A stretch of 64,000 nt of DNA from Xanthomonas cassavae CFBP 4642 (lineage in GTDB: Bacteria; Pseudomonadota; Gammaproteobacteria; Xanthomonadales; Xanthomonadaceae). The stretch covers positions 2,494,269-2,558,268 of the forward strand of contig NZ_CM002139.1 of the NCBI RefSeq assembly GCF_000454545.1, read 5' to 3'. The position numbers and the translations under genes were made by a program. Below the pieces are notes generated by a model. It was not told the origin of the DNA. It made no database searches and saw only the letters and a list, made by a program, of their open reading frames with translations. This document shows, piece after piece, positions 1 through 64,000 of this stretch. The stretch's first letter is position 1, and each line of letters opens with the position of its first letter.

Positions 1-41
1 CGCTTGCTGTTGTACTCCGCGTCGCCGAAGGTCAGTTGCAT
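1..41 (-). CDS. IS5-family transposase, N-terminal fragment (runs off window)
   Basis: Reading leftwards from 41, the frame begins MQLTFGDAEYNSKR, which I recognise as the usual N-terminus of IS1478-like IS5 transposases of Xanthomonas. An in-frame ATG two codons upstream (47) is an alternative start. Only 13 codons are inside the window, so nothing can be said about the DDE residues or whether the gene is intact. Confidence 0.6.
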   Translation of the reverse strand, partial: MQLTFGDAEYNSK

Positions 42-105
42 CGTCATCGTCCTGGTGCCTCTGTGCGATTGTCGCAGGATCAGGGGGAGTTGTTCAGAGT
101 TTCCC
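1..105 (-). mobile_element. End of an IS5-family insertion sequence cut by window edge
   Basis: The first 105 bases read, on the minus strand, as the left end of an IS5-like element. A terminal sequence GGGAAACTCTGAAC (reverse complement of about 92-105) is followed by a short leader and then the start of a transposase whose remainder lies outside the window. The terminus resembles that of the complete IS5-family element at 8894-10125 (GGGAACCTCTAAAAACC), so both belong to related groups. The other end and the target duplication cannot be seen. Confidence 0.6.
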
Positions 106-571
106 TAAGTCGGCCGGGATCTTGAGGAGGCCAGAGCCGAGGTCATTCCTGCGGGCGTTTCGGTTAGGCCTTGGTCCGCATTTGCCCGGAACGGACGGCG
201 TGCAGTCAGCGCCATCCATCTCCAGACACGCATTGTGATGCAGCGGTCGTGCCCGCCTGTCTGAGGCACGGGCGTCCTGGTCACGCTGCGCACGCGGCGA
301 ATTGATCCCGCCAGCGTCCGCCTGCCGATCGTGCAGCCTCCCTGCGTGCTGCTCCAAGAGCCGCTAACAGAACGTAGCGAGCAGTCGTCAGATGGCTGTG
401 GACGACGCACTCCGGATCTGCGTGTCCGATCGGTGCATGCCGACTCCAGGCACCGCCCACGCCCGGCTGCCGGCCGCGCAGTAGGTGTATTGGCCGCTCT
501 AAGACCAAGTGGCGATATGGCGCCCTGGGGGTTCGGCGTATATTGAGGCGTCCTTCCTGCCGCCTCGTCCC
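106..571. other. Gene-poor stretch upstream of the histidine kinase
   Basis: Between the IS end and the first kinase gene I see no convincing coding frame; the short frames on both strands lack family features. It holds one copy of a dispersed repeat (about 370-478, listed separately) and presumably the kinase promoter, which I could not pin down. Confidence 0.5.
370..478. repeat. Dispersed repeat, copy A
   Basis: The stretch starting CAGAACGTAGCGAGCAGTC and ending near GCCGCGCAG is matched over its full length, at roughly three-quarters identity by eye, by 19020-19136. Shared blocks include GTGGACGACGC and GGTGCATGCCGA. Both copies lie just outside genes (here before the kinase, there upstream of aat). 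The function is unknown. Confidence 0.6.
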
Positions 572-1798
572 GTGACCGCCAAGTTTTTTCTCAATCAGAC
601 ATTGTTGCCGTCCTCGACCACGTTGCGCGCCTTTGGCGACCAGATGCTGGAGGGCGTGCTGCTGTTCCGCGCCGACGGGCAGCTGATCCTGGCCAACGCC
701 GTCGCGCGGCAGAGCCTGTGCAAGGAAGATCCCGCCGACGACCGCAACCTGGGCGAGCGGATTTCGCAGGTGCTGCCGTCGGACGCGTTGAACCAGGCGC
801 GCAGCAAGGGCAGCTGGACCGGCAGCCTGCCGGTGGCCGATCGTGTGGTCATTGCGCACCTGTACTACAACGAAGAGCAGGGCGTGGGCCATTTTCTGGC
901 GCTGTTCCACAACATCGAAGGTCAGCAGGATTACGAGCGCGAGTTGCAGCAACGCCACGCCGAGCTGCGCCAGGCCTATATGCGCCTGAACGGCGCGCAG
1001 GACAAACTGCTGCAGTCGGAAAAGATGGCCTCCATCGGCCAGCTGGCCGCTGGCGTGGCGCACGAGATCAATAATCCGATCGGTTATGTGCACTCCAATC
1101 TCGGCAGCCTGCAGGAATATCTGCGCAGCCTGTTTACCCTGATCGAGGCTTACGAGCGCGCGCTGCAGGCGCCAGACCCGAAGGCGTTGATTCCCGAAAT
1201 CGACGAAATCCGCAACCGTGCCGACATCGACTTCATCAGCCGCGACCTGCCGCAGCTGATGTCCGAATCGCGCGAAGGCATCGAGCGGGTGACCCGCATC
1301 GTGCGCGACCTCAAGGACTTCTCGTACTCGGACCGCTCCGAGTCGTGGAAGATGGTGGACCTGCATTCCGGCCTTGAATCCACGATCAACATCATCTGGA
1401 ACGAGCTCAAGTACAAAGTGACTCTGGAGCGCAACTACGCCGAGCTGCCGCTGGTGGAATGCCTGCCGTCCGAGCTCAACCAGGTCTACATGAACATGCT
1501 GCTCAACGCCGGCCAGGCGATTGTCGAACGCGGCACGATCACCGTCACCACCGGCCGCGATGAAGCAGAAAACGTCTGGATTCAGTTCCAGGACAGTGGC
1601 GCCGGCATCGCCCCCGATCTGCTGCAGCGCATTTTCGACCCGTTCTTCACCACCAAGCCGGTGGGCAGCGGTACCGGCCTGGGCCTGTCGATCTCCTACG
1701 GCATCATCAACAAGCACCACGGCCGCATCGACGTGGAAAGCATCCCGGGGCAGGGCGCCAGTTTCAGGATCGTGTTGCCGATCCGGCAGCCGCGCTGA
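572..1798 (+). CDS. PAS-containing sensor histidine kinase (soluble)
   Basis: Two-component sensor kinase of about 408 residues. No membrane span or signal peptide is seen, so it is probably cytoplasmic. A PAS-like domain covers roughly residues 15-130. A phosphoacceptor helix follows, with the H-box [19 protein letters not shown], then a HATPase domain with an N-box ([14 protein letters not shown]), a G1 box (DSGAGIAP) and a G2 box (GTGLGLSI). The start is uncertain: GTG 572 fits the PAS boundary, and GTG 509 and ATG 644 are in frame. It faces a GGDEF-EAL-REC gene convergently across 127 bp of repeats, and a second kinase precedes that gene. I recall a Xanthomonas RavS/RavA-RavR system with this kind of layout, but cannot say which of the two kinases carries which name. 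Confidence 0.85.
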
Positions 1799-1802
1799 CG
1801 TG

Positions 1803-1925
1803 CCGGGATTCGTTATTCGGGATTTGGGATTCGCAACAGCGGGCGTCGCTGTTGCCATTGATCACCGCGCCATCTGGCGCAACGATGCAAGAGCCCGCTT
1901 CTAACCAATCCCGAATCCCCAATCC
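1803..1925. repeat. GGGATT-type intergenic inverted repeat
   Basis: The gap between two convergent genes contains GGGATTCGTTATTCGGGATT and TTGGGATTCG near 1805-1835, and the inverted form CCAATCCCGAATCCCCAATC near 1906-1925. The same family appears at 34852-35003. Such GGGATT/AATCCC repeats are frequent in Xanthomonas intergenic DNA. Here the paired arms could form a long stem between convergent transcripts. Confidence 0.6.
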
Positions 1926-3647
1926 CTATTCCCGGCCGTTACGCAGTTCGTCATGCGTGCGGAATGCCTGACGAATATGCTCGCGCAGTTCGTCGTCGTT
2001 CCAGGGCTTGGTCAGGAAGCGGTAGATCGCGCCGCGGTTGATCGCCTCGGTGACGGTAGCCAGGTCCGTGTAACCGGACAGCACCAGACGCACGGTGTCG
2101 GGGTAGAGCATCTTGACCCGGCCCAGGAACTCGGTGCCGCTCATGTCGCTCATGCGCTGGTCCGAAAGGATCACCTGCACATCGTTGGTGGCCAGCAGGT
2201 CGAAGGCGTCGCGCACGTTGCCTGCCGCCAGAATCCGGTAGCCGTCGCGGCGGAACAGGCGCACCAGCGAGCGCAGCACGTTCTCTTCGTCGTCCAGCAG
2301 CAGCAGGGTGCGGTCGGGGCGGCTTTCGGCGAACGATTCCGGGCGCAGGTAGCGCCGGCGCAACGCCATGCCGGCCGACTCGGCCGACATCGGTTCGCCG
2401 AACAGATACCCCTGGAAGATGTCGCAATCGTTGCGCCGCAAAAAGCCCAGCTGCGCCTGCGATTCCACGCCATTGGCGATCACCGTCATGCCCAGCTGAT
2501 GGCCCATGGCGATGATGGCGCGCGCGATCGCCGCCTCGCGGCTGCCGGCCGGTGCGCTCTTGATGAAGCTACGGTCGATCTTCAGCCGGTCTACCGGGTA
2601 GCGCACCAGCGCGCTTAGGCTGGAATCGCCGGTACCGAAGTTGTCCAGGCTCAGGCTGATGCCTTCATTGCGCAGGTTGGCCATCGTTTCGTGGACGAAG
2701 TTGACATTGTTGGTCAACGCGCTTTCGTTGATCTCCAGGGTCACGAACTGCGCCGGCACGCCTGCGGTCTGCAGCATCGCCATCACTTCGTTGAAAAAGC
2801 CCGGGCGCAACAGCTGCAGCGTGGAGACGTTCACCGCAATGCTGAAATCGTCGAAACCCTGGTCGCGCCATAACCGCGCCTGGCGCACCGCGTTCTGCAG
2901 CACCCACTCGCCGATCTGCACGATCACGCCCAGTCGTTCGGCGGTGCGCATGAAGCGCTCCGGCACCAGCATGCCCAGGGTGGGCGATTGCCAGCGCAGC
3001 AGCGCTTCCATGCCGACGATGCGGCCGTCACGGGCGCTCACCAGCGGCTGATAACGCAGGCGCAGCTCGCCATGCGGAATGGCATCGACGATCTGCCGCG
3101 CAATGATGCTTTCGCTATGCGCGTTGGTGGCGGAGTTGCGCGTGTACAGCCGCACCGTATTGCCGCCTTCGCGCGCAGCCTGGTAGCTGGCTTCCTCGGC
3201 GTAATCCAGCAGCGTGGACAGCGAGGTGGAGTGCTCCGGACACAGGCTGATGCCGACCTTGCCGGTCATGAACAGCGTGTACGGCAGCACCGACAGCGGC
3301 AATTCCAGCTGCTGGCGGACCTCCTCGGCAAAATCCTCCGGCAGTGGCATGTCGTCGCGGCGCACCGCCACAATGATCATTTCGTCGCTGCCGTGGCGCC
3401 ACAACTTGCCGCGGCTGCCCAGGAACTCCTGCAGGCGGCGTGCGGCCAGGGTCAGCGCCTGGTCGCCGACTTCGCCACTCATGTTCTCGTTGATCGAGGC
3501 GAAGTGGTCGATGTCGACGTGGAAGATCATCAATGGCTGGCCGCCGGAGGCGGCGGCGTCGACCAGATGCAGCAATTCGGGATTGCCTGCGCCCAGGCGT
3601 GTCGGTTTGACGATTTCCAGTCCGGGCGGGATCACGGGGCTCCACAT
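1926..3647 (-). CDS. ravR: GGDEF-EAL-REC response regulator (RavR-like)
   Basis: Protein of 573 residues with a degenerate GGDEF domain (about 20-170; signature GSDEM at 86-90), an EAL domain (about 180-430; EALLRW at 214) and a C-terminal receiver domain (about 448-573; probable phosphoacceptor Asp496 in SDQRMSDMSG, with LTKPW near the end). The receiver at the C-terminus matches what I recall of Xanthomonas RavR, a regulator of cyclic-di-GMP and virulence. In the EAL domain the usual DDFGTG reads DNFGTG (Asn336) and AEGVE reads ANGVE (Asn392), so two usual metal or catalytic positions are changed. The start overlaps nothing and lies 3 nt after the stop of the upstream kinase, so the pair is an operon. 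Confidence 0.8.
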   Translation of the reverse strand: MWSPVIPPGLEIVKPTRLGAGNPELLHLVDAAASGGQPLMIFHVDIDHFASINENMSGEVGDQALTLAARRLQEFLGSRGKLWRHGSDEMIIVAVRRDDMPLPEDFAEEVRQQLELPLSVLPYTLFMTGKVGISLCPEHSTSLSTLLDYAEEASYQAAREGGNTVRLYTRNSATNAHSESIIARQIVDAIPHGELRLRYQPLVSARDGRIVGMEALLRWQSPTLGMLVPERFMRTAERLGVIVQIGEWVLQNAVRQARLWRDQGFDDFSIAVNVSTLQLLRPGFFNEVMAMLQTAGVPAQFVTLEINESALTNNVNFVHETMANLRNEGISLSLDNFGTGDSSLSALVRYPVDRLKIDRSFIKSAPAGSREAAIARAIIAMGHQLGMTVIANGVESQAQLGFLRRNDCDIFQGYLFGEPMSAESAGMALRRRYLRPESFAESRPDRTLLLLDDEENVLRSLVRLFRRDGYRILAAGNVRDAFDLLATNDVQVILSDQRMSDMSGTEFLGRVKMLYPDTVRLVLSGYTDLATVTEAINRGAIYRFLTKPWNDDELREHIRQAFRTHDELRNGRE

Positions 3648-3650
3648 GAC

Positions 3651-5744
3651 TCAACGTCCACCATCTTCGTGGACGGACTCGCCGGCCGGGTGATAGGGCA
3701 GGCGCAACGTGACGCGCGTGCCTGCTCCGGGAGCCGATTCTATCGCGAGCACGCCGCCGACGGTTTGCGCACGCTCACGCATCACGATCAGCCCCAGTCC
3801 ACGCGGACCTTCGGGCTCGAATCCATCGCCATCGTCGCTGACTTCCAGGCTGAAGCTGGTGCTGTCGATCGAGTGCAGGCGCATGCGCACTTCGCCCGCA
3901 CAGGCGTGACGCAACGCATTGGTCAGGCTTTCCTGGGCAATCCGGAAGCAGGCCTGCTCGATCTCGTTGCCGGGGCGCGCGTCCAGGGGCTGAATATCCA
4001 GCTCCAGCCGCACCTGCGAGGCGCGGAACAGCATCGAGGCCTGCCAGCGCAAGGCCGCTTCCAGGCCCAGCGCATCCAGCTGCGGCGGACGCAGCAGCAT
4101 CGACAGATTACGCAGCTTGGTCACGGTGGAGTCGGCCAGCGACACCACTTCCAGCAGATCCTCACGGCGCGCGACCGGGTCCAGCTCGTCCAGCGCGGCA
4201 TGCGCCGACAGCTTCATCGCGGTGATCGCCTGGCCGATGTCGTCATGCAGATCGCGCGAGATGGCGCGGCGCTCGTCTTCCTGGAGCGAGAACAGCCGCT
4301 TGGCCATCGCCTGCAGCTCGGCATTGCTCTCGGCCAGCGCATCGCGCATGCGCTCGGGTTCGCTCAGGTCGCGCACCACCAGCAGTTTGCAGCTGCGCCC
4401 GCCATAGCGGATATCGCCGGCCGACAAGCCGGCGTAGAAGGTACTGCCGTCGCGGCGACGCATCGCCCGTGCGCTGGAGACAGGGTCGTTGCGGTCGCTG
4501 CCGGCACGCAGATACTCGCGCACCATGGGCAGGTCGGTGTCACTGACCAGGATTTGCAGCGGTTCGCCCAGGATGGTCTCGCCCTGGAAGCCGAACTGGA
4601 TGGAACCGGCGGCATTGGCGTACATCACGTGCTCGTCGGCCAGGATCAGCACGCCGTCCGGCAGCACCCGCACCAACTCCCGAAATTGTTCTTCGCGCTC
4701 GCGCAGCAGGCGCCGCGATTGTTCGCGTTCGCTCACGTCCTGCAAGGTGCCGTGCACATGGCGTGCACCGCCGGGCAGGGTCACGCTCTCGGCGCGCAGA
4801 TGCACCGTGCGTGGCTGCGAATCGCCGCCGGTGAGCGGCAGCAGTACGTCGATCTGCACCTCGCCGCCGGTACACATGTCTTCGATCATGCGTTCGATCC
4901 GCGCCTGGGTTGCGCTGTCGGAGGCGGTCAGCAATTCTTCCAGCCGATGTTCGCGTCGATGCATGGGCACGCTGCGCCCCAGTACGCGATACACCGCCGA
5001 CGAATAGCGGCCCAGGCCGGTTGTGCGGTCCAGCTGCCAGGAGCCCAGCCGCGCGATGCTCTGCGCTTCCTCCAGGCGTTCGAGTGCTTCGTCGCGCAGG
5101 TGCTGTGCCTGCCGCTCTTCGCTGCGGTCCACCGTGACCACCAGGCGGGCAGGGCCGCTGGCCAAATGCAACTGGTTGCTGCGTACCTCGACATGCCGCG
5201 GGCCACTGCGTGTCAGCAGGTCTTCGTTGAGCACGCAGGTGGTGTCGCCCTTGCCACGGATCTGGGTGATGATCTCTTCCAGCCGGTCGCCATCGGCATT
5301 GGGCCAGATCGCCTGTAGTGTCTGCTGCAGGAACTCGTCGCGCTCCCAACCGAAAAATTCCAGCGCCGCGGGATTGGCATCGAGGATGCGCATGCTGGCC
5401 AGGTCGTACATGAAAGCCGGGCTGGGCAGCGCCAGGAATTTGGCTTTCAGCAGTTCCTCGGACTGCGCCAGTTGCGCATGCTCGTCCACGATCAAGGCCA
5501 CAAAGCGCCGCAGCACCAGATGGATCACGATGCTGGAGAGCAGCAAAAAGCTGGCGTCCGACCAGCGCTCCGGCGTGGCGGCACCGGCCAGGTTTAGCAG
5601 GCGGTTGCCCAGCAGCAGCCAGAGCACGCCGATCAGCAGGTAGAGGCCGGTCAGCGTCCACAGGCCTTGCTGCAGGCGCTCGGCCAGGCGAAGTCGGGAA
5701 ACAGGAGGGGACGAGAATGCGGGCGCGGCGACAGGTTGGTGCAT
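3651..5744 (-). CDS. Membrane PAS histidine kinase of the NarX/HisKA_3 type
   Basis: Sensor kinase of 697 residues. Two N-terminal membrane spans (around LYLLIGVLWLLLGNRLL and FLLLSSIVIHLVLRRF) are followed by three PAS-like segments (about 90-200, 230-330, 345-460). A HisKA_3 helix carries the phosphoacceptor motif AISRDLHDDIGQAI, and a HATPase domain ends the protein (ESLTNALRHA, SDDGDGF, GLGLIVMRERA). HisKA_3 kinases normally phosphorylate NarL-type regulators, but the next gene, 3 nt downstream, is the GGDEF-EAL-REC protein, which suggests that protein as partner. It is a candidate for the RavS or RavA sensor. The ATG at 5744 is the first plausible start, ahead of the first membrane span. 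Confidence 0.85.
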   Translation of the reverse strand: MHQPVAAPAFSSPPVSRLRLAERLQQGLWTLTGLYLLIGVLWLLLGNRLLNLAGAATPERWSDASFLLLSSIVIHLVLRRFVALIVDEHAQLAQSEELLKAKFLALPSPAFMYDLASMRILDANPAALEFFGWERDEFLQQTLQAIWPNADGDRLEEIITQIRGKGDTTCVLNEDLLTRSGPRHVEVRSNQLHLASGPARLVVTVDRSEERQAQHLRDEALERLEEAQSIARLGSWQLDRTTGLGRYSSAVYRVLGRSVPMHRREHRLEELLTASDSATQARIERMIEDMCTGGEVQIDVLLPLTGGDSQPRTVHLRAESVTLPGGARHVHGTLQDVSEREQSRRLLREREEQFRELVRVLPDGVLILADEHVMYANAAGSIQFGFQGETILGEPLQILVSDTDLPMVREYLRAGSDRNDPVSSARAMRRRDGSTFYAGLSAGDIRYGGRSCKLLVVRDLSEPERMRDALAESNAELQAMAKRLFSLQEDERRAISRDLHDDIGQAITAMKLSAHAALDELDPVARREDLLEVVSLADSTVTKLRNLSMLLRPPQLDALGLEAALRWQASMLFRASQVRLELDIQPLDARPGNEIEQACFRIAQESLTNALRHACAGEVRMRLHSIDSTSFSLEVSDDGDGFEPEGPRGLGLIVMRERAQTVGGVLAIESAPGAGTRVTLRLPYHPAGESVHEDGGR

Positions 5745-5903
5745 GGGTCCGCGAACGACCTAAGGAGCTGGCGATGGAGCCATCTTAGCCGCAACTGCGC
5801 CCGGTTCGGTCGCGCCCCGAAACAGGCGCCTCAACTAATCGGCCGAACGGCCGTTATCCATTGCGACTCCGAGCCAGGGGTCGATCCTTCGGAGTGTTCC
5901 AGA

Positions 5904-8690
5904 GTGGACTCAGGCGTCATTGCAAGCATGCTGCAGCACCCGCTGACCTCAGCGGTGGTGTTGTTGGATGCGCATGGCCAGCCCCTGGCGGCCAATCGCG
6001 TTGCGCAGTCCCTCGGGCTGCCGGCAACCCTCGGCGCATACGCCGAAGTGCTGGAAAGCAGTCGAGCCCAGGTGGCCGACAGCGGCGGCATGACCGCCTG
6101 CGTGCTGCCCGGCACCGGTGGCGGGCGGCTGGAAGGCTGGCTGCGCGCGGTCTGCGACGAGCACGGCCAGGTGATGGCCTTTACCTTGAGCATTCCCGAG
6201 CCGATGGGCGCCGATGGCACCAGCCGCTGGGAAATGGGCCTGGACAGCGCCGACCACGGATTGTGGGACTGGGATATCCCGGCGGACGTGGTGTACCGTT
6301 CCGAACGATGGACCCGCATGCTCGGCTATTCCGAGCAGCCGCTGCCGAACAACCTCACCGCACTTTCCGGTCTGATCCACCCCGATGATCACGCGCACGT
6401 CAGTGCCGCGGTGCAGGCGCATCTGGATGGTCGCACCGACACCTATGTGGCCGAATTCCGGCTGCGCCAGCACGATGGCCAGTGGCGCTGGATCCTGGAT
6501 CGCGGCCGCGTGGTATCGCGCACCGCCGATGGCCGCCCGTTGCGCATGGTCGGCACGCATACCGATGTGCATCACCACAAATTGCTCGAGCAGCAGCTGC
6601 GCGAGCAGCAGGCCCAGCTCGAAGAAGCCCAGCGGATCGCCAGCATGGGCAGCTGGAGCTGGGATTCGTTGAAGGACCAGCTCTGGATCTCCCAGGATTT
6701 CCTGCAGCAGCTGGGTATGACCCAGCTGCGTCTGCAGGGCATTCGCGATCTGCTGCGTCTGCTCGCCCGGCCGTCGGTTGCGCAACTGCGCAGTGCCTGG
6801 CGCAAGATCAAGCATGAAGGCCTGCCGGTGCATTTCGAGCTAGAGGTCAACGGCCTGCTCGGCGTCAATCCGCATCACCTGCGGGTGTGGGCGCAGCCGG
6901 TCTTCGATGGCGACGGCAGCATGGTGCGTGTCCTTGGCCAGCTGCAGAACGTCACCGAACAACGCCAGACCGACGCCCTGATCCGCTGGCGTACCGAGTT
7001 GCTCAATCGCGTGTCTGCGTTGGGCAAGATCGGCGGCTGCGAGATCGAGGTCGACACCCGCCGCATGCAGTGGACCGAGGAGTGCTACCGCATCCACGGC
7101 CTGCGCAAGGAAAACATCACCCTGGAGCAGGCGCTTGCGCTGTACACCCAGGATTCGCGCGATGCGTTCGAAGCGGCGCTGCTGCGCATCTCAGACGGCG
7201 GCCTGCCCGAGCAACTGGAGCTGTGCTTCTATCGCAATTCCGGCCAGCGCATCTGGGTGCAGGTCCTTATCGAACTGGACCGTCGTGAAGGCCTGCCGCC
7301 GCGCTTCGTGGCCTTGTTCCGCGATGTCACCCGCGAGCGCGAGGCCAACGAACGCATCGAGCTGCTGGCGCACTACGACCGCCTGACCGGCCTGCCGAAC
7401 CGCTTCCTGCTGCGTGAGCAGGCAGAGAACGCCATCCGCGAGGCGCACGAGCGCGGCCAGGTCATGGCTATGCTGCTGATCGATCTTGACGGCTTCAAGA
7501 GCATCAACGACTCGTTCGGTCATGCCACCGGCGACAACCTGCTCAAACTCGCGTCGGCGCGCCTGCACCAGCACTTGCGCAACAGCGACCTGTTCGGCCG
7601 CTTCAGCGACGACGAGTTCATCGTGCTGCTGCGCGACCTGTCCGAGCCCGAAGATGCCGGCCACGTGGCGCGCAAGCTGATTGCAGCGCTAGGCGAGCCG
7701 CTGCGCAAGGACCACGTGACCCTCAAGCTCGGTGCCAGCATCGGCATCGCGTTGCAGGGCGAAGGGTTGTCGGACTTTGACAGCCTGCTGCGCGCGGCCG
7801 ACGCGGCGATGTACGCAGCCAAGGAGTCCGGCCGCAACACCTTCCATTACTACAGCCAGGACGTGTTGTTGCGTGCGCAGCGCCGCCTGGAGCTCGAACA
7901 TGCGCTGCAGGGCGCGCTCGAGCGCGAAGAGTTCACGCTGGTCTACCAGCCGCTGGTCAACACCGTCGGCGACGCCTCGCCGGCCATCGAAGCGCTGATG
8001 CGCTGGAATCGCCCCGGCCATGGCCCGTGCAGCCCGGCCGAATTCATCCCGATCGCCGAAGAGTGCGGCGAGATCGTGCGCCTGGGCGAATGGGTTATCG
8101 GTGAAGCCTGCCGCCAGGCGGTGGTCTGGGATCGCGCCGGGCTCAACTTCAGCCGTATCGCGGTCAATGTGTCGGCGGTGCAGTTGCGCGAGCGCGGCTT
8201 TGCCGAGCGCGTGCTGGAAATCTGCCGCGACAACAGCTGGTCGCCGTCACGGCTGGAACTGGAGCTGACCGAATCGGCCTTGATCCGCGATTCGGACTCG
8301 CTGCGCCGCTGCTTTGAATTGTTCGAACAGAACGGCGTGCTGCTGGCGGTGGACGACTTCGGTACCGGTTTCTCCAACCTGCATTACCTCAACCGCTTTC
8401 CGGTGCAGCGCCTGAAGATCGACCGCAGCTTCGTACAAGGCATGCTCGACGACGCCAATACCGCCGAAGTCACCCAGGCCATCGTGCATCTGGGTCACGC
8501 GCTGGGCATGCAGGTGGTCGCCGAAGGCGTGGAAACGGTGCAGGAAGACGCATTGCTGCGCCAGCAGGGTTGCGACGAAATCCAGGGCTATTTCTACTCA
8601 CGCCCGCTGTCGCCGCGTGACATGGCGCAGTGGCTGCGCGAGGCCGACGCCGGCATGCGGCTGGGCGCGCGGCTGGTCCTCGCCAACTGA
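5904..8690 (+). CDS. PAS-GGDEF-EAL cyclic-di-GMP phosphodiesterase
   Basis: Multidomain signalling protein of about 928 residues. Several PAS segments (including one with GLWDWDIPADVVYRSERW and another with GSWSWDSLKDQLW) precede a GGDEF domain whose signature reads SDDEF, so diguanylate cyclase activity is doubtful. A full EAL domain ends the protein: EALMRW, NVSAVQL, ELTESA, DDFGTG, KIDRSF, AEGVET and EIQGYF are all present, so phosphodiesterase activity is likely. GTG 5904 has GGAG nine bases upstream and is preferred; ATG 5928 is the alternative. The open frame continues to 5667 but that part overlaps the divergent kinase. No membrane span was seen. Confidence 0.85.
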   Translation: MDSGVIASMLQHPLTSAVVLLDAHGQPLAANRVAQSLGLPATLGAYAEVLESSRAQVADSGGMTACVLPGTGGGRLEGWLRAVCDEHGQVMAFTLSIPEPMGADGTSRWEMGLDSADHGLWDWDIPADVVYRSERWTRMLGYSEQPLPNNLTALSGLIHPDDHAHVSAAVQAHLDGRTDTYVAEFRLRQHDGQWRWILDRGRVVSRTADGRPLRMVGTHTDVHHHKLLEQQLREQQAQLEEAQRIASMGSWSWDSLKDQLWISQDFLQQLGMTQLRLQGIRDLLRLLARPSVAQLRSAWRKIKHEGLPVHFELEVNGLLGVNPHHLRVWAQPVFDGDGSMVRVLGQLQNVTEQRQTDALIRWRTELLNRVSALGKIGGCEIEVDTRRMQWTEECYRIHGLRKENITLEQALALYTQDSRDAFEAALLRISDGGLPEQLELCFYRNSGQRIWVQVLIELDRREGLPPRFVALFRDVTREREANERIELLAHYDRLTGLPNRFLLREQAENAIREAHERGQVMAMLLIDLDGFKSINDSFGHATGDNLLKLASARLHQHLRNSDLFGRFSDDEFIVLLRDLSEPEDAGHVARKLIAALGEPLRKDHVTLKLGASIGIALQGEGLSDFDSLLRAADAAMYAAKESGRNTFHYYSQDVLLRAQRRLELEHALQGALEREEFTLVYQPLVNTVGDASPAIEALMRWNRPGHGPCSPAEFIPIAEECGEIVRLGEWVIGEACRQAVVWDRAGLNFSRIAVNVSAVQLRERGFAERVLEICRDNSWSPSRLELELTESALIRDSDSLRRCFELFEQNGVLLAVDDFGTGFSNLHYLNRFPVQRLKIDRSFVQGMLDDANTAEVTQAIVHLGHALGMQVVAEGVETVQEDALLRQQGCDEIQGYFYSRPLSPRDMAQWLREADAGMRLGARLVLAN

Positions 8691-8893
8691 CGCAAGCTGT
8701 CGCAGCGCCAGGCGTCGCCCGCCGCCTATTGAAATGCGCCGCTCGAAAGCTCAGCGAGTCGAGGGCGCGATGCCCTCGCTAAGCTCGGGACACGCCGTGA
8801 ATCCGTCCGCGGAGGCTCCTTGGCGGCATCTATGCCGCAAAGGAGCCCGCAACCGGCAAGGGCGCCGCACCAGAGAGTTGGTCGGCTGCTTTA
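8691..8893. other. Repeat-rich non-coding DNA left of the IS element
   Basis: Together with 10126-10848 this was one continuous gene-free stretch of about 920 bp before the IS5-family insertion. It holds palindromic repeats (listed separately). I see no coding frame with support. Confidence 0.6.
8787..8849. repeat. Palindromic GCGGCAT repeat, copy 1
   Basis: Contains GGACACGCCGTGAATCC followed by the palindrome GGCGGCATCTATGCCGC, then AAAGGAGCC. The same elements occur, in the opposite orientation, at 10302-10410 and 10529-10620. Confidence 0.55.
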
Positions 8894-10125
8894 GGGAACC
8901 TCTAAAAACCCCAGTATCCTGTCATCATTGACGTAATGCGATGCTAGCGGAGGGTGCTACAGATGATCAGTTTGTTCGCCGGTGAAGAACGTGATGCTAA
9001 ACGTCAGCAATTGAGTGATCCGCTGGCCGTGTTGTCGCGTCACATCGACTTTGGCGGTATTGCCCGTGCGGTGGATGCGAGGCTGTCGCTCGGGCCGAAG
9101 GCCAAGGGTGGCCGGCCAGCGTGGCCGACTGAGGTGATGATCAGGGTGTTGCTGTTGCAGCAGTTGTACAACCTTTCCGACGATGCGTTGGAGTATCAGT
9201 TGCTGGATCGGCGTAGCTTCGTTCGGTTCGTCGGTCTGGAGAAGAGCGGCAAGGTGCCGGATGCGAAGACGATCTGGGTATGGCGCGAGCGGCTGAAGAA
9301 CAATGACGTGATCGGAGATATCGATGCGGCGATCAGCGGACAACTGGCGCGCGCCGGTTACATTGCCCGTGGCGGGCAGATCATTGATGCCAGCATCGTC
9401 AGTGCGCCGATCCAGCGCAACACGCGCGAGGAAAACGCGCGCATCAAGCAGAACGACATCCCGGAGGATTGGAGCGATGCCAAGCGCGCGCAGAAGGACG
9501 TGGATGCGCGCTGGACGAGCAAGCACGGCAGCTCCTATTACGGTTACAAGTTGCACGCCAATGTCGATCGTCGCTGGGGATTCATTCGCGTGCACGAGGT
9601 CAGCAGCGCGAACGTGCATGACAGCCGGTACTTCGAGCGGTTGCTGGATGCGGGTAATACCGCACGCATACTTCGTGCCGATAGCGCTTATGCCGACCGG
9701 GACCGTGAAGCCCGCTTGAAGCAAGAGGGATATCGTGTGGACATCCAGCACAAAGGTACACGCGGCAACGCATTGAGCTCGGCCCAGCAGCGGCGCAATC
9801 AGCGCATCGCGAAAGATCGGGTGTTTGTCGAGCACGCATTCGCGCGACTGACGCAACAAGGTGGCAAGTGTCTACGCACGCTCGGCTTGGCACGTGCGAA
9901 GGTGGTCATCGGATTGAAGGTTGCCGGCCATAACCTGCTGCGTCTGGCACGATTGCAGCAGGCCGGGATGCGGCCGGTATGAATGCCGCAGGCCAGAAGA
10001 ACGCCTCGCGCGCAGCGTCGGCGAGCTGAGAGCTTGGCCGACCATGTCAGAGTGCTGATGTTTCCAAGCATCGTCACCTCCATGCATGCGCCACATCGAC
10101 TCCGGCATGGTTATTCGAGGTGCCC
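8894..10125 (+). mobile_element. Complete IS5-family insertion sequence, 1,232 bp
   Basis: Imperfect terminal inverted repeats GGGAACCTCTAAAAACC (8894-8910) and GGTTATTCGAGGTGCCC (10109-10125) match at 14 of 17 positions. The element is flanked by direct duplications TTTA at 8890-8893 and 10126-10129, a 4-bp duplication as expected for an IS5 subgroup. It encodes one intact transposase. Because both the ends and the target duplication are still recognisable, the copy may be recent and active. I do not assign an ISfinder name. Confidence 0.85.
8963..9982 (+). CDS. IS5-family transposase (DDE), intact
   Basis: Transposase of 339 residues, cut-and-paste type. The likely catalytic triad is Asp142 (IIDASIVSAP), Asp240 (RADSAYADRD) and Glu290 (FVEHAFARL); the spacing and the Y/R/E region fit the IS5/IS4 superfamily. 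An N-terminal helical DNA-binding part (DUF772-like, VMIRVLLLQQLYNLSDDALE) is present. ATG 8963 is chosen because GGAGGG at 8949-8954 lies 8 bases upstream; the in-frame GTG at 8954 overlaps that ribosome site. No frameshift or stop was seen. Confidence 0.9.
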   Translation: MISLFAGEERDAKRQQLSDPLAVLSRHIDFGGIARAVDARLSLGPKAKGGRPAWPTEVMIRVLLLQQLYNLSDDALEYQLLDRRSFVRFVGLEKSGKVPDAKTIWVWRERLKNNDVIGDIDAAISGQLARAGYIARGGQIIDASIVSAPIQRNTREENARIKQNDIPEDWSDAKRAQKDVDARWTSKHGSSYYGYKLHANVDRRWGFIRVHEVSSANVHDSRYFERLLDAGNTARILRADSAYADRDREARLKQEGYRVDIQHKGTRGNALSSAQQRRNQRIAKDRVFVEHAFARLTQQGGKCLRTLGLARAKVVIGLKVAGHNLLRLARLQQAGMRPV

Positions 10126-10301
10126 TTTATTGAAAGCTTGTCCCGTTGCTCGGCTTGGGCTAGGAGCATGGAAAGCTTGTAGGCTGCATTTTGAATACTT
10201 TTCTGGTGCTCAATTTGCGACGGGGATCTGATCGTATACACGGCGATCCATGCAATTCACCTCACGCGTCGCTTGCACCACACACACCGATTATCTCGAC
10301 T

Positions 10302-10410
10302 GGTCCTTGTCTGCCTACCGTCGCAGGACCTTACGCGGCATGGATGCCGCGTAAGAGCCCACACGGATTTACTTGCGGCGTGTCCTGCGATGGTGGGCGG
10401 ACAAGGGCCC
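10302..10410. repeat. Palindromic GCGGCAT repeat, copy 2, with inverted arms
   Basis: Outer inverted arms CCTTGTCTGCCTACCGTCGC (10306-10325) and the complement of GCGATGGTGGGCGGACAAGG (10388-10407) flank the inner palindrome ACGCGGCATGGATGCCGCGT. Whole-length pairing would give a hairpin of about 110 nt. It has a MITE-like or REP-like structure and no coding capacity. Confidence 0.65.
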
Positions 10411-10528
10411 TGCAACCAACCTGCAAAGCCAGGCGCTCTACACCTGATCCATCGCCCGCCAGACGACCGAAAAGGTACACGCCGCGATTCTGAGCAGAAG
10501 TAGCGTCGTGCCGGCGCGGTCCGCTCAT

Positions 10529-10620
10529 CATCGCGGGACCTTTTGCGGCATGGATTCCGCTCAAGAGACCTCAGGACCGGATTCAAGGCGTGACCAGTGA
10601 CGGTAGGCAGGCAAGGACCC
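10529..10620. repeat. Palindromic GCGGCAT repeat, copy 3, diverged
   Basis: Diverged copy of the preceding repeat: CATCGCGGGACC, then TTGCGGCATGGATTCCGC, then AAGGCGTGACCAGTGACGG and GGCAGGCAAGGACC. The outer arms still pair imperfectly. Confidence 0.55.
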
Positions 10621-10848
10621 CGCAGCCAGGCCGCAGATCATCCGATCGACGTGTTGCGTTATGTCGTAGAAGTCGTCGAGCAGACGGGCAGGGGAGATCT
10701 CACCCTGGTGCTGCAATCGCAAGGCATTGCGTGTTCGGAGCCACGCCGGGTGGCACGCCCTGATGCACAAACGGCACAGGTCGGGCAGTGAATACAGCCA
10801 GCGGGGCGCCTGCCGAGGCACGCCCCGCCCCGCTGTCGCACAAAAACG

Positions 10849-11133
10849 TCAGCGTCCGGATACGTCGACGGCTGCGCCATCCAGACCCAGATCCCAGGCC
10901 ACGGTCGCAAACAGCAGTTCTTCTTCGCTGCAGCTGCGGCGCGGGTTCTGCATTGCCTGCACTTCCGCACGGGCGGCACGCTCCAGCCGTTCCAGCGCGG
11001 CCGGCATGCGCATGCTGCGCAGCGCGGGCCGGGCAGCGTCGCGTTGCGCAATGCGCTGGGCGTGTGCAGCCGCCAGCGCGGCTGATTCCAGCACGGCGGT
11101 GGGTGCATCGGTGGGCGGGGCAAGGAGCGTCAT
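10849..11133 (-). CDS. Small conserved-looking hypothetical protein, 94 aa
   Basis: I do not recognise the family. The frame is alanine-rich and helical (LESAALAAAHAQRIAQRDAARPALRSMRMP) with an acidic segment SEEELLFATVAWDLGLDG. It runs in the same direction as the chemoreceptor-like gene upstream, with 86 bp and a hairpin between. No signal peptide or membrane span was seen. It could be a Xanthomonas-specific small protein; a spurious frame cannot be excluded. Confidence 0.45.
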   Translation of the reverse strand: MTLLAPPTDAPTAVLESAALAAAHAQRIAQRDAARPALRSMRMPAALERLERAARAEVQAMQNPRRSCSEEELLFATVAWDLGLDGAAVDVSGR

Positions 11134-11165
11134 CAGCGGAATACCAGGTTGTTGCGGAACGACAA

Positions 11166-11184
11166 ATCCCCGGAAGGCCGGGGA
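11166..11184 (-). terminator. Hairpin after the chemoreceptor-like gene
   Basis: On the minus strand TCCCCGG-CCTT-CCGGGGA is followed by TTTGTC. A 7-bp GC stem with a short, weak T-run lies 36 bp past the stop of the chemoreceptor-like gene. Confidence 0.5.
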
Positions 11185-11219
11185 CTGTCGGGATCAGGGG
11201 ATGCGGGTCGGCATCGGTC

Positions 11220-12410
11220 TCAGAACAGCTCGACCGTACCGGCGCCCATGCCTTGCTGCGCCACCGGCTTGTGCGGCGGACGCTCCCACTCCACGCGCAT
11301 GTCGCGCAGGCGGTTGGACACCTTGGCCAGCGCGGCGACCAGATCGCTGTCGTACACGCCGCCATTGCGATGCAGCAGTTCCTGCAGCGCCACCGCCTCG
11401 CGGTTGATCGCGGTGAGGCGATCGAGGTGGGTGTGGATGCCGCTCAGCGTCTGCGTGGCGATGTCCTCGAACTGCAGGGCACGCACCGCTTCGGCCACGC
11501 TGCCATCGATGGAGCGCGCGCACTCGGAGATTTCGCGCATGCCATCGCCCAACGAGGCGTTGATCTGGGCGACGTTCTCCAGCATGGCGGCCGATTCGTG
11601 GCGCGCCTCGCGGGAGCGGTCCATGTGGCGCGAGGCCAGCTGCGAGACCGTTTCACGCACCTTGGCGATCGATTCCTTGGAGCTGTGTGCCAGCTTGCGG
11701 ATCTGTTCGTTGAAGGTGGTGGAGCGTTCGGACAGGTTGCGCACCTCGTCGGCGACCACTGCGAAGCCACGACCGGCTTCACCGGCACGTGCTGCTTCGA
11801 TGGCGGCGTTCAAGGCCAGCAGGTTGGTCTGGTCGGCGATCGACTTGACGTCTTCCAGCAGCGCGAAGATGCCATCCAGATGCTGGGCCATCTCATCGAT
11901 GTGATGGACGGTGTTGGTGCTTTGGCCGCTCACCTGTTCCAGCGCTTCCACCAACTGCTCCATGCGGGAGCTGGCGTGCTGGGCGAAGCGGGCGACATCG
12001 ACACCGGCGCTGCCGTCGTCACCGGCACGGTCGACGATGCGGGCCAGCGCCTGGCTTTGCTGGCGCGACTTGCGGTTCATCGCTTCGAAGCTGCCACCAA
12101 GACCGGACACGGCCTGGCGGATCAGTTCGCGGGCACGCTCGACTTCCGAGCGCGAACCGTCGACTTCGTTGCTGACGAACGTACGCAGTTCGTTGAGCAG
12201 TTGGTCCTGCTCGCGCAGGATGCGGGCCTGGTCCGGGTTAGGCCGGAACTGGGAGTACGTCACCCAGGCAGCGAAACCCAGCCAACTGAGGGTCATGGTC
12301 GCCAGGATCGCCCAGCGCACCGAAGCGGGCCAGTCGAATCCGACAGCGAAGGGAAACAGCAAGGTCAGAGCCAGAGGAGCGGCTAGACGGATGAGTGGAC
12401 GTGAATACAT
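11220..12410 (-). CDS. Methyl-accepting chemotaxis-like signalling protein
   Basis: Protein of 396 residues. Two adjacent N-terminal hydrophobic spans ([17 protein letters not shown] and [18 protein letters not shown]) are separated by only a few residues, so there is no real periplasmic sensor domain. The rest is a long coiled-coil signalling domain with the conserved hairpin tip region [34 protein letters not shown]. No HAMP domain is evident. It probably senses an internal or membrane signal. ATG 12410 starts directly before the first span; an upstream in-frame ATG at 12479 would add a polar tail of 23 residues. It stands alone between hflD and a small hypothetical gene. Confidence 0.85.
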
Positions 12411-12557
12411 GGGCGTTCTCGGCAGAGTCACGGTTGCTGTATCGGCACTACCCCCGTGGTCTTTAGCGACGATCGCCATCTCGTCTGGCGCACGCCGCCG
12501 TCACTGGCTGGCGCCAGCGCCCGTTGCGGGCGCTTTCATCCGGTATTTCGGCGCCGC

Positions 12558-13172
12558 TTAACGCAGTGCGCGATCCACCGCTTCGCTCATCGCGCGCTTG
12601 GCGAACAGGAAATCCCACAGGCTGCCACCCATCTGCCGCCACAGGACCGCCGAGCGCACCGCCGCCAGCAGCAGCGCGCGGATCTCGGCCACCACGCCGG
12701 CCTGGCCCAGGTAGTGCGGGTTGCCCTGCACCATGACCTTGGGACGCAGGTGGCTGATGGTCTGCGCATAGAGCCCGCCCAGCGAGCTCAACACATCCGG
12801 ATGCGCGCTGTCGCCCAGGCTGTGTGCCTGACGCGCCGCTGCAGCGATTCCGCTGGAAACCGTGACCACGGTCGCGTTGTCGCGCACGAAGCGGCGCTCC
12901 AGTTGCAACACCGCCAGCGCCAGCCGCGGCAACACCTCGTCCTGGCCCTGGTTGCGAAAGTAGTTGTGCAGCAGGCGCAGGCCGGGCGCCAGGGCCGCCG
13001 TCGAGCCGTAGACCGCCTCCGGCGAGGCCGCATCCACCCGGAACACGCTGTCGATGGCGGTGCGCACCGTGGCCGCCTCCGAATGTCCGGTTTCGGCGAT
13101 CCGCCGCACCTGCTGCAGGGCCTGGGCAACGCCGGCCAGCGCCAGCACACGGTGATCCATGGAAACACTCAT
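12558..13172 (-). CDS. hflD: HflD family protein
   Basis: 204 residues, the usual length of HflD/YcfC, an all-helical inner-membrane-associated protein that in E. coli controls CII stability in phage lambda; its normal role is unclear. Recognised from the order of conserved segments ([57 protein letters not shown]) and from position: it follows mnmA with the stop and start sharing one base (TGATG), as in E. coli. The upstream extension of the open frame lies inside mnmA. Confidence 0.85.
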
Positions 13173-14308
13173 CAAGCCACACCCTCGGGGGAAGAAGAAG
13201 ATCCTGCCAATTGACGCTCCAGCGGCGCATCGGTGGCGGCAATCACCGCGCCGCCAAGGCATTCCTCGCCGTCGTACAGCACCAGCGACTGCCCGGGCGT
13301 TACCGCCCGCTGCGGCCGCTCGAAGCGCACCTGCACGCTGCCGTCGCCTTGCACGTCCACCGTGCACGGCTCGTCCGGCTGCCGATAGCGCGTCTGCGCG
13401 GTGCAACTGAAGCTGCGCGCCGGCGGCGCACCGGTGACCCAGTGGGCCAGCTCGGATTGCAGCCAGCGCGACTGCAGCAGCGGGCTGTCGCGGTCCTGGT
13501 CAACGTACAGCACGTTGCTGGCCACATCCTTGCCCACCACGTACCACGGCGCCGCCGCGCGGCCGCGCACCCCACCGATGTTCAGGCCTTCGCGCTGGCC
13601 CAGGGTGAAATAGAACACGCCGGGGTGCCTGGCTATGTGCTGCCCCGTCGGGTCTCGGATCTCGCCGGTGCGCGCGGGCAGGTAGCGGCCCAGGAACGCG
13701 CGGAAGTCGCGCTCGCCGATGAAGCAGATCCCGGTGGAATCCTTCTTGGCATGGGTCGGCAGGCCGGCGTCCTGGGCGATACGGCGCAGCGTGCTTTTTT
13801 CCAGTTCGCCGATCGGGAACAGGGTGGCGGCCAGCTGGGTCTGCCCCAGTTGGTGCAGGAAGTAGCTCTGGTCCTTGCCCCGGTCGGCACCGCGCAGCAG
13901 CCGCCAGCGCCCGCCGCTGTACGCAACCCGGGCGTAATGCCCGGTGGCGATACGCTCGGCGCCCAGCGCCTGCGCGGCATCCAGGAAATGCTTGAACTTG
14001 ACCTCGCGGTTGCACAGCACGTCAGGATTCGGGGTGCGCCCGGCCGCGTATTCGGCCAGGAAATGTTCGAACACGCCGCTCCAGTATTCGCCGGAGAAAT
14101 CACGGAAATGGAAGGGGATGCCCAGTACCCCGCAGACCGCGACCGCGTCGCGGCGGTCGTCTTCGGCGCGGCAATCGCCGCTGCCGTCGTCGGCCCAGTT
14201 CTGCATGAACAGCCCGGCGATCGACTCGCCCTGTTGCGCCAGCTGCCAGGCCGCCACCGACGAATCCACCCCGCCGGACACGCCCACCACGATACGTGGC
14301 GTGCTCAT
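13172..14308 (-). CDS. mnmA: tRNA-specific 2-thiouridylase MnmA
   Basis: Makes the 2-thio group of U34 in tRNA for Lys, Glu and Gln, using ATP and persulfide sulfur from the Tus relay. 378 residues, normal length. It has the PP-loop [11 protein letters not shown] near the N-terminus, catalytic Cys99 ([11 protein letters not shown]) and Cys195 ([12 protein letters not shown]), and a C-terminal beta-barrel. The start ATG 14308 overlaps the stop of the upstream nudix gene by four bases (ATGA), and its own stop overlaps hflD by one base, so the three genes are translationally coupled. Confidence 0.97.
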
Positions 14309-14763
14309 GCGACGTGCCGCACCAGCGCCAACGGATGCCGCTGCCCGGCCAGGTTGTCGGCCACCACCTCCCACACCAGAGGGCTGCGCAAGCGCTCGCT
14401 GGCGCTATGCAATTCCTCCGGTGTCATCCACAGTGCCCGCACCACGCCGGTATCCAGCCTGCGCTCGGGATGGTGGGTGAGCGCATCGGCCACGAACGCA
14501 AAGCGCAGGTAACACTGGCCGCTCGGCGCCAGCCACTGATAGGTGCCGATGAAGTGGGTCAGCCGCACGTCCCAGCCGGTCTCTTCCAGGGTTTCGCGCA
14601 CGGCTGCGTCGAGCAGGCTCTCATCCGGCTCCAGATGCCCGGCCGGCTGGTTCAGCAGCAGGCGGCCACCGATGCGCTCTTCGACCTGCAGCAAGCGTCC
14701 GTCGCGCACCACCACGGTGGCCACCGTGACATCGGGATGCCAACGCTGTTCCTGTGCGCTCAT
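14305..14763 (-). CDS. Nudix hydrolase (NudJ-like)
   Basis: 152-residue Nudix hydrolase with the box [20 protein letters not shown] (residues 42-61, continuing to TG), all catalytic Glu residues present. In E. coli the equivalent neighbour of mnmA is nudJ, a phosphatase acting on nucleoside and hydroxymethylpyrimidine pyrophosphates; the same role is inferred from position. It is the first gene of the nudix-mnmA-hflD operon and ends in a 4-base overlap with mnmA. ATG 14763 begins just before the first beta-strand; no sensible homology lies upstream. Confidence 0.85.
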
Positions 14764-15001
14764 GGGAAGACTCCGGTGCGCGGCAGTGCACGGCCCGGTA
14801 CTGCGGCAGGACGGCAGCCGGAAGGGCGGCGCAGGGCGGAGCGTGGCGTGCAGCGACGCGTGTCGGCAGTCGTCGACGGCGCCAGTGCCGGCGCGGTCAG
14901 GGAATCGGTCATCAAGGGCAAGCCATGGAATCAGAGACAAATTGTGCGGGCCGCGGCGCAAATCGTCCAATGCGCGCGGCGATGAACCGTATAATGACCG
15001 G

Positions 15002-15322
15002 ATGCCTCGGAAGACCTCCCACGAACACGATCACGGCCTCACGGTCGAAGCCAGCAAGCCGGAGGTAGCGCCACCGCCGCGCTACCAGGTGTTGCTACTG
15101 AACGACGACTACACTCCGATGGACTTCGTGGTGACCGTCCTGCAGCAGTTTTTCAACCTGGACCTGGAGCGCGCCACCCAGGTCATGTTGCACGTCCACA
15201 CCCGCGGGCGCGGCGTTTGCGGGGTCTACAGCCGCGAAGTCGCCGAGTCCAAGGTTGCGCAGGTCAACGAGTTTTCGCGCATGAACCAGCATCCGCTGCT
15301 GTGCACGATGGAACAGAGCTGA
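15002..15322 (+). CDS. clpS: ClpS, N-degron adaptor for ClpAP
   Basis: 106 residues. ClpS binds N-terminal Leu, Phe, Tyr and Trp and hands substrates to ClpA. The typical core is present: [17 protein letters not shown], then [20 protein letters not shown] and the C-terminal [15 protein letters not shown]. An unstructured N-terminal tail of about 25 residues contacts ClpA. It lies 142 bp upstream of clpA, and aat (which makes N-degrons) is close by. ATG 15002 matches the family N-terminus; an out-of-frame ATG is 8 bases upstream. Confidence 0.96.
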
Positions 15323-15464
15323 GACCGTCATCGGATCATTCCAGCAGTGCAACGGTGTGACCGCAATCGCGTGCTAACGCCGTCTGAACATACCTATTCG
15401 ATAGGGTTGTGGAAAATCCCGACAAAAGCCGCATATTGTTGGCAACAGCCGTTCGGAGTTACCA

Positions 15465-17747
15465 ATGTTCAGCAAAGACCTAGAGCAAACCATCGGCCAG
15501 TGCTACAAGCGAGCACGCGAGGCGCGTCACGAGTTCATGACCGTCGAGCACCTGCTGCTCTCGCTGCTGGACAACCCTTCCGCACAGGCCGTGCTCAAGG
15601 CCTGCGGCGCGGATCAGCTGCGCCTGCACAACGACCTGGAGCAGGCCATCGAGGCCTCGGTGTCGCGTCTTGCCGAAGACGACGGCCGCGACACCCAGCC
15701 AACCCTGGGCTTCCAGCGCGTATTGCAGCGCGCGGTCTACCACGTACAGTCCTCCGGCAAGAAGGAAGTCACCGGCGCCAACGTGCTGGTCGCCATCTTC
15801 GGCGAGAAGGACTCACATGCAGTCTATTTCCTGAACCAGCAGGACATCACCCGGCTGGATATCGTCAACTACCTGTCCCACGGCATCGCCAAGCTGGGCG
15901 AAGACGGCGAGCAGCCCTCCGCGTCCGACGGCGAGCCCAAGAGCGAGGGTGGGGAAGGCGAGGGCAAGGGCGATGCCCTGGCCGAGTACGCCACCAACCT
16001 CAACGAGCAGGCGCGCAACGGTAAGATCGACCCGCTGGTGGGGCGTGCCGACGAGATCGAGCGCACCATCCAGGTGCTGTGCCGCCGCCGCAAGAACAAC
16101 CCGCTGTACGTGGGCGAGGCCGGCGTGGGCAAGACCGCGATCGCCGAGGGCCTGGCCAAGCGCATCGTCGACAACGACGTGCCGGACGTGCTGGCCGATG
16201 CGGTGATCTTCTCGCTCGACCTGGGCGCGCTCGTGGCCGGCACCAAATACCGTGGCGACTTCGAAAAGCGCCTCAAGGGTGTGCTGACCGCGCTGAAGAA
16301 GGTGCCGAACGCGGTGCTGTTCATCGACGAGATCCACACCATCATCGGTGCCGGCTCGGCATCGGGCGGCACCATGGATGCCTCCAATCTGATCAAGCCG
16401 GCGCTGGCCTCGGGTGAGCTGCGTTGCATCGGCTCGACCACCTTCCAGGAATACCGCGGCATCTTCGAAAAGGACCGTGCGCTGGCGCGTCGCTTCCAGA
16501 AGATCGACATCGTCGAGCCGACCGTGGGCGAGACCTTCGAAATCCTGCAGGGCCTCAAGCCCAAGTACGAGGCGCATCACGGCGTGACCTATGCCGATGA
16601 CGCGCTGCAGGCGGCCGTGGACTTGTCGGTCAAGCACATCGGTGACCGCCTGCTGCCGGACAAGGCGATCGATGTGATCGACGAGGCCGGTGCGCGTCAG
16701 CGTCTGCTGCCGGAAGGCAAGCGCAAGGAACTGATCGATATCGAGGAGATCGAGACCATCGTCGCCAAGATGGCGCGGATTCCGGCCAAGCAGGTCAGCG
16801 CGACCGACAAGGACGTGCTGCAGCATCTGGAGCGCAACCTCAAGATGGTGATCTTCGGGCAGAACCCGGCGATCGAGACGCTGGCCGGCTCGATCAAGCT
16901 CGCGCGCTCGGGCCTGGCAAATCCGGAAAAGCCGATCGGCAACTTCCTGTTCGCCGGCCCGACCGGTGTCGGCAAGACCGAGGTCACCAAGCAGCTCGCG
17001 CTGCAGCTGGGGATCGAACTGGTGCGCTTCGACATGTCCGAGTACATGGAAGCGCATTCGATCAGCCGCCTGATCGGCGCGCCTCCGGGTTATGTGGGCT
17101 TCGATCAAGGCGGTCTGTTGACCGAAAAGATCGTCAAGACGCCGCACTGCGTGCTGCTGCTGGACGAGGTGGAAAAGGCGCATCCGGACATCTTCAACAT
17201 TCTGTTGCAGGTCATGGACCGCGGCATCCTGACCGACACCAACGGGCGCGAGGCCAACTTCAAGAACGTGATCCTGGTGATGACCACCAATGCCGGTGCC
17301 ACCCAGGCATCGCGACGGTCGATCGGCTTTACCAAGCAGGACCATTCCACCGATGCGATGGAGTCGATCCGTCGCGGCTTCACGCCGGAGTTCCGCAACC
17401 GTCTGGATGCCATCGTGCAGTTCCAGCCGCTGGGCTTCGACCACATCCTGCGTGTGGTGGACAAGTTCATCATCGAGCTGGAAATGCTGTTGCAGGAAAA
17501 GCATGTTTCGCTGTCGGCCACCCCGACCGCGCGCGACTGGCTTGCCCAGCATGGCTTCGACCCGTTGATGGGCGCACGCCCGATGTCGCGCGTGATCCAG
17601 GAGAAGATCAAGCGTCCGCTCGCCGACGAGCTGCTGTTTGGCAAGCTGGTGGAAGGCGGTCGCGTCAACATCGACGTCAAGGATGGCGAGCTGGTGGTGG
17701 AGGCGCATCCAGAGCCGGAGCGTTTGCTACCTGCCACGGTCGACTGA
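15465..17747 (+). CDS. clpA: ATP-dependent Clp protease ATP-binding subunit ClpA
   Basis: Hexameric AAA+ unfoldase that feeds ClpP. 760 residues, normal for ClpA. N-domain repeats occupy about 1-145, followed by a charged linker (EDGEQPSASDGEPKSEGG). Module 1 has Walker A GEAGVGKT and Walker B VLFIDEIHT, and module 2 has Walker A GPTGVGKT and Walker B LLLDEVEKAH. An IGF/IGL-type ClpP loop is expected in the second module (RRSIGFTKQ). GGAG lies 8 bases before ATG 15465. It ends in a strong intrinsic terminator. Confidence 0.97.
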   Translation: MFSKDLEQTIGQCYKRAREARHEFMTVEHLLLSLLDNPSAQAVLKACGADQLRLHNDLEQAIEASVSRLAEDDGRDTQPTLGFQRVLQRAVYHVQSSGKKEVTGANVLVAIFGEKDSHAVYFLNQQDITRLDIVNYLSHGIAKLGEDGEQPSASDGEPKSEGGEGEGKGDALAEYATNLNEQARNGKIDPLVGRADEIERTIQVLCRRRKNNPLYVGEAGVGKTAIAEGLAKRIVDNDVPDVLADAVIFSLDLGALVAGTKYRGDFEKRLKGVLTALKKVPNAVLFIDEIHTIIGAGSASGGTMDASNLIKPALASGELRCIGSTTFQEYRGIFEKDRALARRFQKIDIVEPTVGETFEILQGLKPKYEAHHGVTYADDALQAAVDLSVKHIGDRLLPDKAIDVIDEAGARQRLLPEGKRKELIDIEEIETIVAKMARIPAKQVSATDKDVLQHLERNLKMVIFGQNPAIETLAGSIKLARSGLANPEKPIGNFLFAGPTGVGKTEVTKQLALQLGIELVRFDMSEYMEAHSISRLIGAPPGYVGFDQGGLLTEKIVKTPHCVLLLDEVEKAHPDIFNILLQVMDRGILTDTNGREANFKNVILVMTTNAGATQASRRSIGFTKQDHSTDAMESIRRGFTPEFRNRLDAIVQFQPLGFDHILRVVDKFIIELEMLLQEKHVSLSATPTARDWLAQHGFDPLMGARPMSRVIQEKIKRPLADELLFGKLVEGGRVNIDVKDGELVVEAHPEPERLLPATVD

Positions 17748-17766
17748 TCGCAGGCCATGGTCGACA

Positions 17767-17796
17767 AGAAGCCGCTCTTGCGAGCGGCTTCTTTTA
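17767..17796 (+). terminator. Intrinsic terminator of clpA
   Basis: AGAAGCCGCTC-TTGC-GAGCGGCTTCT followed by TTTAT. An 11-bp perfect stem with a tetraloop lies 19 bp after the clpA stop. Confidence 0.85.
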
Positions 17797-17901
17797 TGCC
17801 TGCTGATCTGTAGCAACCATCAGTGGCCATCTATCGTCCATGAGGTGACCAGCAGAATCTCAAGTCCCCGAGTAGACGCCAAACTTCGAATGACAGGCAC
17901 G

Positions 17902-17923
17902 ACAAAAAGCGGCCATGGGCCGC
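17902..17923 (-). terminator. Intrinsic terminator of infA
   Basis: On the minus strand GCGGCC-CAT-GGCCGC is followed by TTTTTGTC. It lies about 25 bp after the infA stop. Confidence 0.75.
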
Positions 17924-17947
17924 CTCGCGTCTCAGCACCAAAACCGC

Positions 17948-18166
17948 TTACTTCATGCGGTAGGTAATACGGCCCTTGGTGAGGTCGTACGGCGTCATCT
18001 CGACCTTGACCCGGTCGCCGGTCAGGATGCGGATGTAGTTCTTGCGCATGCGACCGGAGATGTGGGCGATGATCTCGTGCCCGTTCTCCAGCTTGACCCG
18101 GAACGTGGTGTTGGGGAGCGTCTCGCTGACGCTGCCTTCGAATTCAATGGAGTCGTCTTTCGACAT
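17948..18166 (-). CDS. infA: Translation initiation factor IF-1
   Basis: 72-residue S1/OB-fold protein that binds the 30S A site with IF-2 and IF-3. The sequence runs [20 protein letters not shown] to [12 protein letters not shown] and is a full-length family match. An in-frame ATG six codons upstream (18184) has no family support. It is transcribed convergently with clpA and lies 80 bp downstream of aat in the same direction, the order known from E. coli. Confidence 0.97.
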
Positions 18167-18246
18167 GTAATCCTGTGCAATCACGGCTGGCCCGACAGGG
18201 CCGTAAGGGACGGCATTTTACGCCCCATCTCCCGGTGGTGCAAATT

Positions 18247-18996
18247 TTATGTTAAGCGCGCCTCGCACAGCTCGCGCGCCAGCCGCTCGCCGTAGCGCAC
18301 GGACCAGCTGCCTGCCGGCTCCGGCTGCGCCACCTGCTGCTTTACCTGCTGCAGAAAGTCAGTCCGCGGCAGGCGTTCTGCCCCCAGGCTCAGTAGATGG
18401 GGGTTTTCCACCTGCGCATCGAGCAGTGGCCATCCACGCGTATGCAGGTCGGCAGCCAGGGCGGCGAGCGCCACCTTGGAGCCGCCGCTGCGCGCACTGA
18501 ACATGCTTTCGCCGAAGAACATCCGGCCGATCGCCACCCCATAGATGCCGCCCACCAGGTGTGCGCCGTCGAATACCTCCAGCGAATGCGCATGGCCGAG
18601 GTGGTGCAACCGGACGTACGCCTGTTGCATGGGGCGCGTGATCCAGGTGCCATCCTGGCCTGCGCGCGGAATCGCGGCACAGGCCGCGATGACGTGTTCG
18701 AACGCCGTGTCGGCGCGCACGGTCCACGTGCTGGTACGCAGTTGGCGCCTGAAGCGCGAGGACAGGCGCACGCCATCGGTCCGGAACACCATGCGCGGGT
18801 CCGGGCTCCACCACAGCAGCGGCTGGCCATCGGAGAACCAGGGGAATGCGCCATGCGCATAGGCATTGAGCAGGCGCGGCACCGACAGGTCGCCGCCGAT
18901 CGCCAGCAGGCCATCCGGCTCGCGCAATGCCTGCTCGGCAGGCGGAAACGGCGCGGTGGGATCGGCGGAAAGCAGGAAGGGAAGGGCGCGCGACAT
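18247..18996 (-). CDS. aat: Leucyl/phenylalanyl-tRNA-protein transferase
   Basis: Adds Leu or Phe from aminoacyl-tRNA to proteins with N-terminal Lys or Arg, creating ClpS-recognised degrons. 249 residues with characteristic segments FPPAEQALREPDGLLAIGGD, GAFPWFSDGQPLLWWSPDPR and GGIYGVAIGRMFFGESMFS. Its location beside clpS-clpA puts the complete Leu/Phe N-degron branch in 4 kb. The start ATG 18996 fits the family N-terminus (MSRALPFLLS). Confidence 0.96.
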   Translation of the reverse strand: MSRALPFLLSADPTAPFPPAEQALREPDGLLAIGGDLSVPRLLNAYAHGAFPWFSDGQPLLWWSPDPRMVFRTDGVRLSSRFRRQLRTSTWTVRADTAFEHVIAACAAIPRAGQDGTWITRPMQQAYVRLHHLGHAHSLEVFDGAHLVGGIYGVAIGRMFFGESMFSARSGGSKVALAALAADLHTRGWPLLDAQVENPHLLSLGAERLPRTDFLQQVKQQVAQPEPAGSWSVRYGERLARELCEARLT

Positions 18997-19019
18997 CCGG
19001 CGAGTTTAGAGCGGCGACC

Positions 19020-19136
19020 AGAACGTAGCGAGCAGTCATCGGGTGCGGGTGGACGACGCGCTCAGCACCTGGGGTCGCGCATGGTGCATGCCGAGTCCGA
19101 ACACCGGGCATGTCCATCTGGCGGCTGCGCAGCAGT
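19020..19136. repeat. Dispersed repeat, copy B
   Basis: Starts CAGAACGTAGCGAGCAGTC, contains GTGGACGACGC and GGTGCATGCCGA, and ends GCTGCGCAG. It matches copy A at 370-478 along its full length. It lies directly upstream of aat, between it and the next gene. Confidence 0.6.
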
Positions 19137-19218
19137 TTTGCTGACGACTCTTACTCTGCCTTGCATCTACCTCGGGCGGATGGATCAGCGGATTGCCCGC
19201 TGAAGTCGGCGCACTGGC

Positions 19219-20337
19219 TCAGTCTCGGAACGGACTGTGCTCGGCCAGCTCGCGGGCATGGTGGGCAACCGCCACGCGCTCGTCCGCGCACCATTGCGCC
19301 AGCGGCTCGCGAAAGCCGGGGTCGGCGATCCAGTGGCGGCTGCGTACCAGCGTCGGCAGAAAGCCGCGCGCGATCTTGTGCTGGCCTTGCGCGCCGGGCT
19401 CGAAGCGGGTCAGGCCCTCGCGCAGGCAGTATTCCAGGCCCTGGTAGTAGCAGGTTTCGAAGTGCAGGCCGGGCAGGGCGTCGCCGCCCCAATAACGCCC
19501 GTACAAGGTGTCGTGGCCGCGCAGGCACAGCGCGCCGGCGATCGGGCGGCCGTCGAGGTCGGCCAGGAACATCACCAGCTGGCGCGGCATGGCCGTTGCC
19601 AGGTGCCGCAGGAACTGCGACGTGAGTGCGGGCGAATTGCCGTACTCGTTGAAGGTCTTCAGATAGAAGCCGTACATCGCCGCCAGGTCGTCCTGGCTGG
19701 CGTCGTTGCCATGGACCACGCGCAGGCGGATACCGGCGCGCTGCACCTTGGCCCGCTCCTGGCGGATGTTCTTGCGCCGCTTGTGGTCCATGGCGCCGAG
19801 GAATGCCTCGAAGTCGGTCCAGCCGGCGCTGTTGTGCCAGTGGTACTGCAGGTCGTTGCGTTCCAGCCAGTCGCCGTCAAAGGCGGTGTCTTCGTCTGCC
19901 CGGTGGAAATTCACATGCGCCGACGACAGGCCGCTGCGCTCGACCAGCTCGCGCATCGCCGCCAGCAGGTGCGGCCGCCACTTGGGCGCGCCCAGCAGGC
20001 GTGGGCCGGTCACCGGCGAGTAGGGCACGCCGCACAGCCACTTGGGGAAATACTCCTGCCCGTAACGCGCATACGCGTGGGCCCAGGCGTGGTCGAACAC
20101 GAACTCGCCGTGCGAGTTGTTCTTCAGATACCCCGGCGCTGCGGCGACCAGCGTGTCGCCTTCCCACAGGGTCAGATGCAGTGGGTTCCAGCCCCAGTCC
20201 GGGCGCAGGCAGCCCTCGCGCTCCAGTCCTTCCAGAAACGCGTAGCCGATGAAGGGGTGCGTGCCATCGTGCAACGCGTCCCAGGCGCCGGCCGGCAATT
20301 CGTCCAGCCGACGGCACCAGCGTGCGGTGACGTTCAT
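19219..20337 (-). CDS. FemAB/GNAT-like acyltransferase (COG3146 type)
   Basis: 372-residue protein of the conserved bacterial family sometimes annotated as peptidoglycan-biosynthesis or GNAT N-acetyltransferase. Diagnostic segments are HPFIGYAFLEGLE, WAHAYARYGQEYFPK, PYSPVTGPRLL, HKRRKNIRQERAKV and GRYWGG, followed by LHFETCYYQGLEYC. The substrate is unknown. No signal peptide. It runs in the same direction as trxB, 57 bp downstream of it, so the two may be cotranscribed. Confidence 0.8.
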   Translation of the reverse strand: MNVTARWCRRLDELPAGAWDALHDGTHPFIGYAFLEGLEREGCLRPDWGWNPLHLTLWEGDTLVAAAPGYLKNNSHGEFVFDHAWAHAYARYGQEYFPKWLCGVPYSPVTGPRLLGAPKWRPHLLAAMRELVERSGLSSAHVNFHRADEDTAFDGDWLERNDLQYHWHNSAGWTDFEAFLGAMDHKRRKNIRQERAKVQRAGIRLRVVHGNDASQDDLAAMYGFYLKTFNEYGNSPALTSQFLRHLATAMPRQLVMFLADLDGRPIAGALCLRGHDTLYGRYWGGDALPGLHFETCYYQGLEYCLREGLTRFEPGAQGQHKIARGFLPTLVRSRHWIADPGFREPLAQWCADERVAVAHHARELAEHSPFRD

Positions 20338-20394
20338 CCGTGCTGCCCGCAGGGCAGGCCGGTCGCAGGGCGCGACCGGCGGTCGATGGTCACC

Positions 20395-21579
<1,185 letters not shown>

Positions 21580-21648
21580 CTACTGTAACCGCAGCCGCAG
21601 TCGTTTATTATCAACCACTAACAGCATTTTTCTAAGGTCTGGCTACAG

Positions 21649-24006
21649 GTGGCAAAGCAGGTTCCCGAACGCAGCAGCAAGCCCGCAGAGGGCAAGGCGT
21701 CGTCGCGCAAGACGGCGGTGGCGGACAATCCGCGCCGACAGAAGCTGTGGCGTGATCTGGCATTGATCGCAGTGGCGCCGCTGCTGCTGTATCTGCTGGC
21801 CAGCCTGTTTACCTATTCGGCCACCGATCCAGGGTGGTCGCGCACCGGCAATCTGGTCGCGCCGATCCACAACATGGGCGGCCGGTTCGGTGCCATGGCC
21901 GCTGACGTGTTGCTGCAGTTATTTGGCTACGTGGCCTTCCTGTTGCCGGTGATCCTGGGCGCGGTGGCCTGGATCGCGCTGATCGGCGAGCGCGAGGAGC
22001 AGAGCCAGAGCGATCTTGGGCCGGCGCTGCGGCTTGTCGGCATGGTGGGCTTTCTGATCTCGTCGACCGGGTTCCTGCATCTACGCCTGTTCCAGGGCGA
22101 GGTGGCGGAGGCTGGCGGCATTCTTGGCAAGCTGGTCAGCGGCTCGCTCAGCTCAGGCTTCGGCGCGCTGGGCGCCAACCTGTTCGTGGTGGTGTTGTTG
22201 CTGGTGTCGATCACGCTGGCCACCGGGTTGTCGTGGTTCGCGGTGATGGAGCGGATCGGCACGTGGGTGCTGGCGCTGGGGCCGCTGATGCAGCGCAAGA
22301 CCCATCAGGCCAGCGAGTGGCAGCAGACCCGGGTGATGCGCGAAGAGCGCGAGGAAGTGCGCAAGGTCGATGCGGTCAAGCAGGCCAAGCGCGAGCCGGT
22401 GAAGATCGAGCCGCCGCCGGCGCCGGTGGTGGAAAAGAGCGAACGCGCCAAGCGCGATACCCAGATTCCGATGTTCCAGGGCGTCAGTACCGATGGCTCG
22501 GATCTGCCGCCGCTTGCCCTGCTGGACGACCCCAAGCCGCAGGCCAAGGGCTATTCGGAAGAAACCCTGGAAACGCTGTCGCGGCAGATCGAATTCAAGC
22601 TCAAGGATTTCCGTATCGAGGCGCAGGTGGTCGGCGCCTATCCGGGCCCGGTGATCACCCGTTTCGAAATCGAACCGGCACCGGGCATCAAGGTCAGCCA
22701 GATCAGCTCGCTGGACAAGGACATCGCGCGCGGGCTGTCGGTGAAGTCGGTGCGCGTGGTCGACGTGATCCCGGGCAAGTCGGTGATCGGCCTGGAAATC
22801 CCCAACGTCAGCCGCGAGATGATCTTCCTGTCCGAGCTGCTGCGCTCCAAGGAATACGACAAGTCGGCCAGCCCGCTGACGCTGGCCCTGGGCAAGGACA
22901 TCGCCGGCCGCCCGACCGTGGCCGATCTGGCGCGCATGCCGCACTTGCTGGTGGCCGGTACCACTGGCTCGGGCAAGTCGGTGGCAGTCAATGCGATGGT
23001 GCTGAGCCTGCTGTTCAAGGCCTCGCACAAGGAACTGCGCATGCTGATGATCGATCCGAAGATGCTCGAACTGAGCGTTTATCAGGGCATCCCGCATCTG
23101 CTGGCGCCGGTGGTCACCGACATGAAGGAGGCCGCCAACGGCCTGCGTTGGTGCGTGGCCGAGATGGAGCGCCGCTACAAGCTGATGAGCGCGGTGGGCG
23201 TGCGCAACCTGGCCGGCTTCAACAAGAAGATCAAGGACGCCATCGACGCGGGCCAGCCGATGATGGACCCGCTGTTCAAGCCGAACCCGGAGCTGGGCGA
23301 GGCGCCGCGTCCGCTGGAAACGCTGCCGTTCATCGTGATCTTCATCGACGAATTCGCCGACATGATGATGATCGTCGGCAAGAAGGTCGAAGAACTCATC
23401 GCGCGCCTGGCACAGAAGGCACGCGCGGCCGGCATCCATTTGATCCTGGCCACGCAGCGGCCGTCGGTGGACGTGATCACCGGCCTGATCAAGGCCAATA
23501 TCCCCACCCGCGTCGCGTTCCAGGTCAGCTCCAAGATCGATTCGCGCACCATTCTGGATCAATCCGGCGCCGAAGCGCTGCTGGGCAACGGCGACATGCT
23601 GTATCTGCCGCCAGGCACGGCGCTGCCGGATCGCGTGCATGGCGCCTTCGTCAGCGACGAAGAAGTGCATCGGGTGGTCGAGCACCTCAAGGCCAGCGGG
23701 CCGGTGTCCTACGTCGAAGGCGTGCTGGACGAAGTGCAGACGATGGGTGACGGCACCGTGGTCGGCGCCACCGGCCTGCCGGAAAGCACTGGCGGTGGCG
23801 GCGATGAATCGGACCCGTTGTACGACGAGGCGCTGCGCATCGTGACCGAGACCCGGCGCGCGTCGATTTCCGGCGTGCAGCGCCGTTTGAAGATCGGCTA
23901 CAACCGCGCCGCACGCCTGATCGAGGCGATGGAAGCGGCCGGTGTGGTCAGCCCGCCCGAGCACAACGGCGACCGCAGCGTGCTGGCACCGCCGCCGCCG
24001 AAGTAG
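21649..24006 (+). CDS. ftsK: DNA translocase FtsK
   Basis: Septal DNA pump needed for chromosome dimer resolution with XerCD. 785 residues. Four N-terminal membrane spans (first: [18 protein letters not shown]) and a short linker are followed by the RecA-like motor with Walker [13 protein letters not shown] and Walker [14 protein letters not shown]. The gamma winged-helix domain closes the protein ([11 protein letters not shown] to [20 protein letters not shown]). The linker is short compared with E. coli FtsK. The start is GTG 21649, giving MAKQVPERS. Confidence 0.96.
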
Positions 24007-24291
24007 GCGCCGCGACCATTACCGGCGTGCAGCGCGCCGGAGCGGACCTTTGCGGGTCGATGGCGGCTCGGCGTTGCCCGCAGGCGTTGGTTGCGTGACC
24101 TGGGTCGAAGGGTGCATCGCTTTGCCTGGCGAGGTGCGCGCACCGGGTTGTTCGCCGCGCCTCTCGTCGGTTGCCGGTGGCGTCTATATGCGCAACGATG
24201 CGGCAGAGTTGGAAGTCCATGCCTGTCATTGCCGGGCACAACGGCTACCCTGTGCAGTACGCGCCACCTTGGCCTGTCGTGATCGAGACCC

Positions 24292-26217
24292 ATGCTGCAT
24301 CGTCCCTTGCTGTTGCTCGTGCTGTTGTACTCCGCACCGCTGCTGGCCCAGGCCCAGCAGCAGGCCACGCCTGCCCCGGCGGCCGCTCGCGCCCAGGCCG
24401 ACACCAACTACAGCTTCGTGCGCTATCGCGCCGACTACGAGGTGCGCGCGGACGCCAGCAGCGTGGAGACCGACGAATACGAGATCCTGCTCAAGACCAA
24501 GTCGGCGGTGGAGCAGTTCAGCCAGGTGCGCCTGAGCTATAGCGAGAAGATGGAAACGCTCGAGGTGCTTCAGGCCTACACCGTCACCGCCGAGGGCCTG
24601 CGCCAGGAGGTGGCCAACGACAAGATCTATACCCAGGAAAGCTATTCCAGCGCCTCGGCGGCGATGTACGCCGACCGCAAGGTCAAGGTGGTGGTGTTCC
24701 CGAACCTGGCCCCGGGGGCGCGCATCGTCTACCGGGTGCGGCGAGCGCAGAACACCCCGTATTTCCCTGGCTATTTCAGCCTGTGGGAAACCTTCAGCGT
24801 CTTTGCGCAGTACGACGATGCGGTGGTCACGCTGGTGGCACCGAAGTCGTTGCCGATGCATCTGTCGGTGCGTGGGCTGCAGGGCGGCACCAAACCGGTG
24901 GTGCGCGGCGATCAGGCGCGCTGGGAATGGCGGTACCAGCGCGCCGCGCCGATGAAGAACCAGAACTGGAGCGCGGCGAGCTGGGAGTTCAGCCCCACCT
25001 TGATGGCCAGCACTTTCGATAGTTGGTCGCAGATGGGCCTGGCGTATCACGTCAAGGGCGGGCGCGCCGCAGCGGTCACCCCGGCGATCCAGGCACTGGC
25101 CGACCAGGTCACCAAGGGGATCGACGAGCCGCGTGCACAGGCGGCGGCCCTGTACGAATGGGTGGCGCGCAATATCCGCTACGTAGCGGTGTACCTGGGC
25201 AATGGCGGGCTGGAGCCCAACAGCGCCGACAGCATCCTGGCCAACCACTATGGCGACTGCAAGGACCACACGGTGATCCTGGAGGCGTTGCTGGCGGCCA
25301 AGGGCATCGCCAGTACGCCGGTCCTGATCGGTGCCGAGGGCGGGCCGACATTGCCGGCGATCCCGGTGCTGGGGCGTTTCAATCACGCCATCACCTATAT
25401 CCCGGCCTTCGATCTGTACGTCGACTCCACCAACCCGTATGCGCGCTTCGGCCAGCTGCCGGCCGGCGATCTGGGCGCGCCGGTGGTGCATACGCGCGAC
25501 GGCAAGCTCACCCACACGCCGCCGAACGACCGCAAGGTCAATCGCTATGTTGCGCGGACCGAATACCGCTTCACCCCGCAGGGCGGGCTGCTAGGGCTGA
25601 CCACGCTGGATAGCGGGCCGACCGGCGAAGTGGGGTTGCGCGCGATGTTCGCGCAGCTCAATGCGCAGAACCGCAACCGCATCGAAGAATCGATCATCGC
25701 CCAGTCCGGCTTCGTCGGCACCGGCGATCTGCTGATCCAGGGCGATCCGCTGGATCTGGATACGCCGTTCAACTATCGCTACTCCTTCCAGGCCAGCGAC
25801 GCGGTGGACTTTTCGGTGGTCGGCGGCATGACCTTGCCGGATATGCCAGGTGCCGAATCCACGCGCGCGGTCTATACGACCACCTCGGCCGAAGACAATC
25901 TGACCCCGTTCTACTGCAACGACAGCGTGCGCGAGGAAACCTACGTGGTGAGCTTTCCCGAGACGGTGCCGATTATCGCCATTCCGCGCAGCAGCACCTT
26001 TCGCAATGCCGCCGGCGAATACACGGTTGAGTGGACACGGCAGGGGCAGACGGTCACCGCTGTGCATCGCCTGCAGCGTGCCGCCGTGCGCGGGCCGCAG
26101 GCGTTGTGCCAGCCACAGGATTACCGCGCGTTTCGCGAGCTCTACCAACAGGTGCGGCGCGGGTTTCGCGGGCAGATCGTCTATGGCGATCTGTCCAGGG
26201 TGCAGACGGCACAATGA
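24292..26217 (+). CDS. Exported DUF3857/transglutaminase-like protein
   Basis: 641-residue protein with a signal peptide (LLLLVLLYSAPLLAQA), so periplasmic or outer-membrane-facing. A DUF3857 domain occupies about 55-220 (NYSFVRYRADYEVR onward). A transglutaminase-like core follows, with the putative catalytic Cys in NHYGDCKDHTVILEALL, a His in FNHAITYI and an Asp in LYVDSTNP. The C-terminal third is beta-rich and uncharacterised. No substrate can be assigned. It sits between ftsK and lolA, an insertion relative to the E. coli order. Confidence 0.75.
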   Translation: MLHRPLLLLVLLYSAPLLAQAQQQATPAPAAARAQADTNYSFVRYRADYEVRADASSVETDEYEILLKTKSAVEQFSQVRLSYSEKMETLEVLQAYTVTAEGLRQEVANDKIYTQESYSSASAAMYADRKVKVVVFPNLAPGARIVYRVRRAQNTPYFPGYFSLWETFSVFAQYDDAVVTLVAPKSLPMHLSVRGLQGGTKPVVRGDQARWEWRYQRAAPMKNQNWSAASWEFSPTLMASTFDSWSQMGLAYHVKGGRAAAVTPAIQALADQVTKGIDEPRAQAAALYEWVARNIRYVAVYLGNGGLEPNSADSILANHYGDCKDHTVILEALLAAKGIASTPVLIGAEGGPTLPAIPVLGRFNHAITYIPAFDLYVDSTNPYARFGQLPAGDLGAPVVHTRDGKLTHTPPNDRKVNRYVARTEYRFTPQGGLLGLTTLDSGPTGEVGLRAMFAQLNAQNRNRIEESIIAQSGFVGTGDLLIQGDPLDLDTPFNYRYSFQASDAVDFSVVGGMTLPDMPGAESTRAVYTTTSAEDNLTPFYCNDSVREETYVVSFPETVPIIAIPRSSTFRNAAGEYTVEWTRQGQTVTAVHRLQRAAVRGPQALCQPQDYRAFRELYQQVRRGFRGQIVYGDLSRVQTAQ

Positions 26218-26303
26218 GGCGGATTGCCGCGTACACGCTGCCATCTGAACATGTCGTGCGATAGCGCTCGCCCATTCATCTGCGAAGTATCAGAATCTAC
26301 CGC

Positions 26304-26954
26304 ATGTCCTTCTGGAAGACCGCGATGCATCGCCAGCTCCGTTATGCCGTCCTCGCCACTGCTCTGTTTGCCAGCACCGCGTTTGCCGGTGCGCGCCAGG
26401 AGTTGGACACCTTCACGCGAGGGTTGAAGGGGCTGGATGGGCAGTTCAGTCAGCGGGTGACCGACGCGAACGGCCGGGTCAAGGAAACCTCGAGCGGGCG
26501 GGTCGCACTGGCGACACCGCGTCGGTTCCGTTGGGAATATGCCAAGCCTTACAAGCAGCTGATCGTGGCCGACGGCACGAAGGTCTGGGTATTCGACCCC
26601 GATCTGGAGCAGGTCACCGTGCGCGCACAGGGCAGTGAAGAACAGAACAGCCCGCTGGTTGCATTGATCGACCCGGCGCTTCTGGACAAGAAGTACGATG
26701 TCAGCGAAGAAGCCGCGCCACGCGACGGCCTGCAATGGTTGTCGTTGACGCCCAAGCTGGACACCGACGCCAGCTTCCAGATCGCCTCGCTGGGGTTCGG
26801 CAAGAATGGCCTGGCCCGGATGGACGTGGTGGACGCGGTCGGCCAGCGCACTGCGATCAGCTTTAGCGGCTGGAAGCGCAATCCGGCGTTTGCTGCAGAC
26901 ACCTTTCGCTATACGCCGGCCCAGGGCGTGGACGTGGTGGGCGACGCGCAGTAG
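26304..26954 (+). CDS. lolA: Outer-membrane lipoprotein carrier LolA
   Basis: Periplasmic chaperone that receives lipoproteins from LolCDE and delivers them to LolB. 216 residues from ATG 26304, or 209 from ATG 26325. Signal peptide YAVLATALFASTAFA. Conserved segments are FTRGLKGLDGQFSQRV, PRRFRWEY, ADGTKVWVFDPDLEQVTV and IAFSG-like AISFSGWKRN. It keeps the ftsK-lolA-rarA neighbourhood, although a 4-kb effector gene on the other strand now separates it from rarA. Confidence 0.94.
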   Translation: MSFWKTAMHRQLRYAVLATALFASTAFAGARQELDTFTRGLKGLDGQFSQRVTDANGRVKETSSGRVALATPRRFRWEYAKPYKQLIVADGTKVWVFDPDLEQVTVRAQGSEEQNSPLVALIDPALLDKKYDVSEEAAPRDGLQWLSLTPKLDTDASFQIASLGFGKNGLARMDVVDAVGQRTAISFSGWKRNPAFAADTFRYTPAQGVDVVGDAQ

Positions 26955-27080
26955 AAGCGTCTGCGGGACGCGCGAGATGAGTGCATGATGCTGCATGGTG
27001 CAGCGAGCGGCTGTGCTTGCGAGCGTGCGGCAGTTGTCGTGACCTGACCGATGCACCCGCACAAGAGCGATGCCTGCGCG

Positions 27081-30000
27081 CTACGGGACTGGCTCGTACG
27101 GGATCCACTGACCAACCGTCCGACTCGCCTCCGCCGCGTGGTTGGTCTGGCGTTTGATGAAGAAATCGAGGCCACGTTCGCGCTGGCGTTTGCCCTTTTC
27201 GCGCAGGATCAGGATGGTCGGTTCCCAGATGCTCGGGTGGCTGATCAGCTCATCAAAGGCGCGATCGGCTTCCGCCGCTTGCGCTTCGCATCCGGCGATC
27301 CGCAATAGCTGGGCCTGCGCGCGCAACGCGTCAAGACGTGGTGCAGCCTCTGCCTGCAACACCCAGTCCACGATCAGCGAGGCGAACTTGTTGTCTTGCA
27401 TGTGGAGGCGGACCCGGTCGATGAAGTCCTGCAACTGGCGCTCGGCCACCATGTAGAGCCGCTGGTCGTCGACCTTGCCCTGCAGTTTGGAGATTCCGTA
27501 GTGGATCCATAACTGCCAGTTGCGCTTCACTTCGCGTTCGAATGAGGCGAAATTGAAGAATTCGAAACCGCGATCCGTGCGCACAGGATCGATTTCGTTG
27601 TTGAACATCCACAAGGTGGAGAACGTATTGCTGCCGGCCGAGCGCAGTTCCCTGCTGTAGCCGAGATCCAGCGTGGCCATGGACAGCCGCGCCGCTGGTG
27701 TGGGCGGCGCATTGCCGGTGCTTGGGTGCGTCCACTGCCGGGCGACGACACTGGCCGATGCGCGCCCTGCGATCTCTACCCTGGATTGCGCGCTCGAATC
27801 TTTCAGCACCATGGTCATGTAGCCTTCGATCGGAGTCTGCGAACGGGAGGCTTCCCGCCGCGCTTTCACGCCGAGCGACGCCCCCAGGGTGGCGCGCCGC
27901 GGTCGGCCGTCCATGTTTCCCATACGCACGCCGGCAGCGACGCTGAGGCTGGATTCAGTTGCCGAGGCGTTGCGGTCGGCATGGCCGATCAAGCCAACGG
28001 TGATGCTGGGGTGGTGCGCCAGCAGTTCCCCCAGAAAATCGCGCTCGCTCAACCGGCCTGCATCGCCGCCGGATTGCTCGGCCAGTTGCAGCAAGTGTTC
28101 AAACATGGCCAGGAATTGCGCGCGCTGCTCCAGCTCCTGGCCCTTGCCCCGCCGTGGTACGCGGATTTGCACGCCATGCTCGGTGCCCGATTCTTTTTTG
28201 ATGCGCCACTCGGCTGCGCCCGTGATACCCACCGGTGCGTGTTCGGTGCCCGGCAGCAGCACGCCCGCGCTAATGCCGGTACTGGCGTTGAACTGCCGCG
28301 CCTTCTGCCGCCCGATCTGCAGCGACAACCCCGTCCGCCCCATGTAAATCTCCACCGAGCGATCGGAACTGGTCTGGCCGCCCGCGGAGAGTTTCAGTCC
28401 CAGGCCGCTGGGGATGATCGCAAGCGCGGCCGACAGCGGCGTCGTATTGAGTCCGATCACACGTTGCTCGGTGAGACGCAGCTTGTCGCGCCATTCCAGC
28501 CGTTCCATCAGGTTGCGCAGGCATTCGAACAGCGCACGCGGCGATCTGACGCGGGAGGTGTCGCCCTCATGCAGAAGGCGACTGGCATGACCAATGGCCC
28601 GATGAAAGTGGTTGCGTGCGTGCGACGCCAATTCTACATCCAGGGACGCTGCACCGACCGGCAGGTCGCTCGGCTGTCCGGCATGGTCGAGCAGGCCGCG
28701 CTGGATCAGACGCAGCGTTTCCGGCAGACGCATGCGGCCCGCGCGTAATGCAACCCATGCGGACGCAATCGCCGGATGGCACGCCGCCAGCTGCAGATCG
28801 TCGGTCTCGTTCACGGAGGCAGCCACCGAGCGCTGAAGCTCCTGGCCACGCCGTTCGATCGTGCCCAGCACCTTGGCGGTGAAGGTCAGGTCGGTCGCGT
28901 TCTGCTCGTGTGGGAGCCACTGCGTGTATTCCAATAGCGCCTGCATTGCCAGTTCGTCCTGCGACGGCATTCGCCCGCCCGCCAGCTGGATCTGGCGGCG
29001 CGCGACGAGCCAGCTGGTCAGGTGGCCGGCCGCTTCGCGAAACGCGTCGTTGGCGCGCCGCACGGCTGTGGGAAGCGCTTCGGAGGCTCCGACCTTCATT
29101 CCCAGCTCAAGTGCGTTGAAGGGATTGAGGGCGCGCTTGCCGCGCCGTCCGCTGCCTGCTACCGCCCATTGCGCAAACATCTGCAGGCATGCGTTGACGC
29201 GCGCATAGGGTGAACCTGCCCGGGTGGTTTCGTAGCCATTGCGGAATGCGTGAAATGCGCTGCGCTGGGCATCGGTTGCAGACTGCAGGCCCTGCAGCGG
29301 GGAGTTTCCATGCACGGCATGGCGCGCTCCCATCTGCGCATCGCCCAGCCAGGTGCGTTCAGCCTGTTCTGCGTCCGGCGTCAGTGCAAGCCGGTGGCTG
29401 GCACGCAGGTGAATCTGCGCCGCCTCCAAGCATTCCCTGGAGGGGGGCGTGGGTTCTTCGCGCAGCATGTGCGAAAGAACCTGCATGCCGCGCGGAACGC
29501 TGGCCAACAGGCCGACGCAGGCGGTGAGGGTCTCCATTGGCTGGACCGCCTCGGCAGCGATGGAGACCTGTGGCGGCGGAATCAGCTCACGCAACTGCAC
29601 CACGCCCAGGCGTCGCAGCACGTCGGCCGCTGCCGTGGCATCGCCCCCGCTGGCGATGGCCAAGGCCTGCAGGGCGATGCGCAACGCGTCGACCGGCTGC
29701 AAGGCGTCGCTTCCGAACGCGGCGCTGCGGCCATGCAGACCGTCAGCCCAGGCGCGCAGAACCTGTCGACTCACGGGGTCGATGGTTTCCTCGCCAAAGC
29801 CGGGTAGGGCCTCGAGCAGTGCCTCCATGGTGTTGGCGAAAATATCGGCAGCGACGGGCCGGGCCTCATCGGCCGGCGGCTGCGCGGCTGCATGTTCCAC
29901 CATGCGCCGCATGTCGCCGTTCGCAGCTTCCAGCGTGCTGACCGTCTGTTCGTGCTGCCACAACTCCTCGGTGTTGATCCGCGACGAATGTCGCGCCTGC

Positions 30001-31136
30001 TGCAGTTTTGCCTCGACCTGGTCGAGGCGCTGCTGTAGGCGCCGCGCATGCCGCCGACAGCGCTCGGCATGCGTGCGTTGCAGGGTCAGCATGTTCTCGT
30101 TGCGCCCCAGCCGTGGACGCAGTGCCTCGATTTCTCGGTTTCGTTCTGCGGCAAGGTGCGAGCCGAGCGTGCGAGACGCCGGCATGTTGGCAGAGCTGCC
30201 TGCTTGATCTGACTGCAACGCATCGCGTGCTTGCGCATACGCGCTTCGCAATTGATCGATCTCCGCGTTAGCTTTCGCAAGTGCTTGCTCTGCTTGTGCT
30301 GCCTGTGCCGAGCCGCGGCCGAAAAACACCGCTTTGGCCAGCGCATCGCTGCGCGCGCGCGCCGGCTGATCGCCCGGTAGCGCGTTCAATACCGCGCGTG
30401 CGGAGAGGATGTCCGACTCGAGATCGTGGATCGCGGCCGCCACGGCATCAGTCTGCCCATTGCATCCATGCAGCTGTTGCAGCAGTTCGGCACGTTCGCG
30501 CGTCAGCGCGTTGATGCTGTCGCTGAGGTTGGCGGCGCGCCGGGCTCTCAGGGCCAACTGCTCGCGTGCAGCCTGTAGCGTTTGTGCATGCGCGTAGGTC
30601 AGTTCGTCCTGGCGACGCCGGGAGATGCGTGCGGCCAGGTCGTTGTTGGATTGCTCCAGGCGGGCGATCAGCGCCTCATTGAGATGCTGGGTGGCATCGG
30701 ACAGCAGCGGGGCTGCTCGCAAATCACGGGCGGCATCGGCGTTGCGATCCGATGGGCCGGCTGGTGTGTCCCGCTCGTACTGCACCGAGGAATAGCGCAG
30801 CAGGCTCGTATGTGGTTCTGGAGCACCGCTACTGAGCCCCAATCGCTCTGCGGCCTTCCTGCAGGGCCGCGGGAGAGCGTGTTTGCGTTTGGGAGCGGCC
30901 TTCAATCCGGGGTCGACGACGCTTGGCTGTCTTGCTTGCTCAAGCAGCGTCGCGGACCAACCCAGCGGATCTTCCTGTGCCTGGATCAGTTCCGCCTCGA
31001 ACGCGCATGGGTCCGGAGTCGCCAATTTGTTGTGCGTCTGCCGCTGCGCAGAAGGCTTGGATGGATGCGCGATGGTCTCGGCCATCCCTGGAAGACAAGC
31101 GGCGATGACGGAAGGGAGAAGCGGAATGCGGGGCAT
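27081..31136 (-). CDS. xopZ: Type III secretion effector, XopZ (HopAS) family
   Basis: Large hydrophilic protein of 1,351 residues. It has no signal peptide for the Sec system and a Ser/Pro-rich N-terminus (AHPSKPSAQRQ). Long coiled-coil segments lie at about 150-400 (RRQDELTYAHAQTLQAAREQ, AEQALAKANAEIDQL, RRLQQRLDQVEAKLQQ). A helical middle is followed by a region rich in alternating beta-strand-like segments at about 940-1190 (GLGLKLSAGG, TGLSLQIGRQ). Recognised as XopZ from length, composition and its known place near lolA in Xanthomonas. Support comes from a PIP-box-like element and a -10 box upstream. ATG 31136 is chosen; a TTG at 31205 would extend it by 23 residues. The biochemical function is unknown. 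Confidence 0.75.
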   Translation of the reverse strand: MPRIPLLPSVIAACLPGMAETIAHPSKPSAQRQTHNKLATPDPCAFEAELIQAQEDPLGWSATLLEQARQPSVVDPGLKAAPKRKHALPRPCRKAAERLGLSSGAPEPHTSLLRYSSVQYERDTPAGPSDRNADAARDLRAAPLLSDATQHLNEALIARLEQSNNDLAARISRRRQDELTYAHAQTLQAAREQLALRARRAANLSDSINALTRERAELLQQLHGCNGQTDAVAAAIHDLESDILSARAVLNALPGDQPARARSDALAKAVFFGRGSAQAAQAEQALAKANAEIDQLRSAYAQARDALQSDQAGSSANMPASRTLGSHLAAERNREIEALRPRLGRNENMLTLQRTHAERCRRHARRLQQRLDQVEAKLQQARHSSRINTEELWQHEQTVSTLEAANGDMRRMVEHAAAQPPADEARPVAADIFANTMEALLEALPGFGEETIDPVSRQVLRAWADGLHGRSAAFGSDALQPVDALRIALQALAIASGGDATAAADVLRRLGVVQLRELIPPPQVSIAAEAVQPMETLTACVGLLASVPRGMQVLSHMLREEPTPPSRECLEAAQIHLRASHRLALTPDAEQAERTWLGDAQMGARHAVHGNSPLQGLQSATDAQRSAFHAFRNGYETTRAGSPYARVNACLQMFAQWAVAGSGRRGKRALNPFNALELGMKVGASEALPTAVRRANDAFREAAGHLTSWLVARRQIQLAGGRMPSQDELAMQALLEYTQWLPHEQNATDLTFTAKVLGTIERRGQELQRSVAASVNETDDLQLAACHPAIASAWVALRAGRMRLPETLRLIQRGLLDHAGQPSDLPVGAASLDVELASHARNHFHRAIGHASRLLHEGDTSRVRSPRALFECLRNLMERLEWRDKLRLTEQRVIGLNTTPLSAALAIIPSGLGLKLSAGGQTSSDRSVEIYMGRTGLSLQIGRQKARQFNASTGISAGVLLPGTEHAPVGITGAAEWRIKKESGTEHGVQIRVPRRGKGQELEQRAQFLAMFEHLLQLAEQSGGDAGRLSERDFLGELLAHHPSITVGLIGHADRNASATESSLSVAAGVRMGNMDGRPRRATLGASLGVKARREASRSQTPIEGYMTMVLKDSSAQSRVEIAGRASASVVARQWTHPSTGNAPPTPAARLSMATLDLGYSRELRSAGSNTFSTLWMFNNEIDPVRTDRGFEFFNFASFEREVKRNWQLWIHYGISKLQGKVDDQRLYMVAERQLQDFIDRVRLHMQDNKFASLIVDWVLQAEAAPRLDALRAQAQLLRIAGCEAQAAEADRAFDELISHPSIWEPTILILREKGKRQRERGLDFFIKRQTNHAAEASRTVGQWIPYEPVP

Positions 31137-31232
31137 GGTGAAATCTGTACGCTGAACCTGATGCTTGCGCTGGCGCAGCTCGTGGCCGATGCGGAATGCC
31201 GGCAAGCGATTGCGGTCACTCGTTACTCAGTA

Positions 31233-31294
31233 ACAGTATTGCGTTGCGCAGTCGATGCGTTGCACCTGAGCGAAGTGGTCGCTTGGAAAGAGAA
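31233..31294 (-). promoter_or_regulatory. Imperfect PIP box with -10 element for xopZ (HrpX-type)
   Basis: On the minus strand TTCTC-N15-TTCGC spans 31294-31270, one base off the consensus TTCGB-N15-TTCGB. A -10-like TACTGT lies at 31238-31233, 31 bases after the second half-site, in the 30-32 range known for HrpX-regulated promoters. Predicted transcription starts near 31226, about 90 bases ahead of ATG 31136. Confidence 0.7.
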
Positions 31295-31362
31295 CGTCGG
31301 CGTCTCAGCGATGGCCGAACACTGCGTGGTGGAACGTCCGGCGCAGGCCGTAGAATGAAGGG

Positions 31363-32736
31363 GTGAGCAAAGCCAAACGCCCCGACTCGATCACACCCGA
31401 TCTGCTGCATGTCGATCGCAGCGCCATGGGGCCCCTGGCAGAGCGGATGCGGCCGCGCACGCTTGACGAGATGGTGGGTCAGAAGCGATTGCTGGCTCCC
31501 GACAGCGCCTTGCGGCGCGCGGTCGAATCCGGGCGCGTGCACTCGATGATCCTGTGGGGCCCGCCGGGATGCGGCAAGACCACATTGGCCTTGTTGCTGG
31601 CGCACTACGCAGACGCCGAATTCAAGGCGATCTCGGCCGTCCTCTCCGGCTTGCCGGAAGTGCGGCAGGTGCTGGCAGAGGCGGCGCAGCGTTTTGCCGG
31701 TGGCCGCCGCACCGTGTTGTTCGTCGATGAGGTGCATCGCTTCAACAAGGCCCAGCAGGATGCGTTCTTGCCGCATATCGAACGCGGCACGATTTTGTTC
31801 GTGGGTGCGACCACTGAAAACCCGTCCTTCGAGTTGAACTCAGCGTTGTTGTCGCGTTGCCGCGTGCATGTGCTGGAAGGCGTGTCGCCGCAGGATATTG
31901 TCGAAGCCTTGCAGCGTGCCTTGCGCGATGCCGAGCGCGGCTTGGGGACGGAGACGATCCGGGTCAGCGAAGCGTCGCTGCTGGAAATCGCCAGCGCCGC
32001 CGACGGCGATGTGCGTCGGGCACTGACGCTGTTGGAAATTGCCGCGGAACTGGCGGCAGGCGAGGGTGGCGAGATTACGCCGCAGACGTTGCTGCAGGTG
32101 CTGGCCGACCGTACGCGCCGCTTCGACAAGAACGGCGAGCAGTTCTACGACCAGATTTCGGCGTTGCATAAGTCCGTACGCAGTTCCAACCCGGATGCAG
32201 CGCTGTATTGGCTGACGCGCATGCTCGATGGCGGGTGCGACCCTGCGTATCTGGCGCGTCGGTTGACCCGCATGGCGATCGAGGACATTGGCCTGGCCGA
32301 TCCGCGCGCGCAGAGCATGGCGCTAGAAGCCTGGGACATCTACGAGCGCCTCGGCAGCCCGGAAGGCGAGTTGGCATTCGCACAGCTGGTGCTGTACCTG
32401 GCCAGCACCGCCAAATCCAACGCCGGCTATGCTGCCTTCAACCAGGCCAAGGCCGAAGTGCGCGCCACCGGCACGCAGGAGGTACCACTGCATCTGCGCA
32501 ACGCACCGACAACGTTGATGAAGACGCTGGGCTACGGCCAGGATTACCAATACGACCATGATGCCGAGGGCGGCATCGCGCTGGATCAGACCGGCTTCCC
32601 CGATGCGATGGGCGAGCGCGTGTACTACAATCCGGTGCCGCGCGGGATGGAGATCAAGCTGAAGGAAAAGCTCGATCGGCTGCGTGAGGCGCGCGCGCAG
32701 GCACGGGCTGACAAGGCCGACAAGCCCACGGCATAA
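31363..32736 (+). CDS. rarA: Replication-associated recombination protein RarA (MgsA)
   Basis: AAA+ clamp-loader-like ATPase that acts at stalled replication forks with SSB. 457 residues with Walker A GPPGCGKTT, Walker B VLFVDEVHRF, sensor 1 GATTENPSF and a C-terminal MgsA domain (SNPDAALYWLTRMLDGGCDP, KSNAGYAAFNQAK). The start is GTG 31363; the upstream xopZ promoter runs the other way. It is followed at once by a fluoride riboswitch and crcB. Confidence 0.95.
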   Translation: MSKAKRPDSITPDLLHVDRSAMGPLAERMRPRTLDEMVGQKRLLAPDSALRRAVESGRVHSMILWGPPGCGKTTLALLLAHYADAEFKAISAVLSGLPEVRQVLAEAAQRFAGGRRTVLFVDEVHRFNKAQQDAFLPHIERGTILFVGATTENPSFELNSALLSRCRVHVLEGVSPQDIVEALQRALRDAERGLGTETIRVSEASLLEIASAADGDVRRALTLLEIAAELAAGEGGEITPQTLLQVLADRTRRFDKNGEQFYDQISALHKSVRSSNPDAALYWLTRMLDGGCDPAYLARRLTRMAIEDIGLADPRAQSMALEAWDIYERLGSPEGELAFAQLVLYLASTAKSNAGYAAFNQAKAEVRATGTQEVPLHLRNAPTTLMKTLGYGQDYQYDHDAEGGIALDQTGFPDAMGERVYYNPVPRGMEIKLKEKLDRLREARAQARADKADKPTA

Positions 32737-32744
32737 TCGGCCGC

Positions 32745-32802
32745 ACAGGAGATGGCATTCCTCCTCGAGCCGCACGCACCCTGCGCGCTGGTGATGCCTG
32801 CC
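32745..32802 (+). ncRNA. Fluoride riboswitch (crcB motif)
   Basis: GGAGATGGCATTCCTCC (32748-32764) is the conserved 5' part of the crcB motif: stem GGAG/CTCC with the ATGGCATT loop. A hairpin follows (about 32770-32788), then GGTGATGCCTG (32790-32800), whose ATGCC pairs with GGCAT to make the pseudoknot. A GC-rich hairpin, CCTGCC..GGCAGG (32797-32822), overlaps the 3' ATGCC and would compete with it, a plausible expression platform. There is no T-run after it, so control may be by another route than intrinsic termination. It lies 8 bp after rarA and about 115 bp before crcB. Confidence 0.85.
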
Positions 32803-32915
32803 CGCCCCGCCGGGGCGGCAGGTCTGTGCCCCGGCATCGCTCTTGACTCAGGAAGGATGAGGCCGATGTTGCACATTTTTTTGTCGAAGACACGCTTTGG
32901 TCGCGGGGTGCGCGC

Positions 32916-33317
32916 ATGAATGCACCGGTGTGGTGGCAACAGCTGGTGCTGGCGATGACCGGTGGCGCACTGGGATCGGGCTTGCGTTTTGCGATCGGTG
33001 CCTCGTTGATCCAGCGCTTCGGCACCGGCTTCCCGTGGGGAACGCTGACGGTGAATCTGCTCGGGTCGTTCGTGGCCGGCGTGTTGCTGGTCTGGCTGGA
33101 TGCACGCGGGCCCTCGAGCTGGCCGCTGCGGGCCTTGTTGATCGTCGGCGTGATCGGTGGGCTGACCACGTTTTCGTCGCTGATGATGGAGTGCCTGGTG
33201 TTTGCGCGCACCGACCGCTCGACGATGATCGGCATCTATCTGGCGGTGACCTTGCTGGCTGGACTGGCGCTGGTCTTTGCAGGTGCGCGGACCGGTCAAT
33301 GGTTGGTGGCGCGCTGA
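32916..33317 (+). CDS. crcB: Fluoride channel CrcB/Fluc
   Basis: 133-residue membrane protein with four predicted spans; it works as an antiparallel dimer exporting fluoride. Family motifs seen are [22 protein letters not shown] (the key Asn of the pore) and GGLTTFSS (the Phe/Thr track). ATG 32916 has GGGGTG just upstream. Regulation by the fluoride riboswitch 115 bp upstream is strongly implied. Confidence 0.96.
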
Positions 33318-33628
33318 GCGCCGCTAGTTGGTCGCGGGGTCTGCGGCGTACCTATTGCAACTAGATCGACGGCTTCAGTCGCCGCGGCGACATGACCATT
33401 GCATCAGAATGCAATGCATAGCGTTTCAATGGGCACGCGGGGGATATGCGTTGGATCGCCACGACTTTGGCAAGACCGCATTGATCGAGAAAGAAAAGGG
33501 CGTGCTTGCGCACGCCCTTTTGGTGACGGCATGGCGATTTAATCGCTAAAGCCTGATATCGGCGGGTCGATTACACAGACGGAAACACCAGGTCGACCCG
33601 GAAGGCCGACCCCGCGCTTCAACGTGCC
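33318..33628. other. Convergent gap between crcB and thiolase
   Basis: 311 bp without a supported gene. It holds a bidirectional terminator (33494-33521) and otherwise nothing I can interpret. Confidence 0.6.
33494..33521 (+). terminator. Bidirectional intrinsic terminator
   Basis: AAAAGGGCGTGC-TTGC-GCACGCCCTTTT. A 12-bp perfect stem whose flanking A and T runs serve both strands, between convergent crcB and the thiolase gene. Confidence 0.85.
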
Positions 33629-34834
33629 TTACAGCGCTTCGATGATGCCCGCAGCGCCCATGCCGGTGCCGATGCACATGGTGACCATGCCGTACTTCTG
33701 CTGACGACGGCGCAGGCCATGCACCAGCGTGGCGGCACGGATCGCGCCGGTGGCGCCCAGCGGGTGGCCCAGTGCAATCGCGCCGCCCAGCGGATTGACC
33801 TTGGATGGATCCAGCTCGCTGTCGCGGATCACGGCCAACGCCTGTGCGGCGAAGGCTTCGTTGAGCTCGATCCAGTCGAGCTGGTCCTTGGTCAGCCCGG
33901 CCTGCTTGAGCGCCTTTGGAATCGCGGCGATCGGGCCGATACCCATCACTTCCGGGCGCACGCCAGCGACCGAGAAGCTGACAAAACGCGCAAGCGGGGT
34001 GAGGCCGTAGTCCTTGATCGCCTGCTCGGAGGCCAGCAGCACGGCACCGGCGCCATCGCTCATCTGCGAAGAATTACCCGCGGTGACGCTACCGCCGAAC
34101 TGGCCGTTGCGGAACACCGGGCGCAGCTTGGCCAGGCCTTCCAGCGAGCTGTCCGGGCGCGGGCCTTCGTCGGTGTCGACCAGGCGCTTGCGCAGGGCGA
34201 CGACATTGCCGGCCAGGTCGGGCTGGTGCGAATGGATCTCATACGGGATGATCTCGTCGCGGAACTCGCCGGCGGCGATCGCGGCGATGGCCTTCTGGTG
34301 CGAGGCCAGCGCGAATGCATCCTGATCCTCACGCGAGACCTTCCATTCTTCGGCCACCTTCTCGGCGGTGATGCCCATGCCATAGGCAATGGCCACGTGA
34401 TCGTCGGCGAACACGCTCGGCGACATCGCGACCTTGTTGCCCATCATCGGCACCATCGACATCGACTCGGTACCGCCGGCCAGCATCAGGTCGGCGTTGC
34501 CCAGACGGATCTGGTCGGCCGCCATCGCCACGGCCTGGATGCCGGACGAGCAGAAGCGGTTGATGGTCTGGCCAGCCACGCTGTTGGGCAGGCCGGCCAG
34601 CAGCACGCCGATGCGCGCCACGTTCATGCCTTGCTCGCCCTCGGGCATGGCGCAGCCGATGATGGCGTCGTCGATGCGCGACAGATCGATCCCCGGCGCC
34701 TGCGCCACGACTGCACGCAACACGTGCGCCAGCATGTCGTCAGGACGGGTATTGCGGAACACGCCCTTGGGCGCCTTGCCGACCGGGGTACGGGTGGCGG
34801 CGACGATGTAGGCTTCTTGAATCTGCTTGCTCAT
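33629..34834 (-). CDS. Acetyl-CoA C-acyltransferase (3-ketoacyl-CoA thiolase)
   Basis: Last step of beta-oxidation: cleaves 3-ketoacyl-CoA with CoA to acetyl-CoA. 401 residues. Active-site Cys in NRFCSSGIQAVAMAAD (about residue 92), His in GGAIALGHPLGATG and the second Cys in CIGTGMGAAG. It follows the multifunctional FadB-like gene in the same direction with 164 bp of GGGATT repeats between, so probably one operon. The product corresponds to FadA or FadI; I do not choose between the symbols. Confidence 0.95.
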   Translation of the reverse strand: MSKQIQEAYIVAATRTPVGKAPKGVFRNTRPDDMLAHVLRAVVAQAPGIDLSRIDDAIIGCAMPEGEQGMNVARIGVLLAGLPNSVAGQTINRFCSSGIQAVAMAADQIRLGNADLMLAGGTESMSMVPMMGNKVAMSPSVFADDHVAIAYGMGITAEKVAEEWKVSREDQDAFALASHQKAIAAIAAGEFRDEIIPYEIHSHQPDLAGNVVALRKRLVDTDEGPRPDSSLEGLAKLRPVFRNGQFGGSVTAGNSSQMSDGAGAVLLASEQAIKDYGLTPLARFVSFSVAGVRPEVMGIGPIAAIPKALKQAGLTKDQLDWIELNEAFAAQALAVIRDSELDPSKVNPLGGAIALGHPLGATGAIRAATLVHGLRRRQQKYGMVTMCIGTGMGAAGIIEAL

Positions 34835-34851
34835 TTGGCTATCTCCGATAG

Positions 34852-35003
34852 CCGGGATTCGGGATTTGGGATTTGGGATTCGTCAAAGCGAATCCCAATG
34901 TCCGAATGGTCCAACCCGGCGGATGAATTTGGTGGAAGCGAAGGTCGTGCAGGACTGGGGAATCGCCGTTGCGAATCCCCAATCCCGAATCACCAATCTC
35001 AGT
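34852..35003. repeat. GGGATT-type intergenic repeats
   Basis: GGGATTCGGGATTTGGGATT (about 34855-34874) and the inverted form GCGAATCCCCAATCCCGAATC near 34973-34993 flank the middle of the gap. The family is the same as at 1803-1925. Confidence 0.6.
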
Positions 35004-37434
35004 TCCTCAACGGCTTTCCCGTCTTGAGCATGTGCCCAATCCGCGCCTGGGTCTTTTCCTGCTGGGCCAGTTCGACGAAGTGCTTGCGCTCCAGCTTGAG
35101 CAGCCATTCTTCGTCCACCAGCGCGCCGCGATCGACTTCGCCGCCGCAGACCACCGTGGCGATGCGGGTGGCGATCTCGTAGTCGTAGTCGCTGATGAAA
35201 CGGCCTTCCAGCATGTTGACCAGCAGCATCTTGAAGGTGGCGATACCCACATCGCCGGCGACCTGGATGCGGCGTGCCGGCAGCGGGGCGCGGTAGCCGC
35301 CCTCGGCCAGGGCGCGCGCTTCGGCCTTGGCGATGTGCAGGCTCTCGTAGCTGTTGAACACGACCTTGTCAGTGGCGCGCAGCAGGCCCAGTTCCTGCGC
35401 ATTGACGGCCGAATTGGAGACCTTGGCCATCGCCACGGTTTCGAAGGTCTTCTTCAGCTCGGCGAAGACATCGCCGCCCGGACCCGCCGCAACCGAAGCG
35501 CGTGCAGCGATCTCCTTCAGGCCACCACCGGCCGGCAGCAGGCCGACGCCGGCTTCCACCAGGCCGATGTAGCTCTCCAGCGAGGCCACGGTCTTGGCGC
35601 TGTGCATCTGGAACTCACAACCGCCGCCCAGCGCCAGCCCGCGCACAGCCGAAATCACCGGCACCTGCGCGTACTTGATGCGCTGGCTGGTGGCCTGGAA
35701 GTTGGCGACCAGCGCTTCGAATGCATCGACCTTGCCGGCCTGCAGCAGACCCAGCGCGCCGGCCAGATCGGCGCCGGCAGAGAAGGGCTCCTTCTGCTGC
35801 CAGATCACCAATCCGGCGAAGTCCTTCTCCGCGCGGCCCACCACTTCCTGCAGGCCATTGAGCACGTGGTCGGAAACGGTGTTCATCTTGGTCTTGAAGC
35901 TGACCACGGCGATGTCGTCGCCGTCATGCCACATGCGCACGCCGTCGTTTTCGAACACGGTCTCGCCCGGCGAGAACTTCTCGCCCAGCAGCGGGTCCGG
36001 GAAACGCTGGCGCTTGTACACCGGCAGTGCCGAGCGCGGCAGCTTGGCGTCGCGTGCCGGGCTGTACGAGCCTTCGGCACCATGCACGCCATCGCGACCA
36101 TCGAACACCCAGTTCGGCAGCGGCGCGCTGCTCATGCTTTTGCCGTTGGAGATATCTTCGGCAATCCACTGCGCCACCTGCTTCCAGCCGGCGGCCTGCC
36201 AGGTTTCGAACGGGCCCAGCGACCAGCCGTAGCCCCAACGGATCGCCAGGTCCACGTCGCGCGCGGTCTCGGCGATATCGGCCAGGTGATAGGCGCTGTA
36301 ATGGAACAGGTCGCGGAAGGTGGCCCACAGGAACTGCGCCTGCGGGTGCTGGCTTTCGCGCAGCTTGGCGAACTTTTCGGCCGGGTTCTTGATCTTGAGG
36401 ATCTCGATCACTTCCGGCGCAGCGGCCCGGTCAGCCGGACGATAGGGACTTGCGGATCCCTCCGCAGAAGCCTGGTCATCCTTGGCCAGACTCTTCAAAT
36501 TTTCCAGATCAAGCACCACGATGTCCTTGCCCACCTTGCGGAAGATGCCGGCGCCGACCTTCTGGCCCAGCGCGCCTTTGGCGATCAGCGCGTCCAGCCA
36601 CTTCGGCGAGGTGAAGTACCGGTGCCACGGGTCGTCTGGCAGCGTATCGCCCATGGTCTTGATGACGTGCGCCATGGTGTCCAGGCCGACCACATCGGAG
36701 GTGCGGTAGGTCGCCGACTTCGGGCGGCCGACCAGTGGGCCGGTCAGGCCGTCCACTTCATCGAAGCCCAGGCCGAACTCCTGCGTGTGGTGAATGGTGG
36801 ACAGGATCGAGAACACGCCGATGCGGTTGCCGATGAAGTTCGGTGTGTCCTTGGCATACACCACGCCCTTGCCGAGCGTGGTCACCAGGAACGCTTCCAG
36901 GCCTTCCAGCACGGCCTTGTCGGTGCCCTTGGCCGGGATCAGCTCGGCCAGGTGCATGTAGCGCGGCGGGTTGAAGAAATGCACGCCGCAGAAACGGTGG
37001 CGCAACTGCTCGGGCAGCACGTCCGACAGCTTGTTGATGCCCAGGCCCGAGGTGTTGGAGGCCAGCACCGCATGCTCGGAGACGAACGGCGCGATCTTCT
37101 TGTACAGGTCCTGCTTCCAGTCCATCCGCTCGGCGATCGCCTCGATGATCAGATCGCAATCGCGCAGCTGCTCCAGGCCGCTGCTGTCATCGGACGTGCC
37201 ATAGTTGGCCGGGGTGATCGCTTCGGCCAGCGCCTTGCTGGCGAGCGGGGCGGGACTGAGCTTGCCCAGGTTGGCGATGGCCTTGAGCACGATGCCGTCG
37301 GCCGGACCGTCCTTGGCAGGCAGGTCGAACAGCACGGTGTCGACGCCGGCATTGGTGAGGTGCGCGGCGATCTGCGCGCCCATGACGCCGGCACCGAGCA
37401 CGGCGGCGCGACGAACTAGCAATGGATTGGACAT
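34999..37434 (-). CDS. 3-hydroxyacyl-CoA dehydrogenase/enoyl-CoA hydratase fusion
   Basis: Bifunctional beta-oxidation enzyme of 811 residues. The order is dehydrogenase first (Rossmann motif GAGVMGAQIAAH at about 14-25; HFFNPPRYMHLAE; second dehydrogenase domain around 190-320) and a crotonase/hydratase domain after about residue 480 (SAGADLAGAL; RGLALGGGCEFQMHSA; EAGVGLLPAGGG). E. coli FadB has the opposite order, so this resembles the FadN type. It lies between tetR and the thiolase in one direction, with 24 bp from tetR. Confidence 0.92.
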   Translation of the reverse strand: MSNPLLVRRAAVLGAGVMGAQIAAHLTNAGVDTVLFDLPAKDGPADGIVLKAIANLGKLSPAPLASKALAEAITPANYGTSDDSSGLEQLRDCDLIIEAIAERMDWKQDLYKKIAPFVSEHAVLASNTSGLGINKLSDVLPEQLRHRFCGVHFFNPPRYMHLAELIPAKGTDKAVLEGLEAFLVTTLGKGVVYAKDTPNFIGNRIGVFSILSTIHHTQEFGLGFDEVDGLTGPLVGRPKSATYRTSDVVGLDTMAHVIKTMGDTLPDDPWHRYFTSPKWLDALIAKGALGQKVGAGIFRKVGKDIVVLDLENLKSLAKDDQASAEGSASPYRPADRAAAPEVIEILKIKNPAEKFAKLRESQHPQAQFLWATFRDLFHYSAYHLADIAETARDVDLAIRWGYGWSLGPFETWQAAGWKQVAQWIAEDISNGKSMSSAPLPNWVFDGRDGVHGAEGSYSPARDAKLPRSALPVYKRQRFPDPLLGEKFSPGETVFENDGVRMWHDGDDIAVVSFKTKMNTVSDHVLNGLQEVVGRAEKDFAGLVIWQQKEPFSAGADLAGALGLLQAGKVDAFEALVANFQATSQRIKYAQVPVISAVRGLALGGGCEFQMHSAKTVASLESYIGLVEAGVGLLPAGGGLKEIAARASVAAGPGGDVFAELKKTFETVAMAKVSNSAVNAQELGLLRATDKVVFNSYESLHIAKAEARALAEGGYRAPLPARRIQVAGDVGIATFKMLLVNMLEGRFISDYDYEIATRIATVVCGGEVDRGALVDEEWLLKLERKHFVELAQQEKTQARIGHMLKTGKPLRN

Positions 37435-37458
37435 AGCAATAGCCTCTTGGTGGAACGT

Positions 37459-38091
37459 TTACGGTGTGGAATGAGCACGGAAACCGGGTTCCGCGAAACG
37501 AATGAGTTCGCGCGCCGCGCGGGCGCGGTGGTCGGCCTCGCTGACGCCGGCCGGGCGCTTGATCAGGCCGAAATCGGCCATGGCATAGGTCAGCGCACCG
37601 GCCAGGAAGTCCAGCCGCCAGTACAGCTCCTCCTTGCTCAGGCCCGGCACGCAGGCGGCGATGGCCTTGCCGAATTCGCGCAGCACATGCCCGTAGTGGT
37701 CGGACAGGAACTTGCGCAGGTTGTCGTTCTTTTCGGCATAGGCGCGGGCGATCACGCGCACGAAGGCGCCGCCGTTCTGGCGGTCCTGCGCCATCGCCAG
37801 CGCGGGCTCGACGAACGCCGCCAGCACCGCGGTGAGTTCGCCGGGCTGCGACTTCTTCGCCGCTTCCAGCTGCTGCAGCCGTACGGTGGTCATCTCGTCC
37901 ATGCGCCGGCGGAACACCTCGTTGACCAGGTTTTCCTTGGAGCCGAAGTGGTAGTTGACCGCGGCGATGTTGACGTCGGCCTGGGTGGTGAGTTGGCGCA
38001 GCGAGGTGCCGGCAAATCCATGCTGGGCGAACAGCTCCTCGGCCGCACCGAGAATGCGGTCCTTGGTGGAGAAGTGGGCTGGCTTGGGCAT
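37459..38091 (-). CDS. TetR-family repressor of the beta-oxidation operon
   Basis: 210 residues with an N-terminal helix-turn-helix (ILGAAEELFAQHGFAGTSLRQL, NVAAVNYHFGS-like NIAAVNYHFGSKENLV) and a C-terminal ligand-binding domain (DUF1956-like/CecR-like). ATG 38091 is chosen; a TTG at 38109 is possible. A palindromic operator overlaps the region just before the start, so autorepression together with the downstream enzymes is likely. The ligand is probably an acyl-CoA, inferred from the neighbours only. Confidence 0.85.
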   Translation of the reverse strand: MPKPAHFSTKDRILGAAEELFAQHGFAGTSLRQLTTQADVNIAAVNYHFGSKENLVNEVFRRRMDEMTTVRLQQLEAAKKSQPGELTAVLAAFVEPALAMAQDRQNGGAFVRVIARAYAEKNDNLRKFLSDHYGHVLREFGKAIAACVPGLSKEELYWRLDFLAGALTYAMADFGLIKRPAGVSEADHRARAARELIRFAEPGFRAHSTP

Positions 38092-38109
38092 GCGTCGGGT
38101 CAGGCTCAA

Positions 38110-38125
38110 TCAAACGATTGTTTGA
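38110..38125. promoter_or_regulatory. Probable TetR operator
   Basis: Perfect inverted repeat TCAAAC-GATT-GTTTGA, 19 bp ahead of the TetR start. Palindromes of this TCAAAC/GTTTGA type are common operators of TetR regulators. It probably overlaps the promoter of the fatty-acid operon. Confidence 0.6.
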
Positions 38126-38236
38126 GTCTACGGCCAGGATCGTGCACTGGTCATGCGGCACTGCAGCACGATTCAGGGGGCGGTATGCAAACAAATGGCC
38201 AACGAGATAGAATTGACCATCGCAAAGAAGCCTAAG

Positions 38237-38261
38237 CCCGCGTTTTGACGCGGGTTTTTTT
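38237..38261 (+). terminator. Intrinsic terminator upstream of ndk
   Basis: CCCGCGT-TTTG-ACGCGGG followed by seven T. It points toward ndk, but the nearest upstream gene runs the other way, so what it terminates is unclear (see findings). Confidence 0.75.
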
Positions 38262-38307
38262 CATGATAACCTCGGGCCTTCAGTGGCCCGCCCAACGGAG
38301 AATTCCC

Positions 38308-38733
38308 ATGGCGCTGGAGCGCACCCTGTCCATCATCAAGCCCGACGCCGTTGCCAAGAACGTCATCGGCGAAATCTACAGCCGTTTCGAGAAGGCTGGC
38401 CTGAAGGTTGTGGCCGCCAAGTACAAGCAGCTGTCGCGCCGTGAAGCCGAGGGCTTCTACGCCGTGCACCGCGAGCGTCCGTTCTTCAACGCGCTGGTCG
38501 AGTTCATGATCTCCGGCCCGGTGATGATCCAGGCGCTGGAAGGCGAGAACGCCGTTGTTGCGCACCGCGACCTGCTCGGCGCGACCAATCCCAAGGACGC
38601 TGCGCCGGGCACCATCCGCGCCGACTTCGCCGATTCGATCGATGCCAACGCCGCCCACGGCTCGGACTCGGTCGAGAACGCTGCCAACGAAGTCGCGTAT
38701 TTCTTTGCCGCTACGGAAGTGGTCTCGCGCTGA
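38308..38733 (+). CDS. ndk: Nucleoside diphosphate kinase
   Basis: Transfers the gamma phosphate between nucleoside triphosphates through a phosphohistidine. 141 residues. Phosphorylated His117 in [12 protein letters not shown], preceded by [16 protein letters not shown]; the N-terminal [12 protein letters not shown] is typical. GGAG lies 9 bases before ATG 38308; the upstream part of the open frame crosses the terminator and is not coding. It is the first gene of a run to der. Confidence 0.97.
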
Positions 38734-38751
38734 GGCCGAGAGAGTCGAATC

Positions 38752-39957
38752 GTGAATGAGGTCGTGATCCCCGCCGTGCTGCAGGACGTTCCCGTCCCCG
38801 CAGCGCCGGTGCGCAAGCAGAACCTGCTCGACCTCGATCGCGAGGGACTTGAGCGCTTCTTCGCCGAGACTCTTGGCGAAGCGCGTTACCGTGCCCATCA
38901 GGTGATGAAGTGGATCCACCACCGCTACGTCACCGATTTCGACCAGATGACCGACCTCGGCAAGGCATTGCGTGCGAAGTTGCACCAGCATGCCGAGGTC
39001 CTTGTCCCGAATGTCGTCTTCGACAAGCCCTCCACCGACGGTACCCACAAGTGGCTGCTGGCCATGGGCACCGACGGCAAGAATGCGATCGAGACCGTCT
39101 ACATCCCCGACAAGGGCCGCGGCACGCTGTGCGTGTCCTCCCAGGTCGGTTGCGGCCTGAACTGCACCTTCTGTTCGACCGCCACCCAGGGCTTCAACCG
39201 CAACCTGACCACCGCCGAGATCATCGGGCAGGTGTGGGTGGCGGCGCGCCATCTGGGCAACGTGCCGCACCAGCAGCGCCGCCTCACCAACGTAGTGATG
39301 ATGGGCATGGGCGAGCCGCTGATGAATTTCGACAACGTCGTACGCGCGATGAGCGTGATGCGCGACGACCTGGGCTACGGCCTGGCCAGCAAGCGGGTCA
39401 CGCTGTCGACCTCCGGCCTGGTGCCGATGATCGACCGGCTGTCCACCGAGAGCGATGTCTCGCTCGCGGTGTCCCTGCATGCTGCCAACGACACCTTGCG
39501 CGAGAGCCTGGTGCCGCTGAACAAGAAGTACCCGATTGCCGAGTTGATGGAGTCCTGCGCCCGCTATCTGCGAGGCAGCAAGAAGCGCGATTCGGTGACC
39601 TTCGAATACACCTTGATGAAGGGCATCAACGACCAGCCGGAGCATGCGCGCCAGCTGGCCCGGCTGATGCGTCAGTTCGACAATGCGGTGCAGTCCCAGG
39701 ACGCCGGCAAGGTCAACCTGATTCCGTTCAACCCATTCCCCGGCACGCGCTATGAGCGCTCCGGCGAAACCGAGATCCGTGCATTCCAGAAGATCCTGCT
39801 CGACGCTCAGGTGCTGACGATGGTGCGCCGTACCCGCGGCGACGACATCGATGCGGCCTGCGGGCAGCTCAAGGGGCAGGTCATGGACCGCACCCGTCGC
39901 CAGGCGGAGTTCCGCCGCACATTGGAAGGGCAGGCCGGTCGAGATGCGGCAGCGTGA
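38752..39957 (+). CDS. rlmN: Dual-specificity rRNA/tRNA methyltransferase RlmN
   Basis: Radical-SAM enzyme making m2A2503 in 23S rRNA and m2A37 in some tRNAs. 401 residues. The cluster motif CGLNCTFC is followed by [22 protein letters not shown] and [11 protein letters not shown] are typical. The second methyl-carrying Cys is expected near the C-terminus ([11 protein letters not shown]). Start GTG 38752, 18 bp after ndk. Its end overlaps pilF by 14 bases. Confidence 0.96.
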
Positions 39958-40756
39958 ACTCGCGTTAATGGCGGCCGTGGCGATCGCGTTGTGCGCGGTC
40001 GGCTGCGGCGGGCGCAATGCCAAGGCCGGTTCGGCCAAGAGTGTGGAAGAAGTCGCGCCGGTGTATTCGTTCCGCGACGACAAGGCCACCAAGAATCGTC
40101 TTGCCGTCCAGGAGAAGCTCGGCCTGGCCCGCAACCGGCTGCAGACCGGCGATTACGCCGGTGCCGAGGAGCAGGTGCGGGCGGCGTTGAAGAAGGATGC
40201 GCAGTCGGTGGATGCCATCGGCATGCTGGCCCTGATCCAGGGCGCCAGGGGCGATGTGACCGGATCGGGCGCATCGTACCGCCGCGCTGCCGAGCTGGCT
40301 CCCCAGCGTGGCGATGTGCTGAATAACTACGGTGCCTGGCTGTGCGCGAATGGCTCGCCTGCCGAATCGCTGCTGTGGTTCGATCGGGCACTCACCGACA
40401 GAACCTACGCATCGCCAGCGTCTGCGCTCGGTAATGCCGGTGGTTGTGCGTTGAAGGCTGGTCAGCCCGAACGTGCGATCGGCGATCTGCGCAAGGCGCT
40501 GGAATTGGACCCGAACAATTCCTATGCGCTGGAATCGATGGCGCGTCTGGAAGCGGGGCGCCGCAATTTTTTCGAGGCACGCGCATTTGTCGAGCGGAGG
40601 CTCGCGGCTGCACCGGCAACGGCTTCCGTGTTACAACTCGCCATTCAGATTGAGCAAGGGCTGGGCGACAAGGTAGCTGCCGGCCGTTACCAACAGCGGT
40701 TGGTCAAGGAATTTCCTGACGCAGCGACCGCTAATCCCGGGGCCAATGCATTGTGA
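39944..40756 (+). CDS. pilF: Type IV pilus biogenesis lipoprotein PilF (PilW), TPR
   Basis: 270-residue lipoprotein with a lipobox ALCAVGC near the N-terminus and several tetratricopeptide repeats (about 55-240; [21 protein letters not shown] is typical of PilF). It pilots PilQ secretin assembly in the outer membrane. The ATG overlaps rlmN, and its stop overlaps the next start (GTGA), so all are coupled. Confidence 0.9.
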
Positions 40757-41607
40757 TCAGTGATTCCAATCCGAACCCTTTCGAGCAGGAAAAGGGCTGC
40801 GGACAGCACTTGCGCGAAGCGCGCGAGGCAGCAGGTCTGAGTGTGGACGAGGTGGCGGGCAAGCTGCGCATGCCCGCCCACGTGGTGCGTTCGCTGGAGC
40901 AGGAAGACTGGCAGCGCCTCGGCGCGCCGGTGTTCGTGCGCGGGCAATTGCGCAGTTATGCGCGCCTGTTGCAGGTCGACCTGGAGCCGCTGTTGCAGCA
41001 AGCCACCATCGCGCCGGTCGAGCCGGTCAGGCTGGTGAGCCACACCCATACGCCGCGTGCGCGCCGTATTTTCGAAAGTACCGCGCGCAAGGCGATGTAC
41101 GTCGTCATCACCGGCGTGTTCGCCGTGCCGGTCTGGTACGCGACCCGCTCGCACCTGGATGGCAAGGCGCCAAGCACGGTGTCGCTGGACAGCATGCCCG
41201 TGGCCACCAAGGCCGGTGACCCGGCCGCCACCGCAGCGCAGCCTGCGGCCGCGCCACACGAACAGCCGGCGCCGTATATCGCGTCGATGACGCCGGTACC
41301 GCGCGCGACCCCGGCCAGCGAAACGCCGGCGCCAGCCGTTGGCGGTAGCCTGTCACTGAGTTTCAGGGGCGACAGCTGGGTACAGATCCTGGCGCCGGAT
41401 GGCACTGCGGTGGAGAAGGCGCTGATTCGTTCCGGCGAACATCGCACCTATTCGCCGGGCCAGGTAGGCCGCATCGTGCTGGGCAACGCGTCGGCGGTAG
41501 AGGTTCAGCAAGGCGGCAGTATCGTCGACGTGAAACCGTTCCAGCGCGCTAACGTGGCACGTTTTGCGGTATCCTCCGACGGCTCCGTGGTGCCTGCTTC
41601 CGAGTGA
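40753..41607 (+). CDS. rodZ: RodZ-like helix-turn-helix membrane protein
   Basis: 284 residues. An N-terminal Cro/CI helix-turn-helix (LREAREAAGLSVDEVAGKLR) is followed by one membrane span (MYVVITGVFAVPVWYA, about 116-131), a Pro/Ala-rich periplasmic linker and a C-terminal DUF4115 domain (LSLSFRGDSWVQILAPDGT). RodZ links MreB to the elongasome. GTG start overlaps the pilF stop (GTGA). In many relatives ispG and hisS follow; here yfgM comes directly. Confidence 0.9.
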   Translation: MISDSNPNPFEQEKGCGQHLREAREAAGLSVDEVAGKLRMPAHVVRSLEQEDWQRLGAPVFVRGQLRSYARLLQVDLEPLLQQATIAPVEPVRLVSHTHTPRARRIFESTARKAMYVVITGVFAVPVWYATRSHLDGKAPSTVSLDSMPVATKAGDPAATAAQPAAAPHEQPAPYIASMTPVPRATPASETPAPAVGGSLSLSFRGDSWVQILAPDGTAVEKALIRSGEHRTYSPGQVGRIVLGNASAVEVQQGGSIVDVKPFQRANVARFAVSSDGSVVPASE

Positions 41608-41677
41608 AGCGGACTGCGGTTTTTCATTTTTCCCTTTTGATGTTCCGCGCCTCCGGGATGACGGAGCGAGAGTACGC

Positions 41678-42316
41678 ATGGCGATCGACGATCTGCTGGA
41701 CGAACACGAACAAGGCGAACGCGTTCGTTCCTGGTTGAGAAAGAATGGTGCGGGTCTGGTGGGCGGTGTCCTGCTCGGGCTGGCACTGATCCTGGGCTGG
41801 CAGTGGTGGCAAAAGCGCACCAATACCGAGCTGGTTGAAGCCAACACCCGTTACGAGGCGGTGGTGAAGTCGATCCAGGCCAAGAACCTGGACAAGGCCG
41901 CCAAGGACATCGTGGCACTGGACGACGGCAAGGGCGGCATCTACGCCGAGCTTGCGGCACTGCGTCTGGCCAAGGCCCAGGTCGATGCCGGCAAGAATGC
42001 CGAAGCGATCAAGACCCTGCGTGACGTACCCGCCGAAGGCGAGCTCAAGCAGATCGTGCAGCAGCGCCTGGCGCGCGTGCTGATCGAAAGCGGCAAGCCG
42101 GACGAAGCGATCAAGCTGCTGGCCGATGCGCAGGACCATGCCAGCCTGGAAATCCGTGGCGATGCACTGGTCGCGCAGGGCAAGCCCGATGAGGCGCGTG
42201 CGCTGTATACCCGGGCACTGCCCACGGTGGATGTGGCCTCGCCGCAGCGCCGTTTGCTGGAAACCAAGCTGATGGATGTGGGCGGCAAGGTGCCCGATCC
42301 GGCGGAGCAGATTTGA
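41678..42316 (+). CDS. yfgM: YfgM-like membrane-anchored TPR protein
   Basis: 212 residues: a cytoplasmic start (MAIDDLLDEHEQGERVRSWL), one span (AGLVGGVLLGLALILGWQWW) and a periplasmic part with short helical repeats (TPR_21 type) up to the C-terminus. In E. coli YfgM works with PpiD at the Sec translocon. Its place just before bamB supports the assignment. Stop TGA and the bamB ATG share a base. Confidence 0.88.
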   Translation: MAIDDLLDEHEQGERVRSWLRKNGAGLVGGVLLGLALILGWQWWQKRTNTELVEANTRYEAVVKSIQAKNLDKAAKDIVALDDGKGGIYAELAALRLAKAQVDAGKNAEAIKTLRDVPAEGELKQIVQQRLARVLIESGKPDEAIKLLADAQDHASLEIRGDALVAQGKPDEARALYTRALPTVDVASPQRRLLETKLMDVGGKVPDPAEQI

Positions 42317-43533
42317 TGAAGCAGGACACCATGTACAAGCGCATTGCGTTGATCGCCCTGATGGGCGCCTCGTTGGCCGGTTGCAGCACCGTCAAGGGCT
42401 GGTTTGCGGGCAAGGATGCGGCGGCCAAGAAGGCGCAGGAGCCGGCTGAGCTGGTGAAGTTCGAGCCTTCGGTCAAGGTCGACAAGATCTGGTCCACCGG
42501 GGTGGGCAAGGGCGAAGGGCATATCGGGGTGCGTCAGCGCCCGGCTGTTGCCGATGGCAAGGTGTATGCAGCGGCCATCACTGGCGGCGTGCAGGCACTG
42601 GACCTGCAGACCGGCAAGCGCGTGTGGGAATACGCGCCCAAGAAGGAAGAGCGCAACGACCGCAAGTTCAAGCAGCGCCTGTCCGGTGGTCCCGGGGTTG
42701 GCGAAGGGCTGGTGGTGATCGGTAGTCTGTCCGGCGATGTGATTGCCCTGAACCAGGCCGACGGCACTGAAAAGTGGCGCGCCAAGGTGCCGAACGAAGT
42801 GATCGCCGCACCGGCGATCGCGCAAAATCTGGTGCTGGTGCGCAGCAATGATGGTCGCGTGACCGCGTTCGATGCCGCTACCGGCGAGCGCCGCTGGTTC
42901 CACGCCGAGGAAGGCCCGACCCTGTCGGTGCGTGGCAATGCGCCGATCGTGACCGGCCCGGGCGTGGTATTCGTCGGCAACGACAGCGGCACCTTGAGTG
43001 CGCTGGCGCTGCAGGACGGTCGTCCGTTGTGGGAGCAGGCCATTGGCGTGCCGGAAGGCCGTACCGAGCTGGAGCGTATGTCCGACGTGGACGGCGCACC
43101 GGTGCTGGATGGCACCACGCTGTACGCCACCAGTTTCAAGAACGAAACCCTCGCCTTGGAAGGCCCGAGCGGCCGTCCGCTGTGGACGCGCGATCATGGC
43201 GGCGCCGGCGGCGTTGGGGTGTCCTCCGCTGTGGTAGTGGTGTCCGACAACGCTGGATCGGTGTGGGGCCTGGACAAGAGCAGCGGTGCGGCGATGTGGT
43301 CGCAGGCCGCCTTGGCGCGCCGCTCGCTGACCGGTGTGGCCATCCAGGGCGACTATGCCGTGGTCGGCGACTACAAGGGTTACCTGCACTGGCTGAAGCT
43401 CAGCGACGGTGCTCTGGCCGCGCGCGCTCGCGCTGGACGCGACACGCTGCTGGCGCAGCCGGTGGTCGTGGATGGCATTCTGCTGGTACAAAATACCGAT
43501 GGCGATCTCTCCGCCTTCCGGTTGGCACAATAA
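42316..43533 (+). CDS. bamB: Outer-membrane protein assembly factor BamB
   Basis: 405-residue lipoprotein; lipobox SLAGC after the signal IALIALMGA. An eight-bladed beta-propeller of PQQ-type repeats (for example [38 protein letters not shown]) follows. It belongs to the BAM complex, which inserts outer-membrane beta-barrels. GGCGGAG precedes ATG 42316 by 8 bases; an in-frame TTG immediately upstream is not needed. Confidence 0.94.
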
Positions 43534-43543
43534 GGACCTTGCG

Positions 43544-44941
43544 ATGCTGCCTCTGGTCGCCCTGGTTGGACGGCCCAATGTCGGCAAGTCCACCATCTTC
43601 AATGCGCTGACGCGCACCCGTGACGCGCTGGTCCACGACCAGCCCGGCGTCACCCGCGACCGCAATTACGGTGTCTGCCGCCTGGACGAGCAGCAACCCT
43701 TCATCGTCGTCGATACCGGCGGTATCGCCGGCGAGGAAGAAGGCCTGGCCGGCGCCACCGCGCGTCAGGCGCGCGCCGCCGCCGGCGAAGCCGATCTGGT
43801 GTTGTTCGTGGTCGATGGCCGCGAAGGTGCGTCCTCGCTCGATGACGAGATCCTGGCCTGGTTGCGCAAACTGGCGCGCCCGACCGTACTGGTGATCAAC
43901 AAGATCGACGGCACCGATGAAGAAACCGTACGCTCGGAATTCGCGCGCTACGGGTTCTCCTATGTGGTGGCGTTGTCTGCCGCGCATCGGCAGGGCATCG
44001 ACGAACTGCTTGAGGACGTCGGTGCACGGCTGCCGGAAGAAGGGGCCGGCGAGCTACTGGACAACGACCCGGCGCGCGTGCGTATCGCCTTCGTCGGCCG
44101 GCCGAACGTGGGCAAGTCCACCTTGGTCAATCGCTTGCTGGGCGAGGAGCGCATGATCGCCTCCGAAGTGCCGGGCACCACGCGCGATTCGATCGCGGTG
44201 GATCTGGAACGCGACAATCGCCAGTACCGCCTGATCGATACCGCCGGCCTGCGCCGTCGCGGCAAGGTGGAAGAGGCGGTCGAAAAATTCAGTGCGTTCA
44301 AGACGCTGCAGGCGATCGAGCAGTGCCAGGTCGCCGTGCTGATGCTCGATGCCACCGAAGGCGTGACCGATCAGGACGCAACGATTCTGGGCGCCATCCT
44401 GGATGCCGGCCGTGCGCTGGTGGTGGCGATCAACAAGTGGGACGGGCAGAGCGACTACCAGCGGGCGCAGGCCGAAGACCTGTTGTCGCGCAAGCTGGGT
44501 TTCGTGAACTGGGCCGAGGCGGTGCGGATCTCCGCGCTGCATGGTTCGGGCATGCGCGAGCTGTTCCAGGCGATTCACCGCGCGCACGCCTCGGCGACGC
44601 ACGAATTCAGCACCAGCGAAGTGAACCAGGCGCTGGAAATCGCCTACGAGACCAATCCGCCGCCGAGCATCCGTGGCCACGTCTCCAAGCTGCGTTACGT
44701 GCATCCGGGCGGTGCGAACCCGCCGACCTTCATCGTGCATGGCACGCGCCTGAAGGTGTTGCCGGAGTCGTACACGCGCTATCTGGAAAACTTCTTCCGC
44801 AAGCGTTTCAAGCTGGTCGGCACGCCGGTGCGTTTCATCTTCCGTGAAGGTGCCAATCCGTACGAAGGCAAGAAGAACCCGCTGACCGACCGCCAGGTTG
44901 CGCGCAAGCGGCGGCTGATGCGGCACGTCAAGGGCAAGTGA
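43544..44941 (+). CDS. der: Ribosome-associated GTPase Der (EngA)
   Basis: Essential 50S assembly GTPase with two tandem G domains and a KH-like C-terminal domain. 465 residues. G1 motifs GRPNVGKST occur twice (about 8-16 and 184-192); DTGG and DTAG G3 motifs and NKID/NKWD G4 motifs are present. ATG 43544 starts right before the first G1 ([12 protein letters not shown]), 10 bp after bamB. Confidence 0.97.
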
Positions 44942-45099
44942 GACCCGCCACCGCGTCGCATGCGCGGCGTGGTGGTGGCGACGACGCGGCCGCGCATGGG
45001 CCGCTACGTGTCGTGCGCCAGACAGGGCCGCCTGCAGCACTGTCTTTCGAGGCGGCGCTGCGCACCGGTCTGTCGCAGGGCGCTGGTATCCTTCGCGGC

Positions 45100-46320
45100 A
45101 TGAACGACTCTCCCACCCGTATTGCCTACGCGCAGGCGCTGCAGATCCTGCATGCCGTGGCGGGCGCCAATCGTCCGCCGGACGAGACGATTGCCACCGC
45201 ACGTGCCGATGGGCGCATTTGTGCCGGCGATCTGATTGCTCCGCTCGCGCTGCCTGCGTTCGCCAATAGTGCGATGGACGGCTTTGCGCTGCGGCATGCC
45301 GATCTGGTAGAGGCGCAACCTCGCCTGCAACTGGTCGGCGAGCAATTTGCCGGCGAGCGCTGGGACGGCACCCTGGGTCCAGGGCAATGCCTGCGCATCA
45401 CTACCGGCGCGCCGCTGCCGGCCGGTGCCGACACCGTGGTGCCCAAGGAAGACACCGAAGAGCGCGATGGGCTGGTGCTTATTCGTACTGCGCCAGGCGC
45501 CGGTGCCTCGGTGCGCCTGGCTGGCAGCGATGTGCGTGCCGGCGATCTGGTGATCCAGGCCGGGCAGGTGCTGACCCCGGCCCGCATCGGGCTGGCGGCG
45601 GCGCTCGGGGTCTCGCGGCTGGCGGTGGCGCCGCGGCCCACCATTGCGGTGCTGGCCACCGGCGACGAACTGGTGGAGCCGGGCATGCCGCTGGGGCCCG
45701 GACAGATCTACAACAGCAATCGCGACATGCTGATGGCGCAGCTGCGGGCGCTGGGCTATGCGCCCACCGCGTGGCCGACGTTGCCGGACGATCCGCAGCG
45801 CATCCGCACCATGCTGGAAGATGCAGCGGCAGCGTTCGATGTGGTGATCACCTGTGGCGGCGTGTCCGCGGGGGAAAAGGATTATCTGCCGCGGCTGATT
45901 GGCGAACTGGGACAGATCCATTTTTGGCGCGTACGCATGCGCCCGGGCATGCCGGCGGTGCTGGGGCAGATCGGCCGCTGCGTGATCCTGGGGCTGCCAG
46001 GCAATCCGGTCTCGGTGCTGGCAACGCTGATCGCCTATGGTGTGCCGTTGCTGGATGGCCTGCAGGGCCGCAGCGAGCCGCGGCCGCTGTGGAATGCCGC
46101 GCTGGCCAGCCCCTGGGAAAAGCGCCATGATCGGCTGGAATTTCTGCGCGGGCGGCTGGAGTGCGGCGCGGATGGACGCCTGAGCGCGTTGCCGCATCGT
46201 GGCGACGCCTCGCATCTGCTGCGTGGTGCCGCCGACAGCAATGCGCTGATCGTGCTGCCGGAGCAGGCGCGTCGTTTCGAAGCTGGCGAGATCGTGCGGG
46301 TGATTCCTTACGCGCTGTAG
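45100..46320 (+). CDS. moeA: Molybdopterin molybdenumtransferase MoeA (paralogue 1)
   Basis: Inserts molybdate into adenylated molybdopterin. 406 residues. Canonical motifs are NSAMDGFALR, TGAPLPAGADTVVPKED, TGDELVEPG, CGGVSAGEKDYL and GLPGNPVSVL. This copy keeps the Asp of TGDEL, so it looks catalytically complete, unlike the second copy at 50043. It lies after der and before the convergent moeB. Confidence 0.95.
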   Translation: MNDSPTRIAYAQALQILHAVAGANRPPDETIATARADGRICAGDLIAPLALPAFANSAMDGFALRHADLVEAQPRLQLVGEQFAGERWDGTLGPGQCLRITTGAPLPAGADTVVPKEDTEERDGLVLIRTAPGAGASVRLAGSDVRAGDLVIQAGQVLTPARIGLAAALGVSRLAVAPRPTIAVLATGDELVEPGMPLGPGQIYNSNRDMLMAQLRALGYAPTAWPTLPDDPQRIRTMLEDAAAAFDVVITCGGVSAGEKDYLPRLIGELGQIHFWRVRMRPGMPAVLGQIGRCVILGLPGNPVSVLATLIAYGVPLLDGLQGRSEPRPLWNAALASPWEKRHDRLEFLRGRLECGADGRLSALPHRGDASHLLRGAADSNALIVLPEQARRFEAGEIVRVIPYAL

Positions 46321-46355
46321 GCGTGCGAGGCATGCGCGCATTCCTTGTGCTTGTG

Positions 46356-46374
46356 CACTACTTGACTGGCACTA
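46356..46374. repeat. Short direct repeat flanking moeB, left
   Basis: CACTACTTGACTGGCACTA; the same sequence less one base occurs at 47701-47718 on the same strand, beyond moeB. Confidence 0.45.
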
Positions 46375-46433
46375 CGGCGTAGCGCGGCCACTGCGCTACG
46401 TGGGCCTGCAAATGGCCAGCACGATGGCAGGTG

Positions 46434-47576
46434 TCAGCCGAGGGCGCTGCCGCAGAATGCGGCGTAATCCGGGTACCCCGCAAACGGGGTGCCTGGCGCA
46501 CAGACCGGGCATTGCGGATCCGGCGGCAGGCGGATTTCGCGAAACCGCATCGACAGCGCATCGAAGCTGAGCAGACGCCCGGCCAGGCTGTCGCCAATGC
46601 CGAGCAGCAACTTCACCGCCTCGGTTGCCTGCAGCAGGCCAATCACACCGGGCAATACGCCAAGCACGCCGGCTTCGGCGCAGCTGGGTGCGAATTCGGG
46701 CGGCGGCGGCTCGGGGAACAGGCAGCGGTAGCAGGGCGCATGGCCACGATTGCGGCCAGCATCGAACACGCTCACCTGGCCCTCGAACTGTTGCACTGCG
46801 CCGTAGACCAGCGGTTTGCCCAGCCTGACGCAGGCGTCGTTGAGCAGATAGCGCACAGGAAAGTTGTCGGCGCCATCGACCACAATGTCCACGTCCTGCA
46901 GCAGGGCTTCCACATTCTCTGCGGTGACACGTGTCTGCACTGCGTCGATCTGCACACGCGGATTGAGCGCGGCAATACGTTGCGCCGCCGAGTCGACCTT
47001 GGCGAGGCCGACACTGTCTTCGGTATGCAGGATCTGGCGCTGCAGATTGCTGCGGTCGACCACATCATCGTCGGCCAGACGCAAGTGCCCAACGCCAGCC
47101 GCCGCCAGATAGAACGCCGCCGGCGAGCCAAGGCCGCCTGCGCCGATCAGCAGCACGCGCGCACGTGCCAATCGCTGCTGGCCTTCGAACCCGACTTGCG
47201 GCAGCCGCAAGTGCCGCGAATAGCGTTCCAGAAAGTCGTGCTCGTCTGCGGGCAGCGACGGGCGCACCACCGGCAAGCCGGCGCTCTGCCATGCCGTGGT
47301 ACCGCCCAGCACCGAGGTCACCCGGGTAAACCCGTGCGCACGCAGGGTTGCGGCCGCCTGCGCAGAACGCTTGCCGCTCTGGCAAATCAACACGATCTCG
47401 CGCGCCTGCTCGGGCAGGTGGTGGCCGGGCTCAGCTTCCAGATCACCTTGTGCGATGGCCGTGGCGCCTTCGGCCTGGCCGCTGGCGCGCTCGTGCAGTA
47501 GCCGGATATCGATCAGCAAGGCGCCCTGCAGGGCGCGTACGCGCGCATCGGCGGGGGAGATGTCGTGGCTGCTCAT
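46434..47576 (-). CDS. moeB: Rhodanese-MoeB/ThiF fusion (MPT-synthase adenylyltransferase)
   Basis: 380 residues. An N-terminal rhodanese domain (about 1-105; active-site loop CQSGKRS) is fused to an E1-like adenylyltransferase (about 120-380; ATP site GAGGLGSPAAFYLAAAGVG, DDDVVDRSNLQRQI). Two zinc-binding CxxC pairs (CYRC and CPVC) are present. It would adenylate MoaD (or another sulfur carrier) and supply the sulfur itself, like eukaryotic MOCS3, in which the rhodanese is C-terminal. The order is reversed here. ATG 47576 matches MSSHDISPADARVR. Confidence 0.85.
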   Translation of the reverse strand: MSSHDISPADARVRALQGALLIDIRLLHERASGQAEGATAIAQGDLEAEPGHHLPEQAREIVLICQSGKRSAQAAATLRAHGFTRVTSVLGGTTAWQSAGLPVVRPSLPADEHDFLERYSRHLRLPQVGFEGQQRLARARVLLIGAGGLGSPAAFYLAAAGVGHLRLADDDVVDRSNLQRQILHTEDSVGLAKVDSAAQRIAALNPRVQIDAVQTRVTAENVEALLQDVDIVVDGADNFPVRYLLNDACVRLGKPLVYGAVQQFEGQVSVFDAGRNRGHAPCYRCLFPEPPPPEFAPSCAEAGVLGVLPGVIGLLQATEAVKLLLGIGDSLAGRLLSFDALSMRFREIRLPPDPQCPVCAPGTPFAGYPDYAAFCGSALG

Positions 47577-48210
47577 GGCGCTATTGTCGCGCAACGCTGG
47601 TGTGCAATGTGCAGCGCTGCGCTGTACCGGCGCCAACCCGCGCGGGTTGACCCTGGTTGTGGCACTGCGGCCGGGTTGCGGTTACGTCGGACGGAATCGG
47701 CACTACTTACTGGCACTATCTGTCTGTGCGTAGCGCGCATTGCGCGTGACATGCGCAAATGATCCGAAAAATGCCCGGTGTTCCAGGGCGCGCAAGATAC
47801 ATCGCCACGCAAGGATGCTGATGCGGCGCGACCGCAGTGATGATGCGTTTCACCGATGGTGCTGCTGGATTGGACAGGGGGCAGCTGCTTGATGCAATCG
47901 ATGAGATGCGCGTTGCAGCGGCTCAGCTCGCTGTCGAGAGCACCGACTTTGCAGGCAGTGGCGAGCCCCGGCGCCTGACCGGTCGAGGTGTCCGGCCGTC
48001 TCTGGTGCAGGTCGTGCTGGCTGCATCACGCATTGGCGCGAGGCTCACCGGCGAGGCAGTAGGGTGGGGACAGGTTCGTATTCGCTCCGTGCTCGATCAA
48101 TGACCTCACGCCTGACCTCCACGGTGCGGACAAATCCCCAGCGGCATGTAGCCCGGCCTGCCGCCGAAAGCCGTTTGCCCTTAGCCGATTGAATGTGAGA
48201 GGAAACCTGC
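47577..48210. other. Gene-poor stretch between moeB and a small gene
   Basis: About 630 bp. It carries the right copy of the short direct repeat (47701-47718). An open frame at 47837-48103 has no recognisable features or good ribosome site and I do not call it. No terminator or RNA motif was seen. Confidence 0.5.
47701..47718. repeat. Short direct repeat flanking moeB, right
   Basis: CACTACTTACTGGCACTA; see 46356-46374. Confidence 0.45.
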
Positions 48211-48426
48211 ATGACCCCCGACATCGATGCGCAGTTGAAAGAGCTGGAAGAGCAGTTGCCCCAGATCCGCAAGCAACACCCGGATGATTTCTGGGATGTG
48301 TTTCATGCGCGCGCAGAGACAATCAGCGGCACTGCCGATTCGCCGGAACAGGCCGCGCAGATTGCAAAACGGATCGAAGAACTCTTGGCCGCCCATCAGC
48401 TGGGGCCTGCCGACCCCGGGGCGTGA
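48211..48426 (+). CDS. Small hypothetical acidic helical protein, 71 aa
   Basis: I do not recognise the family. The protein is acidic and helical (DAQLKELEEQLPQIRKQHP, then SPEQAAQIAKRIEELLAAHQL), and GAGAGGAAA lies just upstream of the ATG, a good ribosome site. No signal or membrane span. It stands alone, so the function is open; a conserved Xanthomonas small protein is likely. Confidence 0.6.
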   Translation: MTPDIDAQLKELEEQLPQIRKQHPDDFWDVFHARAETISGTADSPEQAAQIAKRIEELLAAHQLGPADPGA

Positions 48427-48649
48427 GATAGGGGCACGGGCATCCGGCTTCGATTGGCAGCCACTGCCTTTCACTTGCGCCTCGCGTCGTCGCTGTCGGC
48501 TTGGAGAGCGATGCGCCTCATAGTAGTGGCCGGCTCGTCTGAGCAACCGTTGCCGCATATGCAATCGACTTGAGTTGGCCCGCGCATCGATCTCATGCAT
48601 CCGCTGCCCTGCAGCGCCATCACATTGGCCAAAAAGTCGCGGGGACGCC

Positions 48650-49702
48650 ATGGCACCGATCACGCGCAAGATCGCCACGTTCAACGTCAACGGTATCGCC
48701 AGCCGGCTGACGCATCTGCTGCAATGGCTCAAGTGCGAGCAGCCCGACATTGTAGGATTGCAGGAACTGAAAGCCACCCAGGAGGCGTTTCCGGAACAGG
48801 CGATCCGTGACGCCGGCTATGGCGTGATCTGGCAGGGGCAGCGGTCGTGGAACGGTGTGGCACTGTTGGCGCGCGATGCCGAGCCCGTGGAGATCCGACG
48901 CGGCTTGCCATGGGATCCTGGCGATACGCAAAGCCGCTATCTGGAAGCGGCGATCCATGGCGTGGTGGTGGCCTGCCTGTATCTGCCCAATGGCAATCCG
49001 CAGCCGGGACCGAAGTTCGACTACAAGCTGGCCTGGTTCCAGCGGTTGATCCGTCACGCCAGAACACTGGTGGAGTTGCCGCACCCGATTGCCTTGATCG
49101 GCGATTTCAACGTGGTGCCGACCGATGCGGATATCTACGATCCCAAGGGATGGCGCAAGGACGCCTTGTTGCAGCCGGAGAGCCGCGAGGCATACAGGAC
49201 TCTGCTGGAGCAGGGCTGGACCGACAGTCTGTTGGCAGTGCATGGTGAGGCGGCGCCGTATACGTTCTGGGACTATTTCCGCCAGCATTTTGCGCGCGAT
49301 CGCGGCCTGCGGATCGACCATCTGCTGCTCAATAATGCACTGGCCTCCGGTCTGCAGGACGCCGGTGTGGATAAATGGGTGCGCGCTCTGGAAAAGGCCA
49401 GCGATCATGCACCGACGTGGATCCGCGTGCGTCTGCCGGAGGCAACGGTGCAGGCGGACGCCGCCATCGAAGCGGCTGCGGGCACGCGCAGACAAGTCGT
49501 TGCCAAGAAGGCGGCATGTCGGAATCCGCTGAGTCCGACAACTGCAAAGCGTGCATCGCAGCGTTTGGCGAAGAAGACCGTTGCCGGCAAGGCGACAAAG
49601 AAAATCGCGGCAAAACACCCGCCGCCGACCAAGGGAGCGAAGCCGCGTAACGTCGCGACGAAAAAGCGTGCGAGTCGCCGGCAGAAAGCGGGTGAACATT
49701 GA
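48650..49702 (+). CDS. xthA: Exodeoxyribonuclease III family AP endonuclease with basic tail
   Basis: 350 residues. The catalytic core (about 1-262) has the exonuclease III signatures FNVNGIASRL, GLQELKATQEAFP, WQGQRSWNGVALLAR, GDFNVVPTDADIYDP, YTFWDYFRQHFARDRGLRIDHLLL and SDHAPTWI. This part repairs abasic sites. The last about 85 residues are Lys/Ala-rich with AKK/AKR motifs, like a histone H1 tail, and probably bind DNA nonspecifically. ATG 48650 starts directly at the first beta-strand. Confidence 0.92.
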   Translation: MAPITRKIATFNVNGIASRLTHLLQWLKCEQPDIVGLQELKATQEAFPEQAIRDAGYGVIWQGQRSWNGVALLARDAEPVEIRRGLPWDPGDTQSRYLEAAIHGVVVACLYLPNGNPQPGPKFDYKLAWFQRLIRHARTLVELPHPIALIGDFNVVPTDADIYDPKGWRKDALLQPESREAYRTLLEQGWTDSLLAVHGEAAPYTFWDYFRQHFARDRGLRIDHLLLNNALASGLQDAGVDKWVRALEKASDHAPTWIRVRLPEATVQADAAIEAAAGTRRQVVAKKAACRNPLSPTTAKRASQRLAKKTVAGKATKKIAAKHPPPTKGAKPRNVATKKRASRRQKAGEH

Positions 49703-50042
49703 GCCGTGACGGGCGACCGCCGGATGCGAACGGGGCTACGCGAGGACGCGCAAGAACAGTGGGTGCAGGTACCGCACGCCGCATTCGCCGTGCCTGCCTG
49801 CAGGTTCGCAACCTTTGATGAGCACTTGGCAGTCGTGTCAGCAAGGCCTCGCCGACACGCGTGGCTGTCGGGCGCGACGCCCGATGATGGACACCGGTTG
49901 CCTGGGCAAGACGCCGATCGTTGCGAGGTGTACGGTCGCGTGAGCCGTCGCCGCGGCACATTCGCGCGGATGCCGCGGCTATACCGGCCACGGGGCGGGC
50001 CGGTATCCTAGCCCGGTCATCCATCGCTCGGCAGTGTCGTTC
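49703..50042. other. Gap before the second moeA with a hairpin
   Basis: 340 bp without a supported gene. Near its end (49981-50006) the perfect inverted repeat ATACCGGCC/GGCCGGTAT encloses an eight-base loop, ending 36 bp before the moeA2 ATG. It may be a regulatory hairpin; it is not a T-tailed terminator. Confidence 0.5.
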
Positions 50043-51296
50043 ATGATCAGCTACGCCGAAGCACTCGCCATCGTGCATCAGCAGGTCGCCATGCTCGCCA
50101 GCGAATGGGTGGACAGCGCCGATGCCGAAGGCAGGGTGCTTGCGCAGGCACTGTCGAGCCCGGCCGAGCTTCCGCCCTTCGATAACAGTGCGATGGACGG
50201 CTTTGCACTCGCCACACGCGGGCTTGGCGCGGTGGAGGGAAGCGAACACCTGGTTGCCGATACCGTGCCCGCCGGTGCAGATCCAGTCGCCGCCGCTGTG
50301 GGTGCAGCATGGGAAATCATGACCGGTGCCGCTGTGCCTGCAGGTGCCGACACGGTGGTGCCGATCGAACAGGTGCACGTACTCGAATACGACGGCGCGC
50401 GCCCCATCCGGTTTCGTCTGCGCGCGCACGTACGGGCGGGGCAGCATATTCGTCGCCGCGGCGAAGATGTGCGCCTGGGCGATGTGGTGATCGAGGCGGG
50501 CACCGTGCTGCGTGGTGCCCATCTGATGCTGTTGGCCGGATTGGGGTGCGCGCAGATCCAGGTTGTGCGGCGCCCGCGCGTGGCCTTGATCGCGACCGGG
50601 CGCGAATTGATCAGCGATTCCTCACAGCCATTGCAGCACGGCCAGATCCGCGATGGCACCAGCAGCTATCTATGCAGCCAGTTGCGTGCAGCAGGTGCCC
50701 AGCTGGTGTGGCAAGGGCAGGTGGGCGATGACGATGCTGCCTTCGATGCGGCGCTTGCGCAGGCGCGCAGTGCAGGGGCCGACGTGATTCTCAGTACCGG
50801 TGCCGTCTCGCGTGGGCGCTATGACTTCGTGCCCGACGCGTTGGCGCGGCATGCCGCGGGCTTGCTGTTTCACAAGGTCGCGGTGCGACCGGGCAAACCG
50901 GTGCTGCTGGCGCGGTTTCCCGACGGGGTGTTGTGTGTGGGCCTGCCGGGCAATCCGATGGCCAGTGCCGCCGGGCTGCGTTTCTTCGTCGAGCCGGCCT
51001 TGCGCGGCTTGTTGGGCATGCCGGCCGAGCGCGGCATGCGGGTAGCTCTGCAGACGCCGATGCAGCCACGGCCGACCTGGCGCCAGCATCTGCGCGCGCA
51101 CCTGCAGTGCACTGCCGCGGGAGTGTTGCGCGTACAGGTCCTGCCGCAGCAGGAATCCTTCCGCGTTGCCCCGCTATTGCAGGCCAATGTGTGGGCAGTG
51201 CTGGAGCCGCAGGAGAACACCGCAGCAGCGAGCACCCAGGTGGAGGTGTTCGGCCTGGGGCATCTGCAGCCGGCGGCACCGGCGGTGCTGCCATGA
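50043..51296 (+). CDS. moeA: MoeA-like protein (paralogue 2, altered active site)
   Basis: 417 residues, same fold as MoeA: NSAMDGFALA, TGAAVPAGADTVVPIEQ and GLPGNPMASA are kept. Two usual active-site blocks are changed: TGDEL reads TGREL (Arg187) and GGVSVGE reads GAVSRGR. It may have a different role in molybdenum cofactor maturation, or act only in the nitrate-reductase context, since it heads moeA2-mobA upstream of nas genes. ATG 50043 is chosen; a GTG at 50034 is in frame. Confidence 0.85.
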   Translation: MISYAEALAIVHQQVAMLASEWVDSADAEGRVLAQALSSPAELPPFDNSAMDGFALATRGLGAVEGSEHLVADTVPAGADPVAAAVGAAWEIMTGAAVPAGADTVVPIEQVHVLEYDGARPIRFRLRAHVRAGQHIRRRGEDVRLGDVVIEAGTVLRGAHLMLLAGLGCAQIQVVRRPRVALIATGRELISDSSQPLQHGQIRDGTSSYLCSQLRAAGAQLVWQGQVGDDDAAFDAALAQARSAGADVILSTGAVSRGRYDFVPDALARHAAGLLFHKVAVRPGKPVLLARFPDGVLCVGLPGNPMASAAGLRFFVEPALRGLLGMPAERGMRVALQTPMQPRPTWRQHLRAHLQCTAAGVLRVQVLPQQESFRVAPLLQANVWAVLEPQENTAAASTQVEVFGLGHLQPAAPAVLP

Positions 51297-51324
51297 GCCG
51301 GCGTGAAGACGTCGCTGCAAGGCC

Positions 51325-51903
51325 ATGCGCTGCATGAGCGCGGCATCGGCATGGACCGGCGTGGTGCTGGCCGGCGGCCGCTCTTCACGAATGGGGCAGG
51401 ACAAGGCCTTGCTCCGCTGGCATGGGCAACCGTTGATTGCGCACATGCAGGCGTTGCTGCGCGCGGCGGGCGCTCAGGACGTACTGGTCAGCGGCGAGCG
51501 GCCCGAGTACGCCGGCATCGCGGACAGGCAGCCCGACCTCGGGCCGATTGGCGGGCTGGCGAGCGTGATCGATCGTGTCGCCGATGAAACCACGATGGTG
51601 GTGGTGCCGGTGGATATGCCTTTGCTCTCCGAGCCGCTGCTGGCACGGTTGCTGGCGCCGTCACGGCAGCGCTGCGTGACCTTCGAAGCGCAGATGCTGC
51701 CGATGCGCCTGCGCGTGGATGCCACCGTGCGGAATGCGGTGGCGGTGTTGATGGCAGGCGCCGCATCGTCACGCTCGCTGCGTGGCTTGCAGCAGTCGTT
51801 GCATAGCCATCGCGTGGCTGTCACCGCCAGCGAACGCGCCGCGTTCGTCAATTGCAATACGCCCGAGCAATGGAGTCAGCTCACCCATGAAAATCCAGAT
51901 TGA
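51325..51903 (+). CDS. mobA: Molybdenum cofactor guanylyltransferase MobA
   Basis: 192 residues. Links GMP to molybdopterin, giving the MGD form used by the nitrate reductase 8 kb downstream. Nucleotide motif VLAGGRSSRMGQDKALL near residue 14, GPIGGLASV and VPVDMPLL follow; the C-terminal NCNTPEQW is typical. ATG 51325 or 51334. It follows moeA2 by 28 bp and overlaps the next gene by 17 bases. Confidence 0.93.
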   Translation: MRCMSAASAWTGVVLAGGRSSRMGQDKALLRWHGQPLIAHMQALLRAAGAQDVLVSGERPEYAGIADRQPDLGPIGGLASVIDRVADETTMVVVPVDMPLLSEPLLARLLAPSRQRCVTFEAQMLPMRLRVDATVRNAVAVLMAGAASSRSLRGLQQSLHSHRVAVTASERAAFVNCNTPEQWSQLTHENPD

Positions 51904-52249
51904 AGGCCAGCATGTGCGGTTCCGCATCGACGAGGACGAACTGGCGACGCTGCTGGCCGGGCAGAGCGTCGATAATCTGAGCCGGCTGCCCAGTGGGCAG
52001 GGCGCGCGTCTGGTACGCCACAGCGTGAGCCTTACCGGTGGTCACGCGGCCTGCAACTGCGCCACCGATCACTGGCAATTGCTGGTGCCGCGCAACGCGC
52101 TGGAAGACCATGTGCGGCGCTTGCCGAGCCGAGAGGGATTGCATTTCAGCTTCGACGCAGGCGCCGGGCATGCCGAGCACATGGCGCTGCAGGTGACCTT
52201 CGATATCGACGTACGTGACAGTGCGCGCAAGCGACTGCCGAAGGAATGA
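51887..52249 (+). CDS. Hypothetical protein coupled to mobA, 120 aa
   Basis: I cannot name a family with confidence. It starts inside the mobA end (17-base overlap), so it is translated with it. The sequence begins MKIQIEGQHVRFRIDEDEL and contains CNCATDHWQLLVPRNALEDH; it looks like an alpha/beta soluble protein. A link to molybdenum or nitrate metabolism is suggested only by position. Confidence 0.7.
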   Translation: MKIQIEGQHVRFRIDEDELATLLAGQSVDNLSRLPSGQGARLVRHSVSLTGGHAACNCATDHWQLLVPRNALEDHVRRLPSREGLHFSFDAGAGHAEHMALQVTFDIDVRDSARKRLPKE

Positions 52250-52377
52250 CCTGTTGGACCAGGCGCGTCGCCGCCTTGCAGGCTGCCTGCCGTTGACGCT
52301 TGCATGCCGGATGCGGACGACTTTGTGCTGCGTCCTGAAGGGTGCGCCGTGCTCCGCAGGCGTGGCCATCTAGGCGA

Positions 52378-53382
52378 TCACGCGGCAGGTCGCTTGCGCC
52401 GCTCCTGGTAGATGCCCGGCACGCGCTCGCAGACCAGCCCCTGTGCCAGTAACGCAGATTCGATCGGTGCGGCGGCAGCGTCGTCGTAGCCGGTGCCGCT
52501 GCGCAACGCGACCACGTGCAGTCCGTCGCCGGCCAGTTCCAGCAGCAGGGACCGCTGCGCTTCGGCAGCGTGCGGCATGCTGCGACGGGAGGCGTCGCGG
52601 CGCGCCAGGTCGAGAACCGCATCGGGAATATCATCGCCGGCCACCAGCACGTCGGCCAGGTTCATCGCACGCAGCGCCTTCAAGGTGAGCAGGCCCGGAT
52701 CGCCCGGGCCGGTCCCCACCAGCTGCACGCTGCCACGCGCCGGTACCGCGCCGGCGTCGTCCAGCGCCGCCCTGAATGCAGCCTCGGCCGCCACCTCGTC
52801 GCCGGCCTGCAGCAGCACAGGCACCTGGCCGTCGATGACACGATCGAACCAGCGCCGGCGCCGGTTCATGTCCGGGAACTGGCTGCGGATGCGCTCGCGA
52901 TGCTGCGCGAACAGGCCGGCGAAGCGGCCCACCGATGCATCCAGCTCGCGCTCCAGCCGCTCGCGCAGGCGCCGTGCCAGCATCGGCGCGGCGCCTGCAG
53001 ACGAAATGGCGATCACCAGCGGGTCGCGGTCCACGATCGCCGGCACCTGATAGGAGGACAACTCGGCATCGTCCACCACGTTGACCAGGCGCTGGCGCGC
53101 GCCCGCGACGGCGGCAACGCGTTGGTTCAAGTCGGTGTCGTCGGTGGCCGCGACCACCAGCCACACCGTGTCGATCCAGGCAGGATCGAACTCGCCACCC
53201 AGTTGCTCGAAGCGACCGGCCTGCCTCAGGTCCGCCAGCTCGGGCGAGAGCGCCTGCGCGTACAGGCGGATCTGCGCACCGGCCTTGAGCAGCGCCAGCA
53301 CCTTGCGCGTGGCGACCTCGCCGCCACCGATCACCAGCACAGCGCGCCCCTGCAGATTGGCGAACAACGGGAACAACGGCAT
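52378..53382 (-). CDS. cysG: Siroheme synthase CysG with shortened methylase domain
   Basis: 334 residues. The N-terminal part (about 1-210) is a complete precorrin-2 dehydrogenase/ferrochelatase: GGGEVATRKVLALLKAGA, VVAATDDTDLN, ISSAGAAPMLARRLRERLE. The following SAM-dependent uroporphyrinogen methylase segment keeps its start (LVGTGPGDPGLLTLKALRAM) but is only about 118 residues instead of about 245. The second half is missing, so it cannot act alone. A separate cobA at 62684 can supply the methylase. Siroheme is needed by NirB nearby. It is divergent from nasT. ATG 53382 fits the family. Confidence 0.85.
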   Translation of the reverse strand: MPLFPLFANLQGRAVLVIGGGEVATRKVLALLKAGAQIRLYAQALSPELADLRQAGRFEQLGGEFDPAWIDTVWLVVAATDDTDLNQRVAAVAGARQRLVNVVDDAELSSYQVPAIVDRDPLVIAISSAGAAPMLARRLRERLERELDASVGRFAGLFAQHRERIRSQFPDMNRRRRWFDRVIDGQVPVLLQAGDEVAAEAAFRAALDDAGAVPARGSVQLVGTGPGDPGLLTLKALRAMNLADVLVAGDDIPDAVLDLARRDASRRSMPHAAEAQRSLLLELAGDGLHVVALRSGTGYDDAAAAPIESALLAQGLVCERVPGIYQERRKRPAA

Positions 53383-53466
53383 CGGCTCACTCCCAAAAAG
53401 ATGACTCGCACCAACGGCATGTTGCATGGCAACATCGGATCACGTCCACACGCCTCGCTGCCGCCA

Positions 53467-54039
53467 ATGCGTGTTTTGCTGGTCAACGATACCGAAAAGC
53501 TGATCGGGCAATTGCGCCAGGCGCTCACGCGCGCCGGCTACACGGTGCTCGACGATGTGGCCTCGGTGGGTGCCCTGCTGCATGCGGTACAGAGCCAGCA
53601 GCCGGATGTGGTGGTGATCGACGTGGATTCGCCCTCGCGCGACACCCTTGAGCAGTTGTCGATGCTGCACACGCATGCGCCGCGACCGGTGGTGATGTTT
53701 TCCGGCGATGGTGACGATGCACTGATCCATGCCGCGGTCGGTGCAGGTGTCACCGCGTATGTGGTCGATGGCCTGGCGCCGGCGCGGTTGGCGCCGATCG
53801 TGCAGGTGGCGCTGGCGCGGTTTGCGCACGAGAGCAGCATGCGCAAACGCCTGGACGACGTGCAGCAAGCCCTGCAGGACCGCAAACAGATCGATCGCGC
53901 GAAGGGTCTGCTGATGGAAAAACGCGGCCTCAGTGAGGCCGATGCCTATGCCGCGCTGCGCCAGCAGGCGATGAAGCAGGGCGTCAAGCTGGCCGAAGTG
54001 GCGCGACGCATCGTGGCCATGGCCGAATTGCTGGGATGA
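53467..54039 (+). CDS. nasT: ANTAR antiterminator NasT
   Basis: 190 residues from ATG 53467: a receiver domain (MRVLLVNDTEKLIGQLRQAL; Asp in VVVIDVDSPSR) and a C-terminal ANTAR RNA-binding domain (about 130-185; DRKQIDRAKGLLMEKRGLSEADAYAALRQQAM). NasT binds twin hairpins with hexanucleotide loops and allows read-through of a terminator. Such hairpins lie at 55664-55725. In-frame ATGs at 53401 and 53419 are alternatives. The gene precedes nasS by 4 bp. Confidence 0.9.
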   Translation: MRVLLVNDTEKLIGQLRQALTRAGYTVLDDVASVGALLHAVQSQQPDVVVIDVDSPSRDTLEQLSMLHTHAPRPVVMFSGDGDDALIHAAVGAGVTAYVVDGLAPARLAPIVQVALARFAHESSMRKRLDDVQQALQDRKQIDRAKGLLMEKRGLSEADAYAALRQQAMKQGVKLAEVARRIVAMAELLG

Positions 54040-54043
54040 ACCG

Positions 54044-55108
54044 ATGAGCCAAGCCGACCTTCCCGTGTTGCGCGTGGCCTACATGCCGCTGATCGATTGC
54101 GCGCCGCTGGTGGCTGCGCAGCGGCTGGGGCTGGACCACGCGCATGGCCTGCACCTGGATCTGCGACGGCAGGCCTCGTGGGCGGGCGTGCGCGATCGGC
54201 TGCTGGCGGGCGAGGTGGAGGCCGCCCACGCGCTGGCCAGCCTGGTGTACGCCATCGACCTGGGCATTGCCGGGCCGCAGTGCGCGATGGCCTTGCTGAT
54301 GACGCTTAATCACAACGGTCAGGCAATCACCCTGGCGCCTGCCTTGGCGCAGGCACTGGCAGACGGGCAGGCGTTGCCGCAGGCACTGGCCGGACTGGGG
54401 CGACGCGCGGTCTTCGCGCAGACCTTTCCCACCGGCACGCATGCGTTGTGGCTGTATTACTGGCTGGCCGCAGGCGGGGTGGACCCGATGCGCGATGTCG
54501 ATGTGCTCAGCATTCCACCACCGCAGATGCCCGACGCGCTGGGCAGCGGGCTGGTGGATGGCTATTGCTCCGGCGAACCATGGGCGGCCGTGGCACAGGC
54601 GCAAGGCGTGGGTGCACGGGTGATCCGCAGCGGTGAGCTGTGGCCCGGCCATCCGGAAAAGGTGCTGGCCTGCCGGCGCGAATTCGCTGCCCTGCAGCCG
54701 GACCTGACGCAGCAGCTGACGGCTTGCGTACTGGAAGCCTGCCGCTGGCTGGATGCTGGGCCGGACCACCGCGCACAGTGTGCGCAGTGGCTGGCCGAAC
54801 CGCAGCATATCGGAGTGTCGGCAGCGCATCTTGCTGCGTGTCTGGATGCCGAAACCGATGCGGCCAGCGGCGATGCGACGGCGCTGGCCTTTCATCGCGA
54901 TGGTGCGGTGAACATGCCGTGGCTGTCCGATGGCGAATGGTTCCTGGGCCAGTTCCAGCGGTGGGGGTGGCATGCCGTCCAGGACGAGGATATTGCGCGG
55001 TTACGGGATATCCATCGCCTGGACAACTACCGTCGTGCCGCAGCGCGCGTGGGTGTGGCGGTGGGCGACAGCGATCATCGCAGCAACCGCTTGCTCGATA
55101 CGCCGTGA
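54044..55108 (+). CDS. nasS: Nitrate/nitrite sensor NasS
   Basis: 354 residues, related to NrtA-type nitrate-binding proteins (PF13379 type) but with no signal peptide, so cytoplasmic. Typical segments are LRVAYMPLIDCAPLVAAQRLG and LGSGLVDGYCSGEPW. NasS holds NasT inactive without nitrate and frees it when nitrate binds. The nasT-nasS pair lies directly upstream of its target leader. Confidence 0.88.
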   Translation: MSQADLPVLRVAYMPLIDCAPLVAAQRLGLDHAHGLHLDLRRQASWAGVRDRLLAGEVEAAHALASLVYAIDLGIAGPQCAMALLMTLNHNGQAITLAPALAQALADGQALPQALAGLGRRAVFAQTFPTGTHALWLYYWLAAGGVDPMRDVDVLSIPPPQMPDALGSGLVDGYCSGEPWAAVAQAQGVGARVIRSGELWPGHPEKVLACRREFAALQPDLTQQLTACVLEACRWLDAGPDHRAQCAQWLAEPQHIGVSAAHLAACLDAETDAASGDATALAFHRDGAVNMPWLSDGEWFLGQFQRWGWHAVQDEDIARLRDIHRLDNYRRAAARVGVAVGDSDHRSNRLLDTP

Positions 55109-55634
55109 GGCGGCTGATGGCACCTTGTTGCGGTCTCCAGGCCTATGGATGTGCCTGACGTCTGTTGTTGGATTTGCGCATCTTCCGCAGGCGTCTGGAT
55201 TGATTGGACTGCGCGCTTGCAACGGTTGGCTTGCGACGCTGCTGATCCGAGGCGTGGCTGCAGGGCCCTTGCCCGCTCGAGAGGGTCGGTGTGCATGGGA
55301 CAAGCGATCTGCCGGCGGCTCTTGCCTGGGATCGCAAAGCATTGTGTGCTCGGCTAACTCGTCGAGGGAAAAATCGGAGTCTGGACCCATGGCTCGCTGA
55401 CATCAGCGCAGATAGGCAGATCGTTCGCGGTGCGAAAGATCGATGGCTTGGCCGCGAATGCCTGGCGTACCCAGCGCCGCAAGAACGCGCCGCACAGGTT
55501 TGGTGCATCGCTGCACGAAAGCCGGGAATCGGGCCATGGTTCCGGCCTTACTGATTCCACACTGCCCAGCCGCCTTATAATTAAATCACCAATTTTTCAA
55601 GTACTTATACCGCCGCGACGCGGGAGTGAACAAG
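55109..55634. other. Upstream region of the nitrate operon
   Basis: About 525 bp without a supported gene. The inverted repeat GTGCA-TCGC-TGCAC at 55503-55516, about 120 bp upstream of the sigma-54 promoter, is a possible activator site (NtrC sites are of the GCAC type), but its spacing differs from the usual NtrC sites. Its AT-rich segment (about 55573-55605) may be an IHF-type bend region; that is inference. Confidence 0.4.
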
Positions 55635-55651
55635 TTGGCATGGTGATTGCG
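55635..55651 (+). promoter_or_regulatory. Sigma-54 promoter of the nitrate assimilation operon
   Basis: TTGGCATGGTGATTGCG has GG at -24 and GC at -12 with exactly 10 bases between, matching TGGCACG-N4-TTGCA with two mismatches. Predicted transcription start near 55662, immediately before the first leader hairpin. NtrC control is expected. Confidence 0.8.
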
Positions 55652-55663
55652 TAGCAGTCATGT

Positions 55664-55725
55664 GCAGGTGCAACGGCGTGCCTGCAACAACACGTACACG
55701 GTGCAGCGGTTCAACGGCGATCCGC
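55664..55725 (+). ncRNA. ANTAR-target leader: two hexaloop hairpins (NasT site)
   Basis: Hairpin 1: GCAGGTGC-AACGGC-GTGCCTGC (55664-55685). Hairpin 2: GCGGTTC-AACGGC-GATCCGC (55706-55725, one T-T mismatch). Both loops are the identical hexanucleotide AACGGC, with A at position 1 and G at position 4 as expected for ANTAR-binding RNA. A 20-nt linker separates them. The terminator that follows is listed separately. Confidence 0.9.
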
Positions 55726-55738
55726 ACGCATCCAGGAC

Positions 55739-55781
55739 AACGGCGTCCTTCCGGTTTACCGGAGGGGCGCCGTTTTTTTTT
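55739..55781 (+). terminator. Leader terminator controlled by NasT
   Basis: AACGGCGTCCTTCCGG-TTTA-CCGGAGGGGCGCCGTT is a 16-bp stem with a tetraloop, followed by nine T. It lies between the ANTAR hairpins and the transporter gene, ending 25 bp before its ATG. Read-through, allowed by NasT, would be required to express the operon. Confidence 0.92.
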
Positions 55782-55806
55782 GACCATCGCATTCGAAGAG
55801 GTCTCT

Positions 55807-57015
55807 ATGCAGCGCTCGTTCTGGCGATCCGGGCACACGCCCACCTTGTTCGCTTCCTTCCTGTATTTCGACCTGAGTTTCATGGTGTGGTATCTGCTCG
55901 GTCCGTTGCAGGTGCCGATTGCGCAATCGCTGGGCCTGGATACCCAGCAGCGCGCCTTGATGGTGGCGGTGCCGATCCTGTGCGGGGCGGTGTTGCGCCT
56001 GGTGCTGGGCATGTTTGCCGATCGCACCGGCGCCAAGCGTGCCGGCATGGTCGCGCAGCTCGCCGTGATCGCTGCGCTGTTCGGTGCCTGGCAACTGGGC
56101 GTGAACAGCATGGGACAGGCGCTGCTGTTGGGTGTGCTGCTCGGTATCGCCGGTGCGTCGTTTGCGGTGGCATTGCCGCTGGCGTCGCGCTGGTATCCAC
56201 CCGAGCATCAGGGCACCGCGATGGGCATCGCCGGTGCAGGCAATTCCGGCACGGTGCTGGCGGCGTTGTTCGCCCCGATGCTGGCGGCCGCCTTCGGCTA
56301 TCAAAACGTGTTCGGGCTGGCGTGCATTCCGTTGGTGCTGACGCTGATCGTGTTTGCGTCGATCGCCAAGGAGGCACCGACACCGGTCGCACGCAAGCAG
56401 TGGTCCGACTACGGCCGCGTGCTGGTGGGCAACCGCGACGCGTGGCGCTTCATGTTCTTTTACGCGATCACCTTCGGAGGCTTTTCCGGCTTTGCCAGTG
56501 CGTTGCCGGGGTACTTCCACGACCAGTTCGATTTCGACGCGCGGACCGCGGGCTGGGCCACGGCGGCCTGCGTGCTGGCCGGCTCGGTGATGCGCCCGCT
56601 GGGTGGCGTGATTGCCGACCGTGTAGGCGGCACGCGTGCCTTGCTGGCGGTGTATCTGCTGGTGGCCACGCTGGTAGGCATTGCCGGGTTCGGTGCCGGC
56701 GGCGCCACCATCACGCTGGCGTTGTTCGTGCTGACGTTGTTGTGCCTGGGCGCCGGCAATGGTGCGGTGTTCCAGCTGGTGCCGCAGCGCTTCGGCCAGG
56801 ATATCGGGGTGATGACCGGCTTGATCGGCATGGCCGGCGGCATCGGCGGCTTCGCGCTTGCGGCCGGGTTGGGCGTGCTCAAGCAGCACACCGGCAGCTA
56901 TGCGTTGGGCATGTGGTTGTTCGCTGCATTCGCGCTTGGCGGCTGGGGCTTGCTAGCGGGCGTCAAGACCCAGTGGCGCAGCGAATGGTCCACCGCCGGC
57001 GCGGCGCGCGTCTGA
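55807..57015 (+). CDS. narK: Nitrate/nitrite MFS transporter (NarK/NasA family)
   Basis: 402 residues with 12 predicted membrane spans. NNP family signatures are present: AGAGNSGT in the fifth helix and GAGNGAVFQLVP in the eleventh helix. The second is followed by GVMTGLIGMAGGIGG. Also the MFS loop GMFADRTGAKRAG. It imports nitrate for the assimilation enzymes downstream. GAAGAGG precedes ATG 55807; the longer upstream frame runs through the leader hairpins and is not coding. First gene of the operon. Confidence 0.95.
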   Translation: MQRSFWRSGHTPTLFASFLYFDLSFMVWYLLGPLQVPIAQSLGLDTQQRALMVAVPILCGAVLRLVLGMFADRTGAKRAGMVAQLAVIAALFGAWQLGVNSMGQALLLGVLLGIAGASFAVALPLASRWYPPEHQGTAMGIAGAGNSGTVLAALFAPMLAAAFGYQNVFGLACIPLVLTLIVFASIAKEAPTPVARKQWSDYGRVLVGNRDAWRFMFFYAITFGGFSGFASALPGYFHDQFDFDARTAGWATAACVLAGSVMRPLGGVIADRVGGTRALLAVYLLVATLVGIAGFGAGGATITLALFVLTLLCLGAGNGAVFQLVPQRFGQDIGVMTGLIGMAGGIGGFALAAGLGVLKQHTGSYALGMWLFAAFALGGWGLLAGVKTQWRSEWSTAGAARV

Positions 57016-57037
57016 CATGTCGACAGGAATCCAGGCA

Positions 57038-59491
57038 ATGAAGCAACCCAGACTCGTCGTCATCGGCAATGGCATGGCCGGCATCCGCACCGTGGAGGAG
57101 CTGCTCAAGCTGATGCCGGGCATGTACCACATCACCGTGTTCGGTGCCGAGCCGCATCCCAACTACAACCGCATCCTGCTGTCGCCGGTGCTGGCCGGCG
57201 AGCAGGAGTTCGACGACATCGTGTTGAACCGGTTGCAGTGGTACCGCGACAACGGCATCCATCTGCATTTGAACACCGAAGTCACCCGCATCGATCGCGT
57301 GCGCCGCCGGGTAATTGCCGCCGACGGCACCGAGGCCGAGTACGACCGCCTGCTGATCGCCACCGGCTCGGTGCCGTTCGTGCTGCCGATCCCGGGCAAC
57401 GAGCTGAAGGGCGTGATCGGATATCGCGATATCCAGGACACCCGCACCATGATCGACACCGCGCGCAGCAAGCAGCATGCGGTGGTGATCGGTGGCGGCC
57501 TGCTTGGTCTGGAAGCGGCCAATGGCTTGAAGGTGCGCGGCATGGACGTGACCGTGGTGCACCTGGCCGGCTGGCTGCTGGAACGTCAGCTCGACCCGGT
57601 TGCGGGCAATCTGCTGCAGCAGGCACTGCGCGCACGTGGCCTGGAATTTCGCTTGAACACCGCAACCAGCGCGCTGCTCGGCAACGCGCAGCGCGAAGTG
57701 ATCGGGGCCAGATTCGCCGATGGCAGCGAAATCCCGGCCGATCTGGTGGTGATGGCCGCCGGCATCCGCCCCAACACGCGCCTTGCCGAAGAAGCCGGCA
57801 TCCATTGCTCGCGCGGCATCGTGGTCAACGACAGTCTGCAGAGCTTCGATCCGCGCGTGTACGCGGTGGGCGAGTGCGCAAACCATCGTGGTATCGCCTA
57901 CGGCCTGGTGGCGCCGCTGTTCGAGCAGGCCAAGGTCTGCGCCAACCACCTGGCGCAGTTCGGCATCGGCATCTATCGCGGCTCGGTGGCGTCGACCAAG
58001 CTCAAGGTCACCGGCATCGATCTGTTTTCGGCCGGCGATTTCATGGGCGGCGATGGCTGCGAGGAGATCGTGTTGTCCGATCCGGCCGGCGGGGTCTACA
58101 AGAAGCTGGTGATCCGCGACGACGTGCTGGTGGGAGCCTGCCTGTATGGCGACACCAGCGATGGCGGCTGGTATTTCAAACTGCTCAAGGACGGCACGCC
58201 GATCCAGGCGCAGCGCGATCAGCTGATCTTCGGCGAAAGCGCGTTGGGCGATTCGGGCACCGGCGGCCAGGACCGCGCCAGCGTGATGGCCGACAGCGAC
58301 GAGGTCTGCGGCTGCAACGGCGTGTGCAAGGGCACCATTGTCAAGGCGATCAGCGAGCAGGGCCTGTTTACCGTCGATGAAGTGAAGAAGCACACCAAGG
58401 CAGCGAGTTCCTGCGGCTCGTGCACCGGGCTTGTAGAGCAGATTCTGATGAACTGCCTGGGCTCCAATTTCCAGGAAACCCCAAAGACCAAGGCCGTCTG
58501 CGCGTGTACCGACCTGAGCCACGGCGATGTGCGCCGCGCCATCCGCGAGCACAAGCTGCTCACCCATGCGCAGGCCTACGCCTTCATGGAATGGCGCACG
58601 CCCAACGGTTGCGCCACCTGCCGGCCGGCGATCAATTACTACATGCTCTCGACCTGGCCGCACGAAGCCATCGACGACCCGCAGTCGCGTTTCATCAACG
58701 AACGCGCGCACGCCAACATCCAGAAGGACGGCACCTTCTCGGTGATTCCGCAGATGAAGGGCGGGGTGACCAATGCTGGTGAGCTGCGCCGCATTGCCGA
58801 TGTGGCCGACAAGTACGCGGTGCCGATGGTCAAGGTCACCGGCGGCCAGCGCATCGATCTGCTCGGGGTCAAGAAAGAAGATCTGGTGGAAGTGTGGCGC
58901 GATCTGGGCATGCCGTCGGGCCATGCCTACGGCAAGTCGATCCGCACGGTGAAGACCTGCGTGGGCAGCGAGTTCTGCCGCTTCGGCACCCAGAACAGCA
59001 CGCAGATGGGTATCGACCTGGAAACCATGCTGGCCAATATGTGGAGCCCGCACAAGGTGAAGCTGGCGGTGTCAGGCTGCCCGCGCAACTGCGCCGAATC
59101 CGGCATCAAGGACGTGGGCATCATCGCGGTGGATTCGGGTTGGGAGCTGCACGTTGGCGGCAATGGCGGCATCAAGACCGAGGTGGCGCGTTTCCTGGTC
59201 AAGGTGAGCACCGCCGAGGAAGTGCGCGAGTACACCGGCGCATTTTTGCAGCTGTACCGAGAGCAGGCCTATTACCTGGACCGCACGGTGCACTACATCG
59301 CGCGCGTGGGCCTGGACTACATCCGTGCGCAGGTGGTGGACGATGCGGCAAACCGGCGAGCGCTGTACGAGCGCCTGCTGTTTTCGCTGGAAGGCCTGGT
59401 CGATCCGTGGAAGGCACGCATCGCCGGCGAGCGTCGCCAGGAGTATCAACCGCTGCGGATCGCAGCGCCCGCGGCAACGGTGGAGGAATGA
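57038..59491 (+). CDS. nirB: Assimilatory nitrite reductase large subunit NirB
   Basis: 817 residues from ATG 57038 (AGGA nine bases upstream); ATG 57017 is an alternative. FAD/NADH-binding pyridine nucleotide-disulfide domain at the N-terminus (IGNGMAGIRT). A Fer2_BFD [2Fe-2S] domain has Cys pairs CGCNGVC and CGSCTG. The sulfite/nitrite reductase half has the siroheme and 4Fe-4S Cys in TCVGSEFCRFGTQNS and SGCPRNCAESG. Reduces nitrite to ammonium with NADH. Stop overlaps nirD (ATGA). Needs siroheme from the cysG/cobA enzymes nearby. Confidence 0.96.
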   Translation: MKQPRLVVIGNGMAGIRTVEELLKLMPGMYHITVFGAEPHPNYNRILLSPVLAGEQEFDDIVLNRLQWYRDNGIHLHLNTEVTRIDRVRRRVIAADGTEAEYDRLLIATGSVPFVLPIPGNELKGVIGYRDIQDTRTMIDTARSKQHAVVIGGGLLGLEAANGLKVRGMDVTVVHLAGWLLERQLDPVAGNLLQQALRARGLEFRLNTATSALLGNAQREVIGARFADGSEIPADLVVMAAGIRPNTRLAEEAGIHCSRGIVVNDSLQSFDPRVYAVGECANHRGIAYGLVAPLFEQAKVCANHLAQFGIGIYRGSVASTKLKVTGIDLFSAGDFMGGDGCEEIVLSDPAGGVYKKLVIRDDVLVGACLYGDTSDGGWYFKLLKDGTPIQAQRDQLIFGESALGDSGTGGQDRASVMADSDEVCGCNGVCKGTIVKAISEQGLFTVDEVKKHTKAASSCGSCTGLVEQILMNCLGSNFQETPKTKAVCACTDLSHGDVRRAIREHKLLTHAQAYAFMEWRTPNGCATCRPAINYYMLSTWPHEAIDDPQSRFINERAHANIQKDGTFSVIPQMKGGVTNAGELRRIADVADKYAVPMVKVTGGQRIDLLGVKKEDLVEVWRDLGMPSGHAYGKSIRTVKTCVGSEFCRFGTQNSTQMGIDLETMLANMWSPHKVKLAVSGCPRNCAESGIKDVGIIAVDSGWELHVGGNGGIKTEVARFLVKVSTAEEVREYTGAFLQLYREQAYYLDRTVHYIARVGLDYIRAQVVDDAANRRALYERLLFSLEGLVDPWKARIAGERRQEYQPLRIAAPAATVEE

Positions 59492-59853
59492 GCATGCCCG
59501 ATCAGGCGTGGGTGCATGTGTGCGCCTTGCAGGAGTTGCCGGCGTTGGGTGCGCGCGTCCTGGAGGTCGAAGGCCTGCCGCCGATCGCCATCTTCCGCAC
59601 CGCCAGCGATCAGGTGTTTGCGCTGCGCGATCGTTGCCCGCACAAGGGTGGCCCGTTGTCGCAAGGGATCGTGGCCGGCGACACGGTGACCTGCCCATTG
59701 CATGGCTGGGCGATCGGCCTGCAGAGCGGGCAGGCCTGTGCACCGGACGTGGGCTGCGCCCCGCGATATCCGGTGAAGGTGGATGCCGGTGCGGTGTGGA
59801 TCGTGTTGCAGCCGGTCCCCGAGCCGCAGGCGGTTGCCGAGCCGGCCGCATGA
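59488..59853 (+). CDS. nirD: Nitrite reductase small subunit NirD (Rieske-like)
   Basis: 121 residues. Rieske-type [2Fe-2S] ligands: CPHKGG and CPLHGW (Cys-X-His and Cys-X2-His pattern). Works with NirB. ATG 59488 overlaps the nirB stop (ATGA); ATG 59494 is the next. Its stop overlaps the nitrate reductase start (ATGA), so translational coupling continues through the operon. Confidence 0.94.
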   Translation: MSMPDQAWVHVCALQELPALGARVLEVEGLPPIAIFRTASDQVFALRDRCPHKGGPLSQGIVAGDTVTCPLHGWAIGLQSGQACAPDVGCAPRYPVKVDAGAVWIVLQPVPEPQAVAEPAA

Positions 59854-62648
59854 GCGAGGGCCTGCCGCCGCCGGCATCGCAGACCGCTGCGCACGCGTCT
59901 GCGGCATCGCCGATGCACCGCATCACGCGCTCGACCTGTTGCTACTGCGGTGTCGGCTGCGGCGTGTTGATCCACAGTGAGCACGATGATGCCGGCGAGC
60001 GCATCGTGGGTATCGAAGGCGACCCGCAGCACCCGGCCAATCATGGCCGTCTGTGCAGCAAGGGGCTGGCGTTGCCGCAGACCACCACCAGCACGCAGGG
60101 GCGCGTGCTGGCCCCCGAATTGCGTCGGCACCGGCAGGCGCCGCGTGCGCCGGTGAGCTGGGATCGGGCCTTGCAGCATGTCACCAGCAAACTGGCGGCC
60201 ATCATCCAGGAGCATGGCCCGGATGCGGTGGCGTTCTATCTCTCCGGGCAGCTGCTCACCGAGGACTATTACGTCTTCAACAAGCTGGCCAAGGGTCTGA
60301 TCGGCACCAACAACATCGACACCAATTCGCGGCTGTGCATGTCCAGCGCCGTCACCGGCTACAAGCTGGCGTTAGGCGCCGACGGCCCGCCCACCTGCTA
60401 CGAAGACCTGGAGCTGGCGCAGACGGTGCTGTTTGCCGGCAGCAACATGGCCTACGCGCACCCGGTGCTGTTTCGTCGGCTGGAAGCCGCGCGTGCGCGC
60501 AACCCGGAGATTCGCTGGATCGTGATCGATCCGCGCCGCACCGACACCGCGGCCATGGCGGACCTGCACCTGGCGATCGAACCGGGGACCGACGTTGCGC
60601 TCTTCAACGGCATGCTGCATCACCTGATCTGGGAGGGTCTGGTGGATGCGCGTTTCGTTGCGGGCCATACCCAGGAGTTCGATGCCCTCAAGCGGATGCT
60701 GCGCGACTACACCCCGCGCATGAGCGCCGAGTTCTGCGGGATCTCGCATGAGGACCTGGTGCAGGCGGCCGAGTGGTTCGGGCGCAGCCCGGCGGCGCTG
60801 TCGCTGTATTGCATGGGCTTGAACCAGTCTGCGCATGGCACCGACAAGAACCTCGCATTGATCAATCTGCATCTGGCCACCGCGCAGATCGGCAAACCCG
60901 GTGCAGGCCCGTTCTCGTTGACCGGCCAGCCCAATGCGATGGGCGGGCGCGAGGTGGGCGGCATGGCGACGATGCTGGCGGCGCACCGCGAGATCGGCAA
61001 TGCCGGGCATCGCGCGCAGGTGGAAGCGCTGTGGGGCGTGCCGGCCGGGCGCATCAGCCCCACGCCCGGCACGCCTGCCGTGGAATTGTTCGAACGCCTG
61101 CGTGCCGGCACGCTGAAGGCGGTGTGGATCGTGTGCACCAACCCCGTGCATTCGATGCCGGATATCGCTGGCGTGCGCGCGGCGCTGGAACAGGCCGAGC
61201 TGGTGATCGTGCAGGAGGCGTTTGCCGGCACCGACACCGTGCCGTATGCCGATGTGTTACTGCCTGCCGCCAGCTGGGGCGAGAAGGACGGCACCGTGAC
61301 CAACTCCGAGCGCCGCATCACCCGCGTGCGCAAGGCGGTGGAGCCGCCGGGTCAGGCGCGTGCGGATTGGTGGATTGCCAACGCGGTGGCACGCCGGCTG
61401 GAGGCCAAGCTGCAACCCGGCGTCGCGGCCGGGCTGTTCGCCTTCGACACCACTGCGCAGGTCTTCGACGAACACCGTGCGTTGACGGTGGGCCGCGACC
61501 TTGACATCGGCGGGCTGGATTACGCGGTGCTGGACACCGGTCCGCAGCAATGGCCGTTTCCAGCCGGTGCCACGCAGGGGCAGGCGCGGCGTTACATCGA
61601 TGGCGTCTTCGCCACTGACAATGGGCGTGCACGCTTCCATGCGACCCCGTATCGCAAGGTGGCCGAGGCGACCTCGGCGCGCTTCCCGATGCGGCTGCTG
61701 ACCGGGCGCCTGCGCGACCAGTGGCATGGCATGTCGCGCACCGGACGGGTGGCGGCTGCGTTTGCGCACAGTCCCGAACCGTCTTTGCGCATGCATCCGG
61801 ACGACGCGGCGCGGCGCGGACTGATGACCGGCGAACTGGTGCGGGTGGCCAGCAAGCGTGGCACGCTGGTGCTGCCGCTGGAACTCTCTGATGAACTGCG
61901 CTCGGGTACCGTGTTCGCGGCGATGCACTGGAGCGGGCAGACGCTTTCCAGCGGCGGCATCAACGAAGTGAGTACGCCGGCAGTGGATGCGCGCTCGCAG
62001 CAGCCCGAGCTCAAGCACGCGGCGGTGCGGGTGGAAAAGGCCGTGTTCGGCTGGCATCTGCTGGCCGCGCGTCGTGGCGATGCGCTGGCGCTGCAACAGG
62101 CGCTGCAGCCGCTGCTGCGCGACTGCGGCTATGCCAGCCTGCGCCTGCATGCCGAACCCTTGCCAGAGGCCGCCGGCGAGTGGGCGGTGCTGCACGCCGC
62201 CTGCGAGCGGGCGCCTGAGGCGACCTGGATCGATCGCCTGGTTGCCGCCTTGCAGCTGCCGGCCGGTGCCGATGTCCTGGAATACCGCGATCTGCGCCGT
62301 GGGCTGATGCGCCGCGTCGGTTGGCGAACGCAGGACGGGCTCAGTCATATCGACGGCCTGTTGCTCACGGCCGCGCAACCCAGCGAGGCCAATCGGGCGT
62401 TGCTGAGCACCGCATTGGCAGGCCAGCCGTGGCGTGGCGCGCGGCTGGCGGTGTTCGCACAGACGCCTGCCGTGCCCAGCGACCCGATCGTCTGCACCTG
62501 CATGAATGTTGCGGCGTCGGCGATCCATGCGGCCATCGACGACGGCGCCGATGTGGCGCAACTCAAACAACGCCTGGGTTGCGGCACCGCCTGCGGCTCC
62601 TGCGTTCCGCAACTGACCCGGCTGTGCCGCCAACCGCGGCTGGCCTGA
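59850..62648 (+). CDS. nasA: Assimilatory nitrate reductase, molybdopterin catalytic subunit
   Basis: 932 residues. N-terminal 4Fe-4S site (CCYCGVGCGVLIHSE, then HGRLCSKG) and the Mo-bis-MGD oxidoreductase core with SRLCMSSAVTGYK, MGLNQSAHGTDKN and QPNAMGGREVG. The C-terminus adds a Fer2_BFD [2Fe-2S] domain (about 880-930; CTCMNV and CGTACGSC), the longer NasA arrangement. Between core and BFD a segment of roughly 130 residues has no recognised fold. It reduces nitrate to nitrite. It needs the MGD cofactor made by moeA, moeB and mobA in this window. Confidence 0.94.
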   Translation: MSEGLPPPASQTAAHASAASPMHRITRSTCCYCGVGCGVLIHSEHDDAGERIVGIEGDPQHPANHGRLCSKGLALPQTTTSTQGRVLAPELRRHRQAPRAPVSWDRALQHVTSKLAAIIQEHGPDAVAFYLSGQLLTEDYYVFNKLAKGLIGTNNIDTNSRLCMSSAVTGYKLALGADGPPTCYEDLELAQTVLFAGSNMAYAHPVLFRRLEAARARNPEIRWIVIDPRRTDTAAMADLHLAIEPGTDVALFNGMLHHLIWEGLVDARFVAGHTQEFDALKRMLRDYTPRMSAEFCGISHEDLVQAAEWFGRSPAALSLYCMGLNQSAHGTDKNLALINLHLATAQIGKPGAGPFSLTGQPNAMGGREVGGMATMLAAHREIGNAGHRAQVEALWGVPAGRISPTPGTPAVELFERLRAGTLKAVWIVCTNPVHSMPDIAGVRAALEQAELVIVQEAFAGTDTVPYADVLLPAASWGEKDGTVTNSERRITRVRKAVEPPGQARADWWIANAVARRLEAKLQPGVAAGLFAFDTTAQVFDEHRALTVGRDLDIGGLDYAVLDTGPQQWPFPAGATQGQARRYIDGVFATDNGRARFHATPYRKVAEATSARFPMRLLTGRLRDQWHGMSRTGRVAAAFAHSPEPSLRMHPDDAARRGLMTGELVRVASKRGTLVLPLELSDELRSGTVFAAMHWSGQTLSSGGINEVSTPAVDARSQQPELKHAAVRVEKAVFGWHLLAARRGDALALQQALQPLLRDCGYASLRLHAEPLPEAAGEWAVLHAACERAPEATWIDRLVAALQLPAGADVLEYRDLRRGLMRRVGWRTQDGLSHIDGLLLTAAQPSEANRALLSTALAGQPWRGARLAVFAQTPAVPSDPIVCTCMNVAASAIHAAIDDGADVAQLKQRLGCGTACGSCVPQLTRLCRQPRLA

Positions 62649-62683
62649 CGCACTTCACCCCTCCACACACTGCGAGATCTCTC

Positions 62684-63460
62684 ATGTCCGTCATCCCTTC
62701 CTGCGCGCGTGATGTGGTGTTGTTGTCTGCCGGTCCCGGCGATCTGGAGCTGCTGACCATCAAGGCAGTCAAGGCGCTGGCAGTGGCGCAGGTGCTGCTG
62801 CTCGACGATCTGGCCAATCCCAAGATCGTGGAGCTGGCACCGCAGGCGCGCGTGATCCGCGTCGGCAAGCGCGGCGGCTGCCGCTCCACGCCGCAGGAGT
62901 TCATCTGCCGGCTGATGCGGCGCTATGCATTGCAGGGTCTGCGCGTGGTGCGCGTCAAGGGCGGCGATGCCTTGTTGTTCGGGAGGGCTGGCGAAGAGAT
63001 CGACTTCCTGCGTCGCGCCGGTGTCGGTGTGCAGGTGATCAATGGGGTCAGCGCCGCGTTCGCCGCCGCCGCTTCGCTGGACGTGTCGCTGACGCACCGC
63101 GACCATTGCCATGGCATCACCTTCGTCACTGCGCATACGCACGACCACGGCGAGCCGAATTGGGGTGCACTGGCCGCCAGTGGCACCACGCTGGGCATCT
63201 ACATGGGCCTGCGGCGTGCGGACGCGCTGGCGACGGCGCTGCTGGCGCATCTGCCGGCCGCTACGCCGGCAGCCATCGTGCAGGCAGCCACACGTCCCGA
63301 GCAACAACGTCGCCTCACCACGCTGGGCGAACTTGGCGCCGCCGCAGCGGCGCTGCTGCCAGGCCTGCCGACCTTGCTGTTGGTTGGCGATGCGCTCGCA
63401 CACGCGTCGGCCGCCTGCGACGATCATTGTGCTGCCGTGTTGGAACAGGCAGTGGGATAG
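62684..63460 (+). CDS. cobA: Uroporphyrinogen-III C-methyltransferase (CobA/SUMT)
   Basis: 258 residues, full-length methylase: GPGDLELLTIKAVKAL, VKGGDALLFGRAGEE, VINGVSAAFAAAA, then GHGV-like segments. It makes precorrin-2 for siroheme, replacing the missing half of the methylase domain in the cysG-like gene at 52378. It is the last gene of the nitrate operon, 35 bp after the reductase. Confidence 0.9.
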   Translation: MSVIPSCARDVVLLSAGPGDLELLTIKAVKALAVAQVLLLDDLANPKIVELAPQARVIRVGKRGGCRSTPQEFICRLMRRYALQGLRVVRVKGGDALLFGRAGEEIDFLRRAGVGVQVINGVSAAFAAAASLDVSLTHRDHCHGITFVTAHTHDHGEPNWGALAASGTTLGIYMGLRRADALATALLAHLPAATPAAIVQAATRPEQQRRLTTLGELGAAAAALLPGLPTLLLVGDALAHASAACDDHCAAVLEQAVG

Positions 63461-64000
63461 GGGAGTGGCGTCGGTGCGTGCGCAACGACATCTCGCCGCA
63501 ACGGCAGCGCAGTCGTTCGATCGCCGAGGCGCTTTGCAGCCTGCACAGCTCTGAGCTGTTGTCCGTCGCGTGACGGCCTGTGCAGTTGGGACAAGCAGCG
63601 TTGTCATGCGTCCACACATCCGCACACCGGCGATGACGGATCGTCCGCGCACCGGGTGTGAGGCCGCAAGCCGCTTGCAGTCCAGCGCCGGTCAGCGCCG
63701 CGGCGCGTAGCCGGCAGACCCATGGCCGACGCTTGGCCGCGCAATCCCACGCGTGTGGCTCGGATCATTGGGGCTTTGGCGGCCTGTAGACGGCCTGCCG
63801 CGCCGATGTATCCCGGTCAGGCGCAATCGCGCCGCCTGGGCAGTCATTGCGCTGCACCACCACGGATCGAAATGGCGCGCCATCGGAGAGAACGATCCCG
63901 GTATCACCGATGTGAATGCGCAGCTCATGGTGGCAGCCGCATCGCGGTGCAACGAATGGGTGCGCCATTTGGTAGCGCTACCCATTCCGCAGCGCGCTGC
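63461..64000. other. Gene-poor right edge of window
   Basis: No clear terminator after cobA and no RNA motif. A possible small frame on the minus strand (63765-63968) is listed separately; the rest shows nothing I can interpret. Confidence 0.4.
63765..63968 (-). CDS. Possible small hypothetical protein, 67 aa
   Basis: The frame reads like a real protein fragment (HIGDTGIVLSDGAPFRSVVVQ) with an ATG start at 63968, but it has no clear ribosome site and no family I recognise. It could be a short conserved gene or a decayed one. Confidence 0.3.
   Translation of the reverse strand: MAHPFVAPRCGCHHELRIHIGDTGIVLSDGAPFRSVVVQRNDCPGGAIAPDRDTSARQAVYRPPKPQ

What the first reader, a model, noticed from the sequence alone, without database searches (positions are those of the whole stretch)
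55635..55781. Complete nitrate riboregulator: sigma-54 promoter, twin AACGGC hexaloops, terminator
The predicted start (about 55662) falls two bases before hairpin 1. Both hairpins carry the identical loop AACGGC (A1, G4), the hallmark of ANTAR-binding RNA. A 16-bp terminator with nine T follows 13 nt later and ends 25 nt before the transporter ATG. The trans factors nasT and nasS are the adjacent upstream genes. Everything needed for nitrate-gated antitermination sits in 150 bp, and I do not know of this leader being described for Xanthomonas.
Basis: partly seen in the sequence, partly recalled or inferred. Interest (0 to 1): 0.75.

Follow-up and report, generated by a model that had tools for sequence, protein, structure and literature searches.

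The report
Three-hairpin nitrate switch before narK

Summary
In detail: a sigma-54 promoter (55636-55650), two AACGGC hexaloop hairpins and a 16-bp terminator lie where stated, between nasTS and narK-nirBD-nasA-cobA. It is incomplete. A third AACGGC hairpin (55734-55749) lies in the supposed gap and runs into the terminator's 5' arm; the two cannot coexist, so it is the natural antiterminator. An NtrC-like site (55492-55506) lies upstream. None of 20,000 shuffles gives three such hairpins. Three could be placed in 32 of 41 non-Pseudomonas narK leaders (partly found by sequence); hairpins 1 and 2 covary. In 119 family genomes the 12 strong model hits (four of them model members) all fall among the 16 genomes with an ANTAR protein. 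In mechanism it is the known NasS-NasT/NalA (Rfam P11-like) nitrate antitermination leader, in a triple-hairpin form. Pseudomonas P11 shows a candidate middle hairpin keeping A1/G4 in 25 of 30 loci read, so the triple form may be general. My searches showed no paper on it in Xanthomonas or on a triple form, but four key papers were not held. Which hairpins pair under NasT, and what hairpin 1 does, is inference. No wet evidence.

The parts
53467..54039 (+). nasT: receiver + ANTAR RNA-binding domain, the only ANTAR protein found in this genome
   Evidence: Pfam ANTAR 5.6e-21 and Response_reg 8.7e-14; one ANTAR match in the whole genome; the name rests on domains and context
54044..55108 (+). nasS: presumed nitrate/nitrite sensor that holds NasT
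   Evidence: Pfam NMT1_2 1.8e-76; the name rests on family and position, no NasS-specific model hit
55492..55506 (+). NtrC-like enhancer site GCAC-N7-GTGC
   Evidence: A GCAC-N7-GTGC within 300 nt upstream of the sigma-54 element in 41 of 80 leaders (37 of 41 non-Pseudomonas incl. window, 4 of 39 Pseudomonas/Stutzerimonas); 0.009 expected per 300 nt; at -144 to -146 in the window and L002-L012, at other distances elsewhere. NtrC consensus recalled
55636..55650 (+). sigma-54 promoter TGGCAT-N5-TTGC, predicted start 55662
   Evidence: sequence; a sigma-54 element scored in 79 of 80 related leaders
55663..55686 (+). Hairpin 1 (H1), hexaloop AACGGC, loop at +11
   Evidence: -13.3 kcal/mol; covariation 0.630 vs 0.293 shuffled, 0/500; loop G4 in 26/26 and A1 in 25/26 distinct rows, register chosen by pairing
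55706..55725 (+). Hairpin 2 (H2), hexaloop AACGGC, loop at +52; predicted to extend by an outer helix to 55700-55732
   Evidence: -6.8 kcal/mol, -12.9 extended; covariation 0.628 vs 0.225 shuffled, 0/500; its A1/G4 was a search condition
55734..55749 (+).
   Evidence: folds when the transcript reaches 55749, displaced by 55769; found in 33 of 33 rows, but by a sequence pattern
55739..55774 (+). Intrinsic terminator stem-loop, 16 bp; its 3' arm pairs with the H3 loop and 3' arm
   Evidence: 91.9% of cells paired in 26 aligned leaders
55773..55781 (+). Terminator T-run, nine T
55807..57015 (+). narK-type nitrate/nitrite MFS transporter, first gene controlled
   Evidence: TIGR00886 1.6e-79, 267.7 bits, below its cut-off of 311.7; relatives align from residue 1
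57017..59491 (+). nirB, nitrite reductase large subunit
   Evidence: TIGR02374, 918 bits
59494..59835 (+). nirD, nitrite reductase small subunit
   Evidence: TIGR02378, 86.6 bits
59850..62648 (+). assimilatory nitrate reductase (nasA/nasC-like)
   Evidence: Best hit is formate dehydrogenase alpha TIGR01591 5.7e-156, then NF041323 and NF047855 nitrate reductases (4.4e-148, 8.5e-142), all below cut-off; role from context
62684..63460 (+). uroporphyrinogen-III C-methyltransferase (cobA), siroheme supply
   Evidence: TIGR01469, 222.9 bits

Best explanation
A NalA/P11-type nitrate antitermination leader with three candidate NasT-docking hairpins. Under nitrogen shortage NtrC and sigma-54 start transcription at about 55662. 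H1, H2 and H3 fold as the RNA emerges. Without nitrate, NasS holds NasT; the weak H3 (5 bp) is displaced by the 16-bp terminator, whose 3' arm pairs with H3's own AACGGC loop, and transcription stops near 55781. With nitrate, NasS lets go of NasT; NasT, most likely as a dimer on H2 and H3, keeps H3 folded, the terminator cannot close, and the narK-nirBD-nasA-cobA operon is read. H1, at a fixed distance from the promoter, is an extra NasT site that most likely loads NasT early or raises occupancy. Shown here: sequence, folds, conservation, covariation, co-occurrence. Inferred from studied relatives: NasT/NasS action, nitrate and NtrC dependence. Inferred with little support: which two hairpins one dimer holds, and the role of H1.
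For: Three ANTAR-rule hairpins, 0 of 20,000 shuffles. Three hairpins placed in 32 of 41 non-Pseudomonas loci and the window. The strongest hexaloop hairpin of any loop sequence in +3..+40 sits at +9..+12 in 74 of 80 leaders. Covariation of H1 and H2 against shuffles and slid controls. In L024 the H3 loop changes to AATGGC and the terminator 3' arm changes with it. Stepwise fold: H3, then terminator. In 119 family genomes the 12 strong model hits lie in the 16 genomes with an ANTAR protein. One ANTAR protein and one strong leader hit in this genome. NtrC-like site. Rfam P11 matches full length, 40.6 bits, E 6.9e-8, below its gathering score of 70. Literature, passages: NasT freed from NasS binds leader RNA (PMC3795266); the NasT-controlled nirBD leader NalA is driven by sigma-54 and NtrC (PMC12830290).
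Against: No RNA-seq, binding or reporter data. H3 was located by a sequence pattern and H2 by A1/G4/C-G and spacing, so their loop and spacing conservation is partly built in; H3's stem hardly varies. Terminator covariation is weak: 0.179, but 0.141 and the same 17 cells when slid by -2. Linkers are ambiguous: H2-H3 is 8 nt if H2 ends at 55725, but about 1 nt with the outer helix of the predicted fold; across 33 rows, contiguous extension gives H2-H3 -2 to 14 nt in 32 and H1-H2 8 to 26 nt in 31. Eut leaders have 5-12 nt (3 and 14 failed in one; PMC3369931), so the H2-H3 pair is not settled. Two weak hits (E 0.004, 0.009) are in genomes without an ANTAR protein; four ANTAR genomes lack a hit. 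Nine of 41 non-Pseudomonas loci lack the triple form.
Confidence: 0.83

Rival explanations
1. One reading: H1 and H2 are the NasT site, and NasT acts on a separate downstream terminator.
For: H1 and H2 have the stronger stems; an H1-H2 linker of 19 nt (13 with the outer helix) lies within the 2-25 nt accepted for actinobacterial ANTAR RNAs (PMC8164766, passage).
Against: H1 and H2 do not overlap the terminator, H3 does; in 35 of 39 Pseudomonas/Stutzerimonas narK leaders the filter finds a closely spaced pair whose second member has the H3 place (loop spacing 22-25).
Confidence: 0.08
2. H1 makes the terminated RNA a NasT decoy: after the terminator swallows H3, H1 and H2 remain and bind NasT, giving negative feedback, as reported for an RNA that sequesters EutV (EutX, name recalled).
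For: The terminated RNA keeps two intact A1/G4 hexaloops; the sequestration paper is in the reference list of PMC7496416.
Against: No trans effect tested; compatible with the best explanation rather than exclusive.
Confidence: 0.2
3. H1 is only a 5'-end stabilising stem-loop, not a NasT site.
For: It starts at +2, a good place to shield a 5' end; in L017 a stem persists while the hexaloop rule is lost.
Against: Loop A1 (25/26), A2 and G4 (26/26) are kept across distinct rows while positions 3, 5 and 6 vary, the ANTAR rule rather than a stable-loop rule; closing C-G in 26/26.
Confidence: 0.15
4. The leader chiefly makes a trans-acting small RNA, as P11 is described in Pseudomonas.
For: P11 is called a small RNA that regulates the nitrogen assimilation operon (PMC12080996, passages).
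Against: The terminator is conserved in the 26 leaders aligned directly before the operon, which suits cis control; no trans target was sought.
Confidence: 0.05

Closest known systems
NalA, the NasT-controlled nirBD leader (seen in passages of the review PMC12830290), and Rfam RF00625 P11
   Same: sigma-54/NtrC start, hexaloop hairpins, last hairpin overlapping the terminator, NasS-NasT control of nitrate assimilation; P11 matches this leader end to end
   Different: Here the leader precedes narK; loops mostly AACGGC; first loop at +11 rather than +19..28; scores below Rfam's threshold. That P11 and NalA are the same RNA is my inference, not read.
Rfam RF03032 narK RNA
   Same: Lies before narK in 10 of 10 Pseudomonas/Stutzerimonas loci scanned; a second hexaloop hairpin is in the sequence but not in the model's structure line
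   Different: Two hairpins; the window scores 22.9 bits against a gathering score of 43.2
K. oxytoca nasF leader / NasR
   Same: Two-hairpin ANTAR RNA with terminator, nitrate-responsive (PMC7496416, passages)
   Different: One-component NasR, not NasS-NasT; two hairpins
E. faecalis eut leaders / EutV
   Same: A1/G4 hexaloops, second hairpin mutually exclusive with terminator (PMC3369931)
   Different: Dual hairpin; ethanolamine signal

Membership tests
ANTAR-target RNA (dual hairpin) | Two hairpins with hexaloops, A1 and G4 | tested here: met
   Met by H1, H2 and H3 in the window; one hairpin more than the definition
ANTAR-target RNA (dual hairpin) | Second hairpin overlaps, and excludes, a terminator | tested here: met
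   H3 against terminator
ANTAR-target RNA (dual hairpin) | Linker 5-12 nt (eut) | tested here: inconclusive
   H2-H3 8 nt with the 7-position H2 stem, about 1 nt with the predicted outer helix; H1-H2 19 or 13 nt
ANTAR-target RNA (dual hairpin) | ANTAR protein in the same genome | tested here: met
ANTAR-target RNA (dual hairpin) | Bound by the ANTAR protein | not testable with these tools
   Needs a binding assay
Rfam RF00625 P11 | Score at or above the gathering threshold of 70 bits | tested here: not met
   40.6 bits, full length; not filed as a P11 member
Rfam RF03032 narK RNA | Score at or above 43.2 bits | tested here: not met
   22.9 bits
NasS-NasT nitrate assimilation system | nasT, nasS and nitrate/nitrite assimilation operon together | tested here: met
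   by domain families and order
NasS-NasT nitrate assimilation system | NasS releases NasT on nitrate | not testable with these tools
   Reported for Paracoccus (PMC3795266, passages), not tested here

The most novel reading that the evidence does not exclude
NasT leaders are built as three-site arrays, not the dual hairpin by which ANTAR RNAs are defined. The promoter-proximal hairpin is a separate functional site, held at +9..+12 in narK-type leaders, that loads NasT on the nascent RNA as polymerase leaves the sigma-54 promoter and passes it to the H2-H3 pair, or leaves a two-hairpin decoy on the terminated RNA. Pseudomonas P11 shares the triple form through a middle hairpin whose loop keeps A1 and G4.
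Probability: 0.33. Interest if true: 0.58.

Novelty: new variant of a known kind. Interest (0 to 1): 0.4.

Why it matters
ANTAR RNAs are defined and searched for as dual hairpins. A conserved extra hairpin in narK leaders of Xanthomonadaceae and Betaproteobacteria, and perhaps in Pseudomonas P11, would change the search models and raises a testable question: what does a third site do? It gives a concrete nitrate switch for Xanthomonas and suggests that two Rfam families, P11 and narK RNA, share one mechanism (P11's link to nitrogen assimilation is already in print). P11 is also the small RNA in a debated C. elegans inheritance story (PMC12080996, passages), so its anatomy has readers outside this field.

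Tried and rejected
Rfam at gathering threshold found nothing at the leader (only sX9 elsewhere); sub-threshold hits to plasmid antisense RNAs, Scr6925 and others look like terminator matches and were set aside. More NasT targets in this genome: five further model hits at E 0.45 to 7.5; read on the right strand, L113 and L114 show no ANTAR-rule hairpin and L115, L116 and L117 one each, none a pair, so none is claimed. A relaxed IHF-like motif at 55584 is too weak to list as a part. My first automatic choice of H1 took the wrong register in eight rows and was replaced. One search read minus-strand loci unreversed; redone. The filter misses H2 in the window and some relatives because of the stem mismatch. 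The H2 of L018 was placed by hand, and the 32 loci were chosen after looking. That the promoter-locked place is general: it holds for narK leaders (76 of 80) but not for P11, whose first loop is at +19..28. Chance hexamers: rejected. Coding explanation (the longest narK frame starts at 55660): rejected, because leader lengths vary out of frame among relatives and the terminator would lie inside it.

Literature limits: papers on NalA in P. putida (PMC10783516), A. vinelandii nasAB (PMC3426680), P11 and nitrogen assimilation (PMC11387622) and the narK RNA motif (10.1093/nar/gkx699) are not held, so 'not described' is unproven.

Full report
What is there. The window very likely belongs to a Xanthomonas: its narK protein is 93-99% identical to those of 12 Xanthomonas records found (L002-L012, L014; four others, L013, L015, L019, L023, are at 77-79%), and a Xanthomonas sRNA, sX9, lies at 362-438. 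Between nasS and narK lie, in order, an NtrC-like site (55492-55506), a sigma-54 element (55636-55650), hairpins H1, H2 and H3 with the same loop AACGGC (loops at +11, +52 and +78 from the predicted start 55662), a terminator (55739-55774) with nine T, and the narK ATG at 55807. Downstream follow narK, nirB, nirD, a molybdopterin nitrate reductase and cobA.

More than chance. Of 20,000 dinucleotide shuffles of +1..+95, none gave three hairpins of the ANTAR type and 28 gave two. The fold is far more stable than shuffles (z -4.88).

Conservation. In 32 of the 41, plus the window, three hairpins were placed: H1 loop at +10..12; H2 at +46..53 except L025 (+163) and L032 (+66); H3 at +67..79 except L018 (+132), L025 (+188) and L032 (+90). 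What was built in: H1 was chosen by pairing alone, but within +9..+13; H2 had to have A1, G4 and a C-G closing pair 21-27 nt before H3 (L018 by hand); H3 was found by a sequence pattern. So H1's loop sequence is an unforced result, its place is supported separately (best hexaloop hairpin of any loop sequence in +3..+40 at +9..+12 in 74 of 80 leaders; the six others are L012, L026, L032, L035, L046, L067), and the loop conservation of H2 and H3 is partly forced. The nine loci left out: L017 (H1 loop lost), L026 (no sigma-54 element scored, no H1), L046 (no H1), L033 and L034 (H1 and H3, no H2), L027, L029, L030, L036 (Paraburkholderia; H1 plus a hairpin near the ribosome site). In 26 distinct H1 rows the loop has A1 in 25, A2 in 26 and G4 in 26, while positions 3, 5 and 6 vary.

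Covariation. H1: score 0.630 against 0.293 in shuffles, 34 cells changed on both sides against 11.4, 0 of 500 as high; slid controls at most 0.161; the count of pairs with a two-sided change is not significant (96 of 500). H2: 0.628 against 0.225, 0 of 500; slid at most 0.165; pairs with a two-sided change 349 of 500 and pair types 29 of 500 are not clear. Terminator: 0.179 against 0.126, 0 of 500, 91.9% of cells paired against at most 64.5% when slid, but the slide by -2 gives 0.141 and as many two-sided cells (17), so its covariation is weak. The tool warns that related sequences can exceed shuffles without structure.

H3 and the terminator. H3's loop and 3' arm lie in the terminator's 5' arm. 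Folding the transcript stepwise, H3 is present when the RNA ends at 55749 to 55765 and gone at 55769. H3 alone is -5.6 kcal/mol, the terminator (15 of its 16 pairs) -30.2; forcing H3 raises the leader from -60.2 to -47.0. In L024 the H3 loop reads AATGGC and the terminator's 3' arm carries the matching change, the one U-A at that pair among 26 rows (21 C-G, 4 unpaired). So the loop that NasT should read is the stretch that closes the terminator.

Which pair? With H2 ending at 55725 the H2-H3 linker is 8 nt and H1-H2 19 nt. The predicted fold adds an outer helix to H2 (55700-55704 with 55728-55732), leaving about 1 nt to H3 and 13 to H1. Over 33 rows, letting stems run on with one mismatch gives H2-H3 -2 to 14 nt in 32 (66 in L018) and H1-H2 8 to 26 nt in 31 (37 and 130 in the others). 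Eut leaders have 5-12 nt, and 3 or 14 nt failed in one (PMC3369931, passages). So H2-H3 is preferred here mainly because H3 excludes the terminator; it is not settled by spacing.

Trans factor. The genome encodes one ANTAR protein and gives one strong hit to a covariance model (R1) built from 26 leaders including the window's; the next is at E 0.45. In 119 genomes of the family R1 gives 12 strong hits (E 1.7e-9 or better), all in the 16 genomes with an ANTAR protein; two weak hits (E 0.004, 0.009; G047, G091) are in genomes without one, and four ANTAR genomes (G015, G040, G062, G092) have no hit. In 398 genomes of the phylum, 45 have a hit at E 0.01 or better; of the 29 hit loci L118-L146 given and read, 29 show a sigma-54-like element and at least one ANTAR-rule hairpin after it, most only two.

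Promoter distance. In 76 of 80 narK leaders an ANTAR-rule loop begins at +9..+12 (searched +9..+13); the rate of such loops upstream of the promoters is 0.0033 per position, 0.017 expected in five positions. The loci are related, so these are not 76 independent events. In 35 of 39 Pseudomonas/Stutzerimonas narK leaders this hairpin is also the first of a close pair (22-25 nt loop to loop; the filter missed one member in L062, L063, L065, L067), whereas in the Xanthomonas type the two places are filled by H1 and H2.

Enhancer. GCAC-N7-GTGC occurs within 300 nt upstream of the sigma-54 element in 41 of 80 leaders (window + 79 loci; L026 left out): 37 of 41 non-Pseudomonas, 4 of 39 Pseudomonas/Stutzerimonas; 0.009 expected per 300 nt from the rest of the same loci. 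In the window and L002-L012 it lies at -144 to -146 with a varying centre; elsewhere the distance ranges from -22 to -234. The NtrC consensus is recalled.

Known relatives. Rfam P11 covers this leader from promoter to terminator (positions 1-139 of 139) at 40.6 bits, below its gathering score of 70; narK RNA gives 22.9 of 43.2. In 15 relatives scanned, narK RNA was above threshold before narK in 10 of 10 Pseudomonas/Stutzerimonas loci, P11 further downstream in 7 of 10, and 0 of 5 other loci had either. A review states that the nirBD leader NalA is made from a sigma-54 promoter with NtrC and that NasT binding lets transcription pass (PMC12830290, passages). An eLife paper states that P11 regulates the PA14 nitrogen assimilation operon (PMC12080996, passages). 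That P11 and NalA are one RNA is my inference. The ANTAR rules are from PMC3369931 (abstract, passages, section 10) and PMC7496416 (passages): dual hairpin, A1/G4, C-G closing pair, second hairpin exclusive with the terminator.

A triple form in P11 too? In 79 Pseudomonadaceae-like genomes (family of G175, unnamed) P11 was found in 51 (41 above threshold). Of the 30 loci I read (of the 41), 26 have a middle hairpin CCCG-hexaloop-CGGG; its loop has A1 and G4 in 25 of 26 (11 distinct loops: G4 and A5 in all, A1 in 10) while positions 2, 3 and 6 vary. Four (L168, L173-L175) lack it. Against it: I picked this hairpin out of several hexaloop stems listed in the same stretch; its closing pair is G-C, not the C-G preferred by NasR; and in five loci (L157, L158, L161, L163, L166) loop letters 1 and 6 could pair and leave a tetraloop. 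If real, the triple form is not special to Xanthomonas.

Mechanism. Shown: the anatomy, the H3/terminator exclusion in silico, conservation and co-occurrence. Inferred from studied systems: NasS releases NasT on nitrate (PMC3795266, passages); NasT binds the RNA; NtrC drives the promoter. A NasR dimer binds two hairpins about tenfold better than one (about 1 against 12 uM; PMC7496416, passages). Not shown: what H1 adds. It may load NasT, act as a decoy on the terminated RNA, or only protect the 5' end; its loop conservation argues against the last.

Novelty. Ten searches; none of the titles shown was on a Xanthomonas NasT leader or a triple-hairpin ANTAR RNA, but searches showed 20 of 106 and 20 of 51 papers, mostly off the subject. 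In PMC3369931 'three hairpin', 'third hairpin' and 'Xanthomon' have 0 occurrences in the main text; in PMC8164766 'three stem' and 'third stem' 0. Supplements were not read, and four key papers were not held. Verdict: a known kind of switch in a triple-hairpin variant; useful, moderately interesting, not a new system.

Noticed in passing
L147-L167, L169-L172, L176: Pseudomonas P11 carries a middle hairpin CCCG-hexaloop-CGGG whose loop keeps A1 and G4 in 25 of the 26 loci that have it (30 read), a possible third NasT site in a much-studied small RNA; in five of them a tetraloop is possible instead.
   Followed up: partly
L037, L040, L045, L060, L064, L070, L075: Seven of the 10 Pseudomonas/Stutzerimonas loci scanned carry both Rfam narK RNA and P11 a few kb apart; both look like NasT-type ANTAR leaders, though Rfam holds them as separate families with no clan shown.
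   Followed up: partly
L027, L029, L030, L036, about 65 nt before narK: Paraburkholderia narK leaders have the promoter-proximal hairpin and then an AATGGC/AATGAC hexaloop hairpin close to the ribosome-binding site; I saw no clear terminator by eye; perhaps ANTAR control of translation (in L027 and L036 the loop is AATGAC).
   Followed up: no
L033, L034: Two Paraburkholderia leaders keep the first and last hairpins, 70 nt apart, but no middle one was found.
   Followed up: no
window 55660-57015: The longest ATG-started narK reading frame begins at 55660 and runs through the leader and terminator; an automatic start call there would hide the leader.
   Followed up: yes
window 52378-53427 (-): The CysG-like protein has a C-terminal methylase domain matching only positions 3-117 of 212, while a fuller cobA lies at 62684-63460: the short domain may be covered by the second gene.
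   Followed up: no
window 362-438 (-): Xanthomonas sRNA sX9 (Rfam RF02228, 57.6 bits).
   Followed up: no
genome handle G092, contig C289: A same-genus genome has an ANTAR gene but no leader hit and no narK match; its assembly is fragmented (about 330 contigs), so loss is unproven.
   Followed up: no
window 55584-55596: Weak IHF-like motif, found with a relaxed pattern, between the enhancer-like site and the promoter.
   Followed up: no
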